Positions 1 through 64,000 of a stretch of 64,000 nucleotides of DNA are shown one piece after another. The DNA comes from Elusimicrobium minutum Pei191. Lineage in GTDB: Bacteria; Elusimicrobiota; Elusimicrobia; Elusimicrobiales; Elusimicrobiaceae. The notes under the pieces are model-generated. The model worked only from the letters and a program-made list of their open reading frames with translations. It did no database searches and had not been told where the DNA came from. The stretch is taken from assembly GCF_000020145.1 (NCBI RefSeq), contig NC_010644.1:1-64000 (forward strand). The letters run 5' to 3'. How positions within the stretch are numbered: the stretch's first letter is position 1; each line of letters begins with the position of its first letter. The translations under genes were made by a program, and so were the position numbers.

Positions 1-7
1 TATAAAT

Positions 8-364
8 ATGAAAAAAATTGTAATTATTGAAGATGAACCCTCAATTAACGAAATGTTAAAAATGATGGTTGAAAGACTTGGGCACGAGGCATTAGTTTGC
101 GATAATGGAAGAGAGGCTTTTTCTTTTATTAAAAAACACAAGCCCGATTTAGTCATTCTTGATGTTATGCTTCCCGGAATGGACGGCACAGCCATTGCAA
201 AAGAATTAGGAATTAATGAAGAAACCGCGTCTATTCCAATAATAGTAACTTCCGCTTTGGAGGAATCTAAATCTTTATTTTCCGGGGTTTCTCAGGTTAA
301 GGATTTTATACCCAAACCGTTTACTATTACTAAACTCACTGAAACTATAAACAAATACATCTAA
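8..364 (+). CDS. Single-domain response regulator (CheY-like receiver)
   Basis: This 118-residue protein is a stand-alone receiver domain with no output domain. The acidic pair E8-D9, the phospho-acceptor D52 in the LDVMLPGMDG segment, the switch residues T81-S82 and the conserved lysine K103 in PKPF are all present in family order. Such proteins accept a phosphoryl group from a histidine kinase and act by protein-protein contact. No kinase lies beside it in the window, so its partner and target are unknown. The gene ends just before a strong intrinsic terminator and is transcribed separately from dnaA downstream. The start ATG is only seven bases from the window edge, so its promoter is outside view. 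Confidence 0.9.
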   Translation: MKKIVIIEDEPSINEMLKMMVERLGHEALVCDNGREAFSFIKKHKPDLVILDVMLPGMDGTAIAKELGINEETASIPIIVTSALEESKSLFSGVSQVKDFIPKPFTITKLTETINKYI

Positions 365-376
365 GTACCAAAAGCC

Positions 377-414
377 AAAAAAGCGTATAAAACAACTATT
401 TTATACGCTTTTTT
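377..414 (+). terminator. Intrinsic terminator after the receiver gene
   Basis: A perfect 16-bp inverted repeat (377-392 with 399-414) encloses a 6-nt loop. An A-run on the left arm and a T-run on the right arm give a U-tract for rightward transcription. Confidence 0.9.
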
Positions 415-519
415 GCCCTTTAGGGCCAAAATTTACATTATTTTAACTTACCTAAAATTAAGCACCCTTAAGGCTGTAAAAAATAAAAATGTAAAAAACC
501 TCAAATTCAGCTAAAATAA

Positions 520-528
520 TGATATAAT
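520..528 (+). promoter_or_regulatory. Probable dnaA promoter, extended -10
   Basis: TGATATAAT at 520-528 is a perfect -10 hexamer with the TGn extension. No good -35 is seen at the usual spacing, as is common for extended -10 promoters. A start near 535 would give a leader of about 20 nt before the GTG of dnaA. Confidence 0.45.
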
Positions 529-555
529 AAGCCAAAGGATTATTGGATTAACATT

Positions 556-1914
556 GTGAATAATATTATTAATGAAGATTTAAAAAACCGCATTTTAAAA
601 GAAATGGAAACAGTTTTTGGGGTTGAAGCCTGTGAAACATGGCTTAAACCCCTGTCTCTTTCTTTAAAAAACGATATTCTAACTGTTACTTTACCTAATA
701 AGTTTTGGTCAAAAACTATAGCCGATAAATATGTTCAGGAGGTAAAATCCTCTATAGAAAAAGAACAGGGCGGTGATATACAAATTAAATATGATGTATT
801 GGAAGACACTACCCCTTATAAAAGACCAGAAATTCCCCCTCAGGTTATGGGAGCTAATTATAATGCAAAAATACCGTTTCCAAGCCGTTTAAACCCTAAT
901 TATACTTTTGAAGGTTTTATTGAAGGCCCTTCAAACAGGTTTGCCTACAGGGCGGCCGAAGCCGTCGTAAAAAAATTAGGTGAAAGAGAAAATAACCCCC
1001 TTGTTATATACAGTACGCCCGGTTTAGGTAAAACCCACTTATTACACGCTATAGGAAATAGAATATTAAAAGAAAACCCATACGCTAAAATTTTATACAT
1101 GTCAGGTGAGGAATTTGTAAGTGAATATATAGAATCTTTACAAAACAGAAACCCTGAAGCTTTTAGAAAAAAACACCGCTCGTTAGACTGTTTTTTAATG
1201 GACGATATTCAATTTGTGGCAGGCAAAGAATCCAGCGTGCAGGAATTTTTCTATACATTTAACGCTTTATTTGAATCAAAAAAACAAATTGTTTTAACTT
1301 CTGACAGAACGCCGCAGCAGCTTGGTATTGACCCAAGGTTAAGCTCAAGGCTGCTTTCGGGTATAGTTTCTGAAATTAAAAGACCTGATTTAGAAACAAG
1401 AATAGCTATTTTAAGACAAAAAAGAGATACAAGCAACTTTGATGTTGGCGACGATGTTATTGCTTTTATAGCGGAAGGAGTTCAAGCAAGTATAAGGGAA
1501 TTAGAAGGCTGCCTTTTCAGGCTTACAACCTATTGTAATATTCACGGCGTAACCCCCACTATACCTATAGCAAGGGAAGTTTTGTCTGATATTATAAGTA
1601 TGGAAGAAAAAAGACTTTTAATTAACCCTAACAGTATTAAAAAAGTAGTTTCCAAACATTTTAAGATTGATATTATTGATTTTAATTCAAAAAGGAAAAA
1701 CCATTCTATCGCGTGGCCCAGGCAGATTGCTATGTATTTAGCAACTGAGCTTACAGATATGTCTTTACCGGAAATAGGCCGCGAGTTTGAAAGAGATCAC
1801 AGCACAGTAGTTCACGCAAGGGAAAAAATTAAAGAAGAAATTGAAAATGATCCTTTTTTCGCGGCTCAAATTAACCAGATTATCTCAGATATTAAAGCTG
1901 TGGATAAACGTTAA
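556..1914 (+). CDS. dnaA: Chromosomal replication initiator DnaA
   Basis: DnaA is the AAA+ ATPase that binds DnaA boxes and melts the origin. This copy is 452 residues, normal for the family. The N-terminal domain I (about 1-75) is followed by a short linker. The ATPase core has Walker A in STPGLGKTH, Walker B in FLMDDIQF and a sensor region. Domain IV (about 350-452) carries the helix-turn-helix signature ending [13 protein letters not shown]. The Walker A glycine stretch is slightly unusual (TPGLGKT instead of the common GGVGLGKT). Translation starts at GTG 556, and no upstream in-frame ATG exists before the promoter. The ribosome site is weak (AAAGGA at 534-539, 16 nt away). A DnaA box overlaps its last codons. 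Confidence 0.97.
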
Positions 1915-2085
1915 TTTTTTGTGGATAACAATTAAAACTTAACCACAAAACCGTAAAAATAAAACAAACTGTTAATACTTTCTATAACGTGTGTATAATA
2001 GTTAACAGATTTTTAAAAAAATTGTATTTGTGTATAAACATTATCAACACAATTAACAACACATAATAGTATAAGGAATAATAAG
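1895..2085. other. oriC: Probable chromosomal origin of replication (oriC)
   Basis: The A+T-rich dnaA-dnaN junction holds a cluster of DnaA-box sequences. Two are perfect TGTGGATAA (reverse of TTATCCACA) at 1899-1907, inside the end of dnaA, and 1920-1928. Four more have one mismatch: TTAACCACA 1939-1947, TGTGTATAA 1990-1998 and 2029-2037, and TTATCAACA 2041-2049. The location between dnaA and dnaN is the most common oriC position in bacteria. Strand asymmetry over the whole chromosome was not available to confirm it. Confidence 0.8.
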
Positions 2086-3195
2086 ATGAAGATTAATATA
2101 ACTAAAGAAACTTTTTTGGAAGGACTTTCTGTTGTTCAGGCCGGTGTATCTTCAAGAGCTACATTACCCATTCTTCACAATTTTCTTATGGAAACTGAAA
2201 ACGGTAAAATTAAACTTGTAAGAACTGATATGGAAATGGCTTCAATACATTATATAAAGGCCGAGATATTAGAAGAAGGATCAGTAACAATACCTTTAAA
2301 AGAAGTTTCCGATATTTTAAAAAACCTTCCTAATGATAAAGAAATTAATTTAACTGTTGGTGAGGATAATAAAGTTCACATTAAAAGCGGTAAATCAAAA
2401 TTTTGGGTTATAGGAACACCTAAATCAGAATATCCTTTAATTCCGGAAATAGATAAATCTAATCTTATTAATTTAAAAATAAAAGAAATTCAGGAAATGG
2501 TTGAAAAAACAATATTTTCCTCCTCAACACAGGAAACGAGATATGTTTTAAACGGCCTTCTATGGGTAAAAACGGGAAATAAATTTGAAGTTGTCGCCAC
2601 CGATGGCAGAAGGCTTGCTTTGGCTGTTGATACAATTGAAAGCGACACTAAAGATTTTAAAATTATTATTCCTACTAAAATTTTAAACGAGCTTTTAAGA
2701 TTTTTCTCCATAAATAAACCTTCTGAAGATGATACTTTAGTATTAAGCGTAGCTTCAAACCAGGTAAGTTTTAATATAAAAGAAACAACTTATATTTCCA
2801 GGCTTATTGAAGGTAATTTTCCTAATTATGAGCAGGTTATCCCCAATAAAAAAGTAATGGGTTTTTTATCTGATACAAAAGAAATTTTAGCCTCTACAAA
2901 ACGTGCTAGTCTTTGCGCAAACGAACTTGGCGGCACGGTAAAATATTCTTTAAATAATAATGTTTTAAAAATAACTTCCAATTCTCAAAAAATGGACTTT
3001 TCTGACGAAATGAAAGTTGAATATACAGCCGAACCTTTTGAAATATCTTTTAACCCACAATATGTTTTAGATGTGTTAAAAAATATTTCCACGGAAAAAG
3101 TTGAATTTTCTTTTATTAACGCGGCGCAGCCCGTGTTGATTGAGGAAATAAACAATACAAAATTTAAATACGTAATAATGCCGGTGAGATCGTAA
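2086..3195 (+). CDS. dnaN: DNA polymerase III beta subunit (sliding clamp)
   Basis: This is the ring-shaped processivity clamp that tethers the replicative polymerase and is the docking site for many DNA-handling proteins. At 369 residues it has normal length with three repeated clamp folds. The start MKINITKETFLEGLSVVQ and the end in KFKYVIMPVRS (usual family ending is MPMR or similar) are typical. ATG 2086 is preceded by AAGGAA. The stop codon overlaps the start of the next gene (TAATG at 3193-3197), so it is translationally coupled to the dciA-like gene. Confidence 0.97.
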   Translation: MKINITKETFLEGLSVVQAGVSSRATLPILHNFLMETENGKIKLVRTDMEMASIHYIKAEILEEGSVTIPLKEVSDILKNLPNDKEINLTVGEDNKVHIKSGKSKFWVIGTPKSEYPLIPEIDKSNLINLKIKEIQEMVEKTIFSSSTQETRYVLNGLLWVKTGNKFEVVATDGRRLALAVDTIESDTKDFKIIIPTKILNELLRFFSINKPSEDDTLVLSVASNQVSFNIKETTYISRLIEGNFPNYEQVIPNKKVMGFLSDTKEILASTKRASLCANELGGTVKYSLNNNVLKITSNSQKMDFSDEMKVEYTAEPFEISFNPQYVLDVLKNISTEKVEFSFINAAQPVLIEEINNTKFKYVIMPVRS

Positions 3196-3491
3196 TGAAA
3201 CTTGGCGCCAAACCTCGTAAAATTTGGAACAGTTCGGGTGATTTAAATAATAATTTTAATCCCCTTGCTTTTAAACTTAACAGGTTAATGGTGCTGGGTA
3301 TGGTTTGGGAAAAATTGGCGGGCAAACGCGCTAAATTTTGGATTTTAGACGCCGCCTCAAAAGACGCTGTTTTTATTAAAGTAAAAAATTCTTCCGCTAA
3401 GCTTGAGCTTGCCGGCCATAAGGAAAATTTAATAAAAGAATTAAACAAACATTTTGACAAACCCTGGATTAAAAAAATAGAAATAGTTTAA
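3195..3491 (+). CDS. dciA: DciA-like (DUF721) protein, probable helicase loader
   Basis: This 98-residue protein resembles the DUF721/DciA family. A central VWEKLAGKRAKF segment matches the typical W-x(2,3)-VG region, followed by the V-x-V-x-S-x-A-x-EL core (FIKVKNSSAKLELAGHKENL) and a C-terminal helix-strand unit ending IKKIEIV. DciA is the widespread ancestral protein that helps load the replicative helicase DnaB in bacteria without DnaC or DnaI. Its start overlaps the dnaN stop. recF, often found in this slot, is absent, and gyrB follows after 84 bases. The fold call rests on motif spacing in a fast-evolving family, so it is less certain than its neighbours. Confidence 0.72.
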   Translation: MKLGAKPRKIWNSSGDLNNNFNPLAFKLNRLMVLGMVWEKLAGKRAKFWILDAASKDAVFIKVKNSSAKLELAGHKENLIKELNKHFDKPWIKKIEIV

Positions 3492-3514
3492 AAATTTAAT
3501 AACAGTATAAATAA

Positions 3515-6053
<2,539 letters not shown>

Positions 6054-6137
6054 TCCACGCCCTGCTGACGGGTAATTAGTATAAAAAGTGCCGCAGGGCA
6101 CGTAAAGCGCTTTAAGGCGCAAAGTTAGGAGAAAGAA
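6054..6137 (+). other. gyrB-gyrA spacer with two small hairpins
   Basis: The spacer holds two short GC-rich inverted repeats, GTGCC-gca-GGGCAC and GCGC-tttaag-GCGC. Neither has a T-run, so read-through from gyrB to gyrA is expected. An AGGAG ribosome site precedes ATG 6138. Confidence 0.5.
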
Positions 6138-8660
6138 ATGAGCGAGAAAGAAAATCAATCTGTTGATTTATTTGGAAATATTAAATCGCGCGATATTGGC
6201 GAGGAGATGAAAAGGTCTTATATTGATTACGCTATGAGCGTTATCGTAGGCCGCGCGTTGCCGGACGTGCGCGACGGGTTAAAACCCATTCACCGCAGGC
6301 TTTTATACGGCATGAACGAAATGGGATTAAAATATAACAAATCTTTTAAAAAATCCGCGCGTGTAGTCGGCGACGTAATGGGTAAATACCATCCCCACGG
6401 CGATTCAGCTATTTATGATTCGTTGGTTCGTTTGGCGCAGGATTTTTCTTTAAGGGACACTCTTGTAGACGGGCAGGGTAACTTCGGCTCGGTCGACGGC
6501 GATATGGCCGCCGCTATGCGTTATACAGAAGTCCGCCTTGAAAGAATTGCTGACGAAATGCTTAACGATATTGATAAAAATACCGTTAAGTTTATGGATA
6601 ACTACGACGGCTCCATGCAGGAACCTTCTGTTCTTCCCGCAAAAATGCCAAACCTTCTTGTAAACGGTTCCTCAGGCATTGCGGTAGGTATGGCAACAAA
6701 TATTCCTACACATAATTTAAGCGAAGTCTGCGACGCTGTTATTGAAGTAATTAAAAACCCCGGCGTAACCACAAAAGAATTAATGAATATTATCAAAGGC
6801 CCGGATTTTCCGACGGGGGCTATAATTTGCGGACGCAAAGGTATTTTTGATTATTTTGAAACGGGCAAAGGCTCCGTTAAAGTGCAGGCCAGGGCGGAAA
6901 TTGAAGAAGGCGGCAGAGGCGGCAGAAGCGCCATTGTAGTTACGGAAATTCCTTACCAGGTTAACAAAACCAATTTAATTGAAGCGATAGCGGGTTTGGT
7001 TAAAGACAAAAAAGTTACCGATATCGCCGATATACGTGACGAAAGCGACCGCCGGGGCATGCGCCTTGTTATTGAAGTAAAGCGCGACGGCGACGCAAGA
7101 GTTGTTTTAAACCACTTATACAAACACACCCAGCTTCAAACCAGTTTTAGCGTAAACATGCTTGCCATTGTTGACGGCAGGCCGCGCATACTGCCTATTA
7201 AAGAAGTGATGAAGTGTTATGTAAAACACAGAAAAGAAGTTGTTACCGCAAGAACAAGGTTTGATTTAAACAAAGCGCAAAAACGCGAGCATATTTTGCA
7301 GGGCTTGCTTATAGCGATTGCTAACTTAGATAAAGTTATCAAAATAATCCGCGAAGCGCAAGATCCGACGGAAGCCAAATTCGCTTTAATAAGAGAATTC
7401 GCATTATCCGAACCGCAGTCCCAGGCTATTTTGGATATGAGGCTGCACCAGTTAACGCAGCTTTCCTCAGCCTCTATAGAAAAAGAACAAAAAGAACTGC
7501 TTGCTTTAATAGCCGAACTTAAGGGTATTTTAGAAGATCCTCAAAAAGTTTTAGCTATTATCGTAGATGAGCTGAAAGGCCTTAAAAAAGATTACGGTAC
7601 CGAACGCAAAACGGAAATAAGCAATACTGAACTTTCCGACATGACGATGGAAGATCTTATTGAGGAAGAAGATGTTGTAATCACATTATCTAACGATGGT
7701 TACGCAAAACGTATTCCTCTTGACACTTACCGCACGCAAAACCGCGGCGGAAAGGGCGTTATCGGCGGTAAAACGAAAGAGGAAGATTTTATTGAACATC
7801 TTTTCGTTACCTCCACGCACGCTACCATTCTTATGTTCACAACCAGGGGCAGAGTGTTTAGCTTACGCGCTTATGAAATACCGGAAGGAAACAGACTGTC
7901 GAAAGGCAAGGCCATTGTAAATCTTTTACAGATTTCTAATGAGGAAAAAATTACCTCAGCCGTGGCTATTGAGGATTTTGACCCCAAAAACAGCGGCGAA
8001 ACCTACTTAACAATGTGTACGCGTTTCGGTTTAATTAAACGTGTTGAACTGGGTGATTTCGCCAACATACGTAAATCGGGCATCATTGCCATCGGTCTTG
8101 AAGACGGGGATGTTTTAACCTCGGTTCAAATGACCCACGGCAAGAGCGATCTTATTATCGCCACACGCGACGGCAAAGCTATAAGGTTTGATGAAGAGCA
8201 AATCCGCGCTATGGGCCGCCAGGCCAAAGGCGTAAGAGGCATCAGGCTCGGTAAAGATGATATTGTGGTAGGCATGGAACACGCTTTAAAAGACGCTCCC
8301 GGGCCGGACGTATTATCCGTTTGTGAAAACGGCTACGGCAAACGCACGGAATTTACGGAATACCGCAAACAAAACCGCGGCGGAAGCGGGACAATCACCA
8401 TTAAAACAACAGAACGCAACGGTAAAGTAGTAGGCATTAAACTTGTTGATGAATCTAAAGATTTAATGGTTATTACGGAAAACGGCATGGCGGTAAGAAT
8501 ACGCTGTGAGGAAATCCGTTCCGTAGGCCGCAACGCTCAAGGCGTAAGGCTTGTAAAGCTGGCGGAATCTGACAAAATCGCCCGCATAGCGCCCGTTATT
8601 AAAGATAATGACGAGGAAGCCTGCGGCGGTGAAGAAGCGGTTCCTAAAGAATTAATATAA
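6138..8660 (+). CDS. gyrA: DNA gyrase subunit A
   Basis: GyrA cuts and rejoins DNA through a catalytic tyrosine, here Y129 in AAAMRYTEVRLERIA. The N-terminal YAMSVIVGRALPDVRDGLKP block and the GDSAIYDS segment of the quinolone-resistance region are intact. S90 and D94 there are the wild-type, drug-sensitive residues. The gyrase-specific GyrA box, in a QNRGGKG form, begins the C-terminal beta-pinwheel that wraps DNA, which marks it as gyrase rather than topoisomerase IV. At 840 residues it is of usual size and ends in an acidic tail. A strong terminator follows, closing the origin-proximal operon. Confidence 0.98.
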   Translation: MSEKENQSVDLFGNIKSRDIGEEMKRSYIDYAMSVIVGRALPDVRDGLKPIHRRLLYGMNEMGLKYNKSFKKSARVVGDVMGKYHPHGDSAIYDSLVRLAQDFSLRDTLVDGQGNFGSVDGDMAAAMRYTEVRLERIADEMLNDIDKNTVKFMDNYDGSMQEPSVLPAKMPNLLVNGSSGIAVGMATNIPTHNLSEVCDAVIEVIKNPGVTTKELMNIIKGPDFPTGAIICGRKGIFDYFETGKGSVKVQARAEIEEGGRGGRSAIVVTEIPYQVNKTNLIEAIAGLVKDKKVTDIADIRDESDRRGMRLVIEVKRDGDARVVLNHLYKHTQLQTSFSVNMLAIVDGRPRILPIKEVMKCYVKHRKEVVTARTRFDLNKAQKREHILQGLLIAIANLDKVIKIIREAQDPTEAKFALIREFALSEPQSQAILDMRLHQLTQLSSASIEKEQKELLALIAELKGILEDPQKVLAIIVDELKGLKKDYGTERKTEISNTELSDMTMEDLIEEEDVVITLSNDGYAKRIPLDTYRTQNRGGKGVIGGKTKEEDFIEHLFVTSTHATILMFTTRGRVFSLRAYEIPEGNRLSKGKAIVNLLQISNEEKITSAVAIEDFDPKNSGETYLTMCTRFGLIKRVELGDFANIRKSGIIAIGLEDGDVLTSVQMTHGKSDLIIATRDGKAIRFDEEQIRAMGRQAKGVRGIRLGKDDIVVGMEHALKDAPGPDVLSVCENGYGKRTEFTEYRKQNRGGSGTITIKTTERNGKVVGIKLVDESKDLMVITENGMAVRIRCEEIRSVGRNAQGVRLVKLAESDKIARIAPVIKDNDEEACGGEEAVPKELI

Positions 8661-8672
8661 AAAGCAAAAAAT

Positions 8673-8705
8673 AAAAAAGCCCCGCTACCCAAGCGGGGCT
8701 TTTTT
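8673..8705 (+). terminator. Intrinsic terminator after gyrA
   Basis: A 14-bp perfect stem (8673-8686 with 8692-8705) with a 5-nt loop and GC core GCCCCGCT ends in a T-run. Confidence 0.93.
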
Positions 8706-8827
8706 ATTGGGAATATCTTTAATTTTTATACTGCTTATCAAAATATTTCGGTAGAATATATGCACAAAGACATAAACATGTTATATCAGAGCAAAAGAAT
8801 AAATTTTTAAGCATATAGGAAAGAAGA

Positions 8828-10114
8828 ATGCAAAACAATAAGAATACAAAGCAATATATTTATATTGTTCAAGCCTTGTTAGAGCCCTCAAAGTGTAAAA
8901 TAGGAAAAACAAAAGATTTTGAAAGAAGATTGAAAGAATATAACAACATGACAGGAAAATCAAACGAAAATAGTTATCGGTATCTGTTTGCCTGTGAAGT
9001 GAAAGATATGTCGGAATTAGAAAAAGATATTAAAGAGAACTTCTCTGCCCTAAGAGAGCAAAAGAAGAGAGAAATATATTTTTATAATCCAAGCTTGTTT
9101 GATGGTTATGTTAAATTTATAAAAACTCATAAAATGTTTATTAAAGAGATTTTTACAAAAGAGGAAGATAAAAAAATAATAATAAAAATAGTAAAGAAAA
9201 CCACGCCGTCACTTGAAGAAAGAGGGATAACCCGAAAAGATGTAATGCAAAAGGCGCAAAAGGTAGATAATGACGAATTTTATACCAGATTTGAAGATGT
9301 CGAAAAAGAACTTTCACTGTATGATATATCGATTTGGAAAAACAAAATAGTTTTTTGCAATTGCGACGACGCCGTGGACAGCGATAATAAAAAAACATCT
9401 GCGTTTGCCTTGTATTTCATACAAAAATTTAAAGAATTTGAATTGAAAAAACTGATTTGCACTCATTATAGCGGTGTTGTTGATTTGTTTAATCAAGGGG
9501 CAAGCGGGTATATATTTACAAAGGACGGTTTTCGGGAATTTAAGGACTATCCTAAAGGGTATACGGGTAGTTTTGATGACCCTCTATCTTTGAAAATCCT
9601 TAATAAAGAGGCGGATATAGTATGCACAAATCCCCCGTTTTCCCGAGCTAAAGATTTTTGGAGAATGTTAATCGGAAGTTCTAAAAAATTTATAATTATA
9701 TCTAACATATCTAATCCCATAACTCCTGCGTATATTAAATATTTTAGGGAGAATAAAGTATGGGCAGGCTATAACCGTGTGGATAAATACCTCAACCCCA
9801 AACGGGAACTTGTAGAAGCATCCGGACACTGGTATACTAATATTCCTATCCAAGACAGGCCAAAATCTAAAAATTTAAAAATAATCCCGCTAAAAGACGT
9901 GCCCGATAAATATAAAAAGTTTGATGACAATAAAACATTATTAGTAGATAATTGTTATATTCCTGATGATTACAACAAGCCGTTTGCGGTGTCCGCCCGC
10001 CCGATATTAAACGGCTTACTGGAAAAAGGATATAAAATTGTTGAAGATACCCAATATTTTCCGTACGAGAACGGTAAAAAAGGGTTTGGGCGGGTTTTGG
10101 TAGAGAAAATATGA
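8828..10114 (+). CDS. Fusion: T5orf172/GIY-YIG-like domain plus EcoRI-family adenine-N6 DNA methyltransferase
   Basis: The protein has 428 residues and two parts. Residues about 11-95 (YIYIVQALLEPSKCKIGKT, then RRLKEYN) match the layout of T5orf172/MUG113 domains, small GIY-YIG-nuclease relatives found in phage and mobile proteins. Residues about 140-428 resemble the EcoRI adenine-methylase family. They include DNDEFYTRFEDVEKEL, FCNCDDAV, and the catalytic motif N268-P269-P270-F271, which holds the flipped adenine, followed by the FIIISNISNP strand. A clear AGGAAAG precedes ATG 8828. The gene is A-rich compared with gyrA, and no restriction endonuclease gene lies beside it. It may be an orphan methylase, or a fused cleavage-modification protein if the N-terminal domain is catalytic. 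Catalytic residues of that nuclease-like domain cannot be confirmed by eye. Confidence 0.78.
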   Translation: MQNNKNTKQYIYIVQALLEPSKCKIGKTKDFERRLKEYNNMTGKSNENSYRYLFACEVKDMSELEKDIKENFSALREQKKREIYFYNPSLFDGYVKFIKTHKMFIKEIFTKEEDKKIIIKIVKKTTPSLEERGITRKDVMQKAQKVDNDEFYTRFEDVEKELSLYDISIWKNKIVFCNCDDAVDSDNKKTSAFALYFIQKFKEFELKKLICTHYSGVVDLFNQGASGYIFTKDGFREFKDYPKGYTGSFDDPLSLKILNKEADIVCTNPPFSRAKDFWRMLIGSSKKFIIISNISNPITPAYIKYFRENKVWAGYNRVDKYLNPKRELVEASGHWYTNIPIQDRPKSKNLKIIPLKDVPDKYKKFDDNKTLLVDNCYIPDDYNKPFAVSARPILNGLLEKGYKIVEDTQYFPYENGKKGFGRVLVEKI

Positions 10115-10135
10115 TTCGCGGTTGCGAGAGTCTTC

Positions 10136-10888
10136 TTATCTAAACAAATAATCCGCTGATTTTACTTTTTGGTATTTAGCGTATGCTTGCGCGGCTGCCT
10201 TTCTTGCCTTGGCAGAATCTTTGCCTCCGGCCCAACTGTTTAACACCGCTTCTATAACATATCCTTCAGGCGCCATATTGCCGTTTGTTGTCACGTAAGA
10301 CTCCGCGCCTGTTTTTAATATAGCGTCATTAAGATATTTTTTGCTTTGACAGGCCAAAACAACCGCTTTTTTAGAAGATTTTTTCCCTTCGGGGGTATTG
10401 ATAGTAAAATCCATAAGTCCGTTATGCCCCGCGTAAATAATTATATCCGAGGCAGAGCCAAAAGGAATATTTTGTTTTTGATTATCAAGGACGGCTTCTA
10501 ATGAGTTTTTTTGAACTTTGGACAGATAGTTAAAAAAATCTTTAGTGGCGGTTTTTATTTCTTTGCCTTTGTAAGCGTCTAAAATTACCCAATAATCTTT
10601 ATCTTTATGTTTAAAAATAATACGCCTTAAAATATCCGGTGAAATATCCTTTTCTTCACTTACAAAACTCCATTCGGGTGACTTTTTCAAATGCGTTTTA
10701 ACCCCATACATCGCGCCCCAGTAAAGGTTTTGTTCCGGATTGGACCCGTTGCCCAACTTTGCGGGAACAGGGGCTATATTTTGATAAACATTATCGCACA
10801 AAGCCACAATAATGTGGGCGGTTTTAATTTGTGCCTTTAAAGGCAGCGTTAAAAAAAGAAATAAAGGGATAAAAATCAGTTTTTTCAT
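10136..10888 (-). CDS. Secreted protein with caspase-like His/Cys dyad signature
   Basis: This 250-residue protein starts with a signal peptide (MKK, hydrophobic run, cleavage likely after LKAQ near residue 20). The mature part contains DIIIYAGHNGLMDF followed about 30 residues later by KAVVLACQSKKY. A glycine-flanked histidine after a hydrophobic strand and then a cysteine at the end of the next strand is the arrangement of caspase/gingipain/CHAT-type clan CD peptidases. The C-terminal part (TNGNMAPEGYVIEAVLNSW) is helical. I do not recognise a named family, and peptidase activity is inferred only from the dyad layout. It converges on the methyltransferase gene, 21 bases apart. Confidence 0.6.
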   Translation of the reverse strand: MKKLIFIPLFLFLTLPLKAQIKTAHIIVALCDNVYQNIAPVPAKLGNGSNPEQNLYWGAMYGVKTHLKKSPEWSFVSEEKDISPDILRRIIFKHKDKDYWVILDAYKGKEIKTATKDFFNYLSKVQKNSLEAVLDNQKQNIPFGSASDIIIYAGHNGLMDFTINTPEGKKSSKKAVVLACQSKKYLNDAILKTGAESYVTTNGNMAPEGYVIEAVLNSWAGGKDSAKARKAAAQAYAKYQKVKSADYLFR

Positions 10889-10922
10889 AGTAAATTGTAA
10901 AATATATTAAACCTAAAAGCAA

Positions 10923-10946
10923 AAAGCCCCGAAGTTACGGGGCTTT
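10923..10946 (-). terminator. Terminator of tRNA-Cys
   Basis: A 9-bp stem (10923-10931 with 10938-10946) and a 6-nt loop lie 15 bases beyond the 3' end of the tRNA. On the minus strand the stem is followed by a T-run. Confidence 0.85.
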
Positions 10947-10960
10947 ATAAAATTAAATAA

Positions 10961-11031
10961 GGTGCGGGCGGGAATCGAACCCGCGAATAGCAGTTTTGCA
11001 GACTGCCGCCTTACCACTTGGCCACCGCACC
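10961..11031 (-). tRNA. tRNA-Cys (anticodon GCA)
   Basis: The 71-nt minus-strand sequence folds as a complete cloverleaf. The 7-bp acceptor is GGTGCGG/CCGCACC, the anticodon arm is GCAGT-CTGCAAA-ACTGC with GCA in the loop, and the T-arm is GCGGG-TTCGATT-CCCGC. The CCA end is not encoded. It has its own promoter and terminator. Confidence 0.97.
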
Positions 11032-11045
11032 AAAACAATATAGCT

Positions 11046-11074
11046 ATTATATCTTTTTTAAAGAAATATGTTAA
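11046..11074 (-). promoter_or_regulatory. Promoter of tRNA-Cys
   Basis: Reading leftward, TTAACA (11074-11069) and a perfect TATAAT (11051-11046) are separated by 17 bp, placing the start a few bases before the tRNA 5' end. This is the cleanest sigma-70-type promoter in the window. Confidence 0.8.
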
Positions 11075-11122
11075 GTAGTTGAGTTTTGTTTCTATAAATA
11101 ATATGGTATATATATAAGGATT

Positions 11123-11145
11123 TACCGGGAGGATGCTTCCCGGTA
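11123..11145 (+). promoter_or_regulatory. Hairpin in the rubrerythrin leader
   Basis: TACCGGGA (11123-11130) pairs perfectly with TCCCGGTA (11138-11145) around a 7-nt loop, 21 bases before the rubrerythrin start. There is no T-run, so it is more likely an mRNA-stability or binding element than a terminator. A possible promoter lies upstream (TTGAGT 11079-11084, TATGGT 11102-11107). Confidence 0.5.
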
Positions 11146-11166
11146 TAAGGATTAAAAGGAGAGAGT

Positions 11167-11742
11167 ATGCCTAAGATGAAAGGATCAAAAACAGAAAAAA
11201 ATATTTTAATAGCTTTTGCGGGGGAATCCCAAGCTAGAAACAGATATACTTATTTTGCCGGCGTAGCAAAAAAAGAAGGGTATGTGCAAATATCTAAAAT
11301 CTTTGAAGAAACCGCCGACCAGGAAAAAGAACACGCAAAACGTTTGTTTAAATTTTTAGAAGGGGGAGACGTGGAAATTACGGCCAGCTATCCCGCGGGT
11401 ATTATAGGAAACACTATTGAAAACCTTGCGGAAGCCGCCACAGGGGAAGACTATGAATGGCAAACAATGTACCCTGAAATGGCAAAAACGGCCAAAGAAG
11501 AAGGTTTTGAGGAAGTTGCGTCCGCTATGGAAAATATAGCTATTGCGGAAAAACAGCATTCTAAACGCTATAAAGCGCTTAAATCTAACATTGAAAAAGG
11601 ACTTGTCTTTAAAAGAGAACAACCTGTTGTTTGGCGCTGTATTAACTGCGGATACCTTCACACCGGCAACGAAGCTCCTGAAAAATGCCCTGCCTGCGCG
11701 CACGCTCAAAGCTATTTTGAACTTCTTGGCGAAAACTGGTAA
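11167..11742 (+). CDS. rbr: Rubrerythrin
   Basis: Rubrerythrin reduces hydrogen peroxide to water in anaerobes, using electrons from rubredoxin. The N-terminal ferritin-like four-helix domain (about 1-145) carries the di-iron ligands in AGESQARNRY, ADQEKEHAKR and AIAEKQHSKRY. The C-terminal rubredoxin-like domain has two Cys-x2-Cys knuckles, WRCINCGYLH and EKCPACAH, that bind a single iron. The length, 191 residues, is standard. ATG 11167 follows AAAGGAGAG. It opens a run of oxidative-stress genes on the same strand, but a terminator behind it separates it from tpx. Confidence 0.96.
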   Translation: MPKMKGSKTEKNILIAFAGESQARNRYTYFAGVAKKEGYVQISKIFEETADQEKEHAKRLFKFLEGGDVEITASYPAGIIGNTIENLAEAATGEDYEWQTMYPEMAKTAKEEGFEEVASAMENIAIAEKQHSKRYKALKSNIEKGLVFKREQPVVWRCINCGYLHTGNEAPEKCPACAHAQSYFELLGENW

Positions 11743-11751
11743 AAAACTTGT

Positions 11752-11779
11752 AAGCCCCTTGCGGATTGCGAGGGGTTTT
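11752..11779 (+). terminator. Terminator after rubrerythrin
   Basis: AAGCCCCTTGC pairs with GCGAGGGGTTT (with G-T pairs) around GGATT, and a TTTT tract follows. Confidence 0.75.
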
Positions 11780-11784
11780 CTGTC

Positions 11785-11813
11785 TTTAGTTTGAAGTGTT
11801 TTGTTTATATAAT
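11785..11813 (+). promoter_or_regulatory. Possible tpx promoter
   Basis: A perfect TATAAT at 11808-11813 has a weak TTTAGT 17 bp upstream (11785-11790). It lies directly after the rubrerythrin terminator and 23 bases before the tpx start. Confidence 0.4.
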
Positions 11814-11836
11814 ATAGAAAAAAAGGGGACTGATGT

Positions 11837-12343
11837 ATGAAAAAGATATTGATGAACGGCACTCCCATGAAAATAAAGGGAGCGGAGCTTAAGATAGGGG
11901 ATAAGGCGCCTGATTTTACATTAACTAAAGTTGATTTAAGCCCGGCAAAACTGCAAGATTACAAGGGCAAAGTTGTAATACTGTCGGTTGTCCCTTCAAT
12001 AGACACGCCTGTCTGTACTATTGAAACAAGGCGTTTTAATAAAGAGGCTTCCGAGCTTGGCGGCAACATTGTTTTTCTTACGGTAAGCAAGGACTTGCCT
12101 TTTGCGCAAAAACGCTGGACGGATTCTTTTAACACGGATAAAATTATTATGTTGTCAGACTACAGAAATCCGGAATTCGGCACAGATTACGGCGTTTTAA
12201 TAGAAGAAATTTATATTTTATCAAGAGCGGTTTTTGTTATTGATAAAGACGGGGTTATAAGGCATATTGATTTCTTGGAAGATGTCGGCAAAGAGCCTGA
12301 CTATAAGGTTATTATTGAGAAAGCAAAAGAGTTAGACAAATAA
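11837..12343 (+). CDS. tpx: Thiol peroxidase (Tpx-like), one-cysteine form
   Basis: Tpx is a peroxiredoxin that reduces peroxides through a peroxidatic cysteine. The active-site loop SIDTPVCTIETRRFN gives C60, and the following LPFAQKRW segment is typical of the Tpx subfamily. The 168-residue protein has no second cysteine. The resolving cysteine found about 34 residues later in classical Tpx (in the segment after LPFAQ) is replaced by W-T-D. It therefore probably needs an external thiol or rubredoxin-type reductant. ATG 11837 is preceded by AAAAGGGGA. An in-frame ATG six codons in is an alternative start. It lies just before the superoxide reductase gene. Confidence 0.93.
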   Translation: MKKILMNGTPMKIKGAELKIGDKAPDFTLTKVDLSPAKLQDYKGKVVILSVVPSIDTPVCTIETRRFNKEASELGGNIVFLTVSKDLPFAQKRWTDSFNTDKIIMLSDYRNPEFGTDYGVLIEEIYILSRAVFVIDKDGVIRHIDFLEDVGKEPDYKVIIEKAKELDK

Positions 12344-12360
12344 AAGGAGAGTTGGGGATT

Positions 12361-12756
12361 ATGACAAAATTAAACGAGATTTACAAATGTTCCGTTTGCG
12401 GCAACATTGTTGAAGTTGTTCATGCTTCCGTAGGGGAACTTACCTGCTGCGGCAAGCCTATGGTTCTTCAGACGGAAAACACAGTAGACGCGGCCAAAGA
12501 AAAACATGTGCCGTTTGTTACAAAAACGGCTGACGGATACAAAGTTCAAATAGGCAGTGTTGAACATCCTATGACTGAGGAACACCATATTGAATGGATT
12601 GAGCTTATTTGTGAAGAATGTAACAAAGTTATGAGAAAACATCTTAACCCGGGCGACAAGCCGGTAGCGGAATTTAAAACAAAGTCCCAAAAAGTTTTAG
12701 CAAGGGAATACTGCAATCTTCACGGGCTTTGGTCAACAAAAGAAGTTCAAAAATAA
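12361..12756 (+). CDS. dfx: Desulfoferrodoxin / superoxide reductase
   Basis: The enzyme reduces superoxide to peroxide without making oxygen. The N-terminal desulforedoxin domain has the rubredoxin-like centre in YKCSVCGN (C-x2-C) and the adjacent pair CC in LTCCGKPM. The C-terminal neelaredoxin domain carries the Fe(His)4Cys site: a His in EKHVPF, His residues in SVEHPMTEEHHIEW, and the Cys and last His in REYCNLHGLW. The chosen start ATG 12361 gives 131 residues, with AGGAG 11 bases upstream. The TTG at 12352 is in frame but only two bases from the ribosome site. It is followed by the flavodiiron gene in the same direction. Confidence 0.96.
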   Translation: MTKLNEIYKCSVCGNIVEVVHASVGELTCCGKPMVLQTENTVDAAKEKHVPFVTKTADGYKVQIGSVEHPMTEEHHIEWIELICEECNKVMRKHLNPGDKPVAEFKTKSQKVLAREYCNLHGLWSTKEVQK

Positions 12757-12767
12757 AGCAGTCTGCG

Positions 12768-12791
12768 TGCCAAGGCTTTTTAGCCTTGGCA
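12768..12791 (+). promoter_or_regulatory. Hairpin between superoxide reductase and flavodiiron genes
   Basis: A 10-bp perfect stem (TGCCAAGGCT with AGCCTTGGCA) and a TTTT loop sit 9 bases before the ribosome site of the next gene. No T-run follows, so it is likely an mRNA processing or stability element rather than a full terminator. Confidence 0.6.
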
Positions 12792-12816
12792 TAATTGTGT
12801 GAGGGGGACAATAAAT

Positions 12817-14019
12817 ATGAAGGCTATAAAAATAAGTGAAAAAGTATACTGGGTCGGCGCCATTGACTGGAATTTAAGGGATTTCCACGGATATTCCACA
12901 AAGCGCGGCACCACGTATAATGCGTATTTGGTTTTGGGGGAAAAGCCTACTCTTATTGATACTGTTAAAGAACATTTTTATGATGAAATGATGAGCAGGA
13001 TTTCTTCTGTCATAGATCCCAAAAAAATTAAAATAATAATTTCTAACCATGCGGAAATGGACCACAGCGGCGCTTTACCCAAGACTGTAGCCGCTATAAA
13101 ACCTGAGGAAGTGTACGCCTCAACAATGGGTTTAAAAAATATCGATTTGCAGCTTCATGAAAATCTTAAAATAAAAACCGTTAAAACAGGAGACAGCATT
13201 GATATCGGCGGGGATAAAATAACGTTTTATGAATCGCGCATGCTGCACTGGCCGGACAGCATGGTTTCTTTGCTTGAAGGGGAGGGTGTTTTATTTTCAA
13301 ACGATATTTTCGGCATGCATTACGCCACAAGCAAACTTTTTGACGACGAGAATGATGAGAAAGACTGGATATACGAATGTGTGAAATATTATGCCAACAT
13401 TATCACGCCTTACAGCGATATAGCTTTAAAATTTTTAGACTTTGCCGGCGCTTCCGGGCTTTTGGGCAAAGTAAAAATGATAGCTCCCGACCATGGTTTT
13501 ATTTGGCGTAAAGACATAGGTAAAATTGTTGATTTGTACAAACGTTTTGCTACGCAAAAATTTACAAATAAAGCGGTTATTGTGTACGATTCAATGTGGG
13601 GCAGCACAAATAAACTTGCCGAGGCTATCGCTGAAGGTCTTAGACAGGGCGGAACAAAAGTTAAAGTTATGTTTTTACACAGCGAGCACAGAAGCGACGT
13701 GGTGACGGAGCTTTTAGATTCTGGCGCGCTTATTTTAGGGTCACCGGTTATGAATTCTAATCTGTTCCCGTCTTTAGGCGACGCTTTGTTTTACATTAAA
13801 GGTATGAGATTTAAAAATTTAATAGGCGCGGCTTTCGGTTCCTACGGATGGGCCCCCGCTCCCATAGACAGCCTTACAAAAGAACTTGAAGATATGAAAA
13901 TTGAAATTGTTGAGCCCGCGCTTAAAATAAACTTTGTTCCCACTGAAGAAGATTTGAAAAAAGCGGAAGAATTCGGCTTAAGGATTTCACAAAAACTGGC
14001 GGAGAAGATGAATGATTGA
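12817..14019 (+). CDS. fprA: Flavodiiron protein (FprA/Roo type)
   Basis: Flavodiiron proteins reduce oxygen to water (or NO to N2O) in anaerobes. The N-terminal metallo-beta-lactamase domain binds the di-iron centre through H78, E80, D82, H83 (SNHAEMDHSG), H144 (MLHWPDSM), D163 (SNDIFGMH) and the His in APDHGF. The C-terminal flavodoxin domain begins VIVYDSMWGSTNKLA and binds FMN. The start is placed at ATG 12817 because GAGGGGG lies at 12801-12807. The in-frame GTG at 12799 overlaps that ribosome site. The resulting 400 residues fit the simplest class A. Its end overlaps the next gene by 8 bases. Confidence 0.96.
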   Translation: MKAIKISEKVYWVGAIDWNLRDFHGYSTKRGTTYNAYLVLGEKPTLIDTVKEHFYDEMMSRISSVIDPKKIKIIISNHAEMDHSGALPKTVAAIKPEEVYASTMGLKNIDLQLHENLKIKTVKTGDSIDIGGDKITFYESRMLHWPDSMVSLLEGEGVLFSNDIFGMHYATSKLFDDENDEKDWIYECVKYYANIITPYSDIALKFLDFAGASGLLGKVKMIAPDHGFIWRKDIGKIVDLYKRFATQKFTNKAVIVYDSMWGSTNKLAEAIAEGLRQGGTKVKVMFLHSEHRSDVVTELLDSGALILGSPVMNSNLFPSLGDALFYIKGMRFKNLIGAAFGSYGWAPAPIDSLTKELEDMKIEIVEPALKINFVPTEEDLKKAEEFGLRISQKLAEKMND

Positions 14020-14512
14020 TTTAAACGCGTTTAAAAAAATATCTTACGGCCTTTATATAGTATCTTCCTTTAAAGGGGATAAAATAAATGCTATGATAGT
14101 TAATTCTTTGGTACAGGTGTCGTCCGAGCCTGCGAAAATCATGGCTGCTATAAATAAAAACAGCCTTACCTGTGAATATATTTTAGAAAGCAAAGTTTTT
14201 GCCGCTATGCCGCTTGCGCAAAACACGGCGTTGCCTTTTATAGGAATTTTCGGCTTTAGAACAGGCCGTACCTTTGATAAGTTTGCCAATGTCAAATATA
14301 AAAAAGGTGTTTTGGGCGCGCCAATTGTGCTTGAACATACAACCGCTTGTTACGAAGCCGAGGTTGAAAAGATAATAGACGTAGGAACCCACTACATTAT
14401 TGTAGGCTTAGTAAAAGAGACTGAAAATTTTACTCAGGATAAATGCCTTACTTATGATTATTACCATAATGTAATTAAAGGTAAAACTCCTAAAGGCGCA
14501 ACACACGAATAA
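14012..14512 (+). CDS. Flavin reductase-like protein (FMN-binding split barrel)
   Basis: This 166-residue protein has the fold of small flavin reductases. The N-terminal AFKKISYGLYIVSSFKGDKINAM and NSLVQVSSEPAKIMAAINK segments are typical of the family. In Moorella and other anaerobes such a domain is fused to rubredoxin as high-molecular-weight rubredoxin, the electron donor of FprA. Here it overlaps fprA by 8 bases and is followed 44 bases later by a separate rubredoxin. It most likely passes electrons from NAD(P)H through flavin to rubredoxin and the flavodiiron protein, a role inferred from that arrangement. Confidence 0.85.
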   Translation: MIDLNAFKKISYGLYIVSSFKGDKINAMIVNSLVQVSSEPAKIMAAINKNSLTCEYILESKVFAAMPLAQNTALPFIGIFGFRTGRTFDKFANVKYKKGVLGAPIVLEHTTACYEAEVEKIIDVGTHYIIVGLVKETENFTQDKCLTYDYYHNVIKGKTPKGATHE

Positions 14513-14556
14513 TTTAGTAATATGTAGAAAATATAATTAGGGGAGAGTGAAAAATT

Positions 14557-14715
14557 ATGCAAAAATACGTATGCAATGTTTGTGGTTATATTTATGATCC
14601 TGCCGCGGGCGATCCGGACAGCGGGATTACCGCCGGCACACCTTGGGAGCAAGTTCCTGCGGATTGGGTTTGCCCGGCTTGCGGAGTAGGTAAAGACCAG
14701 TTTTCACCTATGTAA
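14557..14715 (+). CDS. rub: Rubredoxin
   Basis: This 52-residue electron carrier is missed by length-limited gene finders. Two Cys-x2-Cys-G knuckles, [12 protein letters not shown] and [10 protein letters not shown], bind one iron. The aromatic residues and the [14 protein letters not shown] loop are typical. ATG 14557 is preceded by GGGGAGAG. It closes the oxidative-stress cluster and is followed at once by a strong terminator. Confidence 0.97.
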
Positions 14716-14716
14716 T

Positions 14717-14748
14717 AAAAAAGGCCGCTTTTTAAAGCGGCCTTTTTT
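14717..14748 (+). terminator. Terminator after rubredoxin
   Basis: AAAAAAGGCCGCTTT and AAAGCGGCCTTTTTT form a near-continuous palindrome ending in six T residues. Confidence 0.92.
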
Positions 14749-14752
14749 ATTA

Positions 14753-14890
14753 GAGTACGCAACACCCCCTGCGTAAGCCGGGGAATGGATAGTTTTCTAA
14801 TTTCACAACACCTCCGCGGCAGCAAGGCGGAGGTGTTGTTTATTGTTAAATGAAACTGCAAAGTAAAGCTTTAGAACAGAAGAAACCCCG
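14753..14890. repeat. Dispersed repeat, copy 1
   Basis: About 138 bp match a second copy at 30029-30170 in the same orientation. I count 9 differences in the first 65 columns. It contains a perfect 13-bp stem (14805-14817 with 14827-14839) with loop GGCAGCAAG. The second half (TGTTTATT through the run before AACCCCGG) is less conserved. Both copies begin just after the T-run of a rightward terminator and lie downstream of a leftward gene (here the pilin). The nature is unknown: MITE-like element, small RNA or mini-gene. Confidence 0.8.
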
Positions 14891-14922
14891 GGCGGTGGGA
14901 CATTTGTGTTTTATTAAAAAAC

Positions 14923-15504
14923 TTAATTTATTGAGATGCAGGTAAAATTGTACCCGGACGTGGCTATCGTAGCCGGACAGGGTATCTCTTTGCCGAATGT
15001 TTTGCAAACGGCTATTGCGCTTTGGTCGGTTCCATAAGCAGTGCATACCAAAGCCTCTTCATCCGGCATCCAGCGGACAGCAAGCGGCGTGCCGTCTTTA
15101 GCAGCGTTCATTATTCCGCCCATAACATAAAAACCGTTGCCGGCTTTTAATCCCTTTTCTCCCCGTAACTGTAAGGAAAGATTATTGCCTACCTTTTTAG
15201 TTTGGGAACCGGTTTGGGCGTTGGCCGGGCCGCCGGAGACATCTATGTCTAAGGATTCAAAGTCAATAGTATATTCCCCGTTAGCCAGGAAATGCCGCCT
15301 TTGCGCGTCAGCTACGGCTTTTACTAAAACCAAGGCTTCTGCAAGTCGGCTTTTTTGCACTGCTTTTTGGTATTGAGGCACGGCGATTGCGGCAAGTATT
15401 CCTATAATAAGAACCACAACCAGCAGCTCGATAAGGGTAAAAGCTTTATTTTTCGTATGTAAAAAGCACACAATGAAGCAATATATAGGGTATTTTTGTT
15501 TCAT
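14923..15504 (-). CDS. Type IV pilin / pseudopilin (PilE/PilA-like)
   Basis: This is the structural subunit of a type IV pilus or pseudopilus. The prepilin cleavage site lies at A21-F22 in NKAFTLIELLVVVLIIGILA, with the essential glutamate at +5 (E26) and a 20-residue hydrophobic helix, followed by AVPQYQKAVQKSR. The position before the cut is Ala rather than the usual Gly. The leader of 21 residues is long and unusually hydrophobic (PIYCFIVCFL). A late cysteine pair (VCKTFGKEIPC) may form the D-region disulfide. Length is 193 residues. No other pilus gene is adjacent, so assembly machinery must be elsewhere. Confidence 0.93.
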   Translation of the reverse strand: MKQKYPIYCFIVCFLHTKNKAFTLIELLVVVLIIGILAAIAVPQYQKAVQKSRLAEALVLVKAVADAQRRHFLANGEYTIDFESLDIDVSGGPANAQTGSQTKKVGNNLSLQLRGEKGLKAGNGFYVMGGIMNAAKDGTPLAVRWMPDEEALVCTAYGTDQSAIAVCKTFGKEIPCPATIATSGYNFTCISIN

Positions 15505-15556
15505 TTTTTTATCTCTTTTTTGATTTTTTTAACAACTATTTATAAGTATATTAAAT

Positions 15557-16531
15557 TTATTTAATAAATCTTGCTCTTGAAAAAGGAAAGTGGATGAACC
15601 ACACCTTGCCTTTAATATTTTCTCTCGGTACCGGGCCCCAAAAGCGGGAATCGCAGGAATAATCTCTATTATCGCCCATAACAAAGTAATGGCCTTCGGG
15701 CACTATAACGGGGCCGAACTGGTCGCGCAGCAACATGCCGTAATAATTTTCAAGAACCATATCTTCCCATTTCTTTTGGTATTCTTTTTGCTGTTCAAAG
15801 TTTTTAAAGGAATATCTTTCCGTTGCGTCAAAAACCTCATAACTTTGATGCTCTTGCTTGATATCATTAACAAAAACCTGTTCGCCTTTTATTTCAACTT
15901 TATCTCCGGGCAAAGCGATAATTCTTTTTACATAATCCCTTCCGAACTGCGGGCCTCCGCAGTTAATTTGGTCTTTTGTTGTTGAAGGAAAAGCAAAAAT
16001 AATGACATCGCCTTTTTTAATATCCCTAAACTGTCCGAAACGTACACTTGTTAAAGGAATTCTGAAGCCGTAAACGGCTTTGTTAACAAACAGGTGGTCT
16101 CCTTCTATCAAAGTATTTCTCATTGACGCGGAAGGTATTTTAAAAGCCTGCACAAAAAAGAACATTACAAAAGCCGCGAGCAGCGCAGAGAAATAAATAG
16201 TATCGGCCCATTCATAATCTTTAGCGAAAATTTTAATTCTTTTTTTCCCGTCTCCTTTAAAAGAGGCAACCGCGCCCCATATACAAAACGCTATAATAAT
16301 GGCCGCGCGTATTAAAGTTTTTGTTAAAGAGAATTCAATCATAGCCACGTCGCCGCCGTTTGACACAAAGTCAAAAAGCCAGAAGGCCAAAAAAGTTACC
16401 GTGGCTATAAAAATAACATGAAGAGCGGTAAAAATAAATTTGTTTTCAAGAAGATTTTTTTTCTTTAAAATTTTGGCGGTTATGGCCCAGGCAAGCATAA
16501 CCGCGCCTATAATAAAAAGTCTTGTTTCCAT
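15557..16531 (-). CDS. lepB: Signal peptidase I
   Basis: This inner-membrane serine protease removes signal peptides from exported proteins. The catalytic dyad is S136 in KIPSASMRNTL and K202 in GRDYVKRIIALPGD. The conserved box VMGDNRDYSCDSRFWGPVP follows near the C-terminus. Several membrane helices precede the catalytic domain (about 5-20, 33-55, 72-90 and 112-128), so the N-terminal anchor is longer than in E. coli. The 324-residue length is typical of diderm enzymes. The gene starts one base after the stop of the upstream glycosyltransferase, so the two are co-transcribed. Confidence 0.96.
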   Translation of the reverse strand: METRLFIIGAVMLAWAITAKILKKKNLLENKFIFTALHVIFIATVTFLAFWLFDFVSNGGDVAMIEFSLTKTLIRAAIIIAFCIWGAVASFKGDGKKRIKIFAKDYEWADTIYFSALLAAFVMFFFVQAFKIPSASMRNTLIEGDHLFVNKAVYGFRIPLTSVRFGQFRDIKKGDVIIFAFPSTTKDQINCGGPQFGRDYVKRIIALPGDKVEIKGEQVFVNDIKQEHQSYEVFDATERYSFKNFEQQKEYQKKWEDMVLENYYGMLLRDQFGPVIVPEGHYFVMGDNRDYSCDSRFWGPVPRENIKGKVWFIHFPFSRARFIK

Positions 16532-16532
16532 T

Positions 16533-17603
16533 TTAACTCCTATAAATTTGCATATGTTCTTTGGCGTAATCTTTTTTTAACTCGGCTGCTTGTTTTAAAG
16601 AAACCGAAGAAAAATTTTTTCTTAATTTTTTATTGTCTTTAAGTTCCTGCATAAAAGCAGCAAGCATAACAGGGTCTTTTGTGTTGCAAATAAAACCGTT
16701 TTTGCCGTGCTGGCATATTAGGGCGTTATCGCCCGCGTCGCTTGCTATAACGGGAAGGCCGCAAGATATCGCTTCCGTTAAAGCAAGAGACATGCTTTCC
16801 GAAAGCGAAGGCAAAATAAAAATATCAGCCGCGTTTAAAAGTTTTTCAACATCTTCCCTAAAACCCCAAAAGACAATATTCTGTTTTATTTTTAAAATGT
16901 CGGCTATATTTTCAAGTTCTTTGCGTTTTTTGCCCTCTCCCGCAAGCCATAAAACGGTGTCGGGGTTTTTCCTGTATATTTTAGCAAAAGCGTTTAAAAG
17001 AAACACCTGTCCTTTCTCCTCAGCCAGCCTCGCCACGTTAATAAAAACGGTTTTATCTTCGACGTTAAGTTCTTTGCGTAATTCTTTGCGCGCGTTTTCA
17101 TCGGGGAAAAAAGCGGAAGAAACCGTGTTTAAAATAATTTTTACTTTTTCTTTTTTATAGGCTTGGTTAACAAGCAAAAAATCCGCCGTGGAGTTTGATT
17201 CTGCTAAACTTAAATCATCTTTTATTTTTAACGCCGCATCTATAATTCTTAAAAATTTGCTTTTGCTGCGATAGTTTGTGTGAGGCGTTGTAAAAAGTTT
17301 AAAATCTTTTTTTATCATTCTGCACATTTGTATGGCGCGGTACATAACGGCGTGTACAACATCGGGCTTGAAGGAAGCAATTTCTTTTTTTAATTTAAAA
17401 AGAGCTGCCGGAGATGGAAAATACCCCATATTTAATGAAGTTGTTTCCACCCCCTCCAGGGTAAGTTTTTGCGCAAAAAAACCTAACGGTTTTAAGCTTA
17501 TGACTTTAACGGTATTTTCTTTAGATAATGTTAAAGCTAAGTCGAAAACCGCCTTTTCCGCGCCGCCGGCGTCAGTAGATGTTGTTACATATATAATTCT
17601 CAT
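16533..17603 (-). CDS. Glycosyltransferase, GT4 family
   Basis: This is a GT-B fold sugar transferase of about 356 residues. The N-terminal acceptor domain shows STDAGGAEKAVFDLA. The donor domain shows VARLAEEKGQVFLLNAF, then SLSESMSLALTEAISCGLPV, which contains the E-x7-E nucleotide-sugar motif, and ASDAG. It probably acts in cell-surface polysaccharide or lipid-linked glycan synthesis, but donor and acceptor cannot be read from sequence. The start is set at the ATG of MRIIYVTTS. A TTG five codons upstream is possible but has no ribosome site. It forms a two-gene operon with lepB. Confidence 0.9.
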   Translation of the reverse strand: MRIIYVTTSTDAGGAEKAVFDLALTLSKENTVKVISLKPLGFFAQKLTLEGVETTSLNMGYFPSPAALFKLKKEIASFKPDVVHAVMYRAIQMCRMIKKDFKLFTTPHTNYRSKSKFLRIIDAALKIKDDLSLAESNSTADFLLVNQAYKKEKVKIILNTVSSAFFPDENARKELRKELNVEDKTVFINVARLAEEKGQVFLLNAFAKIYRKNPDTVLWLAGEGKKRKELENIADILKIKQNIVFWGFREDVEKLLNAADIFILPSLSESMSLALTEAISCGLPVIASDAGDNALICQHGKNGFICNTKDPVMLAAFMQELKDNKKLRKNFSSVSLKQAAELKKDYAKEHMQIYRS

Positions 17604-17733
17604 TATTAAATTATACAAACTTAAGACGTTGGGTAAGTTGCCGGTTCAGAACTATCTTTTTTAAAAAAAGTTATATATACTTTAACCATAAAGCACACAC
17701 AAAAATAAGAAATTAATTCAGGCAGGGGTTTAT

Positions 17734-19191
17734 ATGAGAACAAATCCTCATATTCTTGAAATAAATACAGCAGTTTGGCTCAACAAACTGAGTGAAAAAT
17801 ATGGCAAAAAAATTCCGCTTTGCCATGTTCCTGACGAGGAACTTGATAAGTTTAAAAAATACGGCTTTGACGCTGTTTGGCTTATGGGCATTTGGAAACG
17901 CAGCCCGGAAGCCCGGGAAGTAGCACAAAATAATGAGGAAATAAAAAGAGCGATAGCTGCTTTTAATCCCAATTATGATAAAAAGTATATCGCAGGGTCT
18001 CCTTACGCAATTTATGACTATACTATAGACCCTGATTTGGGCACTGAGGACGGGCTTAAAAACTTTAGGCAGCGTTTAAACGAAAGAGGAGTAGCGCTTC
18101 TTTTAGATTTTGTGGGTAATCATTTTGCAATTGACCATCCGCAAACCTTAGAAAATCCCGATTTTTTTATTAACACCGGCATGGAAGCGCCCGCTCAAAA
18201 TCCGGAATGGTTTTTCCGAACGGAAAAAGGCGTTTTTATAGCCCATGGGAGGGACCCTTACTTTCCCCCGTGGACGGATACTGCGCAGCTTAACTATTTT
18301 AATCCTAAGACACAGGAATATATGTTGCAATGTTTGGAAAGGATATCTTCTTTCTGCGACGGAGTAAGGTGCGACATGTCAATGCTTTCATTAAACAAAG
18401 TAATGAAAGACACTTGGGGAAACTACCTTAAGTATGATTATCCTAAAGAAGAATTTTGGACAAAAGCTGTAAGTAAAATCAAAAATATAAATCCGTTGTT
18501 TTCCTTTATTGCCGAAGTTTATTGGGGCCTTGAGTGGGATATACAGGAAATGGGTTTTGACTATACTTACGATAAAGTTTTGTATGACAGATTAAGATTT
18601 TCCACAGCTGAAGCTATAGAAGCGCACTTAGGGGCGGAACACTTATTTCAAATGCGTTCTATACGTTTTATTTCTAACCACGATGAAGAGTCCGCGTTAA
18701 AAGCTTTTGGTAAGGAAAAATCTTTAGCGGCCGCGGCTATAATTTCAACAATTCCCGGCGCAAAAATGTTTAGCTTAGACCAAATTTTGGGGCATAAAGA
18801 AAAGATTCCCGTACAATATACTTTGGAATCTGAAAAAGATGATGAGGAGATAATATCTTTTTACCAAAAACTTTTAAGTATTATTAACCATCCTTCTTTT
18901 CACGGCGGACAATGGACGGTTAAAAAAGTTCTGTCAGTAAACGACAGTCTTACTTACAAAAATGTTTTGTGCTGCAGCTGGGTTCAAGGCATTGAGCATA
19001 AAATTGTTGTTATAAATTATTCAAACGCCGAAGCTGTTTGTAAGGTTACTTTAAAACGTTTTAAATTTAAAGAACTTAAAGATGACATCGCGGGAAAACC
19101 GGTTGATATTCCCGTTGAAGAAGCATATAAAAACGGGATTACGCTACAACTTAAACCATACGAGATTAAAATATACGGTACTACCATTTAA
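17734..19191 (+). CDS. GH13 alpha-amylase family glycosidase
   Basis: This 485-residue enzyme acts on alpha-linked glucose polymers and has no signal peptide, so it is cytoplasmic. All four GH13 motifs are present: D125 and N129-H130 in LLLDFVGNHF, the nucleophile D214 in DGVRCDMS, the acid/base E261 in FIAEVYW, and H316-D317 in ISNHDEES. A C-terminal beta domain runs from about 395. The segment CDGVRCDM with two cysteines is distinctive. Exact specificity (amylase, transferase or phosphorylase-like) is not clear. With the two GH57 genes in this window it suggests intracellular glycogen or maltodextrin handling. Confidence 0.9.
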   Translation: MRTNPHILEINTAVWLNKLSEKYGKKIPLCHVPDEELDKFKKYGFDAVWLMGIWKRSPEAREVAQNNEEIKRAIAAFNPNYDKKYIAGSPYAIYDYTIDPDLGTEDGLKNFRQRLNERGVALLLDFVGNHFAIDHPQTLENPDFFINTGMEAPAQNPEWFFRTEKGVFIAHGRDPYFPPWTDTAQLNYFNPKTQEYMLQCLERISSFCDGVRCDMSMLSLNKVMKDTWGNYLKYDYPKEEFWTKAVSKIKNINPLFSFIAEVYWGLEWDIQEMGFDYTYDKVLYDRLRFSTAEAIEAHLGAEHLFQMRSIRFISNHDEESALKAFGKEKSLAAAAIISTIPGAKMFSLDQILGHKEKIPVQYTLESEKDDEEIISFYQKLLSIINHPSFHGGQWTVKKVLSVNDSLTYKNVLCCSWVQGIEHKIVVINYSNAEAVCKVTLKRFKFKELKDDIAGKPVDIPVEEAYKNGITLQLKPYEIKIYGTTI

Positions 19192-19218
19192 AAAAACCCC
19201 GCTTTATGCGGGGTTTTT
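19192..19218. terminator. Bidirectional terminator between amylase and corA
   Basis: An 11-bp stem AAAAACCCCGC/GCGGGGTTTTT with loop TTTAT separates two convergent genes and has T-runs on both strands. Confidence 0.92.
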
Positions 19219-19229
19219 GTTTTTAAAAT

Positions 19230-20141
19230 CTACCAGTTTCTGTGTTTCCAATAAGTAATAATAAGCCATACGGAGATTACCGCAAGGCCCATAATCATCC
19301 AAAACGCGTTTGGATGCTCGGCCATTGGTATGCGGACGTTCATTGAGAAAGCGCTTACAACAAAGGTAGGCATCATCAGCCATATGGTTACGGCGTTAAG
19401 GTGTTTAATAAGAACGTTAAGGTTATTGCTTACGATATTTGCTCTGGCGCCTATTAAAGAGGCCAATACATTTGAGTTAATTTCAGCCTGCCTTTGACAT
19501 TGCGCGTTTTCAACTATAATATCGTCAAGCATTTCGCGGCTGTTTTCCTCAAGCCCTATGCGGGAAGATAAATTTCTTAACTTTTCAAACACAAATCCGT
19601 TTGAGCTTATGGCGTTCGCATAATATACCAAACTTTTTTCCAAGCTAAATAAATTTAAAAGGTATTTATTGTCTAAAGATTCAGACATTTTGTCCTCAAT
19701 TTCTTCAGATATCATGTTTATAACGCGCAAATGCTCAACATAGTGCGAAATGGAGTTATATATTAGTTTTAAAAATATATCATGCAGCCCCGTAACATTT
19801 AAAAACCTTTTGCCGATAAAAAGAGGAATATCCTCTGAAATAACTATCACCAGCCTTTCTTCATAAACAAATAAACCCATTGACGCTACTTTAAATTCAA
19901 GCTGGTCTTTACCGGAATAATTTTTAGGTCGCTTAAAAATGATAGCGGCGTGGTCAGGCTCAAACTCAAGACGGGGAAGCTCTTCCGGGTCTAATGCTGA
20001 AGCCAAAGTGTGCTCGTCAATATTAAGCTTTTGTATTAAGAATCTTTGCTCGTCCGCCGTGGGGTTTGAAAACAATAAAATAGGGGCGGAATCGCTGAAA
20101 GTTTCCACTATTTTACCGTATTCTATTTCGTACTTTCTCAT
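19230..20141 (-). CDS. corA: CorA-like divalent cation transporter with altered signature
   Basis: CorA proteins form pentameric Mg2+ channels. This 303-residue protein has the long N-terminal cytoplasmic domain, the long stalk helix (about 150-240) and two C-terminal membrane helices ending in the basic tail YWKHRNW. The loop after the first helix reads FSMNVRIPMAEHPNAFW, so the near-universal GMN selectivity motif is S266-M267-N268. That is a one-residue change that may alter ion selectivity or flux. Translation starts at ATG 20141. It converges on the amylase gene. Confidence 0.88.
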   Translation of the reverse strand: MRKYEIEYGKIVETFSDSAPILLFSNPTADEQRFLIQKLNIDEHTLASALDPEELPRLEFEPDHAAIIFKRPKNYSGKDQLEFKVASMGLFVYEERLVIVISEDIPLFIGKRFLNVTGLHDIFLKLIYNSISHYVEHLRVINMISEEIEDKMSESLDNKYLLNLFSLEKSLVYYANAISSNGFVFEKLRNLSSRIGLEENSREMLDDIIVENAQCQRQAEINSNVLASLIGARANIVSNNLNVLIKHLNAVTIWLMMPTFVVSAFSMNVRIPMAEHPNAFWMIMGLAVISVWLIITYWKHRNW

Positions 20142-20307
20142 AAAGCCCCTGTTTGGAATTTTGGGTTTACAGAGTAACTGCTTTAAAGTCCTGTAAATCT
20201 TATTATCTCATATATATCAATTTTTTAAAAGACTTTTTTAGCCTCTTAAGTTGAAAAAGACGGTGTATAGATAAATGTGATAAAATTAAAACAAGGAAAT
20301 AACAAAC

Positions 20308-21054
20308 ATGATATACAATAAAGATAAAAAATATTCGGAAAAACCTCTTTCGGGAGCGCAAAACTATATTAACCACATTAAATGTGATCTATCCCTTCCT
20401 GAAAATATTATTATTTGCCCTGTTTCAATGCTTACAAAAATTGTTCAAAATAACTATAAAAACAAATTTTACCGTCTTGACGGCGATATTTATATTTTGG
20501 AAAAACACAACTGCGCTTTTGTAACCAATTTCGGCATGGGAAGCCCCGCCTTTGCGATGATGATGGAAGTTCTTGTGGCGTTGGGTTGCAAAAACTTTTT
20601 TTTAATAGGCATAGCTGGCGCTTTACAGAAAGATATAAAAACGGCCGAAATAGTCCTTTGTGAAAAAGCTTTAAGAGACGAGGGCGTCTCTGCAAATTAT
20701 ATTGCGCCCGGCGACGCCTTTTCTTTCCCGTCCAAAACATTAAACAAAAAATTAGAAAATGTTTTTAAGCAAGAAAAGCGTTCCTTTTCCCATGGCCCTA
20801 CATGGACCACGGATGCTTTGTTCAGGGAAACTGTTTCCGAAGTTCTTTTTTACCAAAAACAAGGAATTGTGACTGTTGAGATGGAAGCCGCCGCGGCTTT
20901 TGCCATAGCCGAGCATCATAAAGTTGATTTATCTGCCGCTTTTGTTATAAGCGACAGTTTGGCCTCTTTGAAGTGGGAGCCCGCCTTCGGACATAAAGAC
21001 ATAGATAAAAATATGCATATTCTTTTAGATTGCTGCATAAAAGCTTTTAAATAA
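20308..21054 (+). CDS. Nucleoside phosphorylase (PNP/UDP family 1)
   Basis: This 248-residue enzyme cleaves nucleosides with phosphate in nucleoside salvage. The family-1 hallmarks are a glycine-rich NFGMGSPAFAMMMEVLVALG segment, FLIGIAGALQ, and the nucleoside-binding VEMEAAAAFAIA with its ribose-contacting glutamate. The segment VISDSLA supplies the catalytic aspartate-type loop. Whether it prefers uridine, purine or another base cannot be decided. It is a single-gene unit with its own terminator. ATG 20308 follows AAGGAAA. Confidence 0.87.
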   Translation: MIYNKDKKYSEKPLSGAQNYINHIKCDLSLPENIIICPVSMLTKIVQNNYKNKFYRLDGDIYILEKHNCAFVTNFGMGSPAFAMMMEVLVALGCKNFFLIGIAGALQKDIKTAEIVLCEKALRDEGVSANYIAPGDAFSFPSKTLNKKLENVFKQEKRSFSHGPTWTTDALFRETVSEVLFYQKQGIVTVEMEAAAAFAIAEHHKVDLSAAFVISDSLASLKWEPAFGHKDIDKNMHILLDCCIKAFK

Positions 21055-21083
21055 AAAAAACCCGCCTAAAGGCGGATTTTTTT
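21053..21083. terminator. Terminator between phosphorylase and GH57 gene
   Basis: CCGCC-taaa-GGCGG is flanked by an A-run and a T-run and serves two convergent genes. Confidence 0.85.
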
Positions 21084-21084
21084 A

Positions 21085-23445
21085 TTATATTCTTACTTTC
21101 ATTTTTCTTGCTAAAACCTTAAAGGCGGATTCGTCCCTGGTAACTTTTGGCAGGCTTTTAAGCGCTGTAAAAACGTCCTCCTGCCCAAAGAAAACATCCG
21201 GCGCGAAAGGTGTGCTTTGCAGTATAGAAAGCAGCTCAATAACAGCAAGGGCGTGTTCCCTGTCCGGGTTTTCTTTAAACTCCAGGCAGATTTTTTGTAA
21301 TTTTTTTTGAGCCATATCTTTTACGGGAGCGAAATTAATTTCTGTATTTAAACTACGGCAGTCCTCAAGCATTTCCTCAATTCTGGCGGGGTCTGTATTG
21401 CCGGAAGAAATTTCTTCCTTTAAATCCTCAAGCAGCACAAAAATAGCCACATAAAAAAACGGCTTTGGTATCGGCGTTCCTATATATTTTAACTCTCTTA
21501 AAAGCGGATACTGCGAGTTAAACACGGTGTCAAAAGCCTCGGTGGTTGTTGCGTGTAGCTTTTTTAGTATTTTGGAAGAAACTACCCTCTGCGCGTCTTT
21601 TACGAGGTCGGAAAGAGTAAAAGAGGACGGAATATTCTTTTGCAGTTGTTCTATGGCTTCGTCAGTAGAATTGTTTTCTATAATATTTTTTATCTCCTCA
21701 AACGTTATTAAAGGTTTTTCGGAGCAAAAACACACAATTCTATAATCTTGCGAATAAAGCAATACAAAAAATTCTTCACTGCTGCGGAAGTCTATTTTAG
21801 AAGTAAACACCGCTTTGCCCGTAACGGCTTTTGTAGTGCCCGTTTCTATTTCCTTTAACTGGCTGTCGGATACGGTGTAAGAATAAATTTCCTTAATATC
21901 TTCATGGTTAAACGTGCGAGTAAGCGCGTAGTGCACGGCGGCTTTTTGGCTTGTGAAAGCGGCGGTTTTTACAAAACGCTCGTAAATATTACCGCCGTTG
22001 CCGAGTTCCGCAATATTGCTTTGCGCCTCGGAAAGTTTGTTTATAAAATCAGCTTCCAAATCAATTCCGTTAATATTTTTGTGAAGCTCTATCGCTTTGG
22101 CCGCGTATTGCATTATTTGCACAGTTTCAATGCCACTTATCTCGTCAAAAAACCAGCCGCAGCTTGTATACATAAGCATGGCGTTATGCTGCATTTCCAT
22201 TAAATCAACGGCAGTTTGCCTGTCTTGCCAAACTCGTTCTTTTCCTTTTGCTTTAAAAAAACTTTCAAGCATTTCGGGTTTGCGGTCAAGCACAAAAGAG
22301 ATGTAGGCGTTTCTCGCGTCCCAAACGTCATGGTAAAACTCGCTTCCTTTTGTTTCAAAGGTTTTAATAAAAGATTCTCTTATTAAATCAAGCGCCGCTC
22401 TTAAAGGAGCTCGCCACTTTTGGTTCCAGCCTTGGTGCATGCCGCTGTTGCATCCGCAGTTGCTTCGCCATCTTTCAACGCCGTGAAAGCAGCTCCAGGA
22501 AGAATTTTCATTTATTTTCGCTTCGTATTTTGGGGGGAATTTTTCTAAAAACTCGCCGTAAATTGTTATTTTGGCAAGGCTTTTATCTTCAACCTGTTTA
22601 AGACAGTAGGCAAGAGCCATATCCGCGAATTTTTGATGATGCCCGTAGGTTTCCCCGTCCGTGGCTATGTGCACTAGTTCCGTGTCTTTTTTAGAAGCGT
22701 CCGTAAACGCGCCCATTAATTTGGCGGCAAAATTTTCCCCGCTTTTTAAAGTGTCGCTAAAAGCGATGCCCTGTGATATCGGCCCGTCATAAAAAAATAA
22801 AGTAATTGTTTTACCTGAGGGCAAATTGCATAAATAAGGTTTTTTGGGATCTACTGAGGCGTTAGGTGTTTCAAGCCAGTTTTTATCACCGATTTTTCTT
22901 GTTTTTGCGCATTGGCCGGGAGCCAAAATGGTAAATTTTATACCCTGTTCGGCAAGCAGTTCAAGAGTAGGAGTGTCGCAAGCGGTTTCTGCAAGCCACA
23001 TTCCTTCGGGAAAACGTTGGAATCTTTTTTTAAAGTCCTCTATGCCCCAAATTATCTGCGTGCGTTTGTCGCGTTCATTGGCTAGCGGCATTATCATATG
23101 GTTATAAACCTGCGCTAAGGCACTGCCGTGGCCGTTAAACTTTTTCATACTTAATCTGTCCGCCTCTAAAATGGCGCGGTAAACATCGGGCTGCTTTTCC
23201 TCCATCCAGGATAAAAGAGTGGGGCCGAAGTTAAAACTTATTGAAGAATAATTATTAACCAAAGCTATAAGGTTTTTGTCCCCGTCTAAAACCCTTGATT
23301 TGGTGTTAGGTTGGTAACACTCCGCGCAAATGCGATCGTTCCAGTCATGATAAGGAAAGGCGCTTTCCTGGTAATCAATGGCGTCTGTCCAGGCGTTTTC
23401 TCTAGGAGGTTGGTAAAAATGTCCATGTATACATAAATATTTCAT
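21085..23445 (-). CDS. GH57 family glycoside hydrolase with DUF3536-type C-terminus
   Basis: This 786-residue cytoplasmic protein opens with the GH57 barrel MKYLCIHGHFYQPPRENAW. The predicted nucleophile is E153 in EGMWLAETACD and the predicted acid/base is D263 in HIATDGETYGHHQ. After about residue 400 a long helical region resembles the DUF3536 extension found in this GH57 subgroup. GH57 enzymes act on alpha-glucans, but the substrate of this subgroup is not established. The start is placed at ATG 23445, because the family begins with M-K-Y. A GTG two codons upstream is the alternative. No ribosome site is visible. Confidence 0.88.
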   Translation of the reverse strand: MKYLCIHGHFYQPPRENAWTDAIDYQESAFPYHDWNDRICAECYQPNTKSRVLDGDKNLIALVNNYSSISFNFGPTLLSWMEEKQPDVYRAILEADRLSMKKFNGHGSALAQVYNHMIMPLANERDKRTQIIWGIEDFKKRFQRFPEGMWLAETACDTPTLELLAEQGIKFTILAPGQCAKTRKIGDKNWLETPNASVDPKKPYLCNLPSGKTITLFFYDGPISQGIAFSDTLKSGENFAAKLMGAFTDASKKDTELVHIATDGETYGHHQKFADMALAYCLKQVEDKSLAKITIYGEFLEKFPPKYEAKINENSSWSCFHGVERWRSNCGCNSGMHQGWNQKWRAPLRAALDLIRESFIKTFETKGSEFYHDVWDARNAYISFVLDRKPEMLESFFKAKGKERVWQDRQTAVDLMEMQHNAMLMYTSCGWFFDEISGIETVQIMQYAAKAIELHKNINGIDLEADFINKLSEAQSNIAELGNGGNIYERFVKTAAFTSQKAAVHYALTRTFNHEDIKEIYSYTVSDSQLKEIETGTTKAVTGKAVFTSKIDFRSSEEFFVLLYSQDYRIVCFCSEKPLITFEEIKNIIENNSTDEAIEQLQKNIPSSFTLSDLVKDAQRVVSSKILKKLHATTTEAFDTVFNSQYPLLRELKYIGTPIPKPFFYVAIFVLLEDLKEEISSGNTDPARIEEMLEDCRSLNTEINFAPVKDMAQKKLQKICLEFKENPDREHALAVIELLSILQSTPFAPDVFFGQEDVFTALKSLPKVTRDESAFKVLARKMKVRI

Positions 23446-23609
23446 ACGCACATTATATATTTTAATGGGAAGAGTGTCGACTTGCGTTTACGCGCCGAAT
23501 TTTAAGCACCGGACAAATAAAAAATGATTTGTTTTTTTAGGGGAATATTGATACTATATTTACAAGAAGAATAATTTTTTAAAGGTGGAAGAATATTATT
23601 TTATTTTTC

Positions 23610-23630
23610 CCGTTAAAAATTTTTTAACGG
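23610..23630. repeat. Palindrome upstream of the PhoH gene
   Basis: CCGTTAAAAA and TTTTTAACGG form a nearly continuous palindrome 39 bases before the PhoH start. It could be an operator, or a weak hairpin in the leader. Confidence 0.4.
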
Positions 23631-23669
23631 CTGTAAGAATTTATTTGCTATGTTGAGGGAGACAAGGCT

Positions 23670-24998
23670 ATGAAAAAAATATATGTTTTGGATACTAATG
23701 TGTTGCTGCATGACGTACAGGCAATGGAAGCGTTTGAAGATAATGAAATAATTGTTCCCATAGTTGTTATAGAGGAGCTTGATAATTTTAAAACCCATTC
23801 GGACGAAAGGGGCAAAAACGCCAGAATAGTATCGCGCGCTTTAGATTCTTACAGGGAAAAAGGTCGCCTTAGCGAAGGCGTACCCACAAACAGCGGCGGA
23901 ACGTTAAGAATAGAAATGGAAAGGGCCAACGTGCTTCCTACTGGGTTTGTTTTTAATAAATCAGACAACGGTATTTTAAATATAGCCTACTCTCTTAAAT
24001 TAAAAGAAGAAACCCGCAAAACCAACAAAAAACCCGTTATTATAGTTACAAAAGACACAAATTTACGCTTAAAATCTGAGGCTTTGGGTATTGAAGCGCA
24101 AGATTTTATAACGGATAAAATTAACTTTAGCGAACTTTATACCGGCGTTGCGGAAGTGGAGACGGATGCATCCGTAATAGACGCTCTTTATAAAAACAAA
24201 ACCGTGCCGTTACCTGCGGCCGGCACATATTATCCAAACCAATTTATAATTTTTAAATCTAATGACGGAAGCAAAAAATCGGCTATCGGCCGCGTGGGCA
24301 ACAATGGTGAGCCAAACGTAAAACTTTTATCTCAAACAGAGCCTGTGGCATGGGGTATAAAACCTTTAAATAAGGAACAGCGTTTTGCCATGGAACTTTT
24401 GTTAGACGACAGTTTAGACATTGTTACCTTAGTCGGTGCGGCAGGCACGGGTAAAACCTTAATTACGTTAGCTACCGGTTTACAAAGAACTTTAGACGAA
24501 GAAAAATACAGAAGGCTTGTTGTTTGCCGTTCCATAGTTCCTGTAGGTAAAGATATCGGCTTTTTACCGGGCACAAAAGAAGAAAAACTTGAAGTATGGA
24601 TGGGCGCTATTTATGATAATATGGCTTTCCTGGCCGACCGCAGGAACCCCGATGAAGGCGAGGAAAAGGCTAAATATATTTTAGATTCCGGTAAAGTTGA
24701 AATCGCTTCAATTACGCATATAAGAGGCCGCAGCTTGCCGCAACAATATATGATTGTTGATGACGCGCAAAACCTTACGCCGCATGAAATGAAAACCATT
24801 TTAACCCGCGCGGGCGAAGGCACCAAAGTCGTTGTCACGGGCGATCCTTACCAAATTGACACGCCTTATTTGGACGCGGAATCAAACGGCCTTACCTATT
24901 TAGTTGACAGGTTTAAAGGACAAAAAAACCACGGACACGTAACATTTACAAAAACCGAACGCAGCCGCCTGGCGGACTTGGCGTCGCATCTGCTTTAA
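23670..24998 (+). CDS. PIN-PhoH protein (PhoH2-type RNA helicase/ribonuclease)
   Basis: This 442-residue protein joins an N-terminal PIN-type nuclease domain to a C-terminal PhoH ATPase. The PIN domain starts YVLDTNVLLHD with D8 as metal ligand, continues with the acidic VIEELDNFK, and has a later acidic motif in NKSDNGILNIA. The ATPase has Walker A VGAAGTGKTL and the block VVCRSIVPVGKDIGFLPG, with Walker B IVDDAQNLT. PhoH2 proteins unwind and cleave RNA in mycobacteria, where they pair with a small antitoxin. No small gene precedes this one closely, so a toxin-antitoxin role is not supported here. GAGGGAG precedes ATG 23670. Confidence 0.92.
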   Translation: MKKIYVLDTNVLLHDVQAMEAFEDNEIIVPIVVIEELDNFKTHSDERGKNARIVSRALDSYREKGRLSEGVPTNSGGTLRIEMERANVLPTGFVFNKSDNGILNIAYSLKLKEETRKTNKKPVIIVTKDTNLRLKSEALGIEAQDFITDKINFSELYTGVAEVETDASVIDALYKNKTVPLPAAGTYYPNQFIIFKSNDGSKKSAIGRVGNNGEPNVKLLSQTEPVAWGIKPLNKEQRFAMELLLDDSLDIVTLVGAAGTGKTLITLATGLQRTLDEEKYRRLVVCRSIVPVGKDIGFLPGTKEEKLEVWMGAIYDNMAFLADRRNPDEGEEKAKYILDSGKVEIASITHIRGRSLPQQYMIVDDAQNLTPHEMKTILTRAGEGTKVVVTGDPYQIDTPYLDAESNGLTYLVDRFKGQKNHGHVTFTKTERSRLADLASHLL

Positions 24999-25002
24999 AA
25001 AC

Positions 25003-25037
25003 AAAAAAAGCGCGGGTTTAAAACCCGCGCTTTTTTT
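25003..25037 (+). terminator. Terminator after the PhoH gene
   Basis: AAAAAAAGCGCGGGTTT and AAACCCGCGCTTTTTTT form a strong GC-centred hairpin ending in seven T residues. Confidence 0.93.
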
Positions 25038-25154
25038 ATATTTTTTTAAACTCACGGAAGCAATATCAAAACAGGCGGGTAAAACAGCGGCGCGTGAATA
25101 TTATTAAAAACTTTTTTACAATGGCGCGCGCGGGCTTTTTATTATAATTAAATT

Positions 25155-26030
25155 ATGGACATGTTGGACTTTAAAAATTACCTTTCATTTGAAAGGCAGT
25201 TATCTAAAAACACAATATACGCTTATACAAATGACGTAGGGGATTTTTTTGCTTTCTGCGAGGAAAACAATACCGCGCCGCAAAACGTCCGTCCTGATTT
25301 TATAGACGAATATATTTACCATTTAAAACAAAAAGGGCTTTCTCCTAAAAGCGTTTTCAGAAAAACGCAAGCCGTTAAAAGTTTTTATAAATATTTAATA
25401 ATTAACGGTGATATAAAAGAGGATCCGTGCCGTTTTTTGCTGTCCCCCAAGCTTACCCAAAAAATACCGGAAACTTTAACCAAAGAAGAAATTAGCCGTC
25501 TGTTATCTTTCCCTCCAAAAACATTCGCGGAAATACGAACTCTTACAATTTTGGAATTATTTTACGCCTGCGGCCTTCGTGTTAGCGAGCTTGTTTCTTT
25601 AAGGATTGAAAGTGTTAATCTTAAAGATAAATGGGTGCTTGCCTATGGCAAAGGCGCCAAACAGCGTTTTATTCCCATTCATGATCGTGCCGTAAAAGTG
25701 TTGGAAATTTATTTGTCCGAAAGGGAAAAATATTTAAAAGGAAAGGAAAGCGCGTCTGAAATTTTTATAAATAAAAACGGTAAAAAAATAAGCCGCATGA
25801 GCGTGTGGAAAGATGTTAATGACCTTGGCAGGCTTGCCGGGATAGAGCGTTCTTTACACCCGCATTTATTCAGGCACACTTTTGCGACACATTTGCTTAT
25901 AGGCGGCGCGGATTTGAGAAGTTTGCAAGAAATGCTTGGCCACGCAGATTTGCAGACAACGCAGATTTATACTCATTTAGACGTACAGAGTTTAAAAGAA
26001 AAACATAAAAAGTTTCATCCCAGGGGGTAG
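25155..26030 (+). CDS. xerD: Tyrosine recombinase, XerD-like
   Basis: Xer recombinases resolve chromosome dimers at dif sites. The N-terminal SAM-like DNA-binding domain covers about 1-95. The catalytic domain holds the full set R142 (ACGLRVSEL), K166 (YGKGAKQR), H237 and R240 (HPHLFRHTFAT), H263 (MLGHADLQTT) and nucleophile Y272. The closing segment LKEKHKKFHPRG favours XerD over XerC. At 291 residues it is standard, and lack of phage or transposon genes nearby argues for the housekeeping role. It is followed after one base by cysK, suggesting coupled translation. ATG 25155 lacks a clear ribosome site. Confidence 0.9.
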   Translation: MDMLDFKNYLSFERQLSKNTIYAYTNDVGDFFAFCEENNTAPQNVRPDFIDEYIYHLKQKGLSPKSVFRKTQAVKSFYKYLIINGDIKEDPCRFLLSPKLTQKIPETLTKEEISRLLSFPPKTFAEIRTLTILELFYACGLRVSELVSLRIESVNLKDKWVLAYGKGAKQRFIPIHDRAVKVLEIYLSEREKYLKGKESASEIFINKNGKKISRMSVWKDVNDLGRLAGIERSLHPHLFRHTFATHLLIGGADLRSLQEMLGHADLQTTQIYTHLDVQSLKEKHKKFHPRG

Positions 26031-26031
26031 C

Positions 26032-26955
26032 ATGAGAAAATTAAATAATATTCTTGCGGCAGTGGGCAACACTCCGCTTGTTAAAGTAAATAATATCGAT
26101 TGTAACGGAGCTAACATATATCTTAAGCTTGAAAGTTTTAACCCTTTAAGCAGTGTTAAAGACAGGCTTGCGTATTGCATTATTAAAACGGCGGAGGAAG
26201 ACGGTACTTTAAAAACAGGCGGTACTATAGTTGAAGCCAGCAGCGGTAATACTGGAATAGGCCTTGCGTTTATAGCCGCAGCTAAAGGATATAAACTTAT
26301 TCTTACCATGCCCGAAAGCGTAAGTGTGGAAAGGCGTGCCGTTTTGACTGCTTTGGGAACAAAATTAATTTTAACGCCGAAAGAAAAAGGCATGAAAGGG
26401 GCTATTGAGGCGGCGCAAAAAATTTTACAAAACACTCCCGGCTCTTTTTTTGCCGACCAGTTCGGCAACCCCGCCAACCCCGCCATACACAGGCAGACTA
26501 CTGCTGTTGAAATTTTAAACGCCATGGAAGGCGAAAGCGTTGACTGTTTTGTTGCCGGCGTTGGAACAGGCGGAACAATAACCGGCGTTGGCGAAGTTTT
26601 AAAAGAAAAAAAGCAAACAAAAATTGTTGCCGTTGAGCCTTTTAAATCCCCCGTACTTTCAGGCGGAGACCCCGCGCCGCATAATTTGCAAGGCATAGGG
26701 GCAGGCTTTATTCCTAAAGTGTTAAACACAAAAATAATTGATGAAATTATTAAAGTAAAAGAAGAAGACGCTTACTTTTGCTCGCGCGAACTTGCTGTTA
26801 AAGAAGGCGTTTTCGCGGGTATTTCAAGCGGGGCCGCCATGAGCGCCGCTTTGGAAATAAGCAAAAAAAATGAGTATAAGGGAAAAAATATTATTGTTTT
26901 ACTGCCCGACACCGGAGAGCGTTATTTAAGCACTCCGTTATGGGCCGTAAACTAA
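26032..26955 (+). CDS. cysK: Cysteine synthase (O-acetylserine sulfhydrylase)
   Basis: This PLP enzyme makes cysteine from O-acetylserine and sulfide. The PLP lysine is K43 in NPLSSVKDRLA. The asparagine loop is EASSGNTGIGLA, the phosphate-binding loop is GVGTGGTITGVG, and the C-terminal ISSGAA loop is present. The length, 307 residues, is normal. Start ATG 26032 lies one base after the xerD stop, with the ribosome site GGGGG inside the end of xerD. Its last 18 bases overlap the end of the convergent TPR gene. Confidence 0.95.
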   Translation: MRKLNNILAAVGNTPLVKVNNIDCNGANIYLKLESFNPLSSVKDRLAYCIIKTAEEDGTLKTGGTIVEASSGNTGIGLAFIAAAKGYKLILTMPESVSVERRAVLTALGTKLILTPKEKGMKGAIEAAQKILQNTPGSFFADQFGNPANPAIHRQTTAVEILNAMEGESVDCFVAGVGTGGTITGVGEVLKEKKQTKIVAVEPFKSPVLSGGDPAPHNLQGIGAGFIPKVLNTKIIDEIIKVKEEDAYFCSRELAVKEGVFAGISSGAAMSAALEISKKNEYKGKNIIVLLPDTGERYLSTPLWAVN

Positions 26956-28275
26956 AATACCGCTTTTATTGCAAAGTTTTATATCTTTGTTCCCGCCGGT
27001 TCCGAAAAAGGAAGAATGAACGGGTTGTTTTTTATTCTCCCCGTAAAAGCTGTCTTTGCGGTGATTAACAGCGTAATAGTAAGGAAAAGCCCTGACGTCG
27101 GTGTCCAAATCACCCGTTTGGGAAGGCGGCATTACAAAGTATCGTAAGGTTTTGTTAAAAGGAAGCGTTGTAACGGCCAGTTTTGTTTTTAAAGTTTCAT
27201 CTGAGCAATCTGTTTTTTCTTTTATATAAGAGTACTCTTTTGAAGAAATTTCAACCAGCCCTTTTTTTACCAAAGCGTCTAAAGCGTCTAAATCTTTTTT
27301 ACTTGCGGGCATTTTTTCGGTAGGCAACAAAAAGGCGCGTTCTCCTTCAAGCGCTTTACTGTAAACGCCTATGCCTTCCTCGGTTAAAATGCCTTTATCA
27401 TCAAAAACAAGAAGTCCGCGCAAATCTCTAAGCTGGTAAATTTGTGAAGGGGGCACTTTTGCGCGCGCGAAAAAATTTACGGCGTCTCTGCTCATAATGC
27501 GCATAACTTCGTTATATCCTTTTTCGGTAAGCATGAAGCGAAGCTCGGGTGTGCCAGTATTTTTCTCAACAATAAGTCCTTTGGGTACTTTTCCCTTATA
27601 TTTGTCTTTAAGATATTCAATGCCCATACTCTGTTCCGCGCGGTGTATTTTTAAATATAAATCCTTGTTTTCAAGCGTAACAGCTTGCGCGTCCTGGGGG
27701 ACGGCGTTTCTTTCTTTAAGCGCGTCAAGCATTTCGTTTTCAGTAATAATCAAAGGTTCAAGCCTTCTGTAGTTTTCCCTGGCTATGGGGTTATACGGCT
27801 CAACCGCTAAAGCCGTGCGGTATGCTCTTGCCGCTTCTGCCGGAAAGCCCTCATATTCTAAAATAACGCCGCGGCCGATAATGGAGTTTACGTTGGCGTA
27901 ATTATATTTTAAAGATTTTTCGTAATGTTGTTTGGCGGTTTTAAAATCCCCTTGTTTAAAGTAAATATCCCCTAATCTTGAATGGCAGTATGCGTGGTAA
28001 GGGGAAGTTGAAGGAAGAAGAGTTAATGCTTTTTCAAAAAAGTTTTTAGCGGCGGATAAATTATTCTGGGCCAAATAAATACTGGCCAGGCTTATAAGCA
28101 CGTCAACATTTTCGGGATCCATAGAATAACAGTCCAAAAACGTTTGCTGTGATTTATCCAGGTTAGATTTGGCAAAAGACCTTTTACCCTCGTCCAGGCA
28201 CTCGGTTATGCTCTGGTGCTGGGCAAAAGCAAAGCCTACCATAAAAATAAACACTGCGAACAGAAATCGTTTCAT
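26938..28275 (-). CDS. Secreted TPR-repeat protein
   Basis: This 445-residue protein has a signal peptide (MKRFLFAVFIFMVGFAFAQ). Four or so tetratricopeptide repeats follow (about 35-175), seen as ISLASIYLAQNNLSAAKNFFEKAL, then HSRLGDIYFKQGDFKTAKQHYEKSL and GVILEYEGFPAEAARAYRTAL. The C-terminal half has no recognised domain. TPR arrays bind partner proteins, so an envelope scaffold is plausible. It starts inside the last four bases of the squalene-synthase-like gene (ATGA overlap), and its 3' end overlaps convergent cysK by 18 bases. Confidence 0.85.
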   Translation of the reverse strand: MKRFLFAVFIFMVGFAFAQHQSITECLDEGKRSFAKSNLDKSQQTFLDCYSMDPENVDVLISLASIYLAQNNLSAAKNFFEKALTLLPSTSPYHAYCHSRLGDIYFKQGDFKTAKQHYEKSLKYNYANVNSIIGRGVILEYEGFPAEAARAYRTALAVEPYNPIARENYRRLEPLIITENEMLDALKERNAVPQDAQAVTLENKDLYLKIHRAEQSMGIEYLKDKYKGKVPKGLIVEKNTGTPELRFMLTEKGYNEVMRIMSRDAVNFFARAKVPPSQIYQLRDLRGLLVFDDKGILTEEGIGVYSKALEGERAFLLPTEKMPASKKDLDALDALVKKGLVEISSKEYSYIKEKTDCSDETLKTKLAVTTLPFNKTLRYFVMPPSQTGDLDTDVRAFPYYYAVNHRKDSFYGENKKQPVHSSFFGTGGNKDIKLCNKSGILVYGP

Positions 28276-29078
28276 TTTATCAAAGCCTTAAGTAGCACAG
28301 ATATTTTTTTTAGTTTGCTTAAACGCACTTTTTTATTAAATTTATATTTTTTAGCGGCTATTTTATCTAAGATAGCCTCATATACCGCGCCCATGATTAC
28401 TGCGGGTTTTAAAGCGCTTTTATATTCCGAAGGAAAGCTTTCTTTAGCGGTTTTAAAAAGCTGTTTGGCCTTTTCCCCTTCCATTTTAAGCAAAGGAGCC
28501 AAACGGGCCATACACTTATTCTTGATATCTTTTGGCGTAATGTCAAATTTTTGTAAATCTTCAGACGGTATGTATATCCGGCCAATTTCGGCGTCCTCAT
28601 AGATATCGCGTATAATATTTGTCATTTGTACAGCGTTGCCTAAGGTTATGGCGTAGTTGCGCGCATCATCGCCCTTGGCGCCGAAAACCTCACAGCACAT
28701 AAGGCCTACCACGCCCGCGACTCTATAGAAATATTCCTTAAGTTCATCAAACGTTTTGTAGGAGCGCTGGTGTAAATCCATTTCCATTCCTTCAATTAAA
28801 AGCAAAAAATTCTTTTTGGTTAAATTAAATAAAGGCACCTGTTTTTGAAGGTCTTTGCCGAGCTTCGTTTGCGGCGTAGCCGCAGAAAATACTGAATCTA
28901 ATTCTTTTTTCCAAAAATCAAGCTCGTCTTGCGCGTTGGGGTGCTGCTCATCTACAATATCGTCAACTATGCGGCAAAAAGCGTATATAACGGATAAGGC
29001 CTCTTTTTTTTCTTTGCTTAAAAATAAAAATGCTGAGCCGAAGTTAGATTTTTTGTAAGATGTATTCATATATATCAT
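28272..29078 (-). CDS. Squalene/phytoene synthase family protein
   Basis: This 268-residue trans-isoprenyl diphosphate synthase joins two prenyl diphosphates head to head. Both aspartate-rich magnesium-binding regions are visible: AFCRIVDDIVDE near residue 39 and TNIIRDIYEDAEIGRIYIP near residue 155. The LYGAGLMCC-like VAGVVGLMCCEVFG segment is also typical. The product (squalene, presqualene diphosphate or phytoene) cannot be decided. No cyclase or desaturase gene is beside it. The start at 29078 and an ATG three codons in are both possible. It is coupled by a 4-base overlap to the TPR gene. Confidence 0.88.
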   Translation of the reverse strand: MIYMNTSYKKSNFGSAFLFLSKEKKEALSVIYAFCRIVDDIVDEQHPNAQDELDFWKKELDSVFSAATPQTKLGKDLQKQVPLFNLTKKNFLLLIEGMEMDLHQRSYKTFDELKEYFYRVAGVVGLMCCEVFGAKGDDARNYAITLGNAVQMTNIIRDIYEDAEIGRIYIPSEDLQKFDITPKDIKNKCMARLAPLLKMEGEKAKQLFKTAKESFPSEYKSALKPAVIMGAVYEAILDKIAAKKYKFNKKVRLSKLKKISVLLKALIK

Positions 29079-29111
29079 TTTACCATTTTACTGAAATGTA
29101 AGGAGTCTGCT

Positions 29112-29666
29112 ATGATAACCAGAGAGGAAGCGCTTGCTTTACTTAAAGAGCATATAAAAAGCGATGCTATGATAAAACACAGCTTAGCATCCGAAGCTAT
29201 TATGAGGGCCGCGGCAAAAGAACTTGGAGAGGAGGAGGAAAAATGGGGTATCGCGGGGTTGCTGCACGATATTGACGTTGAACTTACCGGTGGCGATCAT
29301 ATGCGCCACGCTTTTGAATCCCGCCCGATTTTACAAGGCAAAGTAGATGACGATGTTATTGACGCTATTGAAATGCATAACGCCGAAGTTAAAAATTTAA
29401 CTAGAGAAAAAAAGCTTGACATAGCTTTGACCGCATGCGAAACCATAAGCGGTTTTATAACCGCCATAGCTCTTATTTATCCGGACAAAAAAGTAGCCTC
29501 CGTTAAAGTTAAATCAATAACAAAACGCATGAAAGAAAACCGTTTCGCGGCCGGCGTTAGCAGGGAAAAAATTTTGGAATGTGAAAAAATAGGCATTCCT
29601 TTTGAACGCTTTGCCGAGATGTCTTTAAAAGCCATGCAAGACGCGGCCCCGTCTCTTGGTCTTTAG
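29112..29666 (+). CDS. HD-domain (HDIG) phosphohydrolase-like protein
   Basis: This 184-residue protein has the metal-binding HD layout: a first histidine in AMIKHSLASEA, then HD in AGLLHDIDVELT, a later H in DHMRHAFES and an acidic DAIEMHNAE helix. Members hydrolyse phosphate esters such as nucleotides, but the substrate is unknown. ATG 29112 follows AAGGAG. It stands alone on the plus strand before a 538-base gene-free stretch. Confidence 0.82.
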   Translation: MITREEALALLKEHIKSDAMIKHSLASEAIMRAAAKELGEEEEKWGIAGLLHDIDVELTGGDHMRHAFESRPILQGKVDDDVIDAIEMHNAEVKNLTREKKLDIALTACETISGFITAIALIYPDKKVASVKVKSITKRMKENRFAAGVSREKILECEKIGIPFERFAEMSLKAMQDAAPSLGL

Positions 29667-29700
29667 GCGGCGGACGTCCTAAATGGGACCTTTTTGGGAC

Positions 29701-29728
29701 TTGCTTATAAGCTTTAACGCGTTATACT
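29701..29728 (+). promoter_or_regulatory. Promoter of the candidate structured RNA
   Basis: TTGCTT (29701-29706) and TATACT (29723-29728) are separated by 16 bp, predicting a start near 29735, just before the first helix. Confidence 0.55.
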
Positions 29729-29734
29729 TTAATC

Positions 29735-30024
29735 ATGGAGGCAAACGAAAAAGAGGAAAATATTCTCTTTATCACGAGCCGTTTGGCTTGAGCCTCCTAA
29801 GTTTTAGGCCTGAAGGCGGTAAGTTTACCGCTCAAAGGCGGCGGTTAGAGGGACTATAATAAAATGGGTTTATAGTACCTTGGCGGTTTGGAATAAGAAA
29901 AGCGTGTAGAGGGCACGCATTAAAGATTCGGGGAGCGGAGAAGCAGTTACTTCTCCGCTCTCTTCATTTGGGTCTGTTTGAAAATTTTGCGGGAAAAACC
30001 CCTCTGAAAAGAAGGGCTTTTTTT
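29735..30024 (+). ncRNA. Candidate structured non-coding RNA, family not recognised
   Basis: This gene-free stretch contains a chain of hairpins. One is a nested stem (GGAGGC 29737-29742 with GCCTCC 29792-29797, AAACG with CGTTT, AAAGAG 29750-29755 with CTCTTT 29765-29770). The others are CCTAA/TTAGG 29796-29808, GCGGTAA/TTACCGC 29816-29831, ACTATAA/TTATAGT 29853-29876, GCGTG/CACGC 29902-29918, and an 11-bp stem 29933-29943 with 29950-29960. A promoter precedes it and a T-run (30018-30024) ends it, after a weak stem. I checked by eye for tmRNA, RNase P, SRP and 6S signatures and found none. An 18-codon ORF starts at ATG 29735 without a ribosome site. Confidence 0.55.
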
Positions 30025-30028
30025 GTGA

Positions 30029-30170
30029 GAGAGCGCAGCACCCCCTGCGTAAACCGGGGGATGGATAGTATCCTGATTTCACAACACCCCCGCCTTGCTG
30101 CTGCGGAGACGTGGCTGTTTATTATTGGGTAAAACCGCAATGTGAAGTTTTGAAACAAAAAACACCCCGG
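30029..30170. repeat. Dispersed repeat, copy 2
   Basis: This is the second copy of the element at 14753-14890. Its hairpin left arm (30081-30093) matches copy 1, but the 9-nt loop here is CTTGCTGCT, nearly the reverse complement of the copy-1 loop. The right arm (from 30103) is degraded. It begins five bases after the T-run of the RNA candidate and runs into the alaS terminator. Confidence 0.8.
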
Positions 30171-30190
30171 ACTAACGCCCGGGGTGTTTT
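30159..30190 (-). terminator. Terminator of alaS
   Basis: A 12-bp stem AAAACACCCCGG with CCGGGGTGTTTT (loop 8 nt) lies just past the alaS stop. On the minus strand it is followed by a T-rich tract. Confidence 0.88.
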
Positions 30191-30204
30191 ATAGACGGGT
30201 TCTA

Positions 30205-32811
30205 TTAAAGCAATTCTTTTATTGTTTTTAAAAACTCATTCCAATCCGTTACTTTACAGCCGCCTTGGGCAAAATCAGCCTTGCCGCCGGCACTGCCTTC
30301 CATTTTGCCCGCCAAACCTTTGGCGAGCGTGCAGGCGTCGGTGTTGCTGCCCTCGGCCTTTTTTACCACAAATGAACGCCTGTCCCCGTTATCTACGGCT
30401 ATAACGATTACTGCGTCTTTATGTTTTTGGCTTAAGCTGTCGGCCAGCGTTCTTAATTCTTTGGGGTTGGCGCCCTCTGCTTTCATGGAAATAATTTTCT
30501 TCCCGTTTAAAACGTCTTCTTTTACCTGGGTTCCGCCGGATCCCCCGGTTAAAAGTTTTTGCCTTAAAGAGGCTATTTCTTTTTTAGCGGCTTTTAAATC
30601 TTCCAGTACGGAATTGACTCTGGCGGGCACTTCTTTTAAAGAAGTTTCAAGCGTTTTTGCCATGGCGCTTAAAGCATGCGTATTTTCTTTTAAATAGTCT
30701 ATCGCTGCGATGCCGGCAACGCCTTCTATACGCCTTACCCCGGCGGAAAGGGCGCCTTCTTTAATAAGTATTACAGTAATAATTTCCGAGGTATTGTTAA
30801 CGTGTGTTCCGCCGCAAAGCTCTAAACTGTATTTTAAGGAAGGCTCGTTAAAGTTAGCTCCTACCATAACAAATCTGGCAGGGTCGGCATATTGTTCGCC
30901 CACAAGGGTAACCGCACCTAATTTTTTAGCGTCCTCTAATGGGCGTATTTCACAGTTAACGGGATGCGCGCGTATAACGGCGTTGTTTGCCATTTCAAAC
31001 ACTCTGGCAAGCTGTTCAGAGGTAGGCGCGTGCGGTGCAGTGTAGTCAAACCTGAAAACATCGGCCGATACAAAAGAACCCGCCTGATGCACGCTTTCGC
31101 CTATTACCTGGCGCAGCGCCTCATTAATTAAGTGCACGGCAGTATGGTTAGCAGCTGTTTTTTTGCGGTTAACCGGGTCAATTTTTACTTCAATTTCAGA
31201 GCCTTCTTTTAAAACGCCCGAAACTTCAACAGCGTGCAAAATGATGTTTGATAAAGGTTTTTCCGCGGTTGAAACCAGGGCTTGCCCGTCTTTCCAGGAA
31301 AAGGCCCCTCTGTCTCCCATCTGTCCGCCGCCCGTGGCGTAAAAAGGCGTTTTATCAAGCACGGCGTAGCCCGGGCCGGAAAGTTCTTTTACCTGCTCAA
31401 ATTTATCATTTAAAACAATAAGGACTTTTGATTTGGTTTGTATTTGTTCGTACCCTACAAAAGTGTTTTTAAGACTGTTTTCTATTTTTTGTAAAACAAC
31501 AAGCTTTTCTTTGCTAAACTCATCCGCGTAGGAACGACTTTTTTCGCGTGCCTCTTTTTTTGCTTTTTCAAAAGATTCTTCATCTAAAGCAAGTCCTTTT
31601 GCCAAGGCTATTTCTTTAGTTAATTCAACGGGAAAACCGAAGGTTTCGTACAGATAAAAAGCGTTTTCGCCGCTTATAGTTTTTTTGCTTTTTTTAATAA
31701 TGTCCTCAAGTCTTTCTTCACCGTTTTCAAGTGTTTTAAAAAAGGCCTCTTCTTCCGTTTTTATAACTGAGGAAATATAGTTTTTATTATTTCTGATTTC
31801 AGGGTAAATTTCGCCAAAATGCAAATCAATTACGCTTACAAGCAGGTGTAAAAAAGGGCCTTTAACGCCGGCTAATTTGCCGTATCTTAAAGCGCGGCGT
31901 ATTAAGCGGCGTAAAATATACCCGCGGCCTTCGTTAGAAGGTAAAATACCTTCCGATATTAAAAAGACTGAGCTTCTTATATGATCTGACACTATTCTTA
32001 AAGTGGATATTTCCTCTTTTATTTTCCCTTCAATTTTCAATAATTTTTTTGCTTCGTTAATTGTAGGGGTAAAAAGGTCCGTTTCAAAAGGGCTTTGTAC
32101 ATTTTGCATGGCCATTACAAGGCGTTCAAGCCCCATGCCGGTATCAATGTTTTTTTGCGAAAGGGGCACTATGGAACCGTCGTCTTTTCTGTCAAATTGG
32201 GTAAAAACAATGTTCCAAATCTCAACAAACCGGCCGCAGTCGCACTCGATGTTGCAGTTTTTGTTTTTGCAGCCTTTATCGCCAAAATCATAATAAATTT
32301 CAGAACACGGGCCGCAGGGACCCGTGGGGCCCATTGTCCAAAAATTATCCTTTTCGCCCAGTTCAAAAATTTTTTCTTTAGGAAGGTGTTTAAGCCAGAA
32401 ATTATATGCTTCGTTATCGCGCTCGGCAATGCCGCCTTTATAAATGCTTACATAAAGTTTTTCCGCCGGTATTTGCAGCGTTTGTGTTAAATATTCCCAA
32501 GCCCAGTTTATGGCTTGTTCTTTAAAATAATCACCGAAAGAAAAATTGCCCAGCATTTCAAAAAACGTAAGATGGCGGTTTGTAAAACCAACGCTGTCAA
32601 TATCTGTTGTGCGCACGCATTTTTGGCAGGTAACGGCACGGTGAAGGCTTTTATCCAAGCCTAAAAAATTAGCTTTAAACTGAACCATTCCGGCTGAGGT
32701 AAAAAGTAAAGTCGGGTCCGCCTGGGGAATAAGGGAGCTTGAAGCTACAACCGTACAACCTTTTGACTTAAAAAAATTTAAAAATGAAGCGCGTATTTCT
32801 TTGCTGTCCAT
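30205..32811 (-). CDS. alaS: Alanyl-tRNA synthetase
   Basis: The enzyme charges tRNA-Ala and edits mischarged serine or glycine. The class II core occupies the N-terminus (EIRASFLNFFKSKGC, TLLFTSAGMVQFK, FEMLGNFSFGDYFKEQAI). The editing domain has the zinc-binding H-x3-H in ANHTAVHLINEALRQ and the partner C-x3-H in ELCGGTHV. The C-Ala domain follows at the end. At 868 residues it is full length. An AGAGGA site precedes ATG 32811, and TGCTATACT upstream on the minus strand is a likely extended -10 promoter shared by the divergent region. Confidence 0.98.
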   Translation of the reverse strand: MDSKEIRASFLNFFKSKGCTVVASSSLIPQADPTLLFTSAGMVQFKANFLGLDKSLHRAVTCQKCVRTTDIDSVGFTNRHLTFFEMLGNFSFGDYFKEQAINWAWEYLTQTLQIPAEKLYVSIYKGGIAERDNEAYNFWLKHLPKEKIFELGEKDNFWTMGPTGPCGPCSEIYYDFGDKGCKNKNCNIECDCGRFVEIWNIVFTQFDRKDDGSIVPLSQKNIDTGMGLERLVMAMQNVQSPFETDLFTPTINEAKKLLKIEGKIKEEISTLRIVSDHIRSSVFLISEGILPSNEGRGYILRRLIRRALRYGKLAGVKGPFLHLLVSVIDLHFGEIYPEIRNNKNYISSVIKTEEEAFFKTLENGEERLEDIIKKSKKTISGENAFYLYETFGFPVELTKEIALAKGLALDEESFEKAKKEAREKSRSYADEFSKEKLVVLQKIENSLKNTFVGYEQIQTKSKVLIVLNDKFEQVKELSGPGYAVLDKTPFYATGGGQMGDRGAFSWKDGQALVSTAEKPLSNIILHAVEVSGVLKEGSEIEVKIDPVNRKKTAANHTAVHLINEALRQVIGESVHQAGSFVSADVFRFDYTAPHAPTSEQLARVFEMANNAVIRAHPVNCEIRPLEDAKKLGAVTLVGEQYADPARFVMVGANFNEPSLKYSLELCGGTHVNNTSEIITVILIKEGALSAGVRRIEGVAGIAAIDYLKENTHALSAMAKTLETSLKEVPARVNSVLEDLKAAKKEIASLRQKLLTGGSGGTQVKEDVLNGKKIISMKAEGANPKELRTLADSLSQKHKDAVIVIAVDNGDRRSFVVKKAEGSNTDACTLAKGLAGKMEGSAGGKADFAQGGCKVTDWNEFLKTIKELL

Positions 32812-32871
32812 ATAAAATCCTCTATAAAAATATATAATTAAAGTATAGCATTTTGCCTATAGGAGTGAGTA

Positions 32872-33198
32872 ATGAACAAAATAATAGGATATTTTTTACT
32901 TTGTGTGGGTTTGGCCTTAATTTTCTTCGCGACAATTTCAATGTTTAAGGTGTTTGTAAATAAACAGGCGCCCGTTAAAGTTTTAAACACAATGAATTTC
33001 AGCGTAAACACGCAATACGGGCCTATGGGCGTAAATTCGCCTGAAGGCGCCGCTACTTTAAACCTTGTTGTGCACGCTTTGCTTATGTTTTTTATGGTTT
33101 CCGTAGGGGCAAGAGTATCTACAATAGGCGTTAACCTTGTAAAAGTTGACGCTGTTTCCGAAGCCATAGCCAAATTAGAAGACATAAAAAAGCTATGA
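32872..33198 (+). CDS. Small two-helix membrane protein, unknown function
   Basis: This 108-residue protein has an N-terminal membrane helix (about 5-25, IIGYFLLCVGLALIFFATI) and a second at about 65-90 (LNLVVHALLMFFMVSVGA), joined by a polar loop of about 40 residues. I do not recognise a family. AGGAG precedes ATG 32872. Its stop overlaps the start of the lipid kinase gene by four bases (ATGA), so the two are translated together and may function together. Confidence 0.75.
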   Translation: MNKIIGYFLLCVGLALIFFATISMFKVFVNKQAPVKVLNTMNFSVNTQYGPMGVNSPEGAATLNLVVHALLMFFMVSVGARVSTIGVNLVKVDAVSEAIAKLEDIKKL

Positions 33199-34061
33199 CG
33201 CTTTTTATTGTTAACCCAAACAGCGGCGCTAAAAAAGACGGGGCGGAATTTGCGTTAACCGTAAAAAATTTTTTCCCGGAAGCCGAAGTTAAATTTACCG
33301 AGCGCGCGGGGCACGCCGGTGAAATAGCGGCCCACGCCGCGGCGAAAGGATATAAAAGCGTTATAGCCTGCGGCGGGGACGGCACTATAAACGAAACCGC
33401 TTCGGCGTTAAAAAATACTGATACCGCTTTAGGAATAATACCCAGAGGCAGCGGAAACGGATTCGCGCGTGAAATAGGAATGTCCACAAACAACCTTAAA
33501 GCGCTTGTCCAACTGCAGCAGGCTAAGCCCGTGCTTTGCGATATGGGGCAGATTAATGACGATTTTTTTATTAACGTGGCCGGAGTCGGCATAGAAGCTG
33601 TTATAGCGCACGCTTTTGCCAGGCACGGCAAAAGAGGAATGCTTCCATATTTTTTAATAGGAGCAAAAACTGTTTTTACTTACAAACCTAAACATTTAAC
33701 GGTTGTAGCGGACGGTAAGGAAATGAAAATAAATCCGCTTACGCTTGTTTTCGCTAACGGAAGGCAGTACGGCTCGGAATTTAAGATAGCTCCAAAAGCA
33801 AGTTTAACGGACGGTCTTCTTGATATGGTGCAGGTTTTGCCCAAAAATTTATTTAGGCTAGCTTTGAGTCTTCCGTCTTTTTTTAATTCCGAATTCAGGC
33901 CGCTTGACCCAACGGTTGTTGATAAAATACAAAACGCGGAAATATTTTCGGACGAGGCTTTGTATTACCATGTTGACGGCGAGCCTAAAAAAGCCGCCAC
34001 AAACAAAATAACGGTGAAAATAATTAAATCTTGTATAAAAATTCTAACGGTTGGACAATAA
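33195..34061 (+). CDS. Diacylglycerol/sphingosine kinase-like lipid kinase
   Basis: This 288-residue protein belongs to the YegS/DagK family. The N-terminal domain starts TLFIVNPNSGAKKDG and has the catalytic nucleotide loop ACGGDGTINETA (GGDGT) and then GIIPRGSGNGFAREIG. The C-terminal beta-sandwich ends with HVDGEP. Such enzymes phosphorylate diacylglycerol or similar lipids at the membrane and return them to phospholipid synthesis. The lipid used here cannot be told. It is coupled by a 4-base overlap to the small membrane protein and is followed by a terminator. Confidence 0.9.
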   Translation: MTLFIVNPNSGAKKDGAEFALTVKNFFPEAEVKFTERAGHAGEIAAHAAAKGYKSVIACGGDGTINETASALKNTDTALGIIPRGSGNGFAREIGMSTNNLKALVQLQQAKPVLCDMGQINDDFFINVAGVGIEAVIAHAFARHGKRGMLPYFLIGAKTVFTYKPKHLTVVADGKEMKINPLTLVFANGRQYGSEFKIAPKASLTDGLLDMVQVLPKNLFRLALSLPSFFNSEFRPLDPTVVDKIQNAEIFSDEALYYHVDGEPKKAATNKITVKIIKSCIKILTVGQ

Positions 34062-34092
34062 AAAAAGCGCCTTTTTAAAAGGCGCTTTTTTT
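34061..34092. terminator. Terminator between lipid kinase and YIP1-like gene
   Basis: AAAAAAGCGCCTTTT with AAAAGGCGCTTTTTT forms a hairpin with T-runs on both strands between convergent genes. Confidence 0.92.
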
Positions 34093-34103
34093 ATTGTTAT
34101 AAA

Positions 34104-34676
34104 TTAAACTAAGCTTATTATTAACCCAACAATACCCGCTATGGTGAGGAAAACCATAACGACTACCGCGATAAAAGAAGGAATTATTGTCGCCAACAGC
34201 GAAAGGACAACCATTCCTTTTTTCATTGTATAAGCTTTTGCCACAAGGCTTATAAGCCAAACAAGCTGGCATATAAGAACAATGGCGAAAACGGCGGACA
34301 TGGCCGTAGTATTACCTTTTGTAAGGCCCGCTATAAGAACGCCGCATATAAGCAAAATTTTAGCAAATTCGCTTATTCCGATAAGGGCAAAAAGCCCGGG
34401 TGCGTTGCCTGTTTTTGCGGTTAAATCCAAAAACATTTGGGTTACAGAGGCAAAGAAAAACGCGCTTAAAACCATAAGCACGAAATACAGAAAGGTCTGC
34501 CCCAGGAAAGACCAAGGCCCGCAGCCTGTTGAAAAATTTAAAAAGAAGGTTAAGCAAAACGCGCCCGCTAAATACCCCAGCATACCAAAACCCAGCGAGC
34601 GGGTATTAACCAAATTTTTTAAATATTCTTCTTTTGAATTAAATAAATTCAAAATATTCGAGTAAAATGCATTCAT
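34104..34676 (-). CDS. YIP1-like integral membrane protein
   Basis: This 190-residue protein has a short cytoplasmic N-terminus and about five membrane helices (about 28-48, 55-75, 95-118, 125-145 and 158-185). The overall pattern resembles bacterial Yip1-domain proteins, which lack a known function. It lies 9 bases downstream of sppA on the same strand and is probably co-transcribed. Confidence 0.65.
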   Translation of the reverse strand: MNAFYSNILNLFNSKEEYLKNLVNTRSLGFGMLGYLAGAFCLTFFLNFSTGCGPWSFLGQTFLYFVLMVLSAFFFASVTQMFLDLTAKTGNAPGLFALIGISEFAKILLICGVLIAGLTKGNTTAMSAVFAIVLICQLVWLISLVAKAYTMKKGMVVLSLLATIIPSFIAVVVMVFLTIAGIVGLIISLV

Positions 34677-34685
34677 TTTAACCTC

Positions 34686-35801
34686 TTAATTCGTCCACAA
34701 ATAGGCTACTTTGGGCGAGGAGATGGCTTCAATTTGTCTGTCTAAAGTTTTGCTTGACATTTCCGGGTCTAAGGATGATAACCATTCACGAAACGTTGTC
34801 GGTCTGTTTGAAATTATTTTTGGGTCTTTTATGTCGGCAAGTTCGCCCGCTATTTTTAAGGCCTCTTCTTCGCCGCCAAGCGCGTCAATAAGCCCTATGC
34901 TAAATGCTTTTCTGCCCGTAAATATTCTGCCGTCCGCGTAAACTTTAAGCTCAACGGGGTTCATGTTCGGCCTTCCTGTTTTAACCACGTCTAAAAACTG
35001 GTTGTAGGAGTCGTCAATAAGCTCTTGCAGTAAAGTTCTTTCTTCCTCCGTCATTTTTCTGTAAGGGGAACCTATGTCTTTATGCTGGCCTGATTTTATT
35101 GTCGAAAATGAAACGCCTATTTTATTCATAAGCCCTTCAAAATTGCCTGTTTGGAAAATTACGCCTATAGAGCCTGTAAGCGTGCCGGGCTGCGCGACAA
35201 TTTTGTCGCAAGCCACGGCTATATAATACCCGCCGCTGGCGGAAACATCTCTAAATAAAGCCACAACTTTTTTATTTTTTACCTGCCTGGCGTATAAAAT
35301 GGCGTTGTAAATATCTTGCACCGCGGCGACTGTTCCTCCCGGCGAGTTAATATCAATTATAATGGCTTTAACATTGTCTTTATCGGCTGTTGTTCGTATT
35401 CTTCTAGCTATTGAGCTGGCGGACTGGTCTCTCCACGAGCTGGCCTGCGGTTCCGTTATAACGCCTCTTATTCTTATAACGGCTACGCCTGTTTCACCAT
35501 GTCTTGCCTGGGAAGATAGCCTGGGTAAAGAGGATTCTGTTTTTGTTTCTTTTTTGCAAATTCCGCCCGAAAAAATTATATAAAGTCCGCTGATTGAGGA
35601 AACAAAAAACAATAAAACCAATACGCTTAACCAGTTTTTGCCCCCGGAGTTGCTTTTTTTAGACTCTTTGGGCCCGGTTTCTTTTGTTTGGGCTATAGGC
35701 AGGGGTGTCTCTGCGGAGGGAGTTAAAATAATATCCTCTTTTTTTTCTTGGGCATTCCCGTCCGTAAATTCAGGGAAACCGCTGTTTTTCTCTGTATCCA
35801 T
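34686..35801 (-). CDS. sppA: Signal peptide peptidase SppA
   Basis: SppA degrades signal peptides left in the membrane after export. After a polar N-terminal segment rich in Lys, Glu and Pro there is one membrane helix (WLSVLVLLFFVSSISGLYII). The catalytic serine lies in DVSASGGYYIAVACDKI, and the partner lysine is expected in SFSTIKSGQHKDIGSPYRKM. Its size (371 residues) is that of the short, homo-oligomeric SppA class. The start was set at ATG 35801, which follows GGAGAAG. An in-frame GTG at 35867 has no ribosome site. It heads an operon with the YIP1-like gene. Confidence 0.93.
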   Translation of the reverse strand: MDTEKNSGFPEFTDGNAQEKKEDIILTPSAETPLPIAQTKETGPKESKKSNSGGKNWLSVLVLLFFVSSISGLYIIFSGGICKKETKTESSLPRLSSQARHGETGVAVIRIRGVITEPQASSWRDQSASSIARRIRTTADKDNVKAIIIDINSPGGTVAAVQDIYNAILYARQVKNKKVVALFRDVSASGGYYIAVACDKIVAQPGTLTGSIGVIFQTGNFEGLMNKIGVSFSTIKSGQHKDIGSPYRKMTEEERTLLQELIDDSYNQFLDVVKTGRPNMNPVELKVYADGRIFTGRKAFSIGLIDALGGEEEALKIAGELADIKDPKIISNRPTTFREWLSSLDPEMSSKTLDRQIEAISSPKVAYLWTN

Positions 35802-35929
35802 TTTCTTCTCCGTAAAAATCAAAACTCTTCTACAAAAAAAGTTTAGCAAATTAACAGAAGGCTGCACAGAGTATATTATTAAAATGCTAGAATTATAAAA
35901 ATAATTTAACTGTTGGAACGGAGGATATT

Positions 35930-36799
35930 ATGTTTAACGGCGTATTTACAGCGTTGATAACGCCTTTTGGCGAAAAAGGGCAAATAGATTTTCCAGCGAT
36001 GGAAAAAATTATAGAAGCTAATATCGCAAGCGGAATAGTAGGCTTTGTTTTATTGGGCACAACGGCGGAAACGCCCACCCTTTCCAAACAAGAAAAACAT
36101 GATATCGTGGCTTTTGCTAAAAAAGTTATTAACGGCAGAGTTAAAATTATAATAGGCGCGGGTTCTAATTCCACAGAGGACACTTTTGAAAACGCCAAAG
36201 AATTTTTGCCCTATAATCCCGACGCTTTTTTAATTGTAACCCCGTATTACAATAAACCCAATCCCAGCGGACTTGCCGCGCATTACGCGGAGGTTGCTAA
36301 ACTTGAAAAACCTATAATTCTTTATCATATTCCCGGCAGAACGGGGCTTAAAGTTCCCGTTAAACTTATGAAAGAACTTGTTGAGAAAATTCCCATGATA
36401 AAAGGGGTAAAAGAGTCCGACTATGATATATCGCATATAACCTGTGAAGCGGTTGAGCTTTCCACAAAAATAGACATAATTTGCGGTAACGACGATTTGT
36501 TTTTACAAATGCTTTCTTTAAACGCCAAAGGCATTATTTCGGCGGCGTGTAATGCGCTGTCTCCGGTGTTTGTAAAAATGTTTAAAGATCCTAAAGACTT
36601 TAAAACTTTTGCAGACGCGTATGAGCTTATTTCCGCCTGCTACTACGAAACAAACCCCACCTGCGTTAAATATATTTTAAATAAACTTGGTTTTTGCAGC
36701 GCGGTGGTGCGCCTGCCTTTAGGCCCTATTTCAGACGAAAATAAAAAGAAAATAGATTCTTTGGTAAAAAATGCGGATAAAAGCTTTTTTATAAATTAG
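35930..36799 (+). CDS. dapA: 4-hydroxy-tetrahydrodipicolinate synthase
   Basis: DapA makes the first committed intermediate of diaminopimelate and lysine from pyruvate and aspartate semialdehyde. The Schiff-base lysine is K161 in IKGVKESD. The catalytic threonines are T44-T45 in LLGTTAETPT, and Y107 lies in TPYYNKP with Y132 in YHIPGRTG. The usual GTTGE is GTTAE here, but the rest fits DapA and the operon context settles it over other aldolases of the fold. Length is 289. GGAGG precedes ATG 35930. It is followed by lysC, asd and dapB. Confidence 0.95.
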   Translation: MFNGVFTALITPFGEKGQIDFPAMEKIIEANIASGIVGFVLLGTTAETPTLSKQEKHDIVAFAKKVINGRVKIIIGAGSNSTEDTFENAKEFLPYNPDAFLIVTPYYNKPNPSGLAAHYAEVAKLEKPIILYHIPGRTGLKVPVKLMKELVEKIPMIKGVKESDYDISHITCEAVELSTKIDIICGNDDLFLQMLSLNAKGIISAACNALSPVFVKMFKDPKDFKTFADAYELISACYYETNPTCVKYILNKLGFCSAVVRLPLGPISDENKKKIDSLVKNADKSFFIN

Positions 36800-36888
36800 C
36801 AATAAAACAGTAAGTTTTGTTGCTGTATATATTATAATAATAGTTATAGCTGTATGATACTTATTTGGAATTTACACAAGGAAATCAT

Positions 36889-37620
36889 ATGAATGAAAAC
36901 GTCGTTGTTATGAAATTTGGCGGTAACACTTTAGCAAATAAAGAAAAAATCCTTTTAGCGGTAGATTTAATTAAAAATAGAATTGAAAACGGAAAAAAAC
37001 CTGTTATAGTAGCTTCCGCCAACGGAAACATGACGGACATTTTGCTAGATAACGCATACAGCCTTTCCGAAAATCCTGACAAACGCGAACTTGACATGCT
37101 AATTACCACGGGTGAAAGAATAAGCGTTGCCCTTCTTTCCATAGCGTTAAGAGCGCGCGGCGTAAACTCGGTTTCCTTAACAGGTTCACAAATAGGTCTT
37201 GTAACAACAAGCCAGCACAGCGGCGCGGACATTTTAGCCCTTAAAAGCGACAGACTTTTTAAAGAAATAGCCTCAGGCAATGTGCCTATAGTGGCTGGTT
37301 TCCAGGGCATCGGCGAGAATAAAGAAATTACAACTTTAAAACGCGGAGGGTCGGACGTGTCGGCGGTATTTTTAGCAAGCGAACTTGGCGGCAACAGCGT
37401 AGCCATGATAAAAGACGTTACGGGCGTTTATGATAAAGACCCTAACAAACACGAAGACGCGCAAAAATTAGATTTGATAGATTTTGACGTTATGTATAAA
37501 CTTGCCTTAGAGGGCGCGAATATTTTGCACCCCGACGCTGTTAAACTGGCAAAAGAAAAAAACGTTAAAATAGAAATTGTTTATTATAAAGACGGCAAAG
37601 TAGGAACGGTGATCAAATGA
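36889..37620 (+). CDS. lysC: Aspartate kinase, catalytic domain only
   Basis: Aspartokinase phosphorylates aspartate at the head of the lysine, methionine and threonine pathways. The kinase fold is complete: VVVMKFGGNTLANKEK at the N-terminus, LITTGERIS, then LKRGGSDVSAVFLASELGG and the VTGVYDKDPNKH loop. The protein is 243 residues and stops where the two regulatory ACT domains of normal aspartokinases (about 400 residues or more) would begin. Feedback control by lysine or threonine is therefore unlikely in this polypeptide. ATG 36889 is chosen because of AAGGAAA upstream. It overlaps asd by four bases. Confidence 0.9.
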   Translation: MNENVVVMKFGGNTLANKEKILLAVDLIKNRIENGKKPVIVASANGNMTDILLDNAYSLSENPDKRELDMLITTGERISVALLSIALRARGVNSVSLTGSQIGLVTTSQHSGADILALKSDRLFKEIASGNVPIVAGFQGIGENKEITTLKRGGSDVSAVFLASELGGNSVAMIKDVTGVYDKDPNKHEDAQKLDLIDFDVMYKLALEGANILHPDAVKLAKEKNVKIEIVYYKDGKVGTVIK

Positions 37621-38495
37621 TAAAAGTTGGCATTATTGGAATAAACGGGTTAGTAGGACAGACACTTAGAAAGTGTCTTTTGAAAGTTCAAAATATTGAG
37701 ATTAAAGAGTTTGGCAGAAAAGACGCTTTAACAGACTTAGATATTGCTGTTTTATGTACGGATAATGTTGACAGCGTGCAGCTTGTTGAGGCGCTGAAAG
37801 ACAAAGCTAAGTTTATTGTGGATATGTCTAGCGAGTTTCGTATGAAATCCGGCGTTCCTTTAGTTATACCGGAAATAAACCCTGAAACAATTACAAAAGA
37901 AACGCAGCTTATAGCTAGCCCCAACTGTACCGTAACTCCTATCGCAATGGCCTTACACGCTTTAGGTAAGAAGTACAAAATAAAAGAAGTTTTTTTCTGC
38001 TCTTACCAGGCTTTAAGCGGCGGCGGCAAAAAATTAGTTGAAGAAGCTAATAAACCCGATTCAATTTATAATAAAAACTGTATGCCTCAAATCGGCAGCA
38101 TTTTAGATACCGGCTACTCAAGCGAAGAATTAAAAACAGTTTATGAAGCCAGAAAAATACTTCAAATGCCGCAGCTTACGGTATATCCCCACACGGTAAG
38201 AGTTTTTGTTGACAACTCACACAGTTTGGGAATAACGCTCCGTGCGGAAGAAGATTTTGATTTAGTTGAAACAAAAATGCTTTTAGGTACATACCCCGGC
38301 ATTATTTACGGTGAAAATATTTTTACGCCGAAAGAAGTTTCGGGTAAAGATGAGGTTTTTATCTGCCGTTTAAGGCAGGATATGTATGACAAAAAAGTTT
38401 TACATTTCTTTACGACTTTCGATAATATTTTAAAAGGAGCCGCTTTAAACGGCGCGCAGATTGTTGAATATATCGTAAAACAAGGGCTTGTTTAA
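37617..38495 (+). CDS. asd: Aspartate-semialdehyde dehydrogenase
   Basis: Asd reduces aspartyl phosphate to the semialdehyde used by DapA. The N-terminal NADP fold begins VGIIGINGLVGQTL. The active-site cysteine is C104 in IASPNCTVTPIAMAL. The substrate loop is SYQALSGGGKK and a later histidine lies in VDNSHSLG. At 292 residues it is shorter than the usual 330-370. N-acetyl-glutamyl-phosphate reductase is a related family, but position between lysC and dapB makes Asd the better call. Start and stop overlap both neighbours (ATGA, TAATG), showing tight coupling. Confidence 0.92.
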   Translation: MIKVGIIGINGLVGQTLRKCLLKVQNIEIKEFGRKDALTDLDIAVLCTDNVDSVQLVEALKDKAKFIVDMSSEFRMKSGVPLVIPEINPETITKETQLIASPNCTVTPIAMALHALGKKYKIKEVFFCSYQALSGGGKKLVEEANKPDSIYNKNCMPQIGSILDTGYSSEELKTVYEARKILQMPQLTVYPHTVRVFVDNSHSLGITLRAEEDFDLVETKMLLGTYPGIIYGENIFTPKEVSGKDEVFICRLRQDMYDKKVLHFFTTFDNILKGAALNGAQIVEYIVKQGLV

Positions 38496-39151
38496 TGAAG
38501 AAAGTTTTAATTAACGGTGCCAAGGGCAAAATGGGGGCTATGATAGCCGCCATAATTAAGAACAGCCCGGAGTTAGGCCTGGAAATATCCGTTTTAAGGG
38601 AAGTTGGAGAAGAAGTTAAAAACCCTTTTGACGTTGTTATAGATTTTTCTTTGCCCGAAGGCGCCAAAGAAGCTTTTGAAATAGCGAAAAAAAACAAAGC
38701 CGCTTATTTAACGGGAACAACTAACCTTGCGGCTGAATTTATTAGCGACTTAAAAAAAGAAACAAGTATTCCCGTTTTCTTTTCACCAAATGTAAGCATA
38801 GGCGTTTATATGTTTACGGAAATTTTAAAATACGCGCAGAATTTATACCGCGGGTATAACAGGAAGTTGGAAGAAATACACCATGTGCATAAGGTGGATG
38901 CTCCCTCAGGCACGGCCAAAAATATAGCGGCGTCGCTTAATTTTCCCGTTGGGGAAATTACGGCTAAAAGGGAAGGCGAAGTTGTGGGAACGCATACCCT
39001 AACGCTGTCTTCAGATTATGAGGAAATAATTCTTTCGCACGTTGCTAAAAAAAGGGAACTTTTTGCCGAAAGCGCGGTTTTAATAGCCGCCTGGCTGGTT
39101 AAACAAAAACCCGGTTTTTACAATATGAGAAATTACGTTGAAAACAAATAA
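38495..39151 (+). CDS. dapB: 4-hydroxy-tetrahydrodipicolinate reductase
   Basis: DapB reduces the DapA product with NAD(P)H. The N-terminal nucleotide fold has INGAKGKMG. Then come TGTTNL and FFSPNVSIGVY, and the catalytic signature EIHHVHKVDAPSGTAK with its His and Lys residues. At 218 residues it is compact (usual 240-270). The ATG lies within the TAATG shared with asd. Downstream after 23 bases is the MurC-like gene. Confidence 0.96.
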   Translation: MKKVLINGAKGKMGAMIAAIIKNSPELGLEISVLREVGEEVKNPFDVVIDFSLPEGAKEAFEIAKKNKAAYLTGTTNLAAEFISDLKKETSIPVFFSPNVSIGVYMFTEILKYAQNLYRGYNRKLEEIHHVHKVDAPSGTAKNIAASLNFPVGEITAKREGEVVGTHTLTLSSDYEEIILSHVAKKRELFAESAVLIAAWLVKQKPGFYNMRNYVENK

Positions 39152-39174
39152 TTTTACTTTTTAAGGAAACTACC

Positions 39175-40602
39175 GTGAACATACATTTTATCGGCATTGG
39201 CGGCATAGGAATGAGCGCTCTTGCCCAGCTTCACGCGATGGGGGGCGATAAGGTTACCGGCTCCGATCGTTTGATAAATAAAGGCCTTGTTGATTTACCT
39301 GTTTTTAATTCGCTCCGCGCTTTGGGCGTAAATATTCTTGCGCAAAACGGCAGCGGAATCACAAAAGAAACGGAATTAGTTGTTGTTACAACAGCTATTG
39401 AAGAAGATAATGTTGAACTCGTAAAAGCGAAATCTTTGGGTATAAACATTATGCACCGCGCGGCTTTGCTTGCAACCCATGTCGCGCAAAACAGAACAAT
39501 AGCTATTTCCGGCACAAGCGGCAAAAGCACTACCACAGCCATACTTTATGATATTTTAGTTGAAGCCGATTTAAGCCCTTCTGTAATAACGGGCGCAACT
39601 CTTTTGGCTTTGCAGGAAAAAGGTTTTTACGGCAATGTTTACAGAGGCGCGGGCGATATTTTAATTATTGAAGCCGACGAGAGTGACGGCTCTTTAGTAA
39701 ATTACAGCCCCGAAATAGGCGTTTGTTTAAACATACAAAAAGACCATAAAGAGCTTGATATTTTAAAAGGCTTTTTTAATACGTTTTCTTCCCAATGCAA
39801 ACAATTTTTATATAACGCTGATGAAGAAGGTTTAAAAGAACAGTTTAAAGGTTTTAAAACCTTCGGCCTTGAAGAAGGAGATACTAGAGCCGAAAATATT
39901 TTAATGGACGGTTTTGGCTCAACATTTTTTATAGACGGCGTTAAAATGCATATTAATACGCCCGGTGAACATAATATAAAAAACGCCGTGGCGGCAATAG
40001 CCGTAGCCAAAGAGCTGGGAGTTCCTTTAAACGTTATCGCGGCTGCTTTGGAAAAATTTAAAGGCGTTTACCGCCGTTTTAACAGCGTGGGCGTTTTTAA
40101 TAAAATTGAAGTTATTGATGATTTTGCCCATAACCCGCATAAAATAAAAGCCGCCGTAAAAGCGACCCAACTGCGCGGTAAAAGAGTGCTTGCTTACTTT
40201 CAGCCCCATTCATTTGCTTCCATTCAATTGTTAACCTCCGAGTTTATTGAAAATATTTGCGCTACTTTAAGACCGCAAGATAAACTTTGGATGACCGAAG
40301 CCTATTACCCGGGCGGCACAATACCGCAAAACGTTACGGCTGAAACGATTGTAAAAGGGTTGTTAAAATCAGGCTGCGCTAATGTAAAATTTAATTCCTG
40401 CCGTGAAGAAATAGCCAAAGAAATAGCCGCCGAAGCAAAAGAAGGCGACATTATTATTGTAATGGGCGCGAGAGACCCGTCTCTTACCGGCTTTGCCAAA
40501 AGCATTTTAAAAGCGGTTGAAACCAGTTATAAAAAATCAGCCTGCCCGGAATGTATGATAGGCAACTGCTGTTTAAAAAATCACAAAACCGTTAAAATCT
40601 AA
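39175..40602 (+). CDS. Mur ligase, MurC/Mpl-like, with a cysteine-rich tail
   Basis: This ATP-dependent ligase of 475 residues resembles UDP-N-acetylmuramate:L-alanine ligase. The N-terminal UDP-binding domain shows HFIGIGGIGMSALAQL. The ATPase loop is ISGTSGKSTTT, with the metal-binding IIEADESDGS. The third domain has VIDDFAHNPHKI and GARDPS. Two things differ from textbook MurC: the region normally NIEPDHLD reads NIQKDHKELD, and the C-terminus ends CPECMIGNCC, a possible metal site. Mpl-type peptide ligases share the same motifs, so MurC is not certain. The start is GTG 39175 after AAGGAAA. It follows the DAP genes, linking it to peptidoglycan. Confidence 0.8.
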   Translation: MNIHFIGIGGIGMSALAQLHAMGGDKVTGSDRLINKGLVDLPVFNSLRALGVNILAQNGSGITKETELVVVTTAIEEDNVELVKAKSLGINIMHRAALLATHVAQNRTIAISGTSGKSTTTAILYDILVEADLSPSVITGATLLALQEKGFYGNVYRGAGDILIIEADESDGSLVNYSPEIGVCLNIQKDHKELDILKGFFNTFSSQCKQFLYNADEEGLKEQFKGFKTFGLEEGDTRAENILMDGFGSTFFIDGVKMHINTPGEHNIKNAVAAIAVAKELGVPLNVIAAALEKFKGVYRRFNSVGVFNKIEVIDDFAHNPHKIKAAVKATQLRGKRVLAYFQPHSFASIQLLTSEFIENICATLRPQDKLWMTEAYYPGGTIPQNVTAETIVKGLLKSGCANVKFNSCREEIAKEIAAEAKEGDIIIVMGARDPSLTGFAKSILKAVETSYKKSACPECMIGNCCLKNHKTVKI

Positions 40603-41029
40603 ATATAAAAAACTGTTTTCGGAATTTTTCCGCTTTAACTGTTGCAGACGCCCGGGTTTTTAACCGGAATGCAAAAGATATTGTTTGGAGTTTTTTATGC
40701 GTAGATTTTTGACTTAGTGCATTTTGTCTTTTTATGGACTGTTTCTAGGCAAGATATTAAACGGAACAGTTTATAAGATTGGATATGATGGATACAATTT
40801 AAAAAAACTTTGTTATATGGGTTTAGATAAATATTTTTATTTATATATTAATAGAATTAAAAAATATTTTCTTTAACCGACATACTTCAAAAGGCAGGAC
40901 GATTTATTTTTTTAATGTTTGCAAGAATACAAGTTGTATCTGTTATATTCTTGTTTTTTGTCGCTTTAGTGCAAAATGTCGTGCTGTATGCCATCGTATG
41001 CTCTTTGTGTTTTATCCCTATCAGAATTC
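40603..41029. other. A+T-rich intergenic region with possible gene remnants
   Basis: No confident gene lies in this 427-base gap. An open frame beginning ATG 40697 is broken by TAG at its seventh codon, and then reads for about 55 codons with a hydrophobic stretch. A second 47-codon frame begins at ATG 40915, encodes one likely membrane helix and a basic tail, and overlaps the end of convergent tlyA to 41058. Neither has a good ribosome site. These may be decayed genes. No strong terminator is seen on either side. Confidence 0.4.
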
Positions 41030-41806
41030 CTAAAAAGAAGGCCCCGGCGTTTTTTTAATATGCCACAAATATTCAATATTTCCGTGAGTGCCTTTAATAG
41101 GGCTTTCAATTAAATCCAAACTTTGGGCGTTATATTTTTTGGCAAGGTTTTCATTAAAAAAATCACGCACGCTTTTTATGGCAAGCTGTCTGTTCTCTTC
41201 TGTTTTTACTATGCCGCCGGGCACTTGTTTTGGGGTTAACTCAAATTGCGGTTTAATTAAAACAGCTAAATGCGCTTCGGCGGACATGCATTTTAAAAGC
41301 GGCTCTAAAATCATTTTTAAAGATATAAAAGAAACATCCACAGCCGCTACTTCAAACTTATCATCAAACATATCGGCCGACATAAACCTGGCGTTGGTTT
41401 CATTTTTGAAAATAAAGTTTTTATAAGCCGCCACTTCACTGGCCAGCTGGCCTTTGCCCACGTCAACGCCGTAAACTTTTTTTGCCCCAAGTTTTAAAAA
41501 ACAATGGCTAAACCCGCCCGTGGCTACGCCGATATCGGCGCAGATTTTACCGTTAACTTCAATTTTAAATTCTTTTAAAGCGTGTTCTAATTTCAGTCCG
41601 CCGCGAGATACGTAAGGGCAGGACTTTTCTTTTAAGGTAATAATATCCTCAGGTTTTATTTTTCTGTCCGCGCCGTATTCCACGGTGCCGTTAACAAGCA
41701 CTTCGCCCGCCATAATGCTTGCCTGCGCGCGCGTGCGGGATTTAAAAAATCCCTGGGCTATAAGCTCCATATCCAAACGCGGTTTTTTAGGGTTACTCGT
41801 CATCAT
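41030..41806 (-). CDS. tlyA: TlyA-type rRNA 2'-O-methyltransferase (hemolysin A family)
   Basis: TlyA methylates ribose positions in rRNA. The N-terminal S4 RNA-binding domain (about 10-70) holds RLDMELIAQGFFKSRTRAQ. The FtsJ-like methyltransferase domain shows VSRGGLKLEHAL, the SAM loop CADIGVATGGFSHCFL, and the catalytic lysine region LIKPQFEL. Length is 258. Despite the hemolysin name the family is an RNA modification enzyme. Its first 14 bases overlap xseB. Confidence 0.93.
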   Translation of the reverse strand: MMTSNPKKPRLDMELIAQGFFKSRTRAQASIMAGEVLVNGTVEYGADRKIKPEDIITLKEKSCPYVSRGGLKLEHALKEFKIEVNGKICADIGVATGGFSHCFLKLGAKKVYGVDVGKGQLASEVAAYKNFIFKNETNARFMSADMFDDKFEVAAVDVSFISLKMILEPLLKCMSAEAHLAVLIKPQFELTPKQVPGGIVKTEENRQLAIKSVRDFFNENLAKKYNAQSLDLIESPIKGTHGNIEYLWHIKKTPGPSF

Positions 41807-42020
41807 TATTTATTTCTTCCGTAAAAAGGTCGCCCTGTTTTTCTTTTATTTCGCTTACTTTAAATTTAATAGTTTTCAATTTGGCCGACAGTTCCGCCGC
41901 CAAGGCGGAGCCTTCCTCAAAAAGCTCGGCTGATTTGTCTAAATCAGTTTTTTCGTCTTCTAATTGAGCTACTATTTTTTCTAACTTTTTAAGGTTAGCT
42001 TCAAATGATTGTTCTTTCAT
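41793..42020 (-). CDS. xseB: Exodeoxyribonuclease VII small subunit
   Basis: This 75-residue coiled-coil protein binds XseA in several copies. The conserved FEANLKKLEKIVAQLE and LDKSAELFEEG segments are clear. It is the partner of xseA 900 bases upstream, from which it is separated by two unrelated membrane-protein genes. It overlaps tlyA by 14 bases. Confidence 0.95.
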   Translation of the reverse strand: MKEQSFEANLKKLEKIVAQLEDEKTDLDKSAELFEEGSALAAELSAKLKTIKFKVSEIKEKQGDLFTEEINNDDE

Positions 42021-42027
42021 AAATCCT

Positions 42028-42498
42028 CTATGCTATATAAGATTCTCTTCCCGCGCGCTCAAAAACAGCTCTTGTGTCTACAAAAGTTTCTTTATCGTTT
42101 TGCGGATTAACGTATACGTCTATAGTTTTGTCTTCCAGAAACTCATGGGGGTCAAAGTTAAAATAATTGCTGTAAACGGTTTCTTTGTTTTTTAAAGAAA
42201 CTTCCAGACGGTATATTGTGGCGTAAGCGGCGGCGTTTTCATCAATTCTTATTATTTTCCCTTTTTCTAAAGTCCATGTTTTTAATTTTTTATTCGTTTC
42301 TATTGTTTTTAAAACGCTTTTTATTAAAAATAACACGGGTATTTCTATAACCGTCATAACGGCTAAAAATATAACTGCCGTTACGGGATTTATATTTTTA
42401 GACCCTATTAATAAAACGGCAATGGCGGCGCATGCAAATATTATAATTTGTAAAATAATTACGGCGCCTAGAGTTGTTTTATAAGGATAACCTTTCAT
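42028..42498 (-). CDS. Membrane protein, DUF3592-like, paralogue A
   Basis: This 156-residue protein has two membrane helices (about 9-32 and 40-62), a charged linker and a beta-rich domain with KTWTLEKGKII, YSNYFNFDPHEF and IDVYVNPQNDKETFVDTR. Its pattern resembles DUF3592-type proteins. It shares segments with the adjacent gene at 42502 (KTWxxEK, VYxNPQxxxxxFxD), so they are tandem paralogues. Function is unknown. It lies between xseA and xseB on the same strand. Confidence 0.7.
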   Translation of the reverse strand: MKGYPYKTTLGAVIILQIIIFACAAIAVLLIGSKNINPVTAVIFLAVMTVIEIPVLFLIKSVLKTIETNKKLKTWTLEKGKIIRIDENAAAYATIYRLEVSLKNKETVYSNYFNFDPHEFLEDKTIDVYVNPQNDKETFVDTRAVFERAGRESYIA

Positions 42499-42501
42499 AT
42501 T

Positions 42502-42942
42502 TTATTTTCCGTTTTGTTGTGGCAAAAATTTTGTCAAATCTAAAAAGTAGTCGTCTTCTCTTTGCGGGTTGAAATAAACAGTAACCTCACTGCCCTGCGC
42601 TATAAGTTTGCTTATGTCAAAAAACACGGCCTTGCTTCTGTAAAAATTGCCGCCGCTTTTTTCTTTAGCTATAGCGTAATACCTAACTCCTTTTTTTGCT
42701 ATGTTAATAACCTTTGCTTTTTCTGCCCGCCAGGTTTTAAATATCGCTTTGTTTTTTTTATTTATTCTTAGCGTTACATAAGATAATATAACCCCGAATA
42801 TTACAGATACGGACAACACGGCTAAGATAAAAAGATTAAGAGTTATGGCATTTTTAATAAAAGCATAAACAAGAACACATAAAAACAGCATTTCAATAAA
42901 AGTGCATATTGAAGCAGCTTTTAAATAAGTATATTTTTGCAT
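42502..42942 (-). CDS. Membrane protein, DUF3592-like, paralogue B
   Basis: This 146-residue protein has two membrane helices (about 8-30 and 35-57) and a beta-rich domain with KTWRAEKAKVI and VTVYFNPQREDDYFLDL. These match the downstream paralogue at 42028. The start overlaps the xseA stop (TAATG on the minus strand), so it is co-translated with xseA. Function is unknown, and it is unlikely to be part of exonuclease VII, because no such subunit is known. Confidence 0.7.
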   Translation of the reverse strand: MQKYTYLKAASICTFIEMLFLCVLVYAFIKNAITLNLFILAVLSVSVIFGVILSYVTLRINKKNKAIFKTWRAEKAKVINIAKKGVRYYAIAKEKSGGNFYRSKAVFFDISKLIAQGSEVTVYFNPQREDDYFLDLTKFLPQQNGK

Positions 42943-44132
42943 TAAATCTTCTCCGTTTGTATATTTCCTTTATAAAGTTCTATATCTAAAATATCGCCTT
43001 TATTTACTTCTTCGGCATTTTTTACCGGGCGGCCTTGTTTTCTTACAATACTAAAACCTCTTTTTAAAACAGCCCCGGGGCTTAAAGCGTTAAGTTTATG
43101 CGTAAGCATTGAAAGGGCATTATCCGCTGCTTTAATTTTATCTTTAAATGCCCTGTCAAGAAGCGCGGTTAAATCGTCGGTTTCCTGCTCGCGCTGGTTT
43201 AGGTAAAAAAGAGGGTCTTTTAAAAATTTGTTAGACATGGCAATGTTTAACCTGTTTTGAGCTAAAGAAATAAGCAGGTTTTGCGTGTTAATCATACGTT
43301 TAACAAGCTGGGTTACGTAATTTGCCACGCCGGCGCTGTTTTGCGCCACAATTTCGGCCGCGGCGCTTGGCGTAGGCGCGCGCAGGTCGGACGCAAAGTC
43401 GGCAATAGTAAAGTCCGTTTCATGCCCCACGCAGGAAACCACGGGTATCTTGGATTTATAAATTGCCCTGGCTACGGCTTCATCATTAAAACACCAAAGG
43501 TCTTCCATGCTTCCGCCGCCTCGCCCCACTAAAATAACATCAGGCGCGGGGTTTATTTTATTAAGCCGTTCAATAGCTTTTACTATTTGGGCGGGAGCTT
43601 CCTGCCCCTGCACAAGCGAAGGTGAAATAATTACTTCTAAATTTGGGCTTCTTCTTTTAAGCACGCTCAAAATATCTTGTAAAGCCGCCCCTGTGGGTGA
43701 AGTTACAACTCCTATTCTTGAAGCGAACTCCGGCAAAGGACGTTTGCGTTCTTCGTCAAAAATACCTTCGGCGGCAAGCTTTTGTTTAAGTCTTTCAAAT
43801 TCCAAATACAAATCCCCCACGCTTGTGGGCACAAGGCTTTTTACTATTATTTGGTATCTGCCCTGTTTGATATAGCAAGAAAGGTCGCCGCGTACAAGCA
43901 CTTTAAGCCCGTCTTTAAGGTCGGCTGTTCTAAGGGCGTAGCCTTTAAATAAAACAGCGCTTATAAGGGCGTTTTCATCTTTAATATCAAAATAAATGTG
44001 CCCGCTTGCCGCTTTTTTAAGGCCGCTTATTTCCCCTTCCACGCGCACGTCGTTAAGCACGCCTTCAAGCATTTCCTTTATGGATGAGCTTATTTCTGTA
44101 ACGGTAAAAATTTTATTGCCGAATTCTGACAT
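42942..44132 (-). CDS. xseA: Exodeoxyribonuclease VII large subunit
   Basis: XseA is the catalytic subunit that degrades single-stranded DNA. The OB-fold N-terminus shows VRVEGEISGLKKAASGHIYFDIKD. The nuclease core shows GVVTSPTGAALQDI, VGRGGGSMEDLWCFNDEAVA, and SCVGHETDFTIADFASDLRAPTPSAAAE (quoted here in separate parts of the protein, about 130-260). The C-terminus has LSPGAVLKRGFSI. Length 396 is slightly short but complete. Confidence 0.95.
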   Translation of the reverse strand: MSEFGNKIFTVTEISSSIKEMLEGVLNDVRVEGEISGLKKAASGHIYFDIKDENALISAVLFKGYALRTADLKDGLKVLVRGDLSCYIKQGRYQIIVKSLVPTSVGDLYLEFERLKQKLAAEGIFDEERKRPLPEFASRIGVVTSPTGAALQDILSVLKRRSPNLEVIISPSLVQGQEAPAQIVKAIERLNKINPAPDVILVGRGGGSMEDLWCFNDEAVARAIYKSKIPVVSCVGHETDFTIADFASDLRAPTPSAAAEIVAQNSAGVANYVTQLVKRMINTQNLLISLAQNRLNIAMSNKFLKDPLFYLNQREQETDDLTALLDRAFKDKIKAADNALSMLTHKLNALSPGAVLKRGFSIVRKQGRPVKNAEEVNKGDILDIELYKGNIQTEKI

Positions 44133-44182
44133 ATTTATATTCTATTAAAATTTAATAGGAATAAATTTAAGTTAATGTAAAT

Positions 44183-44216
44183 AAAAAACCCCGGGTGTAA
44201 AACCCCGGGGTTTTTT
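44183..44216 (-). terminator. Terminator of the pit operon
   Basis: A 13-bp stem AAAAAACCCCGGG with CCCGGGGTTTTTT and an 8-nt loop lies just past the pit stop, with T-runs on both strands. Confidence 0.93.
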
Positions 44217-44232
44217 ATATTCTGTTTTTGTT

Positions 44233-45228
44233 TTAAAAAAACGTTACCATGTAATAAGAAACAGCCGATATAAACGCCGCCGCCGGTATTGTTATGAACC
44301 AGGCCCATACAATTCTGCTGGCTACGCCCCATCGTACTGCGGACTTCCTTTTAAGCATGCCTACGCCTACAATAGCGCCTGTAATGGTGTGCGTTGTACT
44401 TACGGGAATACCGAATCCTGAAGCTATTGCCAAAGATATCGCCGCGCCTGTTTCCGCGCAAAAGCCGTCAACAGGGGTAAGCCTTGTTATCTTTTGCCCC
44501 ATAGTTTTTACAATTCTCCAACCGCCGGACAAGGTACCCAGTGCAATTGCCGCATGGCAAGAAAGCACTATCCACAAAGGTACATGGAATTCCCCGTGAA
44601 GTATACCCGCGCTAAACAAAAGCCCGGTAATAATACCCATTGTTTTTTGGGCGTCGTTACCGCCGTGTCCCAAGCTGTAGAAAGCAGCGCTGAAAAGCTG
44701 GCCCTTTCTAAAGAAATAGTCCATTTTAAAAGGGTTTTGCCTTTTAAGCAGGTGAAATAATACAAGCCCTATAACAGTACTTAAAAGCAAGCCTAATATC
44801 GGGGAAACAAATATAAATGCAACCGTTTTCGCTATACCGGCTTTTACCAAAGAGGAGGGGCCAGCTTTTACTAAAGCCGAACCTATAAGGCCGCCTATCA
44901 AAGCGTGTGAGGAGCTTGTAGGCAATCCCAGCCACCAGGTAATTAAGTTCCATAAGCAGGCGCCCATTAAAGCGCCGAATATTATAAATGAGTCAATTAC
45001 ATTAATATCAACTATCCCTTTACCTATAGTTCCGGCTACGTGCGTGCCAAATACGGCAAAAGCGACGAAGTTAAAAAAAGCCGCCCAAATTACTGCATAC
45101 TTGGGCGACAAAACACGCGTTGCTACAATAGTAGCTATAGAGTTGGCCGCGTCATGAAATCCATTAAGATAATCAAAAAACAAAGCCAACACAACTAAAA
45201 ATATAATCCAAACCATTAAAGCTGTCAT
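44233..45228 (-). CDS. pit: Inorganic phosphate transporter, PiT family
   Basis: This 331-residue membrane protein imports phosphate (or metal phosphate) with a cation gradient. The two family signature repeats are present: YLNGFHDAANSIAT near residue 25 and GHGGNDAQKTMGII near residue 195, in inverted halves. About eight to ten membrane helices are visible. It follows the PhoU-like gene by 8 bases on the same strand, the usual pit operon order. Confidence 0.95.
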   Translation of the reverse strand: MTALMVWIIFLVVLALFFDYLNGFHDAANSIATIVATRVLSPKYAVIWAAFFNFVAFAVFGTHVAGTIGKGIVDINVIDSFIIFGALMGACLWNLITWWLGLPTSSSHALIGGLIGSALVKAGPSSLVKAGIAKTVAFIFVSPILGLLLSTVIGLVLFHLLKRQNPFKMDYFFRKGQLFSAAFYSLGHGGNDAQKTMGIITGLLFSAGILHGEFHVPLWIVLSCHAAIALGTLSGGWRIVKTMGQKITRLTPVDGFCAETGAAISLAIASGFGIPVSTTHTITGAIVGVGMLKRKSAVRWGVASRIVWAWFITIPAAAFISAVSYYMVTFF

Positions 45229-45236
45229 ATTAAGCC

Positions 45237-45866
45237 TTAGTTATTTTTAACTAAAATGGTTTCAACAGTATTGGCCACAAACTCACACATGTCGGTGGCG
45301 CTTTCAGCAGCTTCGTAGATTTCTTTCCATTTTATTATAAAAATAGGATCTTTTGACTCTTCAAACAAGTGGGTTATAGCTTTATCTCTTAAAGCGTCGC
45401 CTTCGTTTTCAAGTCTGTTGATTTCTACACAGTATTTAAGGGTTTCTTTCATCGCTTTGCTGCCGAGTCTCATGGTTTTAACCATTTTTTGCAGGGTAAG
45501 TACGCTTTTTTCAAGCAAAACGGCGTATTGTTTAAGTTCCGGGGTTGTTTCTTTAATTTTATATATGGAAAGACGTTTTGTAATAAGATACATAGCGTCG
45601 ATAATATTGTCCATATTTCCCGCAAGGGCAAGAATGTCTTCCCTGTCAAAGGGGGTTACAAAAGTTTCATTTAACACATTGACGATTTTGTGGTTTATTT
45701 CATCGCCTTTGTGTTCAAGGGCGTGCATTCTTTCCGCTGATACATCTTCAAACTTTTTTTCGTTTACAATTTCCAAAAAAAGCCGTGAACCTTGTACTAA
45801 GTTCTCGGCCTGCATGTCGAACAAATCAAAAAACTCCGTAGTTTTTGGCATTAGGCTAAAAGCCAT
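45237..45866 (-). CDS. PhoU-like accessory protein (DUF47)
   Basis: This 209-residue all-helical protein belongs to the DUF47/PhoU-like group that accompanies Pit transporters. The two helical repeats each have an acidic E-x3-D-type metal motif: MHALEHKGDEINHK and INRLENEGDALRDKA. It likely modulates phosphate uptake at the membrane. A clear promoter precedes it. Confidence 0.93.
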   Translation of the reverse strand: MAFSLMPKTTEFFDLFDMQAENLVQGSRLFLEIVNEKKFEDVSAERMHALEHKGDEINHKIVNVLNETFVTPFDREDILALAGNMDNIIDAMYLITKRLSIYKIKETTPELKQYAVLLEKSVLTLQKMVKTMRLGSKAMKETLKYCVEINRLENEGDALRDKAITHLFEESKDPIFIIKWKEIYEAAESATDMCEFVANTVETILVKNN

Positions 45867-45912
45867 ATAATTCTCCTTTCTTCTTATTATTTTATCCTTT
45901 GTATTCTCCTTT

Positions 45913-45942
45913 ATTATACACTATTTGCTACAATGATGTTAA
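45913..45942 (-). promoter_or_regulatory. Promoter of the pit operon
   Basis: Reading leftward, TTAACA (45942-45937) and a perfect TATAAT (45918-45913) are separated by 18 bp. The -35 is the same TTAACA as that of tRNA-Cys. Confidence 0.72.
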
Positions 45943-46013
45943 GTATTTTTATACAAAACAAACCGTCTTTTTATTTCTAACGGCTTGATTTTCTTTATAA
46001 TATTGGGGGAAAT

Positions 46014-47684
46014 ATGAAAAAAACGCTTTTTTTACTTATATTATGTATCCCGGCGGCGGCCTTTTCACAAGATATCTTATTAAATTCCATGAGGGGGGAG
46101 CTTGACCGCAGCTTTAAAGTGCTTAAAAAGCAGTCGCCCCCTGTATATTATATGTCCTATTATGCGGAAGACAGTGAAAAGTATATAATTTCCGCTTCTT
46201 TGGGGGATATTGTTATAGACAATACTCTCCGCTCCAGAGGGCTTAACGCAGACGTCCGCGTGGGCAGCCGCAAATTGGATAATACGCATGAATTTAAAGG
46301 TTCTTATGATAACGCTTTGGCTCTGCAAACATACAGCATGCCGCTTGAAGATAACGAAAAGGCTATAAAAAATGTTATATGGAGAGCTACGGAAGAAGCT
46401 GTTAAAATGGAGCAGGACAGGTTTCTAAAGGTAAAAACAAACGCCGCCGTTAAAACAAAAAGCGAAGATGATTCCGCCGATTTTTCAAAACCGGTAAAAA
46501 AAGTTGATTTCTACGAACCTGTAAAACCGCAATTAATAGACACTAAAGCTATTAGTGAAAAAGTTAAAGAGCTTTCTTCTTTAATGAAAGGGCATGACTT
46601 CATTTTAAACTCGGAGGTTACTTTTTCCTCCAATGTTACAAACAGATATTTAGTAACCAGCGAGGGCAGCAATATAGTAGAAGGCAACGCTCTTGTACGC
46701 TTGTTTTACAATATATCCACCCGTAATGAAGACGGCATGGTTTTAAATGTTTCAAACTCTTATGACGGTTTTAACGTGGGTGATTTGGCCGGTAAAGACA
46801 TTATTGCCGCGGATATTAAAAGAGATATTGAAATTTTAAAAAAATTAAGAAACGCCCCCGTGGTGGAACCGTTTACCGGCCCCGTTATACTTAAAAACAA
46901 AGCCAGCGGCGTTTTCTTTCACGAGATACTGGGCCACAGGGTAGAAGGCCATAGGCAAAAAAGTGAAAGTTTCGGACAAACCTTTACCAAAAAAATTAAT
47001 GAACAAATAGTTTCTCCCGTAATAAGCGTTTATGACGACCCGACCCTTTCACATTTTAACGGCACCCCGTTAAGAGGTTATTATAAATATGATGATGACG
47101 GCGTTGCCGCCAAAAAAGCCGTTGTTATAGAAGACGGCGTTTTAAAAGGTTTTTTTATGGGCAGAAGTCCTATAAAGAATTTTGAGGAATCCAACGGGCA
47201 CGGGCGCAAAGCGCTGGGGCGCCGCACAGTCGCGCGCATGGGCAATACAATAGTAAAAGCGAAAGACCCCGTGTCTTTTGAAGAACTTAAGCAAAAACTT
47301 AAAGAAGAAATAAAAAGGCAAAACAAACCCTACGGCCTTATTATAGAAGATACTTCGGGCGGGCTTACCGCAATAGACAGATACGCTCCACAATCTTTTA
47401 AAGTAGATATTTCTTTAGTTTATAAGGTTTACCCCGATGACAGGGAGGACGAGCTTGTCCGGGGCGTAAGCGTTGTGGGCACGCCTTTACTTAGCTTTAA
47501 TAAAATTCTTGCCGCCGCTGATGACGACGGCGTATTTAACGGGACTTGCGGGGCGGAATCTGGCTGGGTGCCCGTATCGGCCGTATCGCCGAGTATATTG
47601 ATAGGAGAGCTGGAAGTTGAAAAAATAGCAAAAGACTCCTACAGCCTTCCTATACTTAAAAATCCTACAGGGGGTAAAAATTAA
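46014..47684 (+). CDS. Exported TldD-type metalloprotease
   Basis: This 556-residue protein is TldD-like but has a signal peptide (MKKTLFLLILCIPAAAFSQ), unlike cytoplasmic TldD. The zinc site H-E-x3-H is intact: H303, E304 and H308 in FFHEILGHRVEGH. The C-terminal domain shows ALGRRTVARMGNT and the TldD/PmbA tail CGAESGWVPVSAVSPSILIGELE. TldD with TldE forms a heterodimer that trims peptides. Here the partner gene follows with a TAATG overlap. It is therefore a periplasmic or outer-surface peptidase pair of unknown substrate. A GGGGGA site precedes ATG 46014. Confidence 0.9.
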   Translation: MKKTLFLLILCIPAAAFSQDILLNSMRGELDRSFKVLKKQSPPVYYMSYYAEDSEKYIISASLGDIVIDNTLRSRGLNADVRVGSRKLDNTHEFKGSYDNALALQTYSMPLEDNEKAIKNVIWRATEEAVKMEQDRFLKVKTNAAVKTKSEDDSADFSKPVKKVDFYEPVKPQLIDTKAISEKVKELSSLMKGHDFILNSEVTFSSNVTNRYLVTSEGSNIVEGNALVRLFYNISTRNEDGMVLNVSNSYDGFNVGDLAGKDIIAADIKRDIEILKKLRNAPVVEPFTGPVILKNKASGVFFHEILGHRVEGHRQKSESFGQTFTKKINEQIVSPVISVYDDPTLSHFNGTPLRGYYKYDDDGVAAKKAVVIEDGVLKGFFMGRSPIKNFEESNGHGRKALGRRTVARMGNTIVKAKDPVSFEELKQKLKEEIKRQNKPYGLIIEDTSGGLTAIDRYAPQSFKVDISLVYKVYPDDREDELVRGVSVVGTPLLSFNKILAAADDDGVFNGTCGAESGWVPVSAVSPSILIGELEVEKIAKDSYSLPILKNPTGGKN

Positions 47685-49288
47685 TGAAAAAGATAATTTT
47701 TTTAATTTCCTTAGCGTTCTTTTCTTTAGCCTCCTACGCGACGGTTGATTATAATGTTGTTACAAAAGCCATGCAAGATGAAATGAACCGGGCAAAAAAA
47801 GAACTCAAAATGAAGGGCTTTGATAAACCTTATTATATAGCTTATTATTTTAAAGACAGCGAATCGGTTAAAATAACGGCTTCTTTAGGGGCTTTAGTTT
47901 CCTCTGTAACGCCAAAATACAAAGATATAGAAGTAAGTATAAGAGTTGGTGACTATAAATTTGATAACAGCAATTTTAAAGTATCTTTTTTTGATTCGGA
48001 TTATCCGGCCTACCAAACCCCCGGCGACGGGTACGGCACCATAAGAGCGGCATTGTGGCAGGAAACGGACAATGTGTATAAGGAAGCGCTGGAAACCCTT
48101 TCCAAGAAAAAAGGATTTATGAAGCAAAAAAATATTACTGATTATTATGATGATTTTTCCCCCGCGGCAAAGGTAAATTTAAAGGAAGAAAAAAATACCG
48201 AAAAATTCGACAAAGAGTATTTTGAGGCTTTAAGCAAGCAACTTTCGGCTATCGGCTTGAAATACCCCGAGATTGAAAAATTTGTGGTTAGAATAATATA
48301 TAACAATGAAAATAAATATTATTTGGATAATTTGGGAAGCAGCTATTATAACAATCCGGTAGAAATAATATTATCCGTTGAGTCTTCCGTAAGGGCGGCG
48401 GACGGGTTTTTACTGGAAAATTCTTTTGAAAAAAACTTCGCTTTGGTAACAGATTTTCCGCCGTCAGATAAACTTATGGAAACGGTAAAAGAATTTGCCT
48501 CCGATACGGCGGCGCAGTCAAAGGCCGTAAAGGCCGAGCCGTATATAGGTCCCATATTATTGTATAAATACGCCGCGGCCGAGTTTTTTATGAATTTATT
48601 TGTTTATAATATTGAAAAAATAAAACCTGAATACTCCGATAAAGGAACTTTTACAAACGCCGGGGAGTTTAAAGACCGCCTGGGGCTAAAAGTTATAAGT
48701 AATATTTTTGACGTTACGGACAATCCTTTGGCTAAAGAATACAAAGGCGCGGCTTTATCCGGATATTACAGGGTTGACGACGAAGGCGTAAAAGCGCAAA
48801 AGGTTGATATTGTTAAACACGGCAAGCTGGTTAATTTTTTAACGACAAGAAGTTTAATTAAAGGCCAAAAAGGCTCTACGGGGCACGGCAAAAAGAGAGG
48901 GATGGAAAAGTTTCCCTCCGCTTTAACAAGCAATATCTTTTTTACCCCGTTAAAAACCATTCCTTATAATGAGTTAAAAAGCAAATTAAGGGAAGAATGC
49001 GCTAAGCAGGAATTGGAATATTGCCTAATGGCTAAAGGCGGCCTTGGCAATAATTTTACTGTATATAAGATATATACAAACGACGGAAGAGAAGAAGTAG
49101 CCTACGGGGCTAGAATGATGAACAATACCCCCCGCGCTTTAAGAGACATTATTTACGCGGGCGATGATATTGATGTATACAATTTTTACAGAGGCAGCCT
49201 TATAGCTCCGTCGGTAATTATTTCGGAAATGGAAATCAGCCCTATTGATGAAAAGCCCGTGCGTAAACCGCTTGTTTCTAGGCCGTAA
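47684..49288 (+). CDS. Exported TldD/TldE-family partner lacking the zinc motif
   Basis: This 534-residue protein also has a signal peptide (MKKIIFLISLAFFSLASYA). Along its length it parallels the upstream TldD: YYFKDSESVKITASLGALVSS near the start, and a downstream GYYRVDDEGVKAQ that matches GYYKYDDDGVAAK. At the zinc-site position it reads FFMNLFVY where TldD has FFHEILGH, so H303, E304 and H308 become M, N and Y. Like cytoplasmic PmbA/TldE, it is probably the non-catalytic half of a heterodimer. The start overlaps the TldD stop (TAATG). Confidence 0.87.
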   Translation: MKKIIFLISLAFFSLASYATVDYNVVTKAMQDEMNRAKKELKMKGFDKPYYIAYYFKDSESVKITASLGALVSSVTPKYKDIEVSIRVGDYKFDNSNFKVSFFDSDYPAYQTPGDGYGTIRAALWQETDNVYKEALETLSKKKGFMKQKNITDYYDDFSPAAKVNLKEEKNTEKFDKEYFEALSKQLSAIGLKYPEIEKFVVRIIYNNENKYYLDNLGSSYYNNPVEIILSVESSVRAADGFLLENSFEKNFALVTDFPPSDKLMETVKEFASDTAAQSKAVKAEPYIGPILLYKYAAAEFFMNLFVYNIEKIKPEYSDKGTFTNAGEFKDRLGLKVISNIFDVTDNPLAKEYKGAALSGYYRVDDEGVKAQKVDIVKHGKLVNFLTTRSLIKGQKGSTGHGKKRGMEKFPSALTSNIFFTPLKTIPYNELKSKLREECAKQELEYCLMAKGGLGNNFTVYKIYTNDGREEVAYGARMMNNTPRALRDIIYAGDDIDVYNFYRGSLIAPSVIISEMEISPIDEKPVRKPLVSRP

Positions 49289-49303
49289 ATTGTTTTTACA
49301 AAT

Positions 49304-49336
49304 AAAAAAGCCCCGCAAATTTTGCGGGGCTTTTTT
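49304..49336. terminator. Terminator between TldD pair and GH57 gene
   Basis: AAAAAAGCCCCGCAAA and TTTGCGGGGCTTTTTT form a strong palindrome serving two convergent genes. Confidence 0.93.
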
Positions 49337-49346
49337 ATTTGTTTTG

Positions 49347-50960
49347 TTAGGAAGCTAAAGCTTTATCTTTAAGTTCAGACATATAAACCTTGTAGTCAAT
49401 CTCAGGGAAAATACTGTCCTTTGTTTCAAGTCCGTAGATATAAGCTTCGTCGATTCTGTTGTTTTTAATTTGCTCGTATAATTCATTAAAGCGCTGTATA
49501 TGTTCTTTTGTGCGCTTTGTCGAATACTGCTGCGCGGTGCCTACCGTCATTAAAAACGCCCAGTCGGAGGATTGCATAAGCACAAGCTCTCTGGCGCATT
49601 GGTTTAAGGCTCTTTTCAGAAGGCCTTCCGCGTTAGGGTAGTAATTAGCCATTTCCATCATGCGTTCAGCCGCTTTAATAAGGTGCCTGTAAACCCAGTC
49701 ATTACCGCTGTTAAGCCAAACATCGTTGTACCCCTTGTCGCCCCATGAGGACGCGCTGGGCCCAACAACCTGGTTTTCCGGATATTTAGATAAATATTCC
49801 GAAGGTGTTATAAGCTTAATGTCACTTTGGTCATAATGCAGTTTTTTAAACAGATATTCAAGGAAATCAACGCCTTCATACCACCAGTGGCCGTAAAGCT
49901 CGGCGTCATACATTGAAACTACCAAAGGTTTTCTGTCCATTAAAGTGGATAGGTACTCAATTTGTTTCTGGCGGTTAAACATAAAGTTGCCCGCGTGTTC
50001 TGCGGCTTTACTTTTCGCGTCCGAAGGGTAATAAGTGTCTTTTTGGCTTAAAGAAACTTTGCCTGTAATACGGTGGTATTTCATGCCTATATTTCTGCGC
50101 ACGCCGTCGCTGTGAAGGTATGGCTTAATGTAATCATAATCAAGGTCATAGCCTAAATCACGGTAAAATTCTCTGTAAGACTGGTCGCCTGGGTAGCCGG
50201 ACTCCGCGCTCCAGACCTGCTGGGCGCTTTCCATATCCCTTGCGAAAACGCCTACTCCGCTGGGCGTGTAAACCGGCGCGTAAATACCGTATTTAGGGCG
50301 TGGAACACCGTGTAAAATGCCGTGCGTTTCTGTAAAAAAGTACCTTATGCCATTGGCTTTTAAAAACCTATCGTCGCCTGGGTTATAAGCGCATTCTGCC
50401 AACCAAATACCTCTTGCCTGCCTGCCGAAGCGTTTTTTATAATCGTCCGCCGCCAGTTTAATTTGTGCGTTAACGCTTTCCTTATGCACCTGCAGAGGCA
50501 AATAGCCGTGCGTAGCGCAGCAGGTTATAATTTCTAATTTGCCCATATCTTGGAATTTTTTAAAACCTTCCAAAATATTGCCGTGGTAATAGTTTTCGAA
50601 CAAATCTTTAAATCTTGCAAATTTATCTGCGTACATTTGCGCCACATACTGGAACTCTGTGTTTTTTGTGCGCACAAGCTCTTTTTGGCTTAATTCTATT
50701 CTGGCGTTAAGGTAATATCTGAAGCGGCTTATTAAAAGCGGGTCGCTCATCATAGCGCAAAGCGGCGGCGTTAAGGACATTGTTATTCTGAAATCAACAC
50801 CTTCAGCAGTTAACTTTTCATACATATTTAAAAGCGGAAGGTATGTTTCAACCATCGCTTCGAAAAACCAGTCTTCTTCCAAAAAGTCAGGATATTCCGG
50901 GTGTTTGATAAACGGCAAATGCGCGTGAAGGACTAAAGCTAAATAACCTTTTTCTTCCAT
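49347..50960 (-). CDS. GH57 glycoside hydrolase, probable 1,4-alpha-glucan branching enzyme
   Basis: This 537-residue cytoplasmic protein shows the branching-enzyme subgroup of GH57: LVLHAHLPFIKHPEYPDFLEEDWF at the start, predicted nucleophile E189 in GIWLAECAYNPG and acid/base D352 in VSMYDAELYGHWWYEG. The C-terminal helical domain (about 420-537) fits the DUF1957 extension. Branching enzymes make alpha-1,6 branches in glycogen. It lies two bases after a DUF4912 gene on the same strand, a pairing seen with GH57 branching enzymes in some lineages. Confidence 0.9.
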   Translation of the reverse strand: MEEKGYLALVLHAHLPFIKHPEYPDFLEEDWFFEAMVETYLPLLNMYEKLTAEGVDFRITMSLTPPLCAMMSDPLLISRFRYYLNARIELSQKELVRTKNTEFQYVAQMYADKFARFKDLFENYYHGNILEGFKKFQDMGKLEIITCCATHGYLPLQVHKESVNAQIKLAADDYKKRFGRQARGIWLAECAYNPGDDRFLKANGIRYFFTETHGILHGVPRPKYGIYAPVYTPSGVGVFARDMESAQQVWSAESGYPGDQSYREFYRDLGYDLDYDYIKPYLHSDGVRRNIGMKYHRITGKVSLSQKDTYYPSDAKSKAAEHAGNFMFNRQKQIEYLSTLMDRKPLVVSMYDAELYGHWWYEGVDFLEYLFKKLHYDQSDIKLITPSEYLSKYPENQVVGPSASSWGDKGYNDVWLNSGNDWVYRHLIKAAERMMEMANYYPNAEGLLKRALNQCARELVLMQSSDWAFLMTVGTAQQYSTKRTKEHIQRFNELYEQIKNNRIDEAYIYGLETKDSIFPEIDYKVYMSELKDKALAS

Positions 50961-50962
50961 AA

Positions 50963-51826
50963 TTAATCCTCCCTTTCCGCTTTAATTTTTAAGCTTCTTT
51001 TGTTTTTGCCTTTTTCGGCGGTTATGGGCAGGTTAACCATGTCGCCTTTTTGCAAACTTTGCCTTATTGAGAAAGAACCGTTTTTAAGTTCAATTTCTTT
51101 CCCGTTAATTTTAACCGTGCACCCCGGGCTGGCGGAACCGTAAATTATAATTTCACAATCCGCTTTAAGCCAAATGTCTTCATCCTCACTAACGGTGTTT
51201 TGAAAAAATTCTTTAGAACTTTTGTTTGAAGACATATAAGAGGAAGGAAGCGAAGTTAAATATTTAAGCCTTTCGCTTATCATGTGTGAAAGCTCGCTCG
51301 CTCCCATGCCTATATACTGCGCGCCGGACATGGCAAGCATTTTTTGGAAATCTCCTTCAACAACCATCCATTTTTCGTCAATCACGTCGCTTATTCGGCC
51401 GGAAGGCACCGTAACGGGGTTGCTGCGGGCTATTAAAATAAATTTACCTTCGAGTGAAAGCAGCCCTAAATCAGCCGTATAACAGCGGCCCGGATTTGGC
51501 ACCGCCAAATACCAGGAATTTGAGGAAAACGCTATTTGCACATCTGAATACCCGTTTGAGTTAAACCCGTCAAAATTAACGTCTGTAGTGTCATGAAGTC
51601 TTACTATTTGTTTTGCTTTGTCAAAAATATCAAACCCGTTTTGGCTTTTAATATAATCATAAGTTGAGCCTGTTATTTCCCAAAATAAGAACATCCAGGC
51701 AGGGTCTTTAGGCAGCAAAAAAGCCTCTGTTTTTCCGTAACCGGAAGGAAGCTGCAACTCAGCTTCTTTTTTTTCTTTGTTTTCCACTTTTATAAATGAA
51801 GTGGAGTTGTAATTTCTTGTATCCAT
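50963..51826 (-). CDS. DUF4912 protein linked to GH57
   Basis: This 287-residue protein of the DUF4912 group has the central segment DPAWMFLFWEITGSTYDYI, a sugar-binding-like beta domain with WYLAVPNPGRCYTADLGLL, and a C-terminal beta region with IIIYGSASPGCTVKINGKEI. Function is unknown, but its place directly upstream of the branching enzyme implies a role in glucan metabolism. The start is ATG 51826, with AGGGGGCG upstream. The in-frame start at 51895 lacks a ribosome site. Confidence 0.85.
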   Translation of the reverse strand: MDTRNYNSTSFIKVENKEKKEAELQLPSGYGKTEAFLLPKDPAWMFLFWEITGSTYDYIKSQNGFDIFDKAKQIVRLHDTTDVNFDGFNSNGYSDVQIAFSSNSWYLAVPNPGRCYTADLGLLSLEGKFILIARSNPVTVPSGRISDVIDEKWMVVEGDFQKMLAMSGAQYIGMGASELSHMISERLKYLTSLPSSYMSSNKSSKEFFQNTVSEDEDIWLKADCEIIIYGSASPGCTVKINGKEIELKNGSFSIRQSLQKGDMVNLPITAEKGKNKRSLKIKAERED

Positions 51827-52018
51827 AACGCCCCCTGTTCTATTCTTTAATATTATACCATTTTGTATTGTGAAAAAAGGTACGTAAAAAGGCACAAATT
51901 TTTTGTTTGTCTTTTTTTACTTTATTTTTGCCTTTTCCCTCCCGCTTTTTTTTATGTTTTAATATGTGGCACTGGCAAAAAATCCGCTTAAAAACTTTTA
52001 AAAAGATATAATTTAAAT

Positions 52019-53989
52019 ATGTTTACAAGGGATAAATTTTTTAAAGCGCGCAAAGAAATTATTGAAATATTAGGGGAAACCCGAGTTCTTAGTGATGAAA
52101 TTTCCCTTTCTCTTCATTCTTTTGACTGTAGTTTGGGTAGAACCAGGCCCGATGCCGTGCTTTTAATTAACAATACTAACGAACTCCCTTTCGTAATAAA
52201 AACTTTAAATAAATACTCAGTTCCTTTTGTTCCGCGCGCGGCGGCTACAAACCATGTGGGCGGCTGCGTGGCTTTAAAAGGCGGCGTTGTGCTTCACTTA
52301 ATGGGGCTTAATAAAATTATAAGAGTTGATACCCAAGAAGAATTTGCCGAAGTTGAATGTTGTGTTGTTAATGAGGATTTAAACAATTTACTTAATTCTT
52401 TGGGTTACGAATACCTGCCCGACCCCGCCAGCCAAAAAATTTGTACTTTAGGGGGTAACGCCGCTTTAAACGCCGGCGGAGCCAAAGGTTTAAAATACGG
52501 CGCCACAAGGGAACATATTATAAAGGCGGAAATTATTACCCCGTTTGGAGAAGTTGTAACCCTTTCCAATAAGGACAAAGGGCCTGATTTTTTGGGTTTT
52601 ATAATAGGTTCGGAAGGAACTTTGGGGGTTATAACAAAACTTTGGCTCAAAATTTCTAAAAAAGACTATTTTATAAAAACCATGCTTGCCGCTTTTGACA
52701 GTGTGGACGAATCTATGGACGCGGTCGCGGCCATTACCGCGCGCGGAATAGTGCCAAGGTGTATAGAGGCCATGGATAAAACCACTACAGCTGCGGTTGA
52801 GGCTTTCAGTAAAAGCGGTTATCCTACGGATACGGAAGCCCTTCTTCTTATAGAAACGGACGGAACAGCCAGAAAAGCTGCAAAAGAAATTAAGGAAATA
52901 GAAGCCGTTTGCAGGGAACATAACTGCAAAAAAATTATTATCGCTGAAAATGAGGAAAAACGGCAGGCTCTTTGGAAGGGGCGAAGCGGCGGTTACGCCG
53001 CGATGGCAAGGCTTGCCCCCAACGTTTTTGTTGAAGACGGCACCGTGCCCCGCGCCGTTTTGCCTGAGGCTATAAAAAAAACAAGGGAAATTTGCGAAAC
53101 AAATTCCATTACGGCGGGTTTATTTTTTCACGCCGGGGACGGCAACCTGCATCCGAACGTGGTTTTTGACCAGCGCAGCAAGCAGGAAACAAACATTGTT
53201 GTAAAAGCGGGTAAAGAAATGCTTAAAGTCTGCACAGATTTAGGCGGCACTATTTCAGGCGAGCACGGCGTGGGCATTGAAAAACGTTCGGCCATGTCTT
53301 TTATGTACGGAGCTGCGGAAATTGCTTTTTTTAAAAAACTTAAAAACGCTTTGGACCCGGAAGGGGTATGCAATCCCGATAAAATTTTTCCCGTAACGGA
53401 TAAAGAAAGCGCTGTTAAAGAAGCGGCAAAAGAAATTAAGGATTTGTCCGCCGTCATTGCCGCCGCGCGCAGTGTTAAAATACAAGGTTTAAACTCAAAT
53501 AAAATTAAAACGGACAGAGCGAAAGTTTCTTTAAAAAACATAAACAAAATTTTAGATGTTGATATCAAAAACTATACAATTACCGTGCAGGCAGGCGCTA
53601 AAGTCACTGATGTTATTAAAGAACTTTCGGCTAAAAAACTTTATGCCGCGCTGCCTAAATACAAAGGCAGCGTGGGCGGCCTGTTCGCGCAGGGGTTATG
53701 TAATGAATTTAACTCCTATGTTACAGGTATGCAGGCCGTGCTTGCTGAGGGTGAAATTATAAATTACGGCGGCAAGTTTGTTAAAAACAGCGCGGGATAT
53801 AATTTGGCCAGGCTTTTTGCGGGATCACAAGGCGCTTTCGGCGCGGTTACCGAACTTACTTTTAGAATATTTTCTGAAAAAAAGGCCGCTGTAACACAGC
53901 AAAAAACGCTTGCTGAAAACCCTTTTTACCAAAGAATAAAACAGACTGTTGATAAAAACAATAAATTTGAAGGAACTTTTGATGAATAG
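52019..53989 (+). CDS. FAD-linked oxidoreductase, GlcD-GlcE fusion
   Basis: This 656-residue protein joins two FAD-binding modules of the glycolate oxidase type. Residues about 1-460 form a GlcD-like subunit with SLGRTRPDAVLLI, GGNAALNAGGAKGLKYGATR, GSEGTLGVITKLWLKI and SGEHGVGIEKR. Residues about 485-645 form a second FAD-binding domain like GlcE (VQAGAKVTDVIKELSAK, SVGGLFAQG, NSAGYNLARLFAGSQGAFG). The substrate may be glycolate, lactate or another 2-hydroxy acid. ATG 52019 has no clear ribosome site. It overlaps its Fe-S partner by 8 bases. Confidence 0.88.
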   Translation: MFTRDKFFKARKEIIEILGETRVLSDEISLSLHSFDCSLGRTRPDAVLLINNTNELPFVIKTLNKYSVPFVPRAAATNHVGGCVALKGGVVLHLMGLNKIIRVDTQEEFAEVECCVVNEDLNNLLNSLGYEYLPDPASQKICTLGGNAALNAGGAKGLKYGATREHIIKAEIITPFGEVVTLSNKDKGPDFLGFIIGSEGTLGVITKLWLKISKKDYFIKTMLAAFDSVDESMDAVAAITARGIVPRCIEAMDKTTTAAVEAFSKSGYPTDTEALLLIETDGTARKAAKEIKEIEAVCREHNCKKIIIAENEEKRQALWKGRSGGYAAMARLAPNVFVEDGTVPRAVLPEAIKKTREICETNSITAGLFFHAGDGNLHPNVVFDQRSKQETNIVVKAGKEMLKVCTDLGGTISGEHGVGIEKRSAMSFMYGAAEIAFFKKLKNALDPEGVCNPDKIFPVTDKESAVKEAAKEIKDLSAVIAAARSVKIQGLNSNKIKTDRAKVSLKNINKILDVDIKNYTITVQAGAKVTDVIKELSAKKLYAALPKYKGSVGGLFAQGLCNEFNSYVTGMQAVLAEGEIINYGGKFVKNSAGYNLARLFAGSQGAFGAVTELTFRIFSEKKAAVTQQKTLAENPFYQRIKQTVDKNNKFEGTFDE

Positions 53990-55202
53990 GGACATTTATT
54001 ACAAAACGCCGCCGCAGCGGTTTCTTTTTAACTACGGGCAGGAAGAAATGCATCAGCATATTCTTTGCACCGGTTTGGGCGAAAAAAATATTTATGACAG
54101 CGTAAGCCAATGTAATAAATGCGCTTATTGCAGCAGGGTGTGCCCGTTTCAGCTGACCCAAAACAGGGAAGACCGCGGCCCACGAGCAAGGAATCTTTTA
54201 GCCCGCTATATAATGGAAGGCAAAATAAGTTTAAAACAGAACACAAAAGAATTGAAAGAAGTTTGCCTTACCTGTATGCTTTGCGGTTCCTGCACGCGCG
54301 AATGTTTCGCTAAAGTTCCCACGCATGACCATGTGCTGGAACTTGAAAGAGCTTTGGGCCGGCGCGAATTGTCTTTTAGCGTAAGATTTAAAAAAGCGTT
54401 TGGCAAATTAACGCCGTTTTCTCTTAAAAGAAAAATCAAAAAAAGCGCTTTAACGCCGCTTACAGGGCCGGACCAAGTACTGTTTGTGCCTTCCTATGAA
54501 GCTAAATACAAAGAAACTAAAAGCGGTTTTAACGCATTTAAAAATTTAAATGATATTTTTGGCAAAATAGCGGTTTTTTATAAGGAATGCGGTATGTATA
54601 ATTATGTTTACGGGCCATTGCCGCAAGCAAGGAAAGAAGCCGAAGCCTTGATTGGTTTTTATTTTGATAAAAAAATGGAAGGCAAAAAAATTGTTACCGA
54701 CTCTTTGGAGCTTTATAATTTTTTTAAAAAATACCCGCAGTTATTTAAATTAACGCCTTTGGAAGAAAAAGCCAAGAAGTTTGCCCTAAATGTTTTTTAC
54801 CTGGCGGATGTTTTGCCCGCGCAAAAACCAACAGCTTTAAAATCCCAAGATAAAGTTTTGCTTACAAAAACAAGCGTATTTTCAGCTGAGAAAGAGCTTT
54901 TTAAAACGAGTGAAGATATGCTTAAAAATATATACGGGGCCAACTATTTGCCCGGGTGGCAAGGCGAGGCTTATCCCTTGGCTCTGCTTGGTTACGGGCA
55001 TATAAAACCCAAAGAAAATAAGATTTTTTTGGAAAACAAAATAAAGTTTATAGCTTCCGCCCAGGCTGATATTTTGGTGTGTCCCAGCTTGGAACAGAAA
55101 ATTATTCTTAACAAGCATGTAAAAAAATATTATGCTAAGGTTAAGGTCGTTTATATTGGAGATTTATATGGCGGCAAAACTTACGGCGGAAGAGCAGCTT
55201 AA
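53982..55202 (+). CDS. Fe-S electron-transfer subunit, GlcF-like
   Basis: This 406-residue protein has two [4Fe-4S] ferredoxin motifs: C44, C47, C50 and C54 (CNKCAYCSRVCPF) and C98, C101, C104, C108 (CMLCGSCTRECF), with an extra C95. It lacks the two CCG cysteine motifs that normal GlcF carries in its C-terminal half, which suggests a diverged or reduced electron path. It overlaps the GlcD-GlcE gene by 8 bases. The start is ATG 53982, because AAGGAAC lies just upstream. Confidence 0.87.
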   Translation: MNRDIYYKTPPQRFLFNYGQEEMHQHILCTGLGEKNIYDSVSQCNKCAYCSRVCPFQLTQNREDRGPRARNLLARYIMEGKISLKQNTKELKEVCLTCMLCGSCTRECFAKVPTHDHVLELERALGRRELSFSVRFKKAFGKLTPFSLKRKIKKSALTPLTGPDQVLFVPSYEAKYKETKSGFNAFKNLNDIFGKIAVFYKECGMYNYVYGPLPQARKEAEALIGFYFDKKMEGKKIVTDSLELYNFFKKYPQLFKLTPLEEKAKKFALNVFYLADVLPAQKPTALKSQDKVLLTKTSVFSAEKELFKTSEDMLKNIYGANYLPGWQGEAYPLALLGYGHIKPKENKIFLENKIKFIASAQADILVCPSLEQKIILNKHVKKYYAKVKVVYIGDLYGGKTYGGRAA

Positions 55203-56391
55203 TCTTCTGGTAGAATTCGGTAAACAGGTATCAACCGAGTTTCGCTTAGACGAACTTTTAGATATTATAGGCAATCATATTACAAAAAACCTAAATGTCG
55301 GGCAGTGCACAATTTTTCTAAAAGACGTTGAGTACGGTGAGCTTTGGTCCAAAATAGCGCAGGGCAAAGGGCTTGATCATACCGAAATAAGAATTCCCTT
55401 AAACAGCAAAAATATAATAGCGTATGTTGCCGCTTCGGGCACAAGCGTAAATATAACAAATGCTTATGAGGACCCCAGGTTTTCCATAGAACTTGACATG
55501 GTTACGGATTTTAAAACCGTTAACATGCTCGCGGTTCCCCTTAAAAACAATACGGGCAAAGTATTAGGCGTTTTCCAGGTTGCTAATAAAAAAGACGGCA
55601 CCGTGTTTGATAATAAAGACGAAGGCCTTTTAATGCTGCTTTCAACGCTTGCTTCAAGCGCTATAGAAATAGCCCGGCTTTACCAGGATTTAAATATATC
55701 CCAGCTGGAAACTATTTACCGCCTGGCCATTACCGCCGAATACAGGGACCAGCGTGATACTAAAGAACATTTAAGAAATATAAGCATAATTTCATATTTA
55801 CTGGCTTTAAGTTTGGGCTTGGCAAAAGAAAGATGCAACCTTATTAAAAACGCGAGTCCTTTGCACGATATCGGTAAAGTAGCTTTGGCGGATAATATTT
55901 TGCTAAAACCCGCAAAACTTACGGATCAGGAATACGAAATTATGAAAGCCCACACAATTTACGGCGGCCGCATTTTGGAGGGCGCGCATTCCAAAGTGTT
56001 AAAAATGGCGCATAAAATAGCGCTTTCCCATCATGAAAAATGGAACGGAAAAGGCTATCCCAAAGGCCTGGCGGGCGAAGAAATTCCCTTAGAAGCGCGA
56101 ATAGTAAGCGTGGCCGACGTTTTTGACGCTCTTTGCATGCAGCGTATTTACAAAGCGGCATGGACGCCCGAAAAAGCGTATGAGTATATGCTTGAGGAAA
56201 GCGGCGAATCTTTTGACCCGCGTATTATAGAGGCTTTTAAAAAAATCTTTCCTTCAGTCAAAAAAATCTACAGCGGCGATGATAAAAGTGTAATTCCGGA
56301 CGACTCATTTTTTAAAACGGTTAAAACCCATGATAAAAACAGGCTTCGCATTGTTTCAAACACCACTAAAGTTAATACAACAAAATTTTAA
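55168..56391 (+). CDS. GAF domain plus HD-GYP phosphodiesterase
   Basis: This 407-residue signalling protein has an N-terminal GAF sensor (about 15-165) and a C-terminal HD-GYP domain (about 185-365). The metal-binding motifs are PLHDIGKVALADNILLKPAKL, MKAHTIYGGRIL, HHEKWNGKGYPKGLAG (the GYP motif) and SVADVFDALC. HD-GYP enzymes hydrolyse cyclic-di-GMP or similar second messengers. The start is ATG 55168, with TTGGAG upstream, so it overlaps the Fe-S gene by 35 bases. Confidence 0.92.
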   Translation: MAAKLTAEEQLNLLVEFGKQVSTEFRLDELLDIIGNHITKNLNVGQCTIFLKDVEYGELWSKIAQGKGLDHTEIRIPLNSKNIIAYVAASGTSVNITNAYEDPRFSIELDMVTDFKTVNMLAVPLKNNTGKVLGVFQVANKKDGTVFDNKDEGLLMLLSTLASSAIEIARLYQDLNISQLETIYRLAITAEYRDQRDTKEHLRNISIISYLLALSLGLAKERCNLIKNASPLHDIGKVALADNILLKPAKLTDQEYEIMKAHTIYGGRILEGAHSKVLKMAHKIALSHHEKWNGKGYPKGLAGEEIPLEARIVSVADVFDALCMQRIYKAAWTPEKAYEYMLEESGESFDPRIIEAFKKIFPSVKKIYSGDDKSVIPDDSFFKTVKTHDKNRLRIVSNTTKVNTTKF

Positions 56392-56488
56392 TTTATAATA
56401 AATGACATTCACCTCAAAAAGAGTTATAATTCTATAGCAGGGAGTTGTGTTTCCGCCCCCGTGTTTTTAGATTTTTGAGGAACTTATA

Positions 56489-59089
56489 ATGATAACAACA
56501 GTAATTGAAAAAATTTTTGGAACAAAAAGCGAAAGAGATTTAAAAAAACTTAAACCTATAATAGAAAAAATTAACTCCCTAGAATCCGAAATTTTAAAAC
56601 TTTCAGATGAAGAATTAAAACAAAAAACCTTTTATTTTAAAGAACAGCTGGCGCAGGGGAAAACGCTTGACGATATTTTGCCCGAATCTTTCGCCGTTGT
56701 GCGTGAGGCGGCCCGCCGCGTAATAGGCCTTCGCCACTATGACGTGCAGCTTTTAGGCGGTATGGTTCTGCATCAGGGTAAAATAGCTGAAATGAGAACC
56801 GGGGAAGGTAAAACCCTTGTGGCCACGCTGCCTTCTTACTTAAACGCTTTAACAGGCAAAGGCGTCCACGTGGTTACGGTTAACGACTATCTTGCCAAAC
56901 GTGACAGAAACTGGATGGGCCCTATTCATGAGTTTTTAGGCTTAAGCGTAGGTTACATTAACCGTGAAATGGATAACGAAGGCCGCCAGGAAATGTATAA
57001 AAAGGATATCACCTACGTTACAAATAACGAGCTTGGCTTTGATTATTTGCGTGATAATATGGTGGTGCGTAAAGAAGACAGAGTTTTAAAAAAATTAAAT
57101 TATTGTATAGTTGACGAAGTAGACTCCATTTTAATTGACGAAGCCAGAACCCCTCTTATTATTTCGGGCCCGGCGGAACAAAGCACGGATAAGTATGAAG
57201 TGGTTAACCGCATTATCCCAAGTTTAAAAATAAGGAAAATTACTGAAGACGATGAAATAAAAGCCAAATATTCAGGCGAAAATCTTTCCGCCGGTTACGA
57301 TGCCGTTATCGATGAAAAAAACCATAATGCCACCTTAACCGAAGACGGTATAGCCAAAGCTGAAAAGTTTTTAGGCGTGGCCAATCTTTATAATGATGTT
57401 GAATCCGAATGGGTGCACCATATTAACCAGGCTTTGCGCGCGCACCATTTATATGAAAAAGATGTTGATTACGTTGTAAAAGACGGCGAAGTTATTATTG
57501 TTGACGAATTTACGGGCCGTTTAATGCCGGGCCGCCGCTGGTCGGATGGGCTTCACCAGGCGGTAGAAGCTAAAGAAAGAATTAAAATTAAAGAAGAAAA
57601 CCAAACTTTAGCTACGATTACATTCCAAAACTTTTTTAAACTTTATTCAAAACTTTCCGGTATGACGGGTACGGCCATGACTGAAGCGGGAGAGTTTTGG
57701 CAAATTTACAAACTTGACGTTGTTGAAGTTCCGCCGAACAGGCCTTCTAAACGCGTTGACGGGGCTGACCTTGTTTACCGCACCGAGCGTGAAAAGTATA
57801 ACGCTATAGTTGCCGACATTGAGACATTGTGGAAAAAGGGCGCTCCCGTTTTAGTGGGTACCCGCTCTATTGAAAAGTCTGAAAAAGTTTCCGCCATGCT
57901 TAGGTCAAAAGGCATTCCGCATAAAGTTTTAAACGCCAAATACCACGAAATGGAAGCGCAAATTATCAGCCAGGCGGGCGCTAAAGGTTCTGTTACCATA
58001 GCTACAAACATGGCGGGCCGCGGCACCGATATCGTGCTTGGCGGCAACCCCGCCACACCGCAGCAGCAGGCTGAAGTTGTTGAACTCGGCGGTCTTCACA
58101 TTTTAGGTACGGAAAGGCACGAAAGCAGACGTATTGATAACCAGCTCCGCGGCCGCGCCGCCAGACAAGGTGACCCGGGCTCAAGCCGTTTTTATATTTC
58201 TTTAGATGACGAACTTATGAGGCTTTTTGCCAATACTTCACGTATTTCGGGCATTTTGGAAAGAATGGGTATGACGGAAGGACAGGTGATAGAGTCCCGC
58301 CTTATGAGCAGACAAATTGAAGGCGCCCAAAGAATGGTTGAAGGGCATAACTTTGATATCCGTAAGCATTTGCTTGATTATGACAAGGTTATGAACCAGC
58401 AAAGAACCGCCATTTACCATTTACGCAATAAAATTTTAGACGGTGAGAGCGTAAGCGAACAAGTAATGCAGATGATTGAGGAGGTTATACACGAAACTTT
58501 TGACAAATATTATAATGTAAAACATCCTCAAAGCACTGACTTTAATACGCTTAATATATTTTTACAAAGAGCGTTTACCATAGACGCTAATTTCAGCGGG
58601 GAGAGTATTAAGGGCAAATCAAAAGAACAGATTGACGGGGAAACTTTTGAAGCCGTTAAAAAAGCTTTTGAAGAGCGTTCAAAATATTTTAATGAACAGG
58701 GCGTTAATTTCAACGAAGTTGAAAGAATGCTGCTTCTTCAAATTATAGACCAGGCATGGAAACAGCACTTATATGAGCTTGACCAAATGCAAAAAAGCGT
58801 CAGCTTACGCGGTTACGCGCAAAAAGATCCTTTGATTGAGTACCAAAAAGAATCTTATAACCTGTACCAAAACATGTTAAACAAAGTGCGTGACGTTATG
58901 GTTGAGTATATTTTTCGCTTACAACTCCCTCCTAAAAGAAGAGTTTCCCCTATCGGGACGCCATCTTCCGAAGGCGGTGGAGAGACTTCCGGCGCGGATA
59001 CATATTCAAACAAAAAAATAGGACGTAATGACCCTTGCCCCTGCGGCAGCGGTAAAAAATATAAAAAGTGCTGCGGTGCCGATTTATAA
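56489..59089 (+). CDS. secA: Protein translocase ATPase SecA
   Basis: SecA drives proteins through SecYEG. Walker A is G104-EGKT in [15 protein letters not shown]. Walker B is [18 protein letters not shown], and the second helicase domain shows [18 protein letters not shown]. The C-terminal zinc motif [17 protein letters not shown], which binds SecB or phospholipid, is present. Length is 866. GAGG precedes ATG 56489. It heads an operon with lnt, prfB, hemW and the F420-ligase-like gene. Confidence 0.98.
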
Positions 59090-59106
59090 TAATATAAATT
59101 GAACCG

Positions 59107-60768
59107 ATGAGAGAAAAAAAATCTTCCGGTAAAACCGGACAGTATGTGGTACGGCAACGCGAAACGCAGGTTTTTAGCTGCGTTGCGCAAAAAAGTAAGG
59201 ACAGCAATGAATATTCAGGCAAAAAAGATGATCTTCTTTTTGCCGTAGGACGGTTTTTTCTTTTTATTATTGCTGCGGCAGCCACGGCGTATCTTATTTA
59301 TCTCTCATATCCAAAAAATAATTTCAGCGCGTTTGCCTGGGTTTCTTTTTTTCCTTTTTTGTTTATGTTAAGGAAAACAAAAGGCCTTTTTAAATCTTTT
59401 TCTTTCGGCTGGGTTACCGGCTTTTTTACCTACATAGGAATTTTTATTTGGATTTATGCCACCTGCCGCGCGGGCGGGCTTAGTAAGGATTTATCTACTA
59501 TGGCAGTCTGTGCTTTGGCCGCGGTTACGGCGTTGCAGTTTGCAGTTTTCGGCGGACTAATGTTTTATGCCCGCAATCTTAAATTTTTATATCCGCTTGT
59601 GGCGGCTGCGGGCTGGGTAACGTTTGAGCTTTTGCATCAGGTTGTCGCTTACGGGTTTTTAGGGTTTCCGTGGTTCATGCCGGGATATTCGCAGTGGAGC
59701 ACCCCTGCCATGATACAACTTGCAAGCTTTGGCGGGGTATACATAATAAGTTTTGTTATTGTTTTTATTTCCGGCTGCGTTGCTGTTTTGTTTGATTCGG
59801 AAAATTGGGGCGAACGGTTTTTAAGCGTTTTTATAGGCGCTGCGGTTTTATTCGCCGTATTTGCTTTCGGCGCATACAGAATTTCCTCTTTTAACCCCGA
59901 GATTAAAAAAACTTTAAGAGTTTCCGTCCTGCAGCCTAATATAGACCAATATAAAAAATGGAACGCCGAGTTTGTGTCTGAAATTGAATCCGTTTTAAGG
60001 CATCAACTCGAGGAAGTAAAAGCTTTTAATCCCGATATTATAGTTTGGCCGGAAACGGCGCTTCCGGGTTCCGCACAGGAAGAAAAATATGTGACGTGGC
60101 TTTCATCCATTTCTAAAAGTTACGAATCATACCAGTTGATAGGTTCTACTTATTATAATGACAGGGCAAATTACGTATCGGCATTCTTGTTTAACGACAA
60201 AGGGGAAATAGAAGGGGTTTATAATAAAGAAAAACTGGTGCCTTTCGGTGAATACATACCTTTTGAAAACAGATTAAAAAATATTATGGACGTTGAAGTT
60301 TTGGGGGAACTGGGCTCTTTTACGCCGGGTGCGCCGAACCAGCCTTTATATGAAGTTGCAGGGGTGAAAATAGCTTCTAATATTTGTTATGAATCCATAT
60401 TCCCGGATTTATGGACAAAAGCCGCGGACGGCGGCGCGGAAATATTTTTTAACGTTACAAATGACGGCTGGTATTTGGATACTTCGGCGCCTTACCAACA
60501 CTTCGCGGTTAACGTTTTCCGCGCTGTGGAAACGGGCCGCCCTGTGGTAAGAAGCGCTAACACGGGCATTTCAGGCTGGATTAACCCGCTCGGGCAGGTT
60601 ATGGAATCTAGTGAGCTTAATACCCGCACTGTTATGAATTTTGAGATGCCGGTGTATAAATCAAAAGACGTCACTTTTTATATTAAATGGGGTAATTTGT
60701 TTGCTTATTTATGCGTAATTGTTTTTCTTACCGCGGTGAGCACGGTTTTTATTATATCAGATGATTAA
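59107..60768 (+). CDS. lnt: Apolipoprotein N-acyltransferase
   Basis: Lnt adds the third acyl chain to lipoproteins in the inner membrane, a diderm trait. Six to seven membrane helices (about 45-255) come before a nitrilase-like domain. The catalytic triad lies in WPETALPGS (E), [15 protein letters not shown] (K) and [11 protein letters not shown] (C). At 553 residues it has a hydrophilic N-terminal extension of about 42 residues that is unusual for Lnt. No ribosome site is clear at ATG 59107, and an in-frame ATG does not occur nearby, so a later non-ATG start remains possible. It overlaps prfB by 8 bases. Confidence 0.93.
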
Positions 60769-61876
60769 TATTGAATTTAAGGATTTAAAAAATAAAATTG
60801 AAGAACTTTCCGCCCGTATTAAAAATGCAGGGGCTCTTATACGCGTTGGCGAAAAGAAAGAAAAATTAGCCAAACTTGAGGCTGAAATATCCAAAGAAAG
60901 TTTTTGGAATGATTCTGATAATGCCAGGCAGGTAAGCAAGGAAGCCGACGCCGTTAAAACTGAGCTTGAAACTTTTTCCGCCTTGCAAAAGGAAATGGAC
61001 GACGCCGTTACCTATTATGAAATGGCCCTTGAGGAAAACAGCGAAACCGAAATGGGTGAAATTTCCTCCTTTTTAATAAAAATAGAAAATGAATTAAAAG
61101 AAATTGAGTTTAAAATAAAACTTTCCGACCCGGCTGACAGGCTTAACGCCATTATGCATATACATGCCGGCGCCGGCGGCACGGAAAGCTGCGATTGGGC
61201 TCAAATGCTTCTTCGTATGTACACGCGCTGGGCTGAAAACCACGGGTTAAAAGTTAAAATAACGGACATTTTGCCCGGTGAAGAAGCGGGCGTGAAAAGT
61301 GTTTCTCTTATGATAGAAGGTCTTTACGCTTACGGTTATTTGAAAAGTGAAAACGGCGTTCACAGGCTTGTAAGAATTTCCCCTTTTGACGCTAATTCGC
61401 GCAGGCACACCTCATTTGCTTCATGCGACGTTTTGCCTGACATTGAAGACGAAATTAAAATAGAAATTGAAGAAAAAGACTTGGAAGTTGACACTTTCCG
61501 AAGCGGTGGCGCGGGCGGGCAAAACGTTAATAAAGTTGAAACCGCCGTGCGCATAAAACATATTCCCACGGGCATAGTTGTTGCCTGCCAGATAGAGCGA
61601 AGCCAGCTTCAAAACAGGCAAACCGCCATGAAAATGCTGCGCGCCAAACTTTACCAAATCGAGGCTGATAAAAAACGCTCGGAAATGGAAAAACATTACG
61701 GACAAAAAGGCGATATCGCCTGGGGGCATCAAATACGTTCTTATGTTTTTATGCCGTATCAGCTTGTTAAGGATTTAAGAACAGGTTACGAAACTTCGCA
61801 GGTGCAAGCTGTTATGGACGGTGATTTGGACGCTTTTATGCAGTCTTATTTAGATTATATGGTTAACAAAAAATAA
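60761..61876 (+). CDS. prfB: Peptide chain release factor 2
   Basis: RF2 ends translation at UAA and UGA codons. The stop-recognition tripeptide is S207-P208-F209 ([16 protein letters not shown]) and the catalytic GGQ is residues 252-254 ([15 protein letters not shown]). The length, 371 residues, is normal. The reading frame is continuous from ATG 60761. There is no in-frame UGA near codon 25, so the usual autoregulatory +1 frameshift is missing. The start lies inside the end of lnt. Confidence 0.97.
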
Positions 61877-61900
61877 CCTTTATTTTTAATATTTAAGATT

Positions 61901-62998
61901 ATGAAATCAATTTATATACACATTCCTTTTTGCGCTCAAAAGTGTTTTTACTGCGCATTCTCTTCTTACCCGGATAAACTTTCTTTATCCGGTGAATATA
62001 TAAACGCTTTAATTAAAGAAATGTCCGGGCACAAAAATTTTAACGCCCAAACTCTTTATATAGGCGGGGGCACGCCAAGCGTTTTGTCTGAAGAAAATCT
62101 TGAGAAATTATTTAAAGCTGTTGAAGAAAATTTTGGCCCCGTAAAAAACTTTTTGGAATCCACTTTTGAAGCTAACCCCGAAAGCCTTACCGAAGAAAAA
62201 ATAATTCTGCTTAAAAAATACGGTTTTAACCGTTTAAGCATGGGTTTGCAAAGTTCTAACGATGATATTTTAAAAAACTTAGGCAGAATCCACGACAGAC
62301 GTATGTTTATAAAATCTTATTCGGACGCGCGCTCAATGGGTTTTGATAATATTAATATTGATTTAATAGCGGGTTGCCCTTCTCAAAATTTAGAAAATTT
62401 TAAAGAGGATATTTCTTTTGTTCTTACCCTAAACCCCGAACATTTTTCCGTTTACGGCATGGAAATAAGCGAAGGCACAAAATTCTTTAAAGAAGGTTAC
62501 GCGCCGGATGACGCGCTTGTAAAAGAAATGCTTTTGTACGCGCATAATTTTTTACCCAAACGAGCTTACTCCCATTATGAAATATCTAATTTTTCAAAAC
62601 ATGGTTTTGAAAGCGTTCACAATAATAATTATTGGCTTGGCGGTGATTATCTTGGCCTAGGTTGTGCGGCTGCCGGGTATTTAAACGGAACCCGCAGTTC
62701 TAATACTGATGACCTGAATAAATATATTAACAATATGGAAAAAGGGTTAGGCGTTAAAGATTTTGAAGAAAAACTTGAAGGTAAGAAGAAAACGGGTGAA
62801 AGCGCTATGATAGCTTTGCGCCGTTTGGAAGGGGTTAAACTTACTTCTGAAATCAGCGGATATTTCGGACAGGAAATTGACGCGCTTGTCAGCCGCCGTC
62901 TTCTTACAAAAGAAAACGGATGCATAAAACTTTCCGAGCAGGGTTTGTTTTTCGCTAACAAAGTTTTTTCCTGTTTTGTGGAACCTTTTGGGGTGTAA
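61901..62998 (+). CDS. hemW: HemW-like radical SAM protein
   Basis: HemW is a heme chaperone related to oxygen-independent coproporphyrinogen oxidase. The radical SAM cluster motif is C-x3-C-x2-C in PFCAQKCFYCAFSS, where the FYC pattern is typical of HemW. The glycine-rich LYIGGGTPSVL, FEANPE and RLSMGLQS segments follow, and the C-terminal HemN domain includes YEISNFSKHGF. It is 365 residues, with the usual HemW length. It follows prfB in the secA operon. Confidence 0.93.
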   Translation: MKSIYIHIPFCAQKCFYCAFSSYPDKLSLSGEYINALIKEMSGHKNFNAQTLYIGGGTPSVLSEENLEKLFKAVEENFGPVKNFLESTFEANPESLTEEKIILLKKYGFNRLSMGLQSSNDDILKNLGRIHDRRMFIKSYSDARSMGFDNINIDLIAGCPSQNLENFKEDISFVLTLNPEHFSVYGMEISEGTKFFKEGYAPDDALVKEMLLYAHNFLPKRAYSHYEISNFSKHGFESVHNNNYWLGGDYLGLGCAAAGYLNGTRSSNTDDLNKYINNMEKGLGVKDFEEKLEGKKKTGESAMIALRRLEGVKLTSEISGYFGQEIDALVSRRLLTKENGCIKLSEQGLFFANKVFSCFVEPFGV

Positions 62999-62999
62999 C

Positions 63000-63704
63000 A
63001 TGAATTTTAAACCCAAAAAAACAAGCGTTTTTAAAGAAGGGGATAATCTTTCTTTCTTTATAAAAAAGCATATAAAAAAAATAAAAGAAAACGGCGTTTT
63101 GGTAATATCCTCAAAAATAGTCGCGCTTTCGGAAGGCCGTGTTTTGCCTCCTTTAACCGTTAAACAAAAAGAATCGCTTATAAAAAAAGAAAGCACTGGT
63201 TATATAAAAACAAAACTTTGTTTTTTTACTATTAAGGACGCAATGGTAATGACAAACGCGGGAATTGACGAATCAAATTCCGAAGGCGGCAAAATTATTT
63301 TACTTCCTAAAGACTGTTATAAAACAGCGTCTGAACTAGTAAAGGAACTTAAAAAATTTTATAAAGTAAAAAACTTTGGCGTAATAATTACCGATAGCAT
63401 GATACTTCCTTTAAGAGCGGGCGTTATAGGCGCGGCGGTGGGTTACTCCGGTTTTAAAGGCGTAAAAAATTATATTGGTAAAAAAGATATTTACGGACGC
63501 AAATTAAAAATGACAATGGTTGATATCGCCGACAGCCTCGCTTCCGCGGCAAGTTTGCTTATGGGCGAAGCAGACGAAAAAACGCCCCTTTGCGTTATAG
63601 AAAACGCGCCCGTTGTTTTTTGCGCTAAAGATAAAAAAGGTGAAATAAAATATCCTTTGGAACAAGATTTATATTATCCTTTTTTTAAAAAACTTTTAAA
63701 GTAA
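63000..63704 (+). CDS. F420-0:gamma-glutamyl ligase-like protein (CofE family)
   Basis: This 234-residue protein resembles the CofE fold. It shows GVLVISSKIVALSEGR near residue 40, then TNAGIDESNSEGGKIILLP near 95, GVIITDSM in the middle and AADSLASAASLLMGEADEK-like content (IADSLASAASLLMGEA) near 190. CofE adds glutamate to coenzyme F420 in methanogens and actinobacteria. No other F420 gene is in this window, so another cofactor or amide ligation is possible. The start is ATG 63000, one base after hemW, with GGGG upstream. A terminator follows. Confidence 0.82.
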   Translation: MNFKPKKTSVFKEGDNLSFFIKKHIKKIKENGVLVISSKIVALSEGRVLPPLTVKQKESLIKKESTGYIKTKLCFFTIKDAMVMTNAGIDESNSEGGKIILLPKDCYKTASELVKELKKFYKVKNFGVIITDSMILPLRAGVIGAAVGYSGFKGVKNYIGKKDIYGRKLKMTMVDIADSLASAASLLMGEADEKTPLCVIENAPVVFCAKDKKGEIKYPLEQDLYYPFFKKLLK

Positions 63705-63720
63705 TTTCTGCAAAACAAAT

Positions 63721-63750
63721 AAAAAACCCTCCTTTTTAGGAGGGTTTTTT
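63721..63750. terminator. Terminator after the CofE-like gene
   Basis: AAAAAACCCTCCT with AGGAGGGTTTTTT and a TTTT loop ends the secA operon and faces the convergent last gene. Confidence 0.93.
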
Positions 63751-63770
63751 ATTTGTAAATATTTAACCGT

Positions 63771-64000
63771 TTACGGTCTTTCAAGGCCCAGCTTGCCCGC
63801 GCCGGATGTTCCGATATGGCTGACAGGGTTTTTAAAGCCAAGGTCAATGCACGCGTCATAAGCTTCGGTATCGCCGTTTGTATAAACACAAACCGCTGAT
63901 AAAATATCCCCTTGATGCACATGCATTTCCAAAATATAGTTAGGAGCGCCTACTTTAACCGCGCTTACAAATGTTGGCGCGTTTGCTACGCCAAGGTCAT
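63771..64000 (-). CDS. C-terminal part of an unidentified protein (runs off the window)
   Basis: An open minus-strand frame with no stop crosses the window end. The last 75 residues are seen, including PNYILEMHVHQGDILSAV, a Tyr-Asp-Ala-Cys segment, and SHIGTSGAGKLGLERP at the C-terminus. The composition is balanced, with aromatic residues, and codon use matches the neighbours, so it looks real. I recognise no domain in this fragment. Confidence 0.65.
   Translation of the reverse strand, partial: DLGVANAPTFVSAVKVGAPNYILEMHVHQGDILSAVCVYTNGDTEAYDACIDLGFKNPVSHIGTSGAGKLGLERP

What the first reader, a model, noticed from the sequence alone, without database searches (positions are those of the whole stretch)
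8828..10114. EcoRI-type methylase fused to a GIY-YIG-like domain
A modification methylase domain with NPPF is preceded by a T5orf172-type domain in one chain, with no separate restriction gene. It could be a single-chain restriction-modification or anti-phage protein, or an orphan methylase. The gene is A-rich compared with gyrA and lies near tRNA-Cys, consistent with transfer.
Basis: partly seen in the sequence, partly recalled or inferred. Interest (0 to 1): 0.6.

Follow-up and report, generated by a model that had tools for sequence, protein, structure and literature searches.

The report
Mobile nuclease-methylase fusion gene
One gene makes a protein that joins a DNA-cutting-type domain to a DNA-methylating domain; relatives of this fused gene turn up in unrelated bacteria and, in one of them, in eleven scattered copies, so it is probably a one-protein restriction-modification enzyme that moves as a single gene.

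Summary
ORF 8828-10114 (+, 428 aa) carries a T5orf172 (GIY-YIG superfamily) domain at residues 9-83 and an EcoRI-type adenine methylase at 140-389, both over Pfam cut-offs. Fused homologues exist: in 7 of 340 genomes of its phylum and 6 of 167 of a second phylum (one seen only by its 3' end). One metagenome genome (G340) holds 11 dispersed copies. Copies lie among unrelated neighbours and share only the ORF plus short leaders and tails. One copy splits a junction that is intact in a relative without the gene; one is flanked by a 57-bp direct repeat; one rides in an IS1595-type element with perfect 24-bp inverted repeats. The gene tree rejects one clade per phylum. Both domains are under purifying selection; likely nuclease residues are invariant. 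Best reading: a single-chain, Type IIG-like restriction-modification protein that spreads as a lone gene. AlphaFold did not fold the nuclease domain confidently, and no activity has been measured. New variant of a known kind.

The parts
8828..10114 (+). Fusion gene, 428 aa: T5orf172 (GIY-YIG superfamily) domain + linker + EcoRI-type adenine DNA methyltransferase
8852..9076 (+). T5orf172 / GIY-YIG-like domain, residues 9-83
   Evidence: Pfam PF10544 39.2 bits (cut-off 20), PF13455 31 bits (cut-off 22.3)
8861..9088 (+). Putative nuclease active-site residues: Y12 (8861), K24-I25-G26 in place of YIG (8897), R34 (8927), Y38 (8939), E65 (9020), N87 (9086)
   Evidence: of 20 aligned rows, invariant in those that reach them: Y12/K24/I25/G26 17 of 17, R34 18 of 18, Y38/E65/N87 20 of 20; their roles are assigned by recall and inference
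9140..9244 (+). Linker, residues 105-139, the fastest evolving of the four parts compared (median dN/dS 0.26)
   Evidence: computed on residues 105-137; 132 of 190 pairs usable
9245..9994 (+). EcoRI-type methyltransferase domain, residues 140-389
   Evidence: Pfam PF13651 125.1 bits; PADLOC MTase_II 128.5 bits
9629..9640 (+). NPPF methyltransfer motif, residues 268-271
   Evidence: invariant in 20 of 20 fused rows and in the 34 rows of A3
8670..8708 (.). GC-rich terminator-like hairpin between gyrA and the fusion gene (reported on the - strand), so the gene probably has its own promoter in 8709-8827
   Evidence: that scan gave no promoter-like hit on the + strand upstream of the gene, so the promoter is inferred only

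Best explanation
The gene encodes a single-chain restriction-modification protein that works like a Type IIG enzyme. The EcoRI-type C-terminal part reads a DNA sequence and methylates an adenine in it; the N-terminal T5orf172/GIY-YIG domain cuts DNA at or near sites that lack the mark. Because cutting and marking share one recognition part, a change of specificity changes both at once, so several diverged copies can live in one genome. The gene travels alone, with its leader, between species and within genomes, sometimes inside an IS element. Shown here: the two domains, the family, its dispersal, purifying selection, invariant likely active-site residues. Inferred: both activities, the shared recognition, diverged specificities, and the role in restricting foreign DNA and keeping itself in the genome.
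For: Domains over curated cut-offs; T5orf172 in 5 of 5 fused proteins scanned. Likely nuclease residues and NPPF invariant. Median dN/dS 0.13 for the N-domain (84 of 190 pairs usable) and 0.14 for the methylase (114 of 190), so both are kept. None of the fused-type rows listed has an inner stop. 11 copies in G340, one clade at support 90/80; the least methylase dS of any usable pair of the 20 rows is 0.54, so they are not strain variants. Rows of each phylum are rejected as one clade: p-AU 6.4e-5 and 2.8e-5; a cross-phylum pair G086+G492 at 100/100. Insertion: flanks of one G340 copy are 206 nt apart in G369 against 1671 in G340; 57-bp direct repeat around another; IS1595-type element around the G492 copy. 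A T5orf172 protein, Odn, was shown to cut DNA, lost on E180A (PMC8263062, passages).
Against: The N-domain was not folded with confidence (block means 38-61 for residues 1-100; mean 44.4 for the domain alone), and the Tyr of YIG is a Lys. GIY-YIG (PF01541) is below its cut-off. The fold search listed no GIY-YIG nuclease among its 50 rows of 978. No target site, methylation or cleavage is known; GAATTC is not avoided in the window (13 found, 11.7 expected). The Type II review describes Type IIG enzymes as having a gamma-class methylation domain and a specificity module (PMC4081073, passages); neither was tested here. Differences between fused and methylase-only proteins are spread over the whole methylase (45 positions), so nothing marks out a recognition region for certain. 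The window genome has a single copy.
Confidence: 0.52

Rival explanations
1. A homing-endonuclease-like selfish gene: the T5orf172 nuclease makes breaks that let the gene copy itself into new places, and the methylase serves mainly to find the target and to protect occupied or own sites.
For: T5orf172 proteins are treated as homing endonucleases of phages, which cluster near essential genes (PMC10448857, passages); many copies here lie beside genes that read as housekeeping genes, as lone ORFs; two G298 copies share the gene from 1 nt before ATG and two G294 copies up to 4 nt after the stop, and nothing recognisable beyond.
Against: No common insertion site was found: the 5' and 3' neighbourhoods of 11 G340 copies are unrelated beyond about 80 and 60 nt and neighbours differ, though two genomes have a copy near gyrB and two near an argD-type gene; the G340 copies are diverged, not homogenised; one copy is an IS1595-type passenger, which needs no homing.
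Confidence: 0.18
2. A regulatory or protective orphan methylase in which the T5orf172 domain only binds DNA or is catalytically dead.
For: Phage and plasmid relatives found match over the methylase part only (10 of 10 phage records; the 30 listed of 59 plasmid records; none covers 80% of the query); the YIG tyrosine is a lysine; single copy in the window genome.
Against: R34, Y38, E65 and N87 invariant and the N-domain under as strong purifying selection as the methylase. Odn, also a T5orf172 protein with an imperfect motif, cuts (PMC8263062, passages).
Confidence: 0.17
3. A defence protein that acts by suicide: the nuclease fires on the cell's own DNA when a phage blocks methylation or degrades the methylase.
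For: PADLOC matches the N-domain to PDC-S57, a defence candidate; the shared chain couples the two parts.
Against: Nothing here separates it from ordinary restriction; PDC-S57 is a candidate label only.
Confidence: 0.08

Closest known systems
Type IIG restriction-modification enzymes (BcgI, MmeI families)
   Same: Cutting and methylating domains in one chain, shared specificity; large numbers per genome are known (up to 20 in Borrelia burgdorferi isolates) (PMC4081073, passages)
   Different: Those in the review have a gamma-class methylation domain and a specificity module; here the cutter is T5orf172/GIY-YIG-like and the methylase is of the compact EcoRI type, 428 aa in all
Eco29kI and its engineered fusion RM.Eco29kI
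   Same: GIY-YIG cutter joined to a methylase works as one chain and restricts phage (PMC3039593, passages)
   Different: Man-made fusion; cytosine methylase; not T5orf172
Slx1-like GIY-YIG nuclease fused to a COG4123 methyltransferase with NPPY (five Lactobacillales)
   Same: Natural GIY-YIG/methylase fusion (PMC1564403, passages)
   Different: Other methylase family, methylase at the N-terminus, other GIY-YIG group
T5orf172 homing endonucleases and Odn of phage ICP1
   Same: Same nuclease family; lone genes near essential genes; Odn is an active nuclease (PMC10448857, PMC8263062, passages)
   Different: DNA-binding part is mostly a zinc-finger-like domain, or RepA_N in Odn; the word methyltransferase does not occur in PMC10448857
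DnmA-YeeB-YeeC gene cluster
   Same: An adenine methylase gene with a T5orf172/GIY-YIG family gene two places downstream (PMC9973331, one passage)
   Different: Separate genes with a helicase between; recognition GACGAG; other layout
wH-GIY-YIG m6A-dependent enzymes near EcoRI-like methylases
   Same: GIY-YIG nuclease linked with an EcoRI-like methylase (four cases) (PMC11037411, passages)
   Different: Separate genes, prefer methylated DNA, no T5orf172 in the text
Mobile restriction-modification genes (Kobayashi and co-workers)
   Same: Insertion with long target duplication, IS-linked movement, links to rearrangements (PMC3031569, PMC4615327, passages)
   Different: Those passages concern systems with separate genes; here one ORF, up to 11 copies per genome

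Membership tests
EcoRI-type adenine methyltransferase (PF13651) | Score over the curated cut-off | tested here: met
   125.1 bits against 26.4
EcoRI-type adenine methyltransferase (PF13651) | NPPF motif and conserved DEFYT | tested here: met
   NPPF in 20 of 20 fused rows; D149-T153 and N268-F271 invariant in the 34 rows of A3
EcoRI-type adenine methyltransferase (PF13651) | Methylates GAATTC | not testable with these tools
   fused proteins differ from 28 methylase-only relatives at 45 positions conserved in the latter, so another target is possible
T5orf172 / GIY-YIG superfamily | Score over the curated cut-off of T5orf172 | tested here: met
   39.2 bits against 20; 5 of 5 proteins match
T5orf172 / GIY-YIG superfamily | Score over the cut-off of GIY-YIG PF01541 | tested here: not met
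   19.4 bits against 22.6; 3 of 5 proteins match at E 0.1 or better
T5orf172 / GIY-YIG superfamily | Catalytic Tyr, Arg, Glu kept | tested here: met
   Y12, R34, E65 invariant, if these are the catalytic residues (assigned by recall); the second motif reads KIG, not YIG
T5orf172 / GIY-YIG superfamily | Nuclease fold | tested here: inconclusive
   low-confidence models, though the order of strands and helices fits; best fold matches of the whole model are methyltransferases, no GIY-YIG nuclease in the 50 rows shown of 978
Type IIG restriction-modification | Cutting and methylating domains in one chain | tested here: met
   domain architecture only
Type IIG restriction-modification | Both activities present, cleavage dependent on or stimulated by AdoMet | not testable with these tools
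   needs purified protein
Type IIG restriction-modification | Gamma-class methylase with specificity module | not tested
   feature stated in PMC4081073 (passages)
Homing endonuclease gene | Insertion at a specific cognate site | tested here: inconclusive
   no shared flank beyond leader and tail among 11 G340 copies; neighbours differ, with two weak coincidences; the target is unknown
IS1595-type passenger gene | Transposase and terminal inverted repeats around the gene | tested here: inconclusive
   met for G492; that repeat is absent from G000 and 9 other genomes at up to 3 mismatches, and no inverted repeat stood out around the window copy (p about 0.1), so not met for the window copy

The most novel reading that the evidence does not exclude
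A self-spreading family of one-gene restriction-modification elements in which the fused GIY-YIG nuclease itself drives dispersal (breaks at unmarked sites, repair that copies the gene), so that the element joins the two known selfish strategies, homing and restriction-modification addiction, in one protein, and has radiated inside a single bacterial chromosome into eleven copies with different recognition sequences.
Probability: 0.2. Interest if true: 0.8.

Novelty: new variant of a known kind. Interest (0 to 1): 0.5.

Why it matters
If the protein both cuts and marks DNA, it is a compact (428 aa) one-chain restriction-modification enzyme and a natural T5orf172/EcoRI-methylase pairing that I did not find described in the literature searches run here (open-licence papers only). 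A genome with eleven diverged copies could be a natural set of enzymes with different targets, and the lone-gene dispersal makes the old idea that restriction-modification genes are selfish mobile units testable with a single protein.

Tried and rejected
Low GC as proof of transfer: weak, since the lowest-GC ORF of the window is the dnaN-like ORF. tRNA-Cys as attachment site: not supported; an ORF lies between, and the best direct repeat around the window copy was reached by 6 of 100 shuffles.

Shared insertion preference (gyrB in G298 and gyrB-gyrA in the window; argD-type genes in G298 and G353): seen, no test made; by a rough estimate of mine a couple of such coincidences are expected by chance, so not claimed.

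Direct repeats: of 15 copies tested (one more skipped for short flanks), two exceeded all 100 shuffles. L114:744-2015 (score 91, 53 of 57 columns) is kept; the only other match above the limit in the loci searched is a weaker hairpin on the same contig (49 against 114). L004:5977-7284 (score 51) is rejected, because the segment recurs as a promoter-like element in other loci (scores 41-49). L039 beat all shuffles (score 31) but was reached by 3 of 100. Inverted repeats: of 16 flank tests (the G492 copy tested twice), four scored at p 0.02 or less (both L114 copies, L004:13586, L110). L114:746 is the terminator hairpin; the other three are short or AT-rich and lie at different distances, so not counted. 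That call's 600-nt windows missed the G492 repeats, which lie further out and were found.

Synteny with G369: 7 of the 11 G340 copies were looked at. Two lie in intervals that are short in G369 (L004:394-1713, and L004:5977-7284, whose interval of 2605 nt is 71 nt in G369 but holds two more ORFs). Three have left and right flanks on different contigs of G369 (C90 second copy, C133, C40). Two stayed unresolved (C122; C90 first copy). A junction without the fusion on L004 (13776/13791) is broken too, so a link to rearrangements is not claimed.

Recognition region: a stretch at 292-303 is conserved in 28 methylase-only rows at 8 of its 12 positions and changed or variable in the fused rows, but this is 8 of 45 such positions spread over residues 140-425 (threshold 80%), so it is a lead only. 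The methylase-only set came from a pattern search, which biases it.

Structure: whole protein mean pLDDT 66.7, good mainly for the methylase; N-domain alone 44.4. PDB by sequence: nothing below E 0.8. Viral contigs: a first scan found none, a second 1 fused locus (L130, beside a phage integrase) among 80 loci kept of 134, a third the same contig again. Phage and plasmid tblastn with the N-domain alone: 2 weak phage hits, no plasmid.

Counts: fused genomes were told from methylase-only ones by a match at 60% identity or more. Own phylum 7 = G000, G086, G246, G294, G298, G302, G308; G246 lacks residues 1-31 and G302 is seen only as pieces at contig edges; the other 16 of 23 genomes with matches are methylase-only. 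Second phylum 6 = G340, G347, G352, G353, G384, G492; G353 is seen as two contig-edge pieces plus one remnant of about 29 aa inside a contig, G384 by its last 94 residues at a contig edge; the other 27 of 33 are methylase-only. G340's 11 copies are 9 complete and 2 whose first 34 codons are cut off at contig ends; the two 5' pieces found (C34, C120) are taken as theirs. In the alignment and selection tests 20 rows spanning at least 350 residues were used, in the tree 23; shorter pieces were left out.

Names: that the 1,643,562-base genome is Elusimicrobium minutum and its phylum Elusimicrobiota is recalled, not from a call; the genome behind L003 (G340) is named as a Chitinivibrionia MAG; its phylum name was not looked up. 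Gene names of neighbours (gyrA, gyrB, dnaN, dnaK, thrS, fusA and others) are read from the sequences by eye. I-TevI residue numbers are recalled.

Full report
What is there. The ORF at 8828-10114 (+) encodes 428 aa. Residues 9-83 match Pfam T5orf172 (39.2 bits, cut-off 20) and 23-84 MUG113; residues 140-389 match EcoRI_methylase (125.1 bits, cut-off 26.4); GIY-YIG PF01541 is reached only at 19.4 of 22.6 bits. PADLOC gives Type II methylase and the defence candidate PDC-S57.

Surroundings. The gene lies behind what reads as dnaA-dnaN-gyrB-gyrA, after a terminator-like hairpin at 8670-8708, and before a 250-aa ORF on the other strand and tRNA-Cys. A same-genus genome has gyrA and the rubrerythrin-like gene in the same order but no fusion between them. 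GC is 0.330, second lowest of 48 ORFs, but the dnaN-like ORF is lower still.

Relatives. The fused protein is present in 7 of 340 genomes of its own phylum and 6 of 167 genomes of the phylum of G340 (one of them seen only by its 3' end), and on one viral contig beside an integrase gene. Phage and plasmid records listed match the methylase part alone (10 of 10 phage records, 30 listed of 59 plasmid records; none covers 80% of the query). In the loci held, every ORF with the N-domain profile also had the methylase unless it ran into a contig end.

Copies. G340, the genome behind L003, has 11 copies (9 complete, 2 cut at contig ends). By distinct flanks G294 has at least 3, G298 and G302 at least 2, G347 and G352 2. 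In metagenome genomes this could be confused by mixed strains, but the neighbours of the copies differ, and the least methylase dS of any usable pair of the 20 full rows is 0.54.

Unit of movement. Two G298 copies agree in 243 of 252 bases from one base before the start codon, and in 21 of the 60 bases before that; two G294 copies agree in 119 of 119 bases up to four bases after the stop codon, and in 23 of the next 60. Both G294 contigs begin at the same place inside the gene, so the 119 bases may be the assembler's overlap; the right-hand boundary stands all the same. Two G302 copies agree in 108 of 109 bases from the start codon. Among 11 G340 copies, similarity above the 99% level of shuffled flanks is seen in 21 of 55 pairs at -80 to -1 and 8 of 55 at +1 to +60, and in 1-3 of 55 in each stretch further out. 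So the unit is the ORF with a short leader and tail.

Insertion. G369, a close relative of G340 by DnaK (88%), has no match to the protein. The flanks of the copy at L004:394-1713 are 206 bases apart in G369 and 1671 in G340: an empty site. The copy at L114:744-2015 stands between two copies of a 57-bp segment (53 of 57 columns agree; score 91, 100 shuffles at most 28), otherwise met in the loci searched only as a weaker hairpin; this is like the insertion with long target duplication described for restriction-modification genes (PMC3031569, passages), but it is one case of 15 copies tested. In G492 the gene lies with an IS1595-type transposase (132.9 bits, cut-off 27) between perfect 24-bp inverted repeats, each found once in that genome and in none of the 10 others searched; by eye no target duplication was seen.

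History. In a tree of 23 rows the rows of the window's phylum are rejected as one clade (p-AU 6.4e-5), as are those of the second phylum (2.8e-5); the 11 G340 rows form one side of a branch with support 90/80, which is not starred. The copy of G086, which is in the window genome's own family, pairs with G492 of the other phylum (100/100). The simplest account is transfer between phyla and spread inside one genome. The window row itself has no starred neighbour.

Function. Median dN/dS is 0.13 for the N-domain and 0.14 for the methylase (84 and 114 usable of 190 pairs; the others saturated or too short), 0.26 for the linker. Y12, R34, Y38, E65 and N87 are invariant in the rows that reach them, as are NPPF and the CNCDD segment. 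By recall, R34/Y38/E65/N87 correspond to Arg27, His31, Glu75 and Asn90 of I-TevI; YIG is replaced by KIG. The T5orf172 protein Odn cuts DNA and needs its glutamate although its motif is imperfect (PMC8263062, passages). Against this, neither structure model gives a confident N-domain.

Specificity. At 45 methylase positions conserved in 28 methylase-only relatives (80% or more) the fused family has another consensus; 8 of them lie at 292-303, behind NPPF. Since the differences are spread over the domain, this shows a separate family rather than a recognition region. That the copies have different targets is inference; nothing was measured.

Verdict. The most likely reading is a Type IIG-like one-chain restriction-modification protein moving as a lone gene (0.52). 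Rivals: homing-type selfish gene (0.18), orphan methylase with dead nuclease (0.17), suicidal defence (0.08). It is a new variant of a known kind: GIY-YIG/methylase fusions (PMC1564403, PMC3039593), mobile restriction-modification genes and many one-chain enzymes per genome are each known; this pairing, at this copy number, I did not find in the searches, which cover open-licence papers only.

Noticed in passing
window 10136-10888 (-): 250-aa ORF with a signal-peptide-like start and no family above cut-off in Pfam or NCBIfam, next to the fusion gene in the variable gyrA-rubrerythrin interval.
   Followed up: partly
L115 (same-genus genome G078), 1-5267: The gyrA-rubrerythrin interval holds pilin-like ORFs and a tRNA-Cys on the strand opposite to the window's, so its content differs between two genomes of one genus.
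   Followed up: partly
L004:2385-4275: An N6_N4 methylase (119.5 bits) and an ORF without family lie between a lolA-like gene and an IMPDH-like gene in G340; the matching flanks are 2015 bases apart there and 163 in G369, so this looks like another inserted restriction-modification-like pair.
   Followed up: partly
L041:1808-3996: In G298 one fusion copy begins on the stop codon of a PADLOC Type II restriction gene that follows a methylase gene.
   Followed up: partly
L130:2190-5311: On an IMG/VR contig the fusion gene lies beside a tyrosine integrase, at what looks like a prophage edge.
   Followed up: partly
L127:3480-3563 (G353): A piece of about 29 residues of the fusion gene's end inside a contig, the only decayed remnant seen.
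   Followed up: no
L038:1355-2260: Beside the G086 copy stands a DUF2971 protein that also matches the defence candidate PDC-S31.
   Followed up: no

What the first reader, a model, noticed from the sequence alone, without database searches (positions are those of the whole stretch)
14753..14890. Repeat copies differ by an inverted hairpin loop
Two copies of a roughly 140-bp element (14753-14890, 30029-30170) share flanks and the left hairpin arm, but the 9-nt loop is GGCAGCAAG in one and CTTGCTGCT, nearly its reverse complement, in the other. Flip of a loop between inverted arms suggests cruciform-mediated or recombinase-driven inversion. Both copies sit right after a rightward T-run and downstream of a leftward gene.
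Basis: seen in the sequence. Interest (0 to 1): 0.62.

Follow-up and report, generated by a model that had tools for sequence, protein, structure and literature searches.

The report
Terminator-seeking mini-transposon with flipping hairpin loop
The two repeats are copies of a small, gene-less jumping element related to the IS200 transposon that lands just behind transcription stop signals, and the loop of its central hairpin has indeed been flipped around in about a quarter of the copies, most likely by ordinary hairpin copying errors rather than by a dedicated switch.

Summary
The two copies (14751-14914, 30027-30192) belong to a genome-wide family: 39 places read, 31 near full length. The central hairpin loop is CTTGCTGCT-like in 24 of 31 and its reverse complement AGCAGCAAG-like in 7 of 31, window copy 1 among them. 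On a tree built without the hairpin the 7 are scattered; a single origin is not formally rejected.

The element is best read as a non-autonomous IS200-group (HUH/Y1) transposon, a PATE: subterminal hairpins at both ends, left junction TTTTTTAT|, right end GTTT(C/T)AT. The same right end directly follows IS200 transposase genes in relatives, and one such IS lies beside its own natural empty site. It sits behind intrinsic terminators: 23 of 31 copies by a strict test, against 49 of 4000 random positions. No IS200 transposase was found in the window's own genome, so the copies are probably fossils.

Loop inversion is most likely a hairpin replication error (template switch or cruciform flip), as printed for rRNA and plastid hairpins. 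I found no sign of a recombinase; reads were not available.

The parts
14719..14748 (+). intrinsic terminator of the rubredoxin gene (14557-14715), target of copy 1
   Evidence: GC stem AAAGGCCGCTT/AAGCGGCCTTT then T-run; rubredoxin by Pfam PF00301
14746..14750 (+). TTTAT left-flanking target (C_L-like) of copy 1; not part of the element
   Evidence: left junction consensus TTTTTTAT| over 31 copies and empty site of a related IS200
14751..14914 (+). copy 1 of the IS200-group non-autonomous element, flipped (minority) loop orientation
14765..14783 (+). left-end hairpin CCCCCTGC-GTAA-GCCGGGG of copy 1
   Evidence: similar hairpin in autonomous IS200 left ends
14799..14857 (+). outer stem AATTTCAC (14799-14806) with ATGAAACT (14850-14857) enclosing the central hairpin
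   Evidence: helix 2, 89% of cells paired
14806..14838 (+). central hairpin, arms 14806-14817 and 14827-14838
   Evidence: helix 3, 93% of cells paired
14818..14826 (+). 9-nt loop GGCAGCAAG (the inverted loop)
14886..14904 (+). right-end hairpin of copy 1, decayed (no longer pairs well)
14909..14914 (+). TTTTAT right terminus (C_R-like) of copy 1
29995..30024 (+). terminator hairpin and T-run in front of copy 2
30027..30192 (+). copy 2 of the element, majority loop orientation
30041..30060 (+). left-end hairpin CCCCCTGC-GTAA-ACCGGGGG of copy 2
30075..30136 (+). outer stem GATTTCAC (30075-30082) with GTAAAACC (30129-30136)
30082..30114 (+). central hairpin of copy 2 (right arm worn)
30094..30102 (+). 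9-nt loop CTTGCTGCT (majority orientation)
30163..30186 (+). right-end hairpin CACCCCGG...CCGGGGTG; on the minus strand, with its T-run, it also looks like a terminator of the alanyl-tRNA synthetase gene (30205-32811)
30187..30192 (+). TTTTAT right terminus (C_R-like) of copy 2

Best explanation
The repeats are copies of a roughly 165-bp non-autonomous transposon of the IS200 group (a palindrome-associated transposable element, PATE), moved in the past as single-stranded DNA by an IS200-type HUH/Y1 TnpA acting in trans. TnpA would recognise the left- and right-end hairpins and join the element 3' of a T-tract-plus-AT target, which in these genomes lies mainly behind intrinsic terminators; hence the position after a rightward terminator, in the lagging-template orientation, mostly between convergent genes. 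Shown: the family, its ends, their sharing with IS200 transposase genes in relatives, the terminator position, the two loop orientations. Inferred: movement by TnpA in trans, and present immobility. Separately, the loop between the arms of the central hairpin has been inverted in some copies, most likely by a replication template switch or cruciform-type flip at the hairpin, and more than once (inferred).
For: Copy family: 39 places read, 31 near full length. Ends: the 3' end AAAGAAACCCCGGGCGTGAGCCCGGGGAGTTTCATT follows the stop of a 143-aa IS200 transposase in G055 (L102; Pfam Y1_Tnp E 2.8e-28; NCBIfam transpos_IS200 111.5 bits, cut-off 55), with a matching left-end hairpin upstream. In the named genome collection the exact right-end pattern gave 33 stretches: 21 titled Elusimicrobiota names, 10 'uncultured bacterium' (one assembly), 2 Candidatus Uhrbacteria, and these two again follow an IS200-type transposase tail (four of the 33 were read). 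Empty site: L102's IS lies in the second of two tandem pgk-tail-plus-terminator copies, the first being unoccupied (GGGTCTAT|TTTATACC v GGGTTTAT|IS ending GTTTCAT|TTTATCC): insertion 3' of TTTAT, no target duplication. Junction consensus in the own genome TTTTTTAT|GAGAGT ... GTTT(C/T)AT|. Terminator directly upstream by the strict test: own 23 of 31, degenerate own 6 of 6, relatives' small elements 15 of 19, autonomous IS200 13 of 15, random positions 49 of 4000. Lagging-template orientation in 26 of 31 (Fisher p 4.5e-4; dnaA at 556-1914). Relatives keep the order left hairpin, nested hairpin, AAGCGAAGCT hairpin, right hairpin. Loop: 24 v 7 of 31; 7 changes on the tree, at least 2 forced by well-supported branches; right-end hairpin loops are also inverted in some relatives (TTAC/TTTAC/TCAC in L086, L092, L100, L114 against 22 of the GNRA type, among 53 candidate hairpins). 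Printed precedents for loop inversion: rRNA loops, bacteria included (PMC8794818, abstract and passages); plastid hairpins flipping several times on a tree (PMC6824564, passages).
Against: No IS200 TnpA in the own genome: the one Y1_Tnp gene is REP-type and flanked by its own, different hairpins, so mobility in trans is inferred from relatives. No clean empty site for an own-genome copy: the alaS neighbourhood of the same-genus genome is rearranged. Strand bias is confounded, because the upstream reading frame is rightward in 29 of 31 copies. The AU test does not reject a single origin of the flipped loop (p 0.176), and gene conversion between copies could imitate recurrent flips. The terminator control used random, mostly coding positions; among intergenic sites of the window, TTTTAT already follows a terminator in 11 of 38 and TTTTTTAT in 10 of 16.
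Confidence: 0.85

Rival explanations
1. The repeats are a structured non-coding RNA family (several hairpins with GNRA-type loops) rather than, or besides, a transposon; the structure is kept for RNA function.
For: Four hairpins kept across genera; right- and left-end loops mostly GTAA/GTGA; wobble G-T exceeds A-C in the stems, 90 v 56, p 0.006, so the top strand is the one under constraint.
Against: No Rfam family above its gathering score at the element; both ends are shared with transposase-bearing IS200 elements; G-T over A-C is also expected if the top strand folds as single-stranded DNA; 12 pairs with changes on both sides against 9.6 in shuffles, not exceptional.
Confidence: 0.12
2. The loop is switched by a site-specific recombinase (an inverton-like phase switch).
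For: Two orientations between inverted arms.
Against: Arms of about 12 bp and a 9-nt loop; no recombinase among the neighbouring genes annotated; arms decayed in many copies; loops of right-end hairpins are inverted too in relatives, as a general hairpin error predicts.
Confidence: 0.04
3. The two loop orientations are two old subfamilies: one inversion only, later spread by movement or gene conversion.
For: AU test does not reject one clade (p 0.176); the tree is nearly star-like.
Against: The best tree with the flipped copies held together is 19 log units worse; 7 changes against a shuffled mean of 6.5, at least 2 forced by starred branches.
Confidence: 0.25
4. The element belongs to the genome's REP-associated transposase (RAYT) and is a REPIN.
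For: One REP-type Y1 transposase gene is present.
Against: That gene is flanked by GGGACA...TGTCCC hairpins, and no convincing match to the element was seen near it in the part of the listing printed; the element's ends match IS200-type elements instead.
Confidence: 0.04

Closest known systems
PATEs of Haloquadratum walsbyi (PMC3119063, passages read)
   Same: Short, no transposase gene, near-terminal palindromes related to IS605-type transposons, no inverted terminal repeats, no target duplication
   Different: Here bacterial (Elusimicrobiota), IS200-group ends, a conserved nested central hairpin, and placement behind intrinsic terminators
IS200/IS605-family IS (IS200 group, TnpA only)
   Same: Same right end and a similar left-end hairpin beside a Y1 transposase in relatives
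   Different: No transposase gene; the interior is a hairpin-rich stretch
Loop inversion by template-switch mutation in rRNA hairpins (PMC8794818, abstract and passages) and small inversions of plastid hairpins (PMC6824564, passages)
   Same: Loop reversed in place between arms, repeatedly
   Different: Here inside copies of a mobile repeat family in one genome, which gives many parallel trials
RAYT-REP systems (PMC6006769, passages; REPINs recalled)
   Same: Hairpin repeats in many copies tied to a Y1 transposase
   Different: Different transposase class and no GTAG-type foot seen
Group IIC introns (recalled, no call)
   Same: Also insert behind intrinsic terminators
   Different: Retroelement with ribozyme; nothing of the kind was seen here

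Membership tests
IS200/IS605-derived PATE | near-terminal hairpins at both ends | tested here: met
   worn in single copies, e.g. the right end of window copy 1
IS200/IS605-derived PATE | ends shared with a TnpA-bearing IS200/IS605 element | tested here: met
   L102, L132 and others; found in relatives, not in the own genome
IS200/IS605-derived PATE | no terminal inverted repeats and no target duplication | tested here: met
   empty site of the related IS in G055, junctions; not shown on an own-genome copy
IS200/IS605-derived PATE | insertion 3' of a fixed short target | tested here: met
   TTTTTTAT| consensus in 31 copies
IS200/IS605-derived PATE | lagging-strand template bias | tested here: inconclusive
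   26 of 31, confounded with gene orientation
IS200/IS605-derived PATE | movement by TnpA in trans | not testable with these tools
   needs an assay
Omega-RNA (TnpB-associated RNA) | TnpB-type protein in the genome | tested here: not met
   no match to PF07282 in the own genome; IscB not searched
REPIN of the resident RAYT | same hairpin flanks the RAYT gene | tested here: not met
Recombinase-switched inverton | both orientations at one locus in one population | not testable with these tools
   no reads available
Known Rfam RNA family | covariance model match at gathering score | tested here: not met

The most novel reading that the evidence does not exclude
In Elusimicrobiota a lineage of IS200-group transposons and their gene-less derivatives has made intrinsic terminators its safe harbour, recognising the terminator (hairpin plus T-tract on the lagging template) rather than only a short sequence, and donating in return a terminator to the convergent gene; the hairpins of these elements flip their loops repeatedly because the element lives as folded single-stranded DNA, so the copy family is a natural recorder of hairpin inversion.
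Probability: 0.3. Interest if true: 0.6.

Novelty: new member of a known kind. Interest (0 to 1): 0.4.

Why it matters
It turns an isolated oddity into a family with an explanation: about 30 copies in one small genome give many parallel observations of loop inversion, a mutation type usually seen one case at a time. It also shows an IS200 lineage placed behind terminators, which would explain how such elements persist without breaking genes and how they may supply terminators to their neighbours. My searches for this placement in print listed no paper that I recognised as describing it; they cover open-licence PubMed Central text only, and most listed papers were judged by title and abstract start.

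Tried and rejected
Structured RNA as the main identity: Rfam gave nothing at threshold at the element and RNAalifold alone predicted only the central hairpin. RAYT/REPIN origin: the resident Y1 gene has its own hairpins. TnpB/omega-RNA: PF07282 absent. Empty site at alaS in the same-genus genome: neighbourhood rearranged, no answer. Literature on Elusimicrobium minutum repeats: nothing relevant in the listing. Link between loop orientation and replication strand: 7 of 7 flipped copies lie in the lagging-template orientation, but so do 19 of 24 others, so no conclusion. Loop flips in the central hairpin of other genera: none noticed by eye. Rows kept: of 105 rows at E<=1 I read 39; of 44 non-own rows I read the 28 that had loci and tested 19 of those for terminators (9 dropped because the left end was missing or unlike); of the Y1 loci 18 were read and 15 tested (REP-type and contig-cut ones left out). 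The 53 right-end hairpins include a second IS200 type and some chance hairpins.

Full report
What is there. Searching the window's own genome (1,643,562 bases, one contig; the size agrees with Elusimicrobium minutum Pei191 from recall, the organism was not confirmed) with copy 1 gave many relatives at 69-79% identity over most of the element. A covariance model of 24 aligned copies found 105 rows at E<=1, of which I read 39: 31 near full length and 8 degenerate or partial.

Anatomy. In the orientation of the window copies: terminator of the upstream gene; TTTTTTAT; element start GAGAGTACGG; left hairpin CCCCCTGC-GTAA-GCCGGGGG; GGATAG; nested structure GATTTCAC [CAACACCTCCGC-loop-GCGGAGGTGTTG] CTGTTTGTTGTTGA GTGAAATC; small hairpin CAAAGCGAAGCTTTG; AAACAAAAGAAA; right hairpin CCCCGGGC-GTGA-GCCCGGGG; end AGTTT(C/T)AT. 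86% of the pair cells form standard pairs, against 35-50% when partners are slid. G-T exceeds A-C in the stems, 90 v 56: the top strand is the constrained one.

What it is. Searching the family of genomes with the model gave matches in 22 of 90 genomes, 4 of 6 genera, own genome included. The relatives keep the same order of hairpins with other sequences in the middle. A DNA search showed the conserved right end in further genomes, and in L102 (G055) it directly follows an open reading frame that is an IS200 transposase. Upstream of that gene lies the matching left-end hairpin, again right behind a terminator. A same-family search for Y1_Tnp found matches in 23 of 90 genomes; among 18 loci read, several carry this type of ends and others a second IS200 type, also behind terminators. 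In G039, small elements (L080, L098) carry the ends of that genome's IS200 (L132) with the gene missing. L102 also offers a natural empty site, because the pgk tail and terminator are tandemly duplicated and only the second copy is occupied. A scan of the named genome collection gave 33 exact matches to the right-end pattern: 21 with Elusimicrobiota titles, 10 'uncultured bacterium', 2 Candidatus Uhrbacteria, where it again follows an IS200-type transposase tail.

Where it sits. Strict terminator test: 23 of 31 own copies, 6 of 6 degenerate own copies, 15 of 19 small elements of relatives, 13 of 15 autonomous elements, against 49 of 4000 random window positions; a looser test gave 28 of 31 against 358 of 4000. 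In the window, 11 of 38 intergenic TTTTAT sites and 10 of 16 intergenic TTTTTTAT sites follow a terminator, so a long T-tract target plus loss of insertions in genes could explain most of the pattern without recognition of the hairpin. Neighbouring reading frames are convergent in 22 of 31. 26 of 31 copies lie in the lagging-template orientation (dnaA, dnaN, gyrB at the start), which IS608 and ISDra2 prefer (PMC6006769, passages), but gene orientation confounds this; a printed set of IS605 elements shows no such preference (10 of 22 on the leading strand, PMC7290912, passages).

The loop. 24 of 31 copies have the CTTGCTGCT orientation and 7 of 31 the reverse complement. Window copy 1 has the minority state. 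On a tree of 138 columns without the hairpin the 7 need 7 changes (shuffled mean 6.5), well-supported branches force at least 2, and the AU test of one clade gives p 0.176. Recurrent inversion is thus favoured, not proven. Right-end hairpins of relatives show inverted loops in four loci. Template-switch loop inversion has been reported for rRNA genes, with 69 loop-only cases, loops of seven to eight bases among them (PMC8794818, passages), and hairpin-bounded small inversions flip several times on plastid trees (PMC6824564, passages). That is the mechanism I favour.

Limits. No reads, no expression data, no transposition assay. The own genome has no IS200 TnpA at the search used, so the copies look like fossils of an earlier wave; their divergence fits that. 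The only same-genus neighbourhood examined was rearranged.

Noticed in passing
L032 5459-6241 with flanks (own genome 650,458-651,240): A REP-type Y1 transposase gene (REP_Tyr_transpos 71 bits, under its cut-off of 80) flanked by inverted GGGACA...TGTCCC hairpins, the left one again right behind a terminator T-run.
   Followed up: partly
window 14923-15504 (-): Convergent neighbour of copy 1 is a pilin-like protein with an N-methylation motif and a weak match, under its cut-off, to ComP_DUS, the DNA-uptake pilin family.
   Followed up: no
window 29680-29990: Hairpin-rich intergenic stretch between an HD-domain gene and copy 2; looks like a non-coding RNA gene, no Rfam match worth naming.
   Followed up: partly
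L102 790-1036 (G055): The pgk tail with its terminator is tandemly duplicated in front of the IS200; several sister genomes show similar pgk-tail repeats.
   Followed up: no
L065, L066, L067 (own genome 708,672; 195,056; 939,676): Degenerate copies keep a well-paired right-end hairpin after the centre is lost, as if retained as a terminator of the convergent gene; the set was chosen by the search model, so it is biased.
   Followed up: partly
L121-L131, L134 (relatives): A second IS200 type with different hairpins (GTGAAAACCCCC.../...GGGGGATATTTATT) also sits behind terminators.
   Followed up: partly

What the first reader, a model, noticed from the sequence alone, without database searches (positions are those of the whole stretch)
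29701..30024. Unassigned hairpin-rich RNA with its own promoter
A 290-nt stretch between two convergent genes has a promoter (TTGCTT, 16 bp, TATACT), at least six stems of 5 to 11 bp, a nested multi-part helix at the 5' end and a T-run at the end. I see no sign of tmRNA, RNase P, SRP or 6S RNA motifs. It may be a new structured RNA family.
Basis: partly seen in the sequence, partly recalled or inferred. Interest (0 to 1): 0.65.

Follow-up and report, generated by a model that had tools for sequence, protein, structure and literature searches.

The report
Orphan hairpin-rich RNA candidate, unproven
A gut bacterium carries a 290-base stretch that would fold into an unusually stable chain of hairpins ending in a stop signal for transcription, but nothing related was found in any relative, so it is a plausible one-species RNA and not yet a new RNA family; right beside it lies a different, repeated element present about 35 times in the same genome.

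Summary
The hairpins, convergent genes and terminal T-run are real. The stretch folds far better than shuffled sequence (z -5.7; 0 of 200 shuffles). It lies in the longest gene-free gap of the window (538 nt), which is also the most G+C-rich (0.47, against 0.22-0.36 for other gaps), a known hallmark of structured RNA. The proposed promoter is at chance level. Rfam finds nothing. No homolog was found by DNA in 341 genomes of the phylum, nor with a covariance model of its 5' half in 150. RNase P RNA, as control, is found in 57 of 60 relatives, including both congeners. In the congener where both neighbouring genes were found, they lie apart and the stretch is absent. So there is no covariation to test, and "new RNA family" is not established. 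Most likely this is a species-restricted transcript, either a stand-alone sRNA or a long 3' UTR, ending at an intrinsic terminator; its function can only be inferred. Following the region rightwards gave a firmer result: 30023-30193 is one of about 35 copies of a roughly 170-nt hairpin element. At least 30 sit directly after a locus-specific terminator, typically about 50 nt past a stop codon; ours is 357 nt past one, the only long gap left unexplained.

The parts
29701..29728 (+). Proposed promoter TTGCTT-16-TATACT; no better than chance
   Evidence: 3/6 and 5/6 matches; such sites about 1 per 190 nt per strand. One search finds none with a stricter rule.
29735..30024 (+). Candidate structured RNA (about 290 nt)
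   Evidence: z -5.68; longest and most GC-rich IGR of the window; no Rfam match; no homolog found.
29737..29797 (+). 5' domain: GGAGGC/GCCTCC closing helix with two inner hairpins (8 bp and 6 bp)
   Evidence: mean pair probability 0.96-1.0 for the three main helices.
29808..29839 (+). Hairpin 3, GCCT..GGCGGTA/TACCGCT..AGGC
   Evidence: inner 7 bp p 0.96, outer 4 bp p 0.61.
29841..29887 (+). Hairpin 4 around ACTATAA/TTATAGT
   Evidence: 7 bp p 0.93, with weaker outer helices.
29902..29918 (+). Hairpin 5, GCGTGT/GCACGC
   Evidence: p 0.99.
29930..29963 (+). Hairpin 6, 14 bp stem
   Evidence: p 0.98.
29993..30024 (+). Intrinsic-terminator-like hairpin with T-run; also the terminator that the adjoining repeat copy follows
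   Evidence: Similar terminators in relatives follow protein genes; at least 30 of 35 repeat copies follow such a terminator.
30023..30193 (+). Copy of a dispersed ~170-nt hairpin repeat, separate from the candidate RNA; it includes the alaS-side terminator
   Evidence: 34 copies at E<=1e-10 in this genome.
30159..30190 (-). Strong terminator of alaS (part of the repeat unit)
   Evidence: 14-pair stem followed by T-rich tail on the minus strand.

Best explanation
The stretch 29735-30024 is probably a species-restricted, stable, hairpin-rich transcript (sRNA) read on the + strand and ended by the intrinsic terminator at 29993-30024. Shown: the sequence, the predicted fold, the terminator-like end, the unusual length and GC of the gap, and the absence of detectable relatives. 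Inferred: that it is transcribed at all, that it has its own 5' end near 29735, and how it acts. As mechanism I would bet on an Hfq-independent RNA whose hairpins protect it from decay, and which acts through its single-stranded links (29888-29901, 29964-29992) or the CCUCC segment at 29793-29797, complementary to ribosome-binding sites but paired in the predicted fold, by base-pairing with mRNAs. That last step is a guess.
For: Fold z -5.68, none of 200 shuffles as good. 4th of 201 fragments in the window; a tile overlapping the tRNA gene (-4.41) and one overlapping another repeat copy (-4.52) score similarly. The IGR is 538 nt with GC 0.47, other IGRs 0.22-0.36, window average 0.40; RNase P RNA and tRNA-Cys of this genome are 0.51 and 0.63. 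[quoted passage not shown] The neighbouring repeat marks the 3' ends of transcription units: its copies start a median 50 nt after the upstream stop codon, but 357 nt here. The other long gaps are explained by a tRNA gene (L155), a 52-aa rubredoxin-like ORF (window 14557-14715), or what looks by eye like a decayed inverted repeat copy (L139). So a non-coding gene or long 3' UTR is expected here.
Against: No promoter better than chance. No homolog found, so no covariation. The minus strand folds as well. No Hfq gene found in this genome. No transcript data were available.
Confidence: 0.45

Rival explanations
1. It is the long structured 3' UTR of the HD-domain gene mRNA. The HD gene has no strong terminator of its own before 29993, so its transcript would run on to 30024; the hairpins would stabilise the mRNA end, or a 3'-derived fragment would be cut out.
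For: The only terminator-like signal right after the HD stop (29676-29689) is a weak 5-pair stem. The promoter is at chance level. Most of the other repeat copies follow a gene and its own terminator.
Against: Upstream genes at other repeat copies end a median 50 nt before the element; a 330-nt UTR would be exceptional here.
Confidence: 0.3
2. It is not a functional RNA: leftover or decayed DNA (for example a worn mobile element or pseudogene) that happens to hold inverted repeats.
For: Not found in either congener (one 66%, one 88% complete), and the gene order has been rearranged in the one where the neighbours could be placed. The adjoining DNA is a copy of a dispersed element. Both strands fold well.
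Against: No second copy was found in the genome or in the stretches taken from it. It shows no long ORF and no match to phages or plasmids. Helices are mostly perfect, unlike decayed repeats.
Confidence: 0.22
3. It is an unrecognised divergent member of a housekeeping class (6S, RNase P, tmRNA, SRP) or a CRISPR tracrRNA.
For: The 6S family is not found anywhere in this genome, so a divergent 6S is formally missing; a Cas9 gene exists elsewhere.
Against: RNase P RNA is at 559520-559864. No Rfam match even at E 10 points to these classes. ARAGORN finds no tmRNA here. The fold is a row of hairpins, not the single long rod of 6S. No stretch of 12 matches or complements the CRISPR repeat at 10 or more positions, and Cas9 is 231 kb away.
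Confidence: 0.03

Closest known systems
Orphan bacterial small RNAs found by GC-rich intergenic-region screens (PMC11109978, PMC8723152)
   Same: Long, GC-rich intergenic region with stable hairpins and an intrinsic terminator, no Rfam match.
   Different: Those screens rank candidates by homologs and covariation; here no homolog was found.
Structured 3' UTRs and 3'-derived sRNAs
   Same: Lies downstream of a co-directed gene and ends at a Rho-independent terminator.
   Different: Processing and continuity with the HD mRNA were not testable.
REP/REPIN and other palindromic dispersed repeats (PMC3116915, PMC12306157), for the adjoining element only
   Same: The right-hand neighbour 30023-30193 is a multi-copy extragenic hairpin element.
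   Different: It is about 170 nt with several hairpins and sits directly after intrinsic terminators. The candidate RNA itself appears single-copy.

Membership tests
   No homolog by DNA in 341 phylum genomes (100 relatives) or with a covariance model of the 5' half in 150; control RNase P RNA found in 57 of 60. The 3'-half model (R2) was built but not searched.
Intrinsically terminated transcript (sRNA or 3' UTR) | GC-rich hairpin followed by T-run | tested here: met
   29993-30024; same kind of terminator in relatives.
Stand-alone sRNA gene | Own promoter and discrete 5' end | tested here: inconclusive
   Promoter-like site at chance frequency; no transcript data.
RNase P RNA | Match to RF00010 covariance model | tested here: not met
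   The genome's copy is at 559520-559864, 222 bits.
6S RNA | Match to RF00013, long rod with central bubble | tested here: not met
   No match in this genome up to E 10; fold is a chain of hairpins. The 6S model also misses several control genomes.
tmRNA / tRNA | tRNA-like fold | tested here: not met
   Searches find only tRNA-Cys at 10960-11031.
CRISPR tracrRNA | Anti-repeat complementary to CRISPR repeat | tested here: not met
   no 12-mer with 10 or more matches to the repeat or its complement.
Dispersed repeat / MITE / REP | Multiple copies in the genome | tested here: not met
   For 29735-29985: no second copy among the scored candidates, only its own hairpin (2 of 16 candidates scored, 7 of 35 scored). 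For the adjoining 30023-30193 the test is met.

The most novel reading that the evidence does not exclude
The stretch is the only known member of a new class of hairpin-rich bacterial RNA with a specific function, limited to one species or evolving too fast for sequence and single-sequence structure searches to see its relatives.
Probability: 0.15. Interest if true: 0.5.

Novelty: new member of a known kind. Interest (0 to 1): 0.33.

Why it matters
If transcribed, it would be a small RNA in a poorly studied phylum, in a genome where no Hfq was found. It shows how a strong fold plus a GC-rich gap can mark a candidate that comparative methods cannot confirm. The adjoining repeat family, hairpin elements that sit just behind terminators, is the firmer result and raises a testable question about how such elements choose terminators as sites.

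Tried and rejected
Rfam at gathering and E-value thresholds: only chance terminator-like matches. DNA search in relatives: matches only the terminator, which there follows protein genes. Phages, plasmids and viral contigs: nothing beyond 17-18 nt words. Synteny: in the congener the HD gene is followed directly by cysK, and alaS by another gene, so there is no orthologous gap to compare. Covariance model R1 of the 5' half: only chance scores outside the window. A leaderless 18-codon ORF (29735-29791) was considered; a stop-free run of that length is expected about 40% of the time (my estimate) and no ribosome-binding site precedes it.

Full report
Setting. The window is the first 64 kb of a single-contig genome of 1,643,562 bases. 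That size matches, from memory, Elusimicrobium minutum Pei191; a related record in the public collection is labelled Elusimicrobium sp.. The reported stretch lies between an HD-domain ORF (29112-29666, +) and alaS (30205-32811, -).

Observation. The hairpins are real and more than chance: 29735-30024 folds to -106.4 kcal/mol, z -5.68 against dinucleotide shuffles, none of 200 as good. In a scan of 200 tiles of the window (20 shuffles each) it ranks 4th; mean tile z is -0.58, sd 1.47. The other strand folds equally far from chance, so the fold does not choose the strand; the T-run after the last hairpin does. Most helices have pair probabilities above 0.9. The gap is the longest and the most GC-rich of the window: 538 nt at 0.47, others 0.22-0.36 (the 1142-nt apparent gap at 53990 contains a 417-aa gene). 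Long GC-rich gaps are the selection rule of published searches for structured RNAs (PMC11109978, PMC8723152). The promoter, in contrast, is weak: 3/6 plus 5/6 matches, and comparable sites occur every 190 nt or so.

Known families. Nothing in Rfam reaches its threshold in the gap, and the E-value list contains only terminator-like chance matches. RNase P RNA is elsewhere. 6S RNA is not found in the genome. There is no tmRNA here and no complementarity to the CRISPR repeat of the genome's Cas9 locus.

Relatives. A DNA search of 100 relatives matched only the terminator hairpin; in those genomes it follows protein genes. A search of 341 genomes of the phylum with 29735-29985 gave only matches of about 16-36 nt at chance level. 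A covariance model of the 5' half gave no match better than E 0.06 in 150 genomes. As a control, the same kind of DNA search with this genome's RNase P RNA found it in 57 of 60 relatives, at 79-80% identity in the two congeners. In congener G002 (88% complete) the HD gene is followed directly by cysK and alaS by a different gene; in G001 (66% complete) neither gene was found. So the stretch is absent from the corresponding places of at least one close relative, no covariation can be measured, and the claim of a new family has no support yet.

Outside the coordinates. The DNA directly to the right, 30023-30193, belongs to a dispersed repeat. A covariance model from eight copies finds 34 copies at E<=1e-10 in this genome, two of them in the window (30023-30193 and 14747-14915). 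The hairpins are supported: 86% of cells paired, 36 double changes against 17 in shuffles and 19-29 in slid controls (the alignment was fitted to the structure, which favours it). In at least 30 of 35 copies examined the element starts directly after a locus-specific intrinsic terminator; the upstream stop codon lies a median 50 nt away, and 24 of 35 lie between convergent genes (gene directions there come from the longest open frames, not from annotation). Some copies carry the tip of the central hairpin inverted (CCTTGCTGCTG versus CAGCAGCAAGG). In congeners only the terminator-like part scores.

What this says about the finding. The repeat copy marks the end of a transcription unit at 30024. 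Elsewhere the extra space before such a copy is explained by a tRNA gene (L155), a rubredoxin-like ORF (14557-14715), or what looks by eye like a second, decayed inverted copy (L139). Here 330 nt of hairpin-rich, GC-rich DNA remain with no ORF. A non-coding gene or an unusually long 3' UTR is therefore the natural reading. Between the two I lean slightly to a stand-alone RNA; the weak promoter keeps this open.

Mechanism. Shown: fold, terminator, context, restriction to this genome as far as searched. Inferred: transcription, 5' end, function. No Hfq gene was found, so an antisense RNA would have to work without it.

Verdict. A reasonable orphan RNA candidate of modest interest; not a demonstrated new family.

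Noticed in passing
window 30023-30193 and 14747-14915; 32 further copies in the genome (loci L102-L108, L139-L163): About 170-nt dispersed hairpin element, 34 copies at E<=1e-10, at least 30 of 35 examined sitting directly after a locus-specific intrinsic terminator; consensus TTATGAGAGTACGG..CCCCTGCGTAAGCCGGGG..GATTTCACAACACCTCCGCC..GCGGAGGTGTTGCTGTTTGTTGTTGRGTGAAATC..CTTTGAAACAAAAGAAACCCCGGGCGTGAGCCCGGGGAGTTTYATT. Not found as a full element in the two congeners.
   Followed up: partly
L141, L144, L152, L153, L154, L160 and window 14747-14915: The tip of the central hairpin of the repeat is inverted in these copies (CAGCAGCAAGG instead of CCTTGCTGCTG), as if flipped between its palindromic arms.
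   Followed up: partly
L110, L111, L113 (other genera of the family): The 3' module of the repeat (AAAAGAAACCCCGGG....CCCGGGGAGTTTCAT) recurs in other genera of the family with unrelated middle parts, suggesting a wider terminator-like repeat.
   Followed up: partly
L155 810-882: One repeat copy follows the terminator of a tRNA gene, showing that the element is not tied to protein genes.
   Followed up: no
genome position 261203-264661 (L095, L096): Cas9 gene with a CRISPR array starting about 1.5 kb downstream, repeat ATTCTATAAAATCAATTCTCGGAGGGCAACCCTAAC.
   Followed up: no
whole genome G000: No Hfq (PF17209) and no 6S RNA (RF00013) were found by family search; the 6S model also misses several control genomes, so its absence is weak evidence.
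   Followed up: partly
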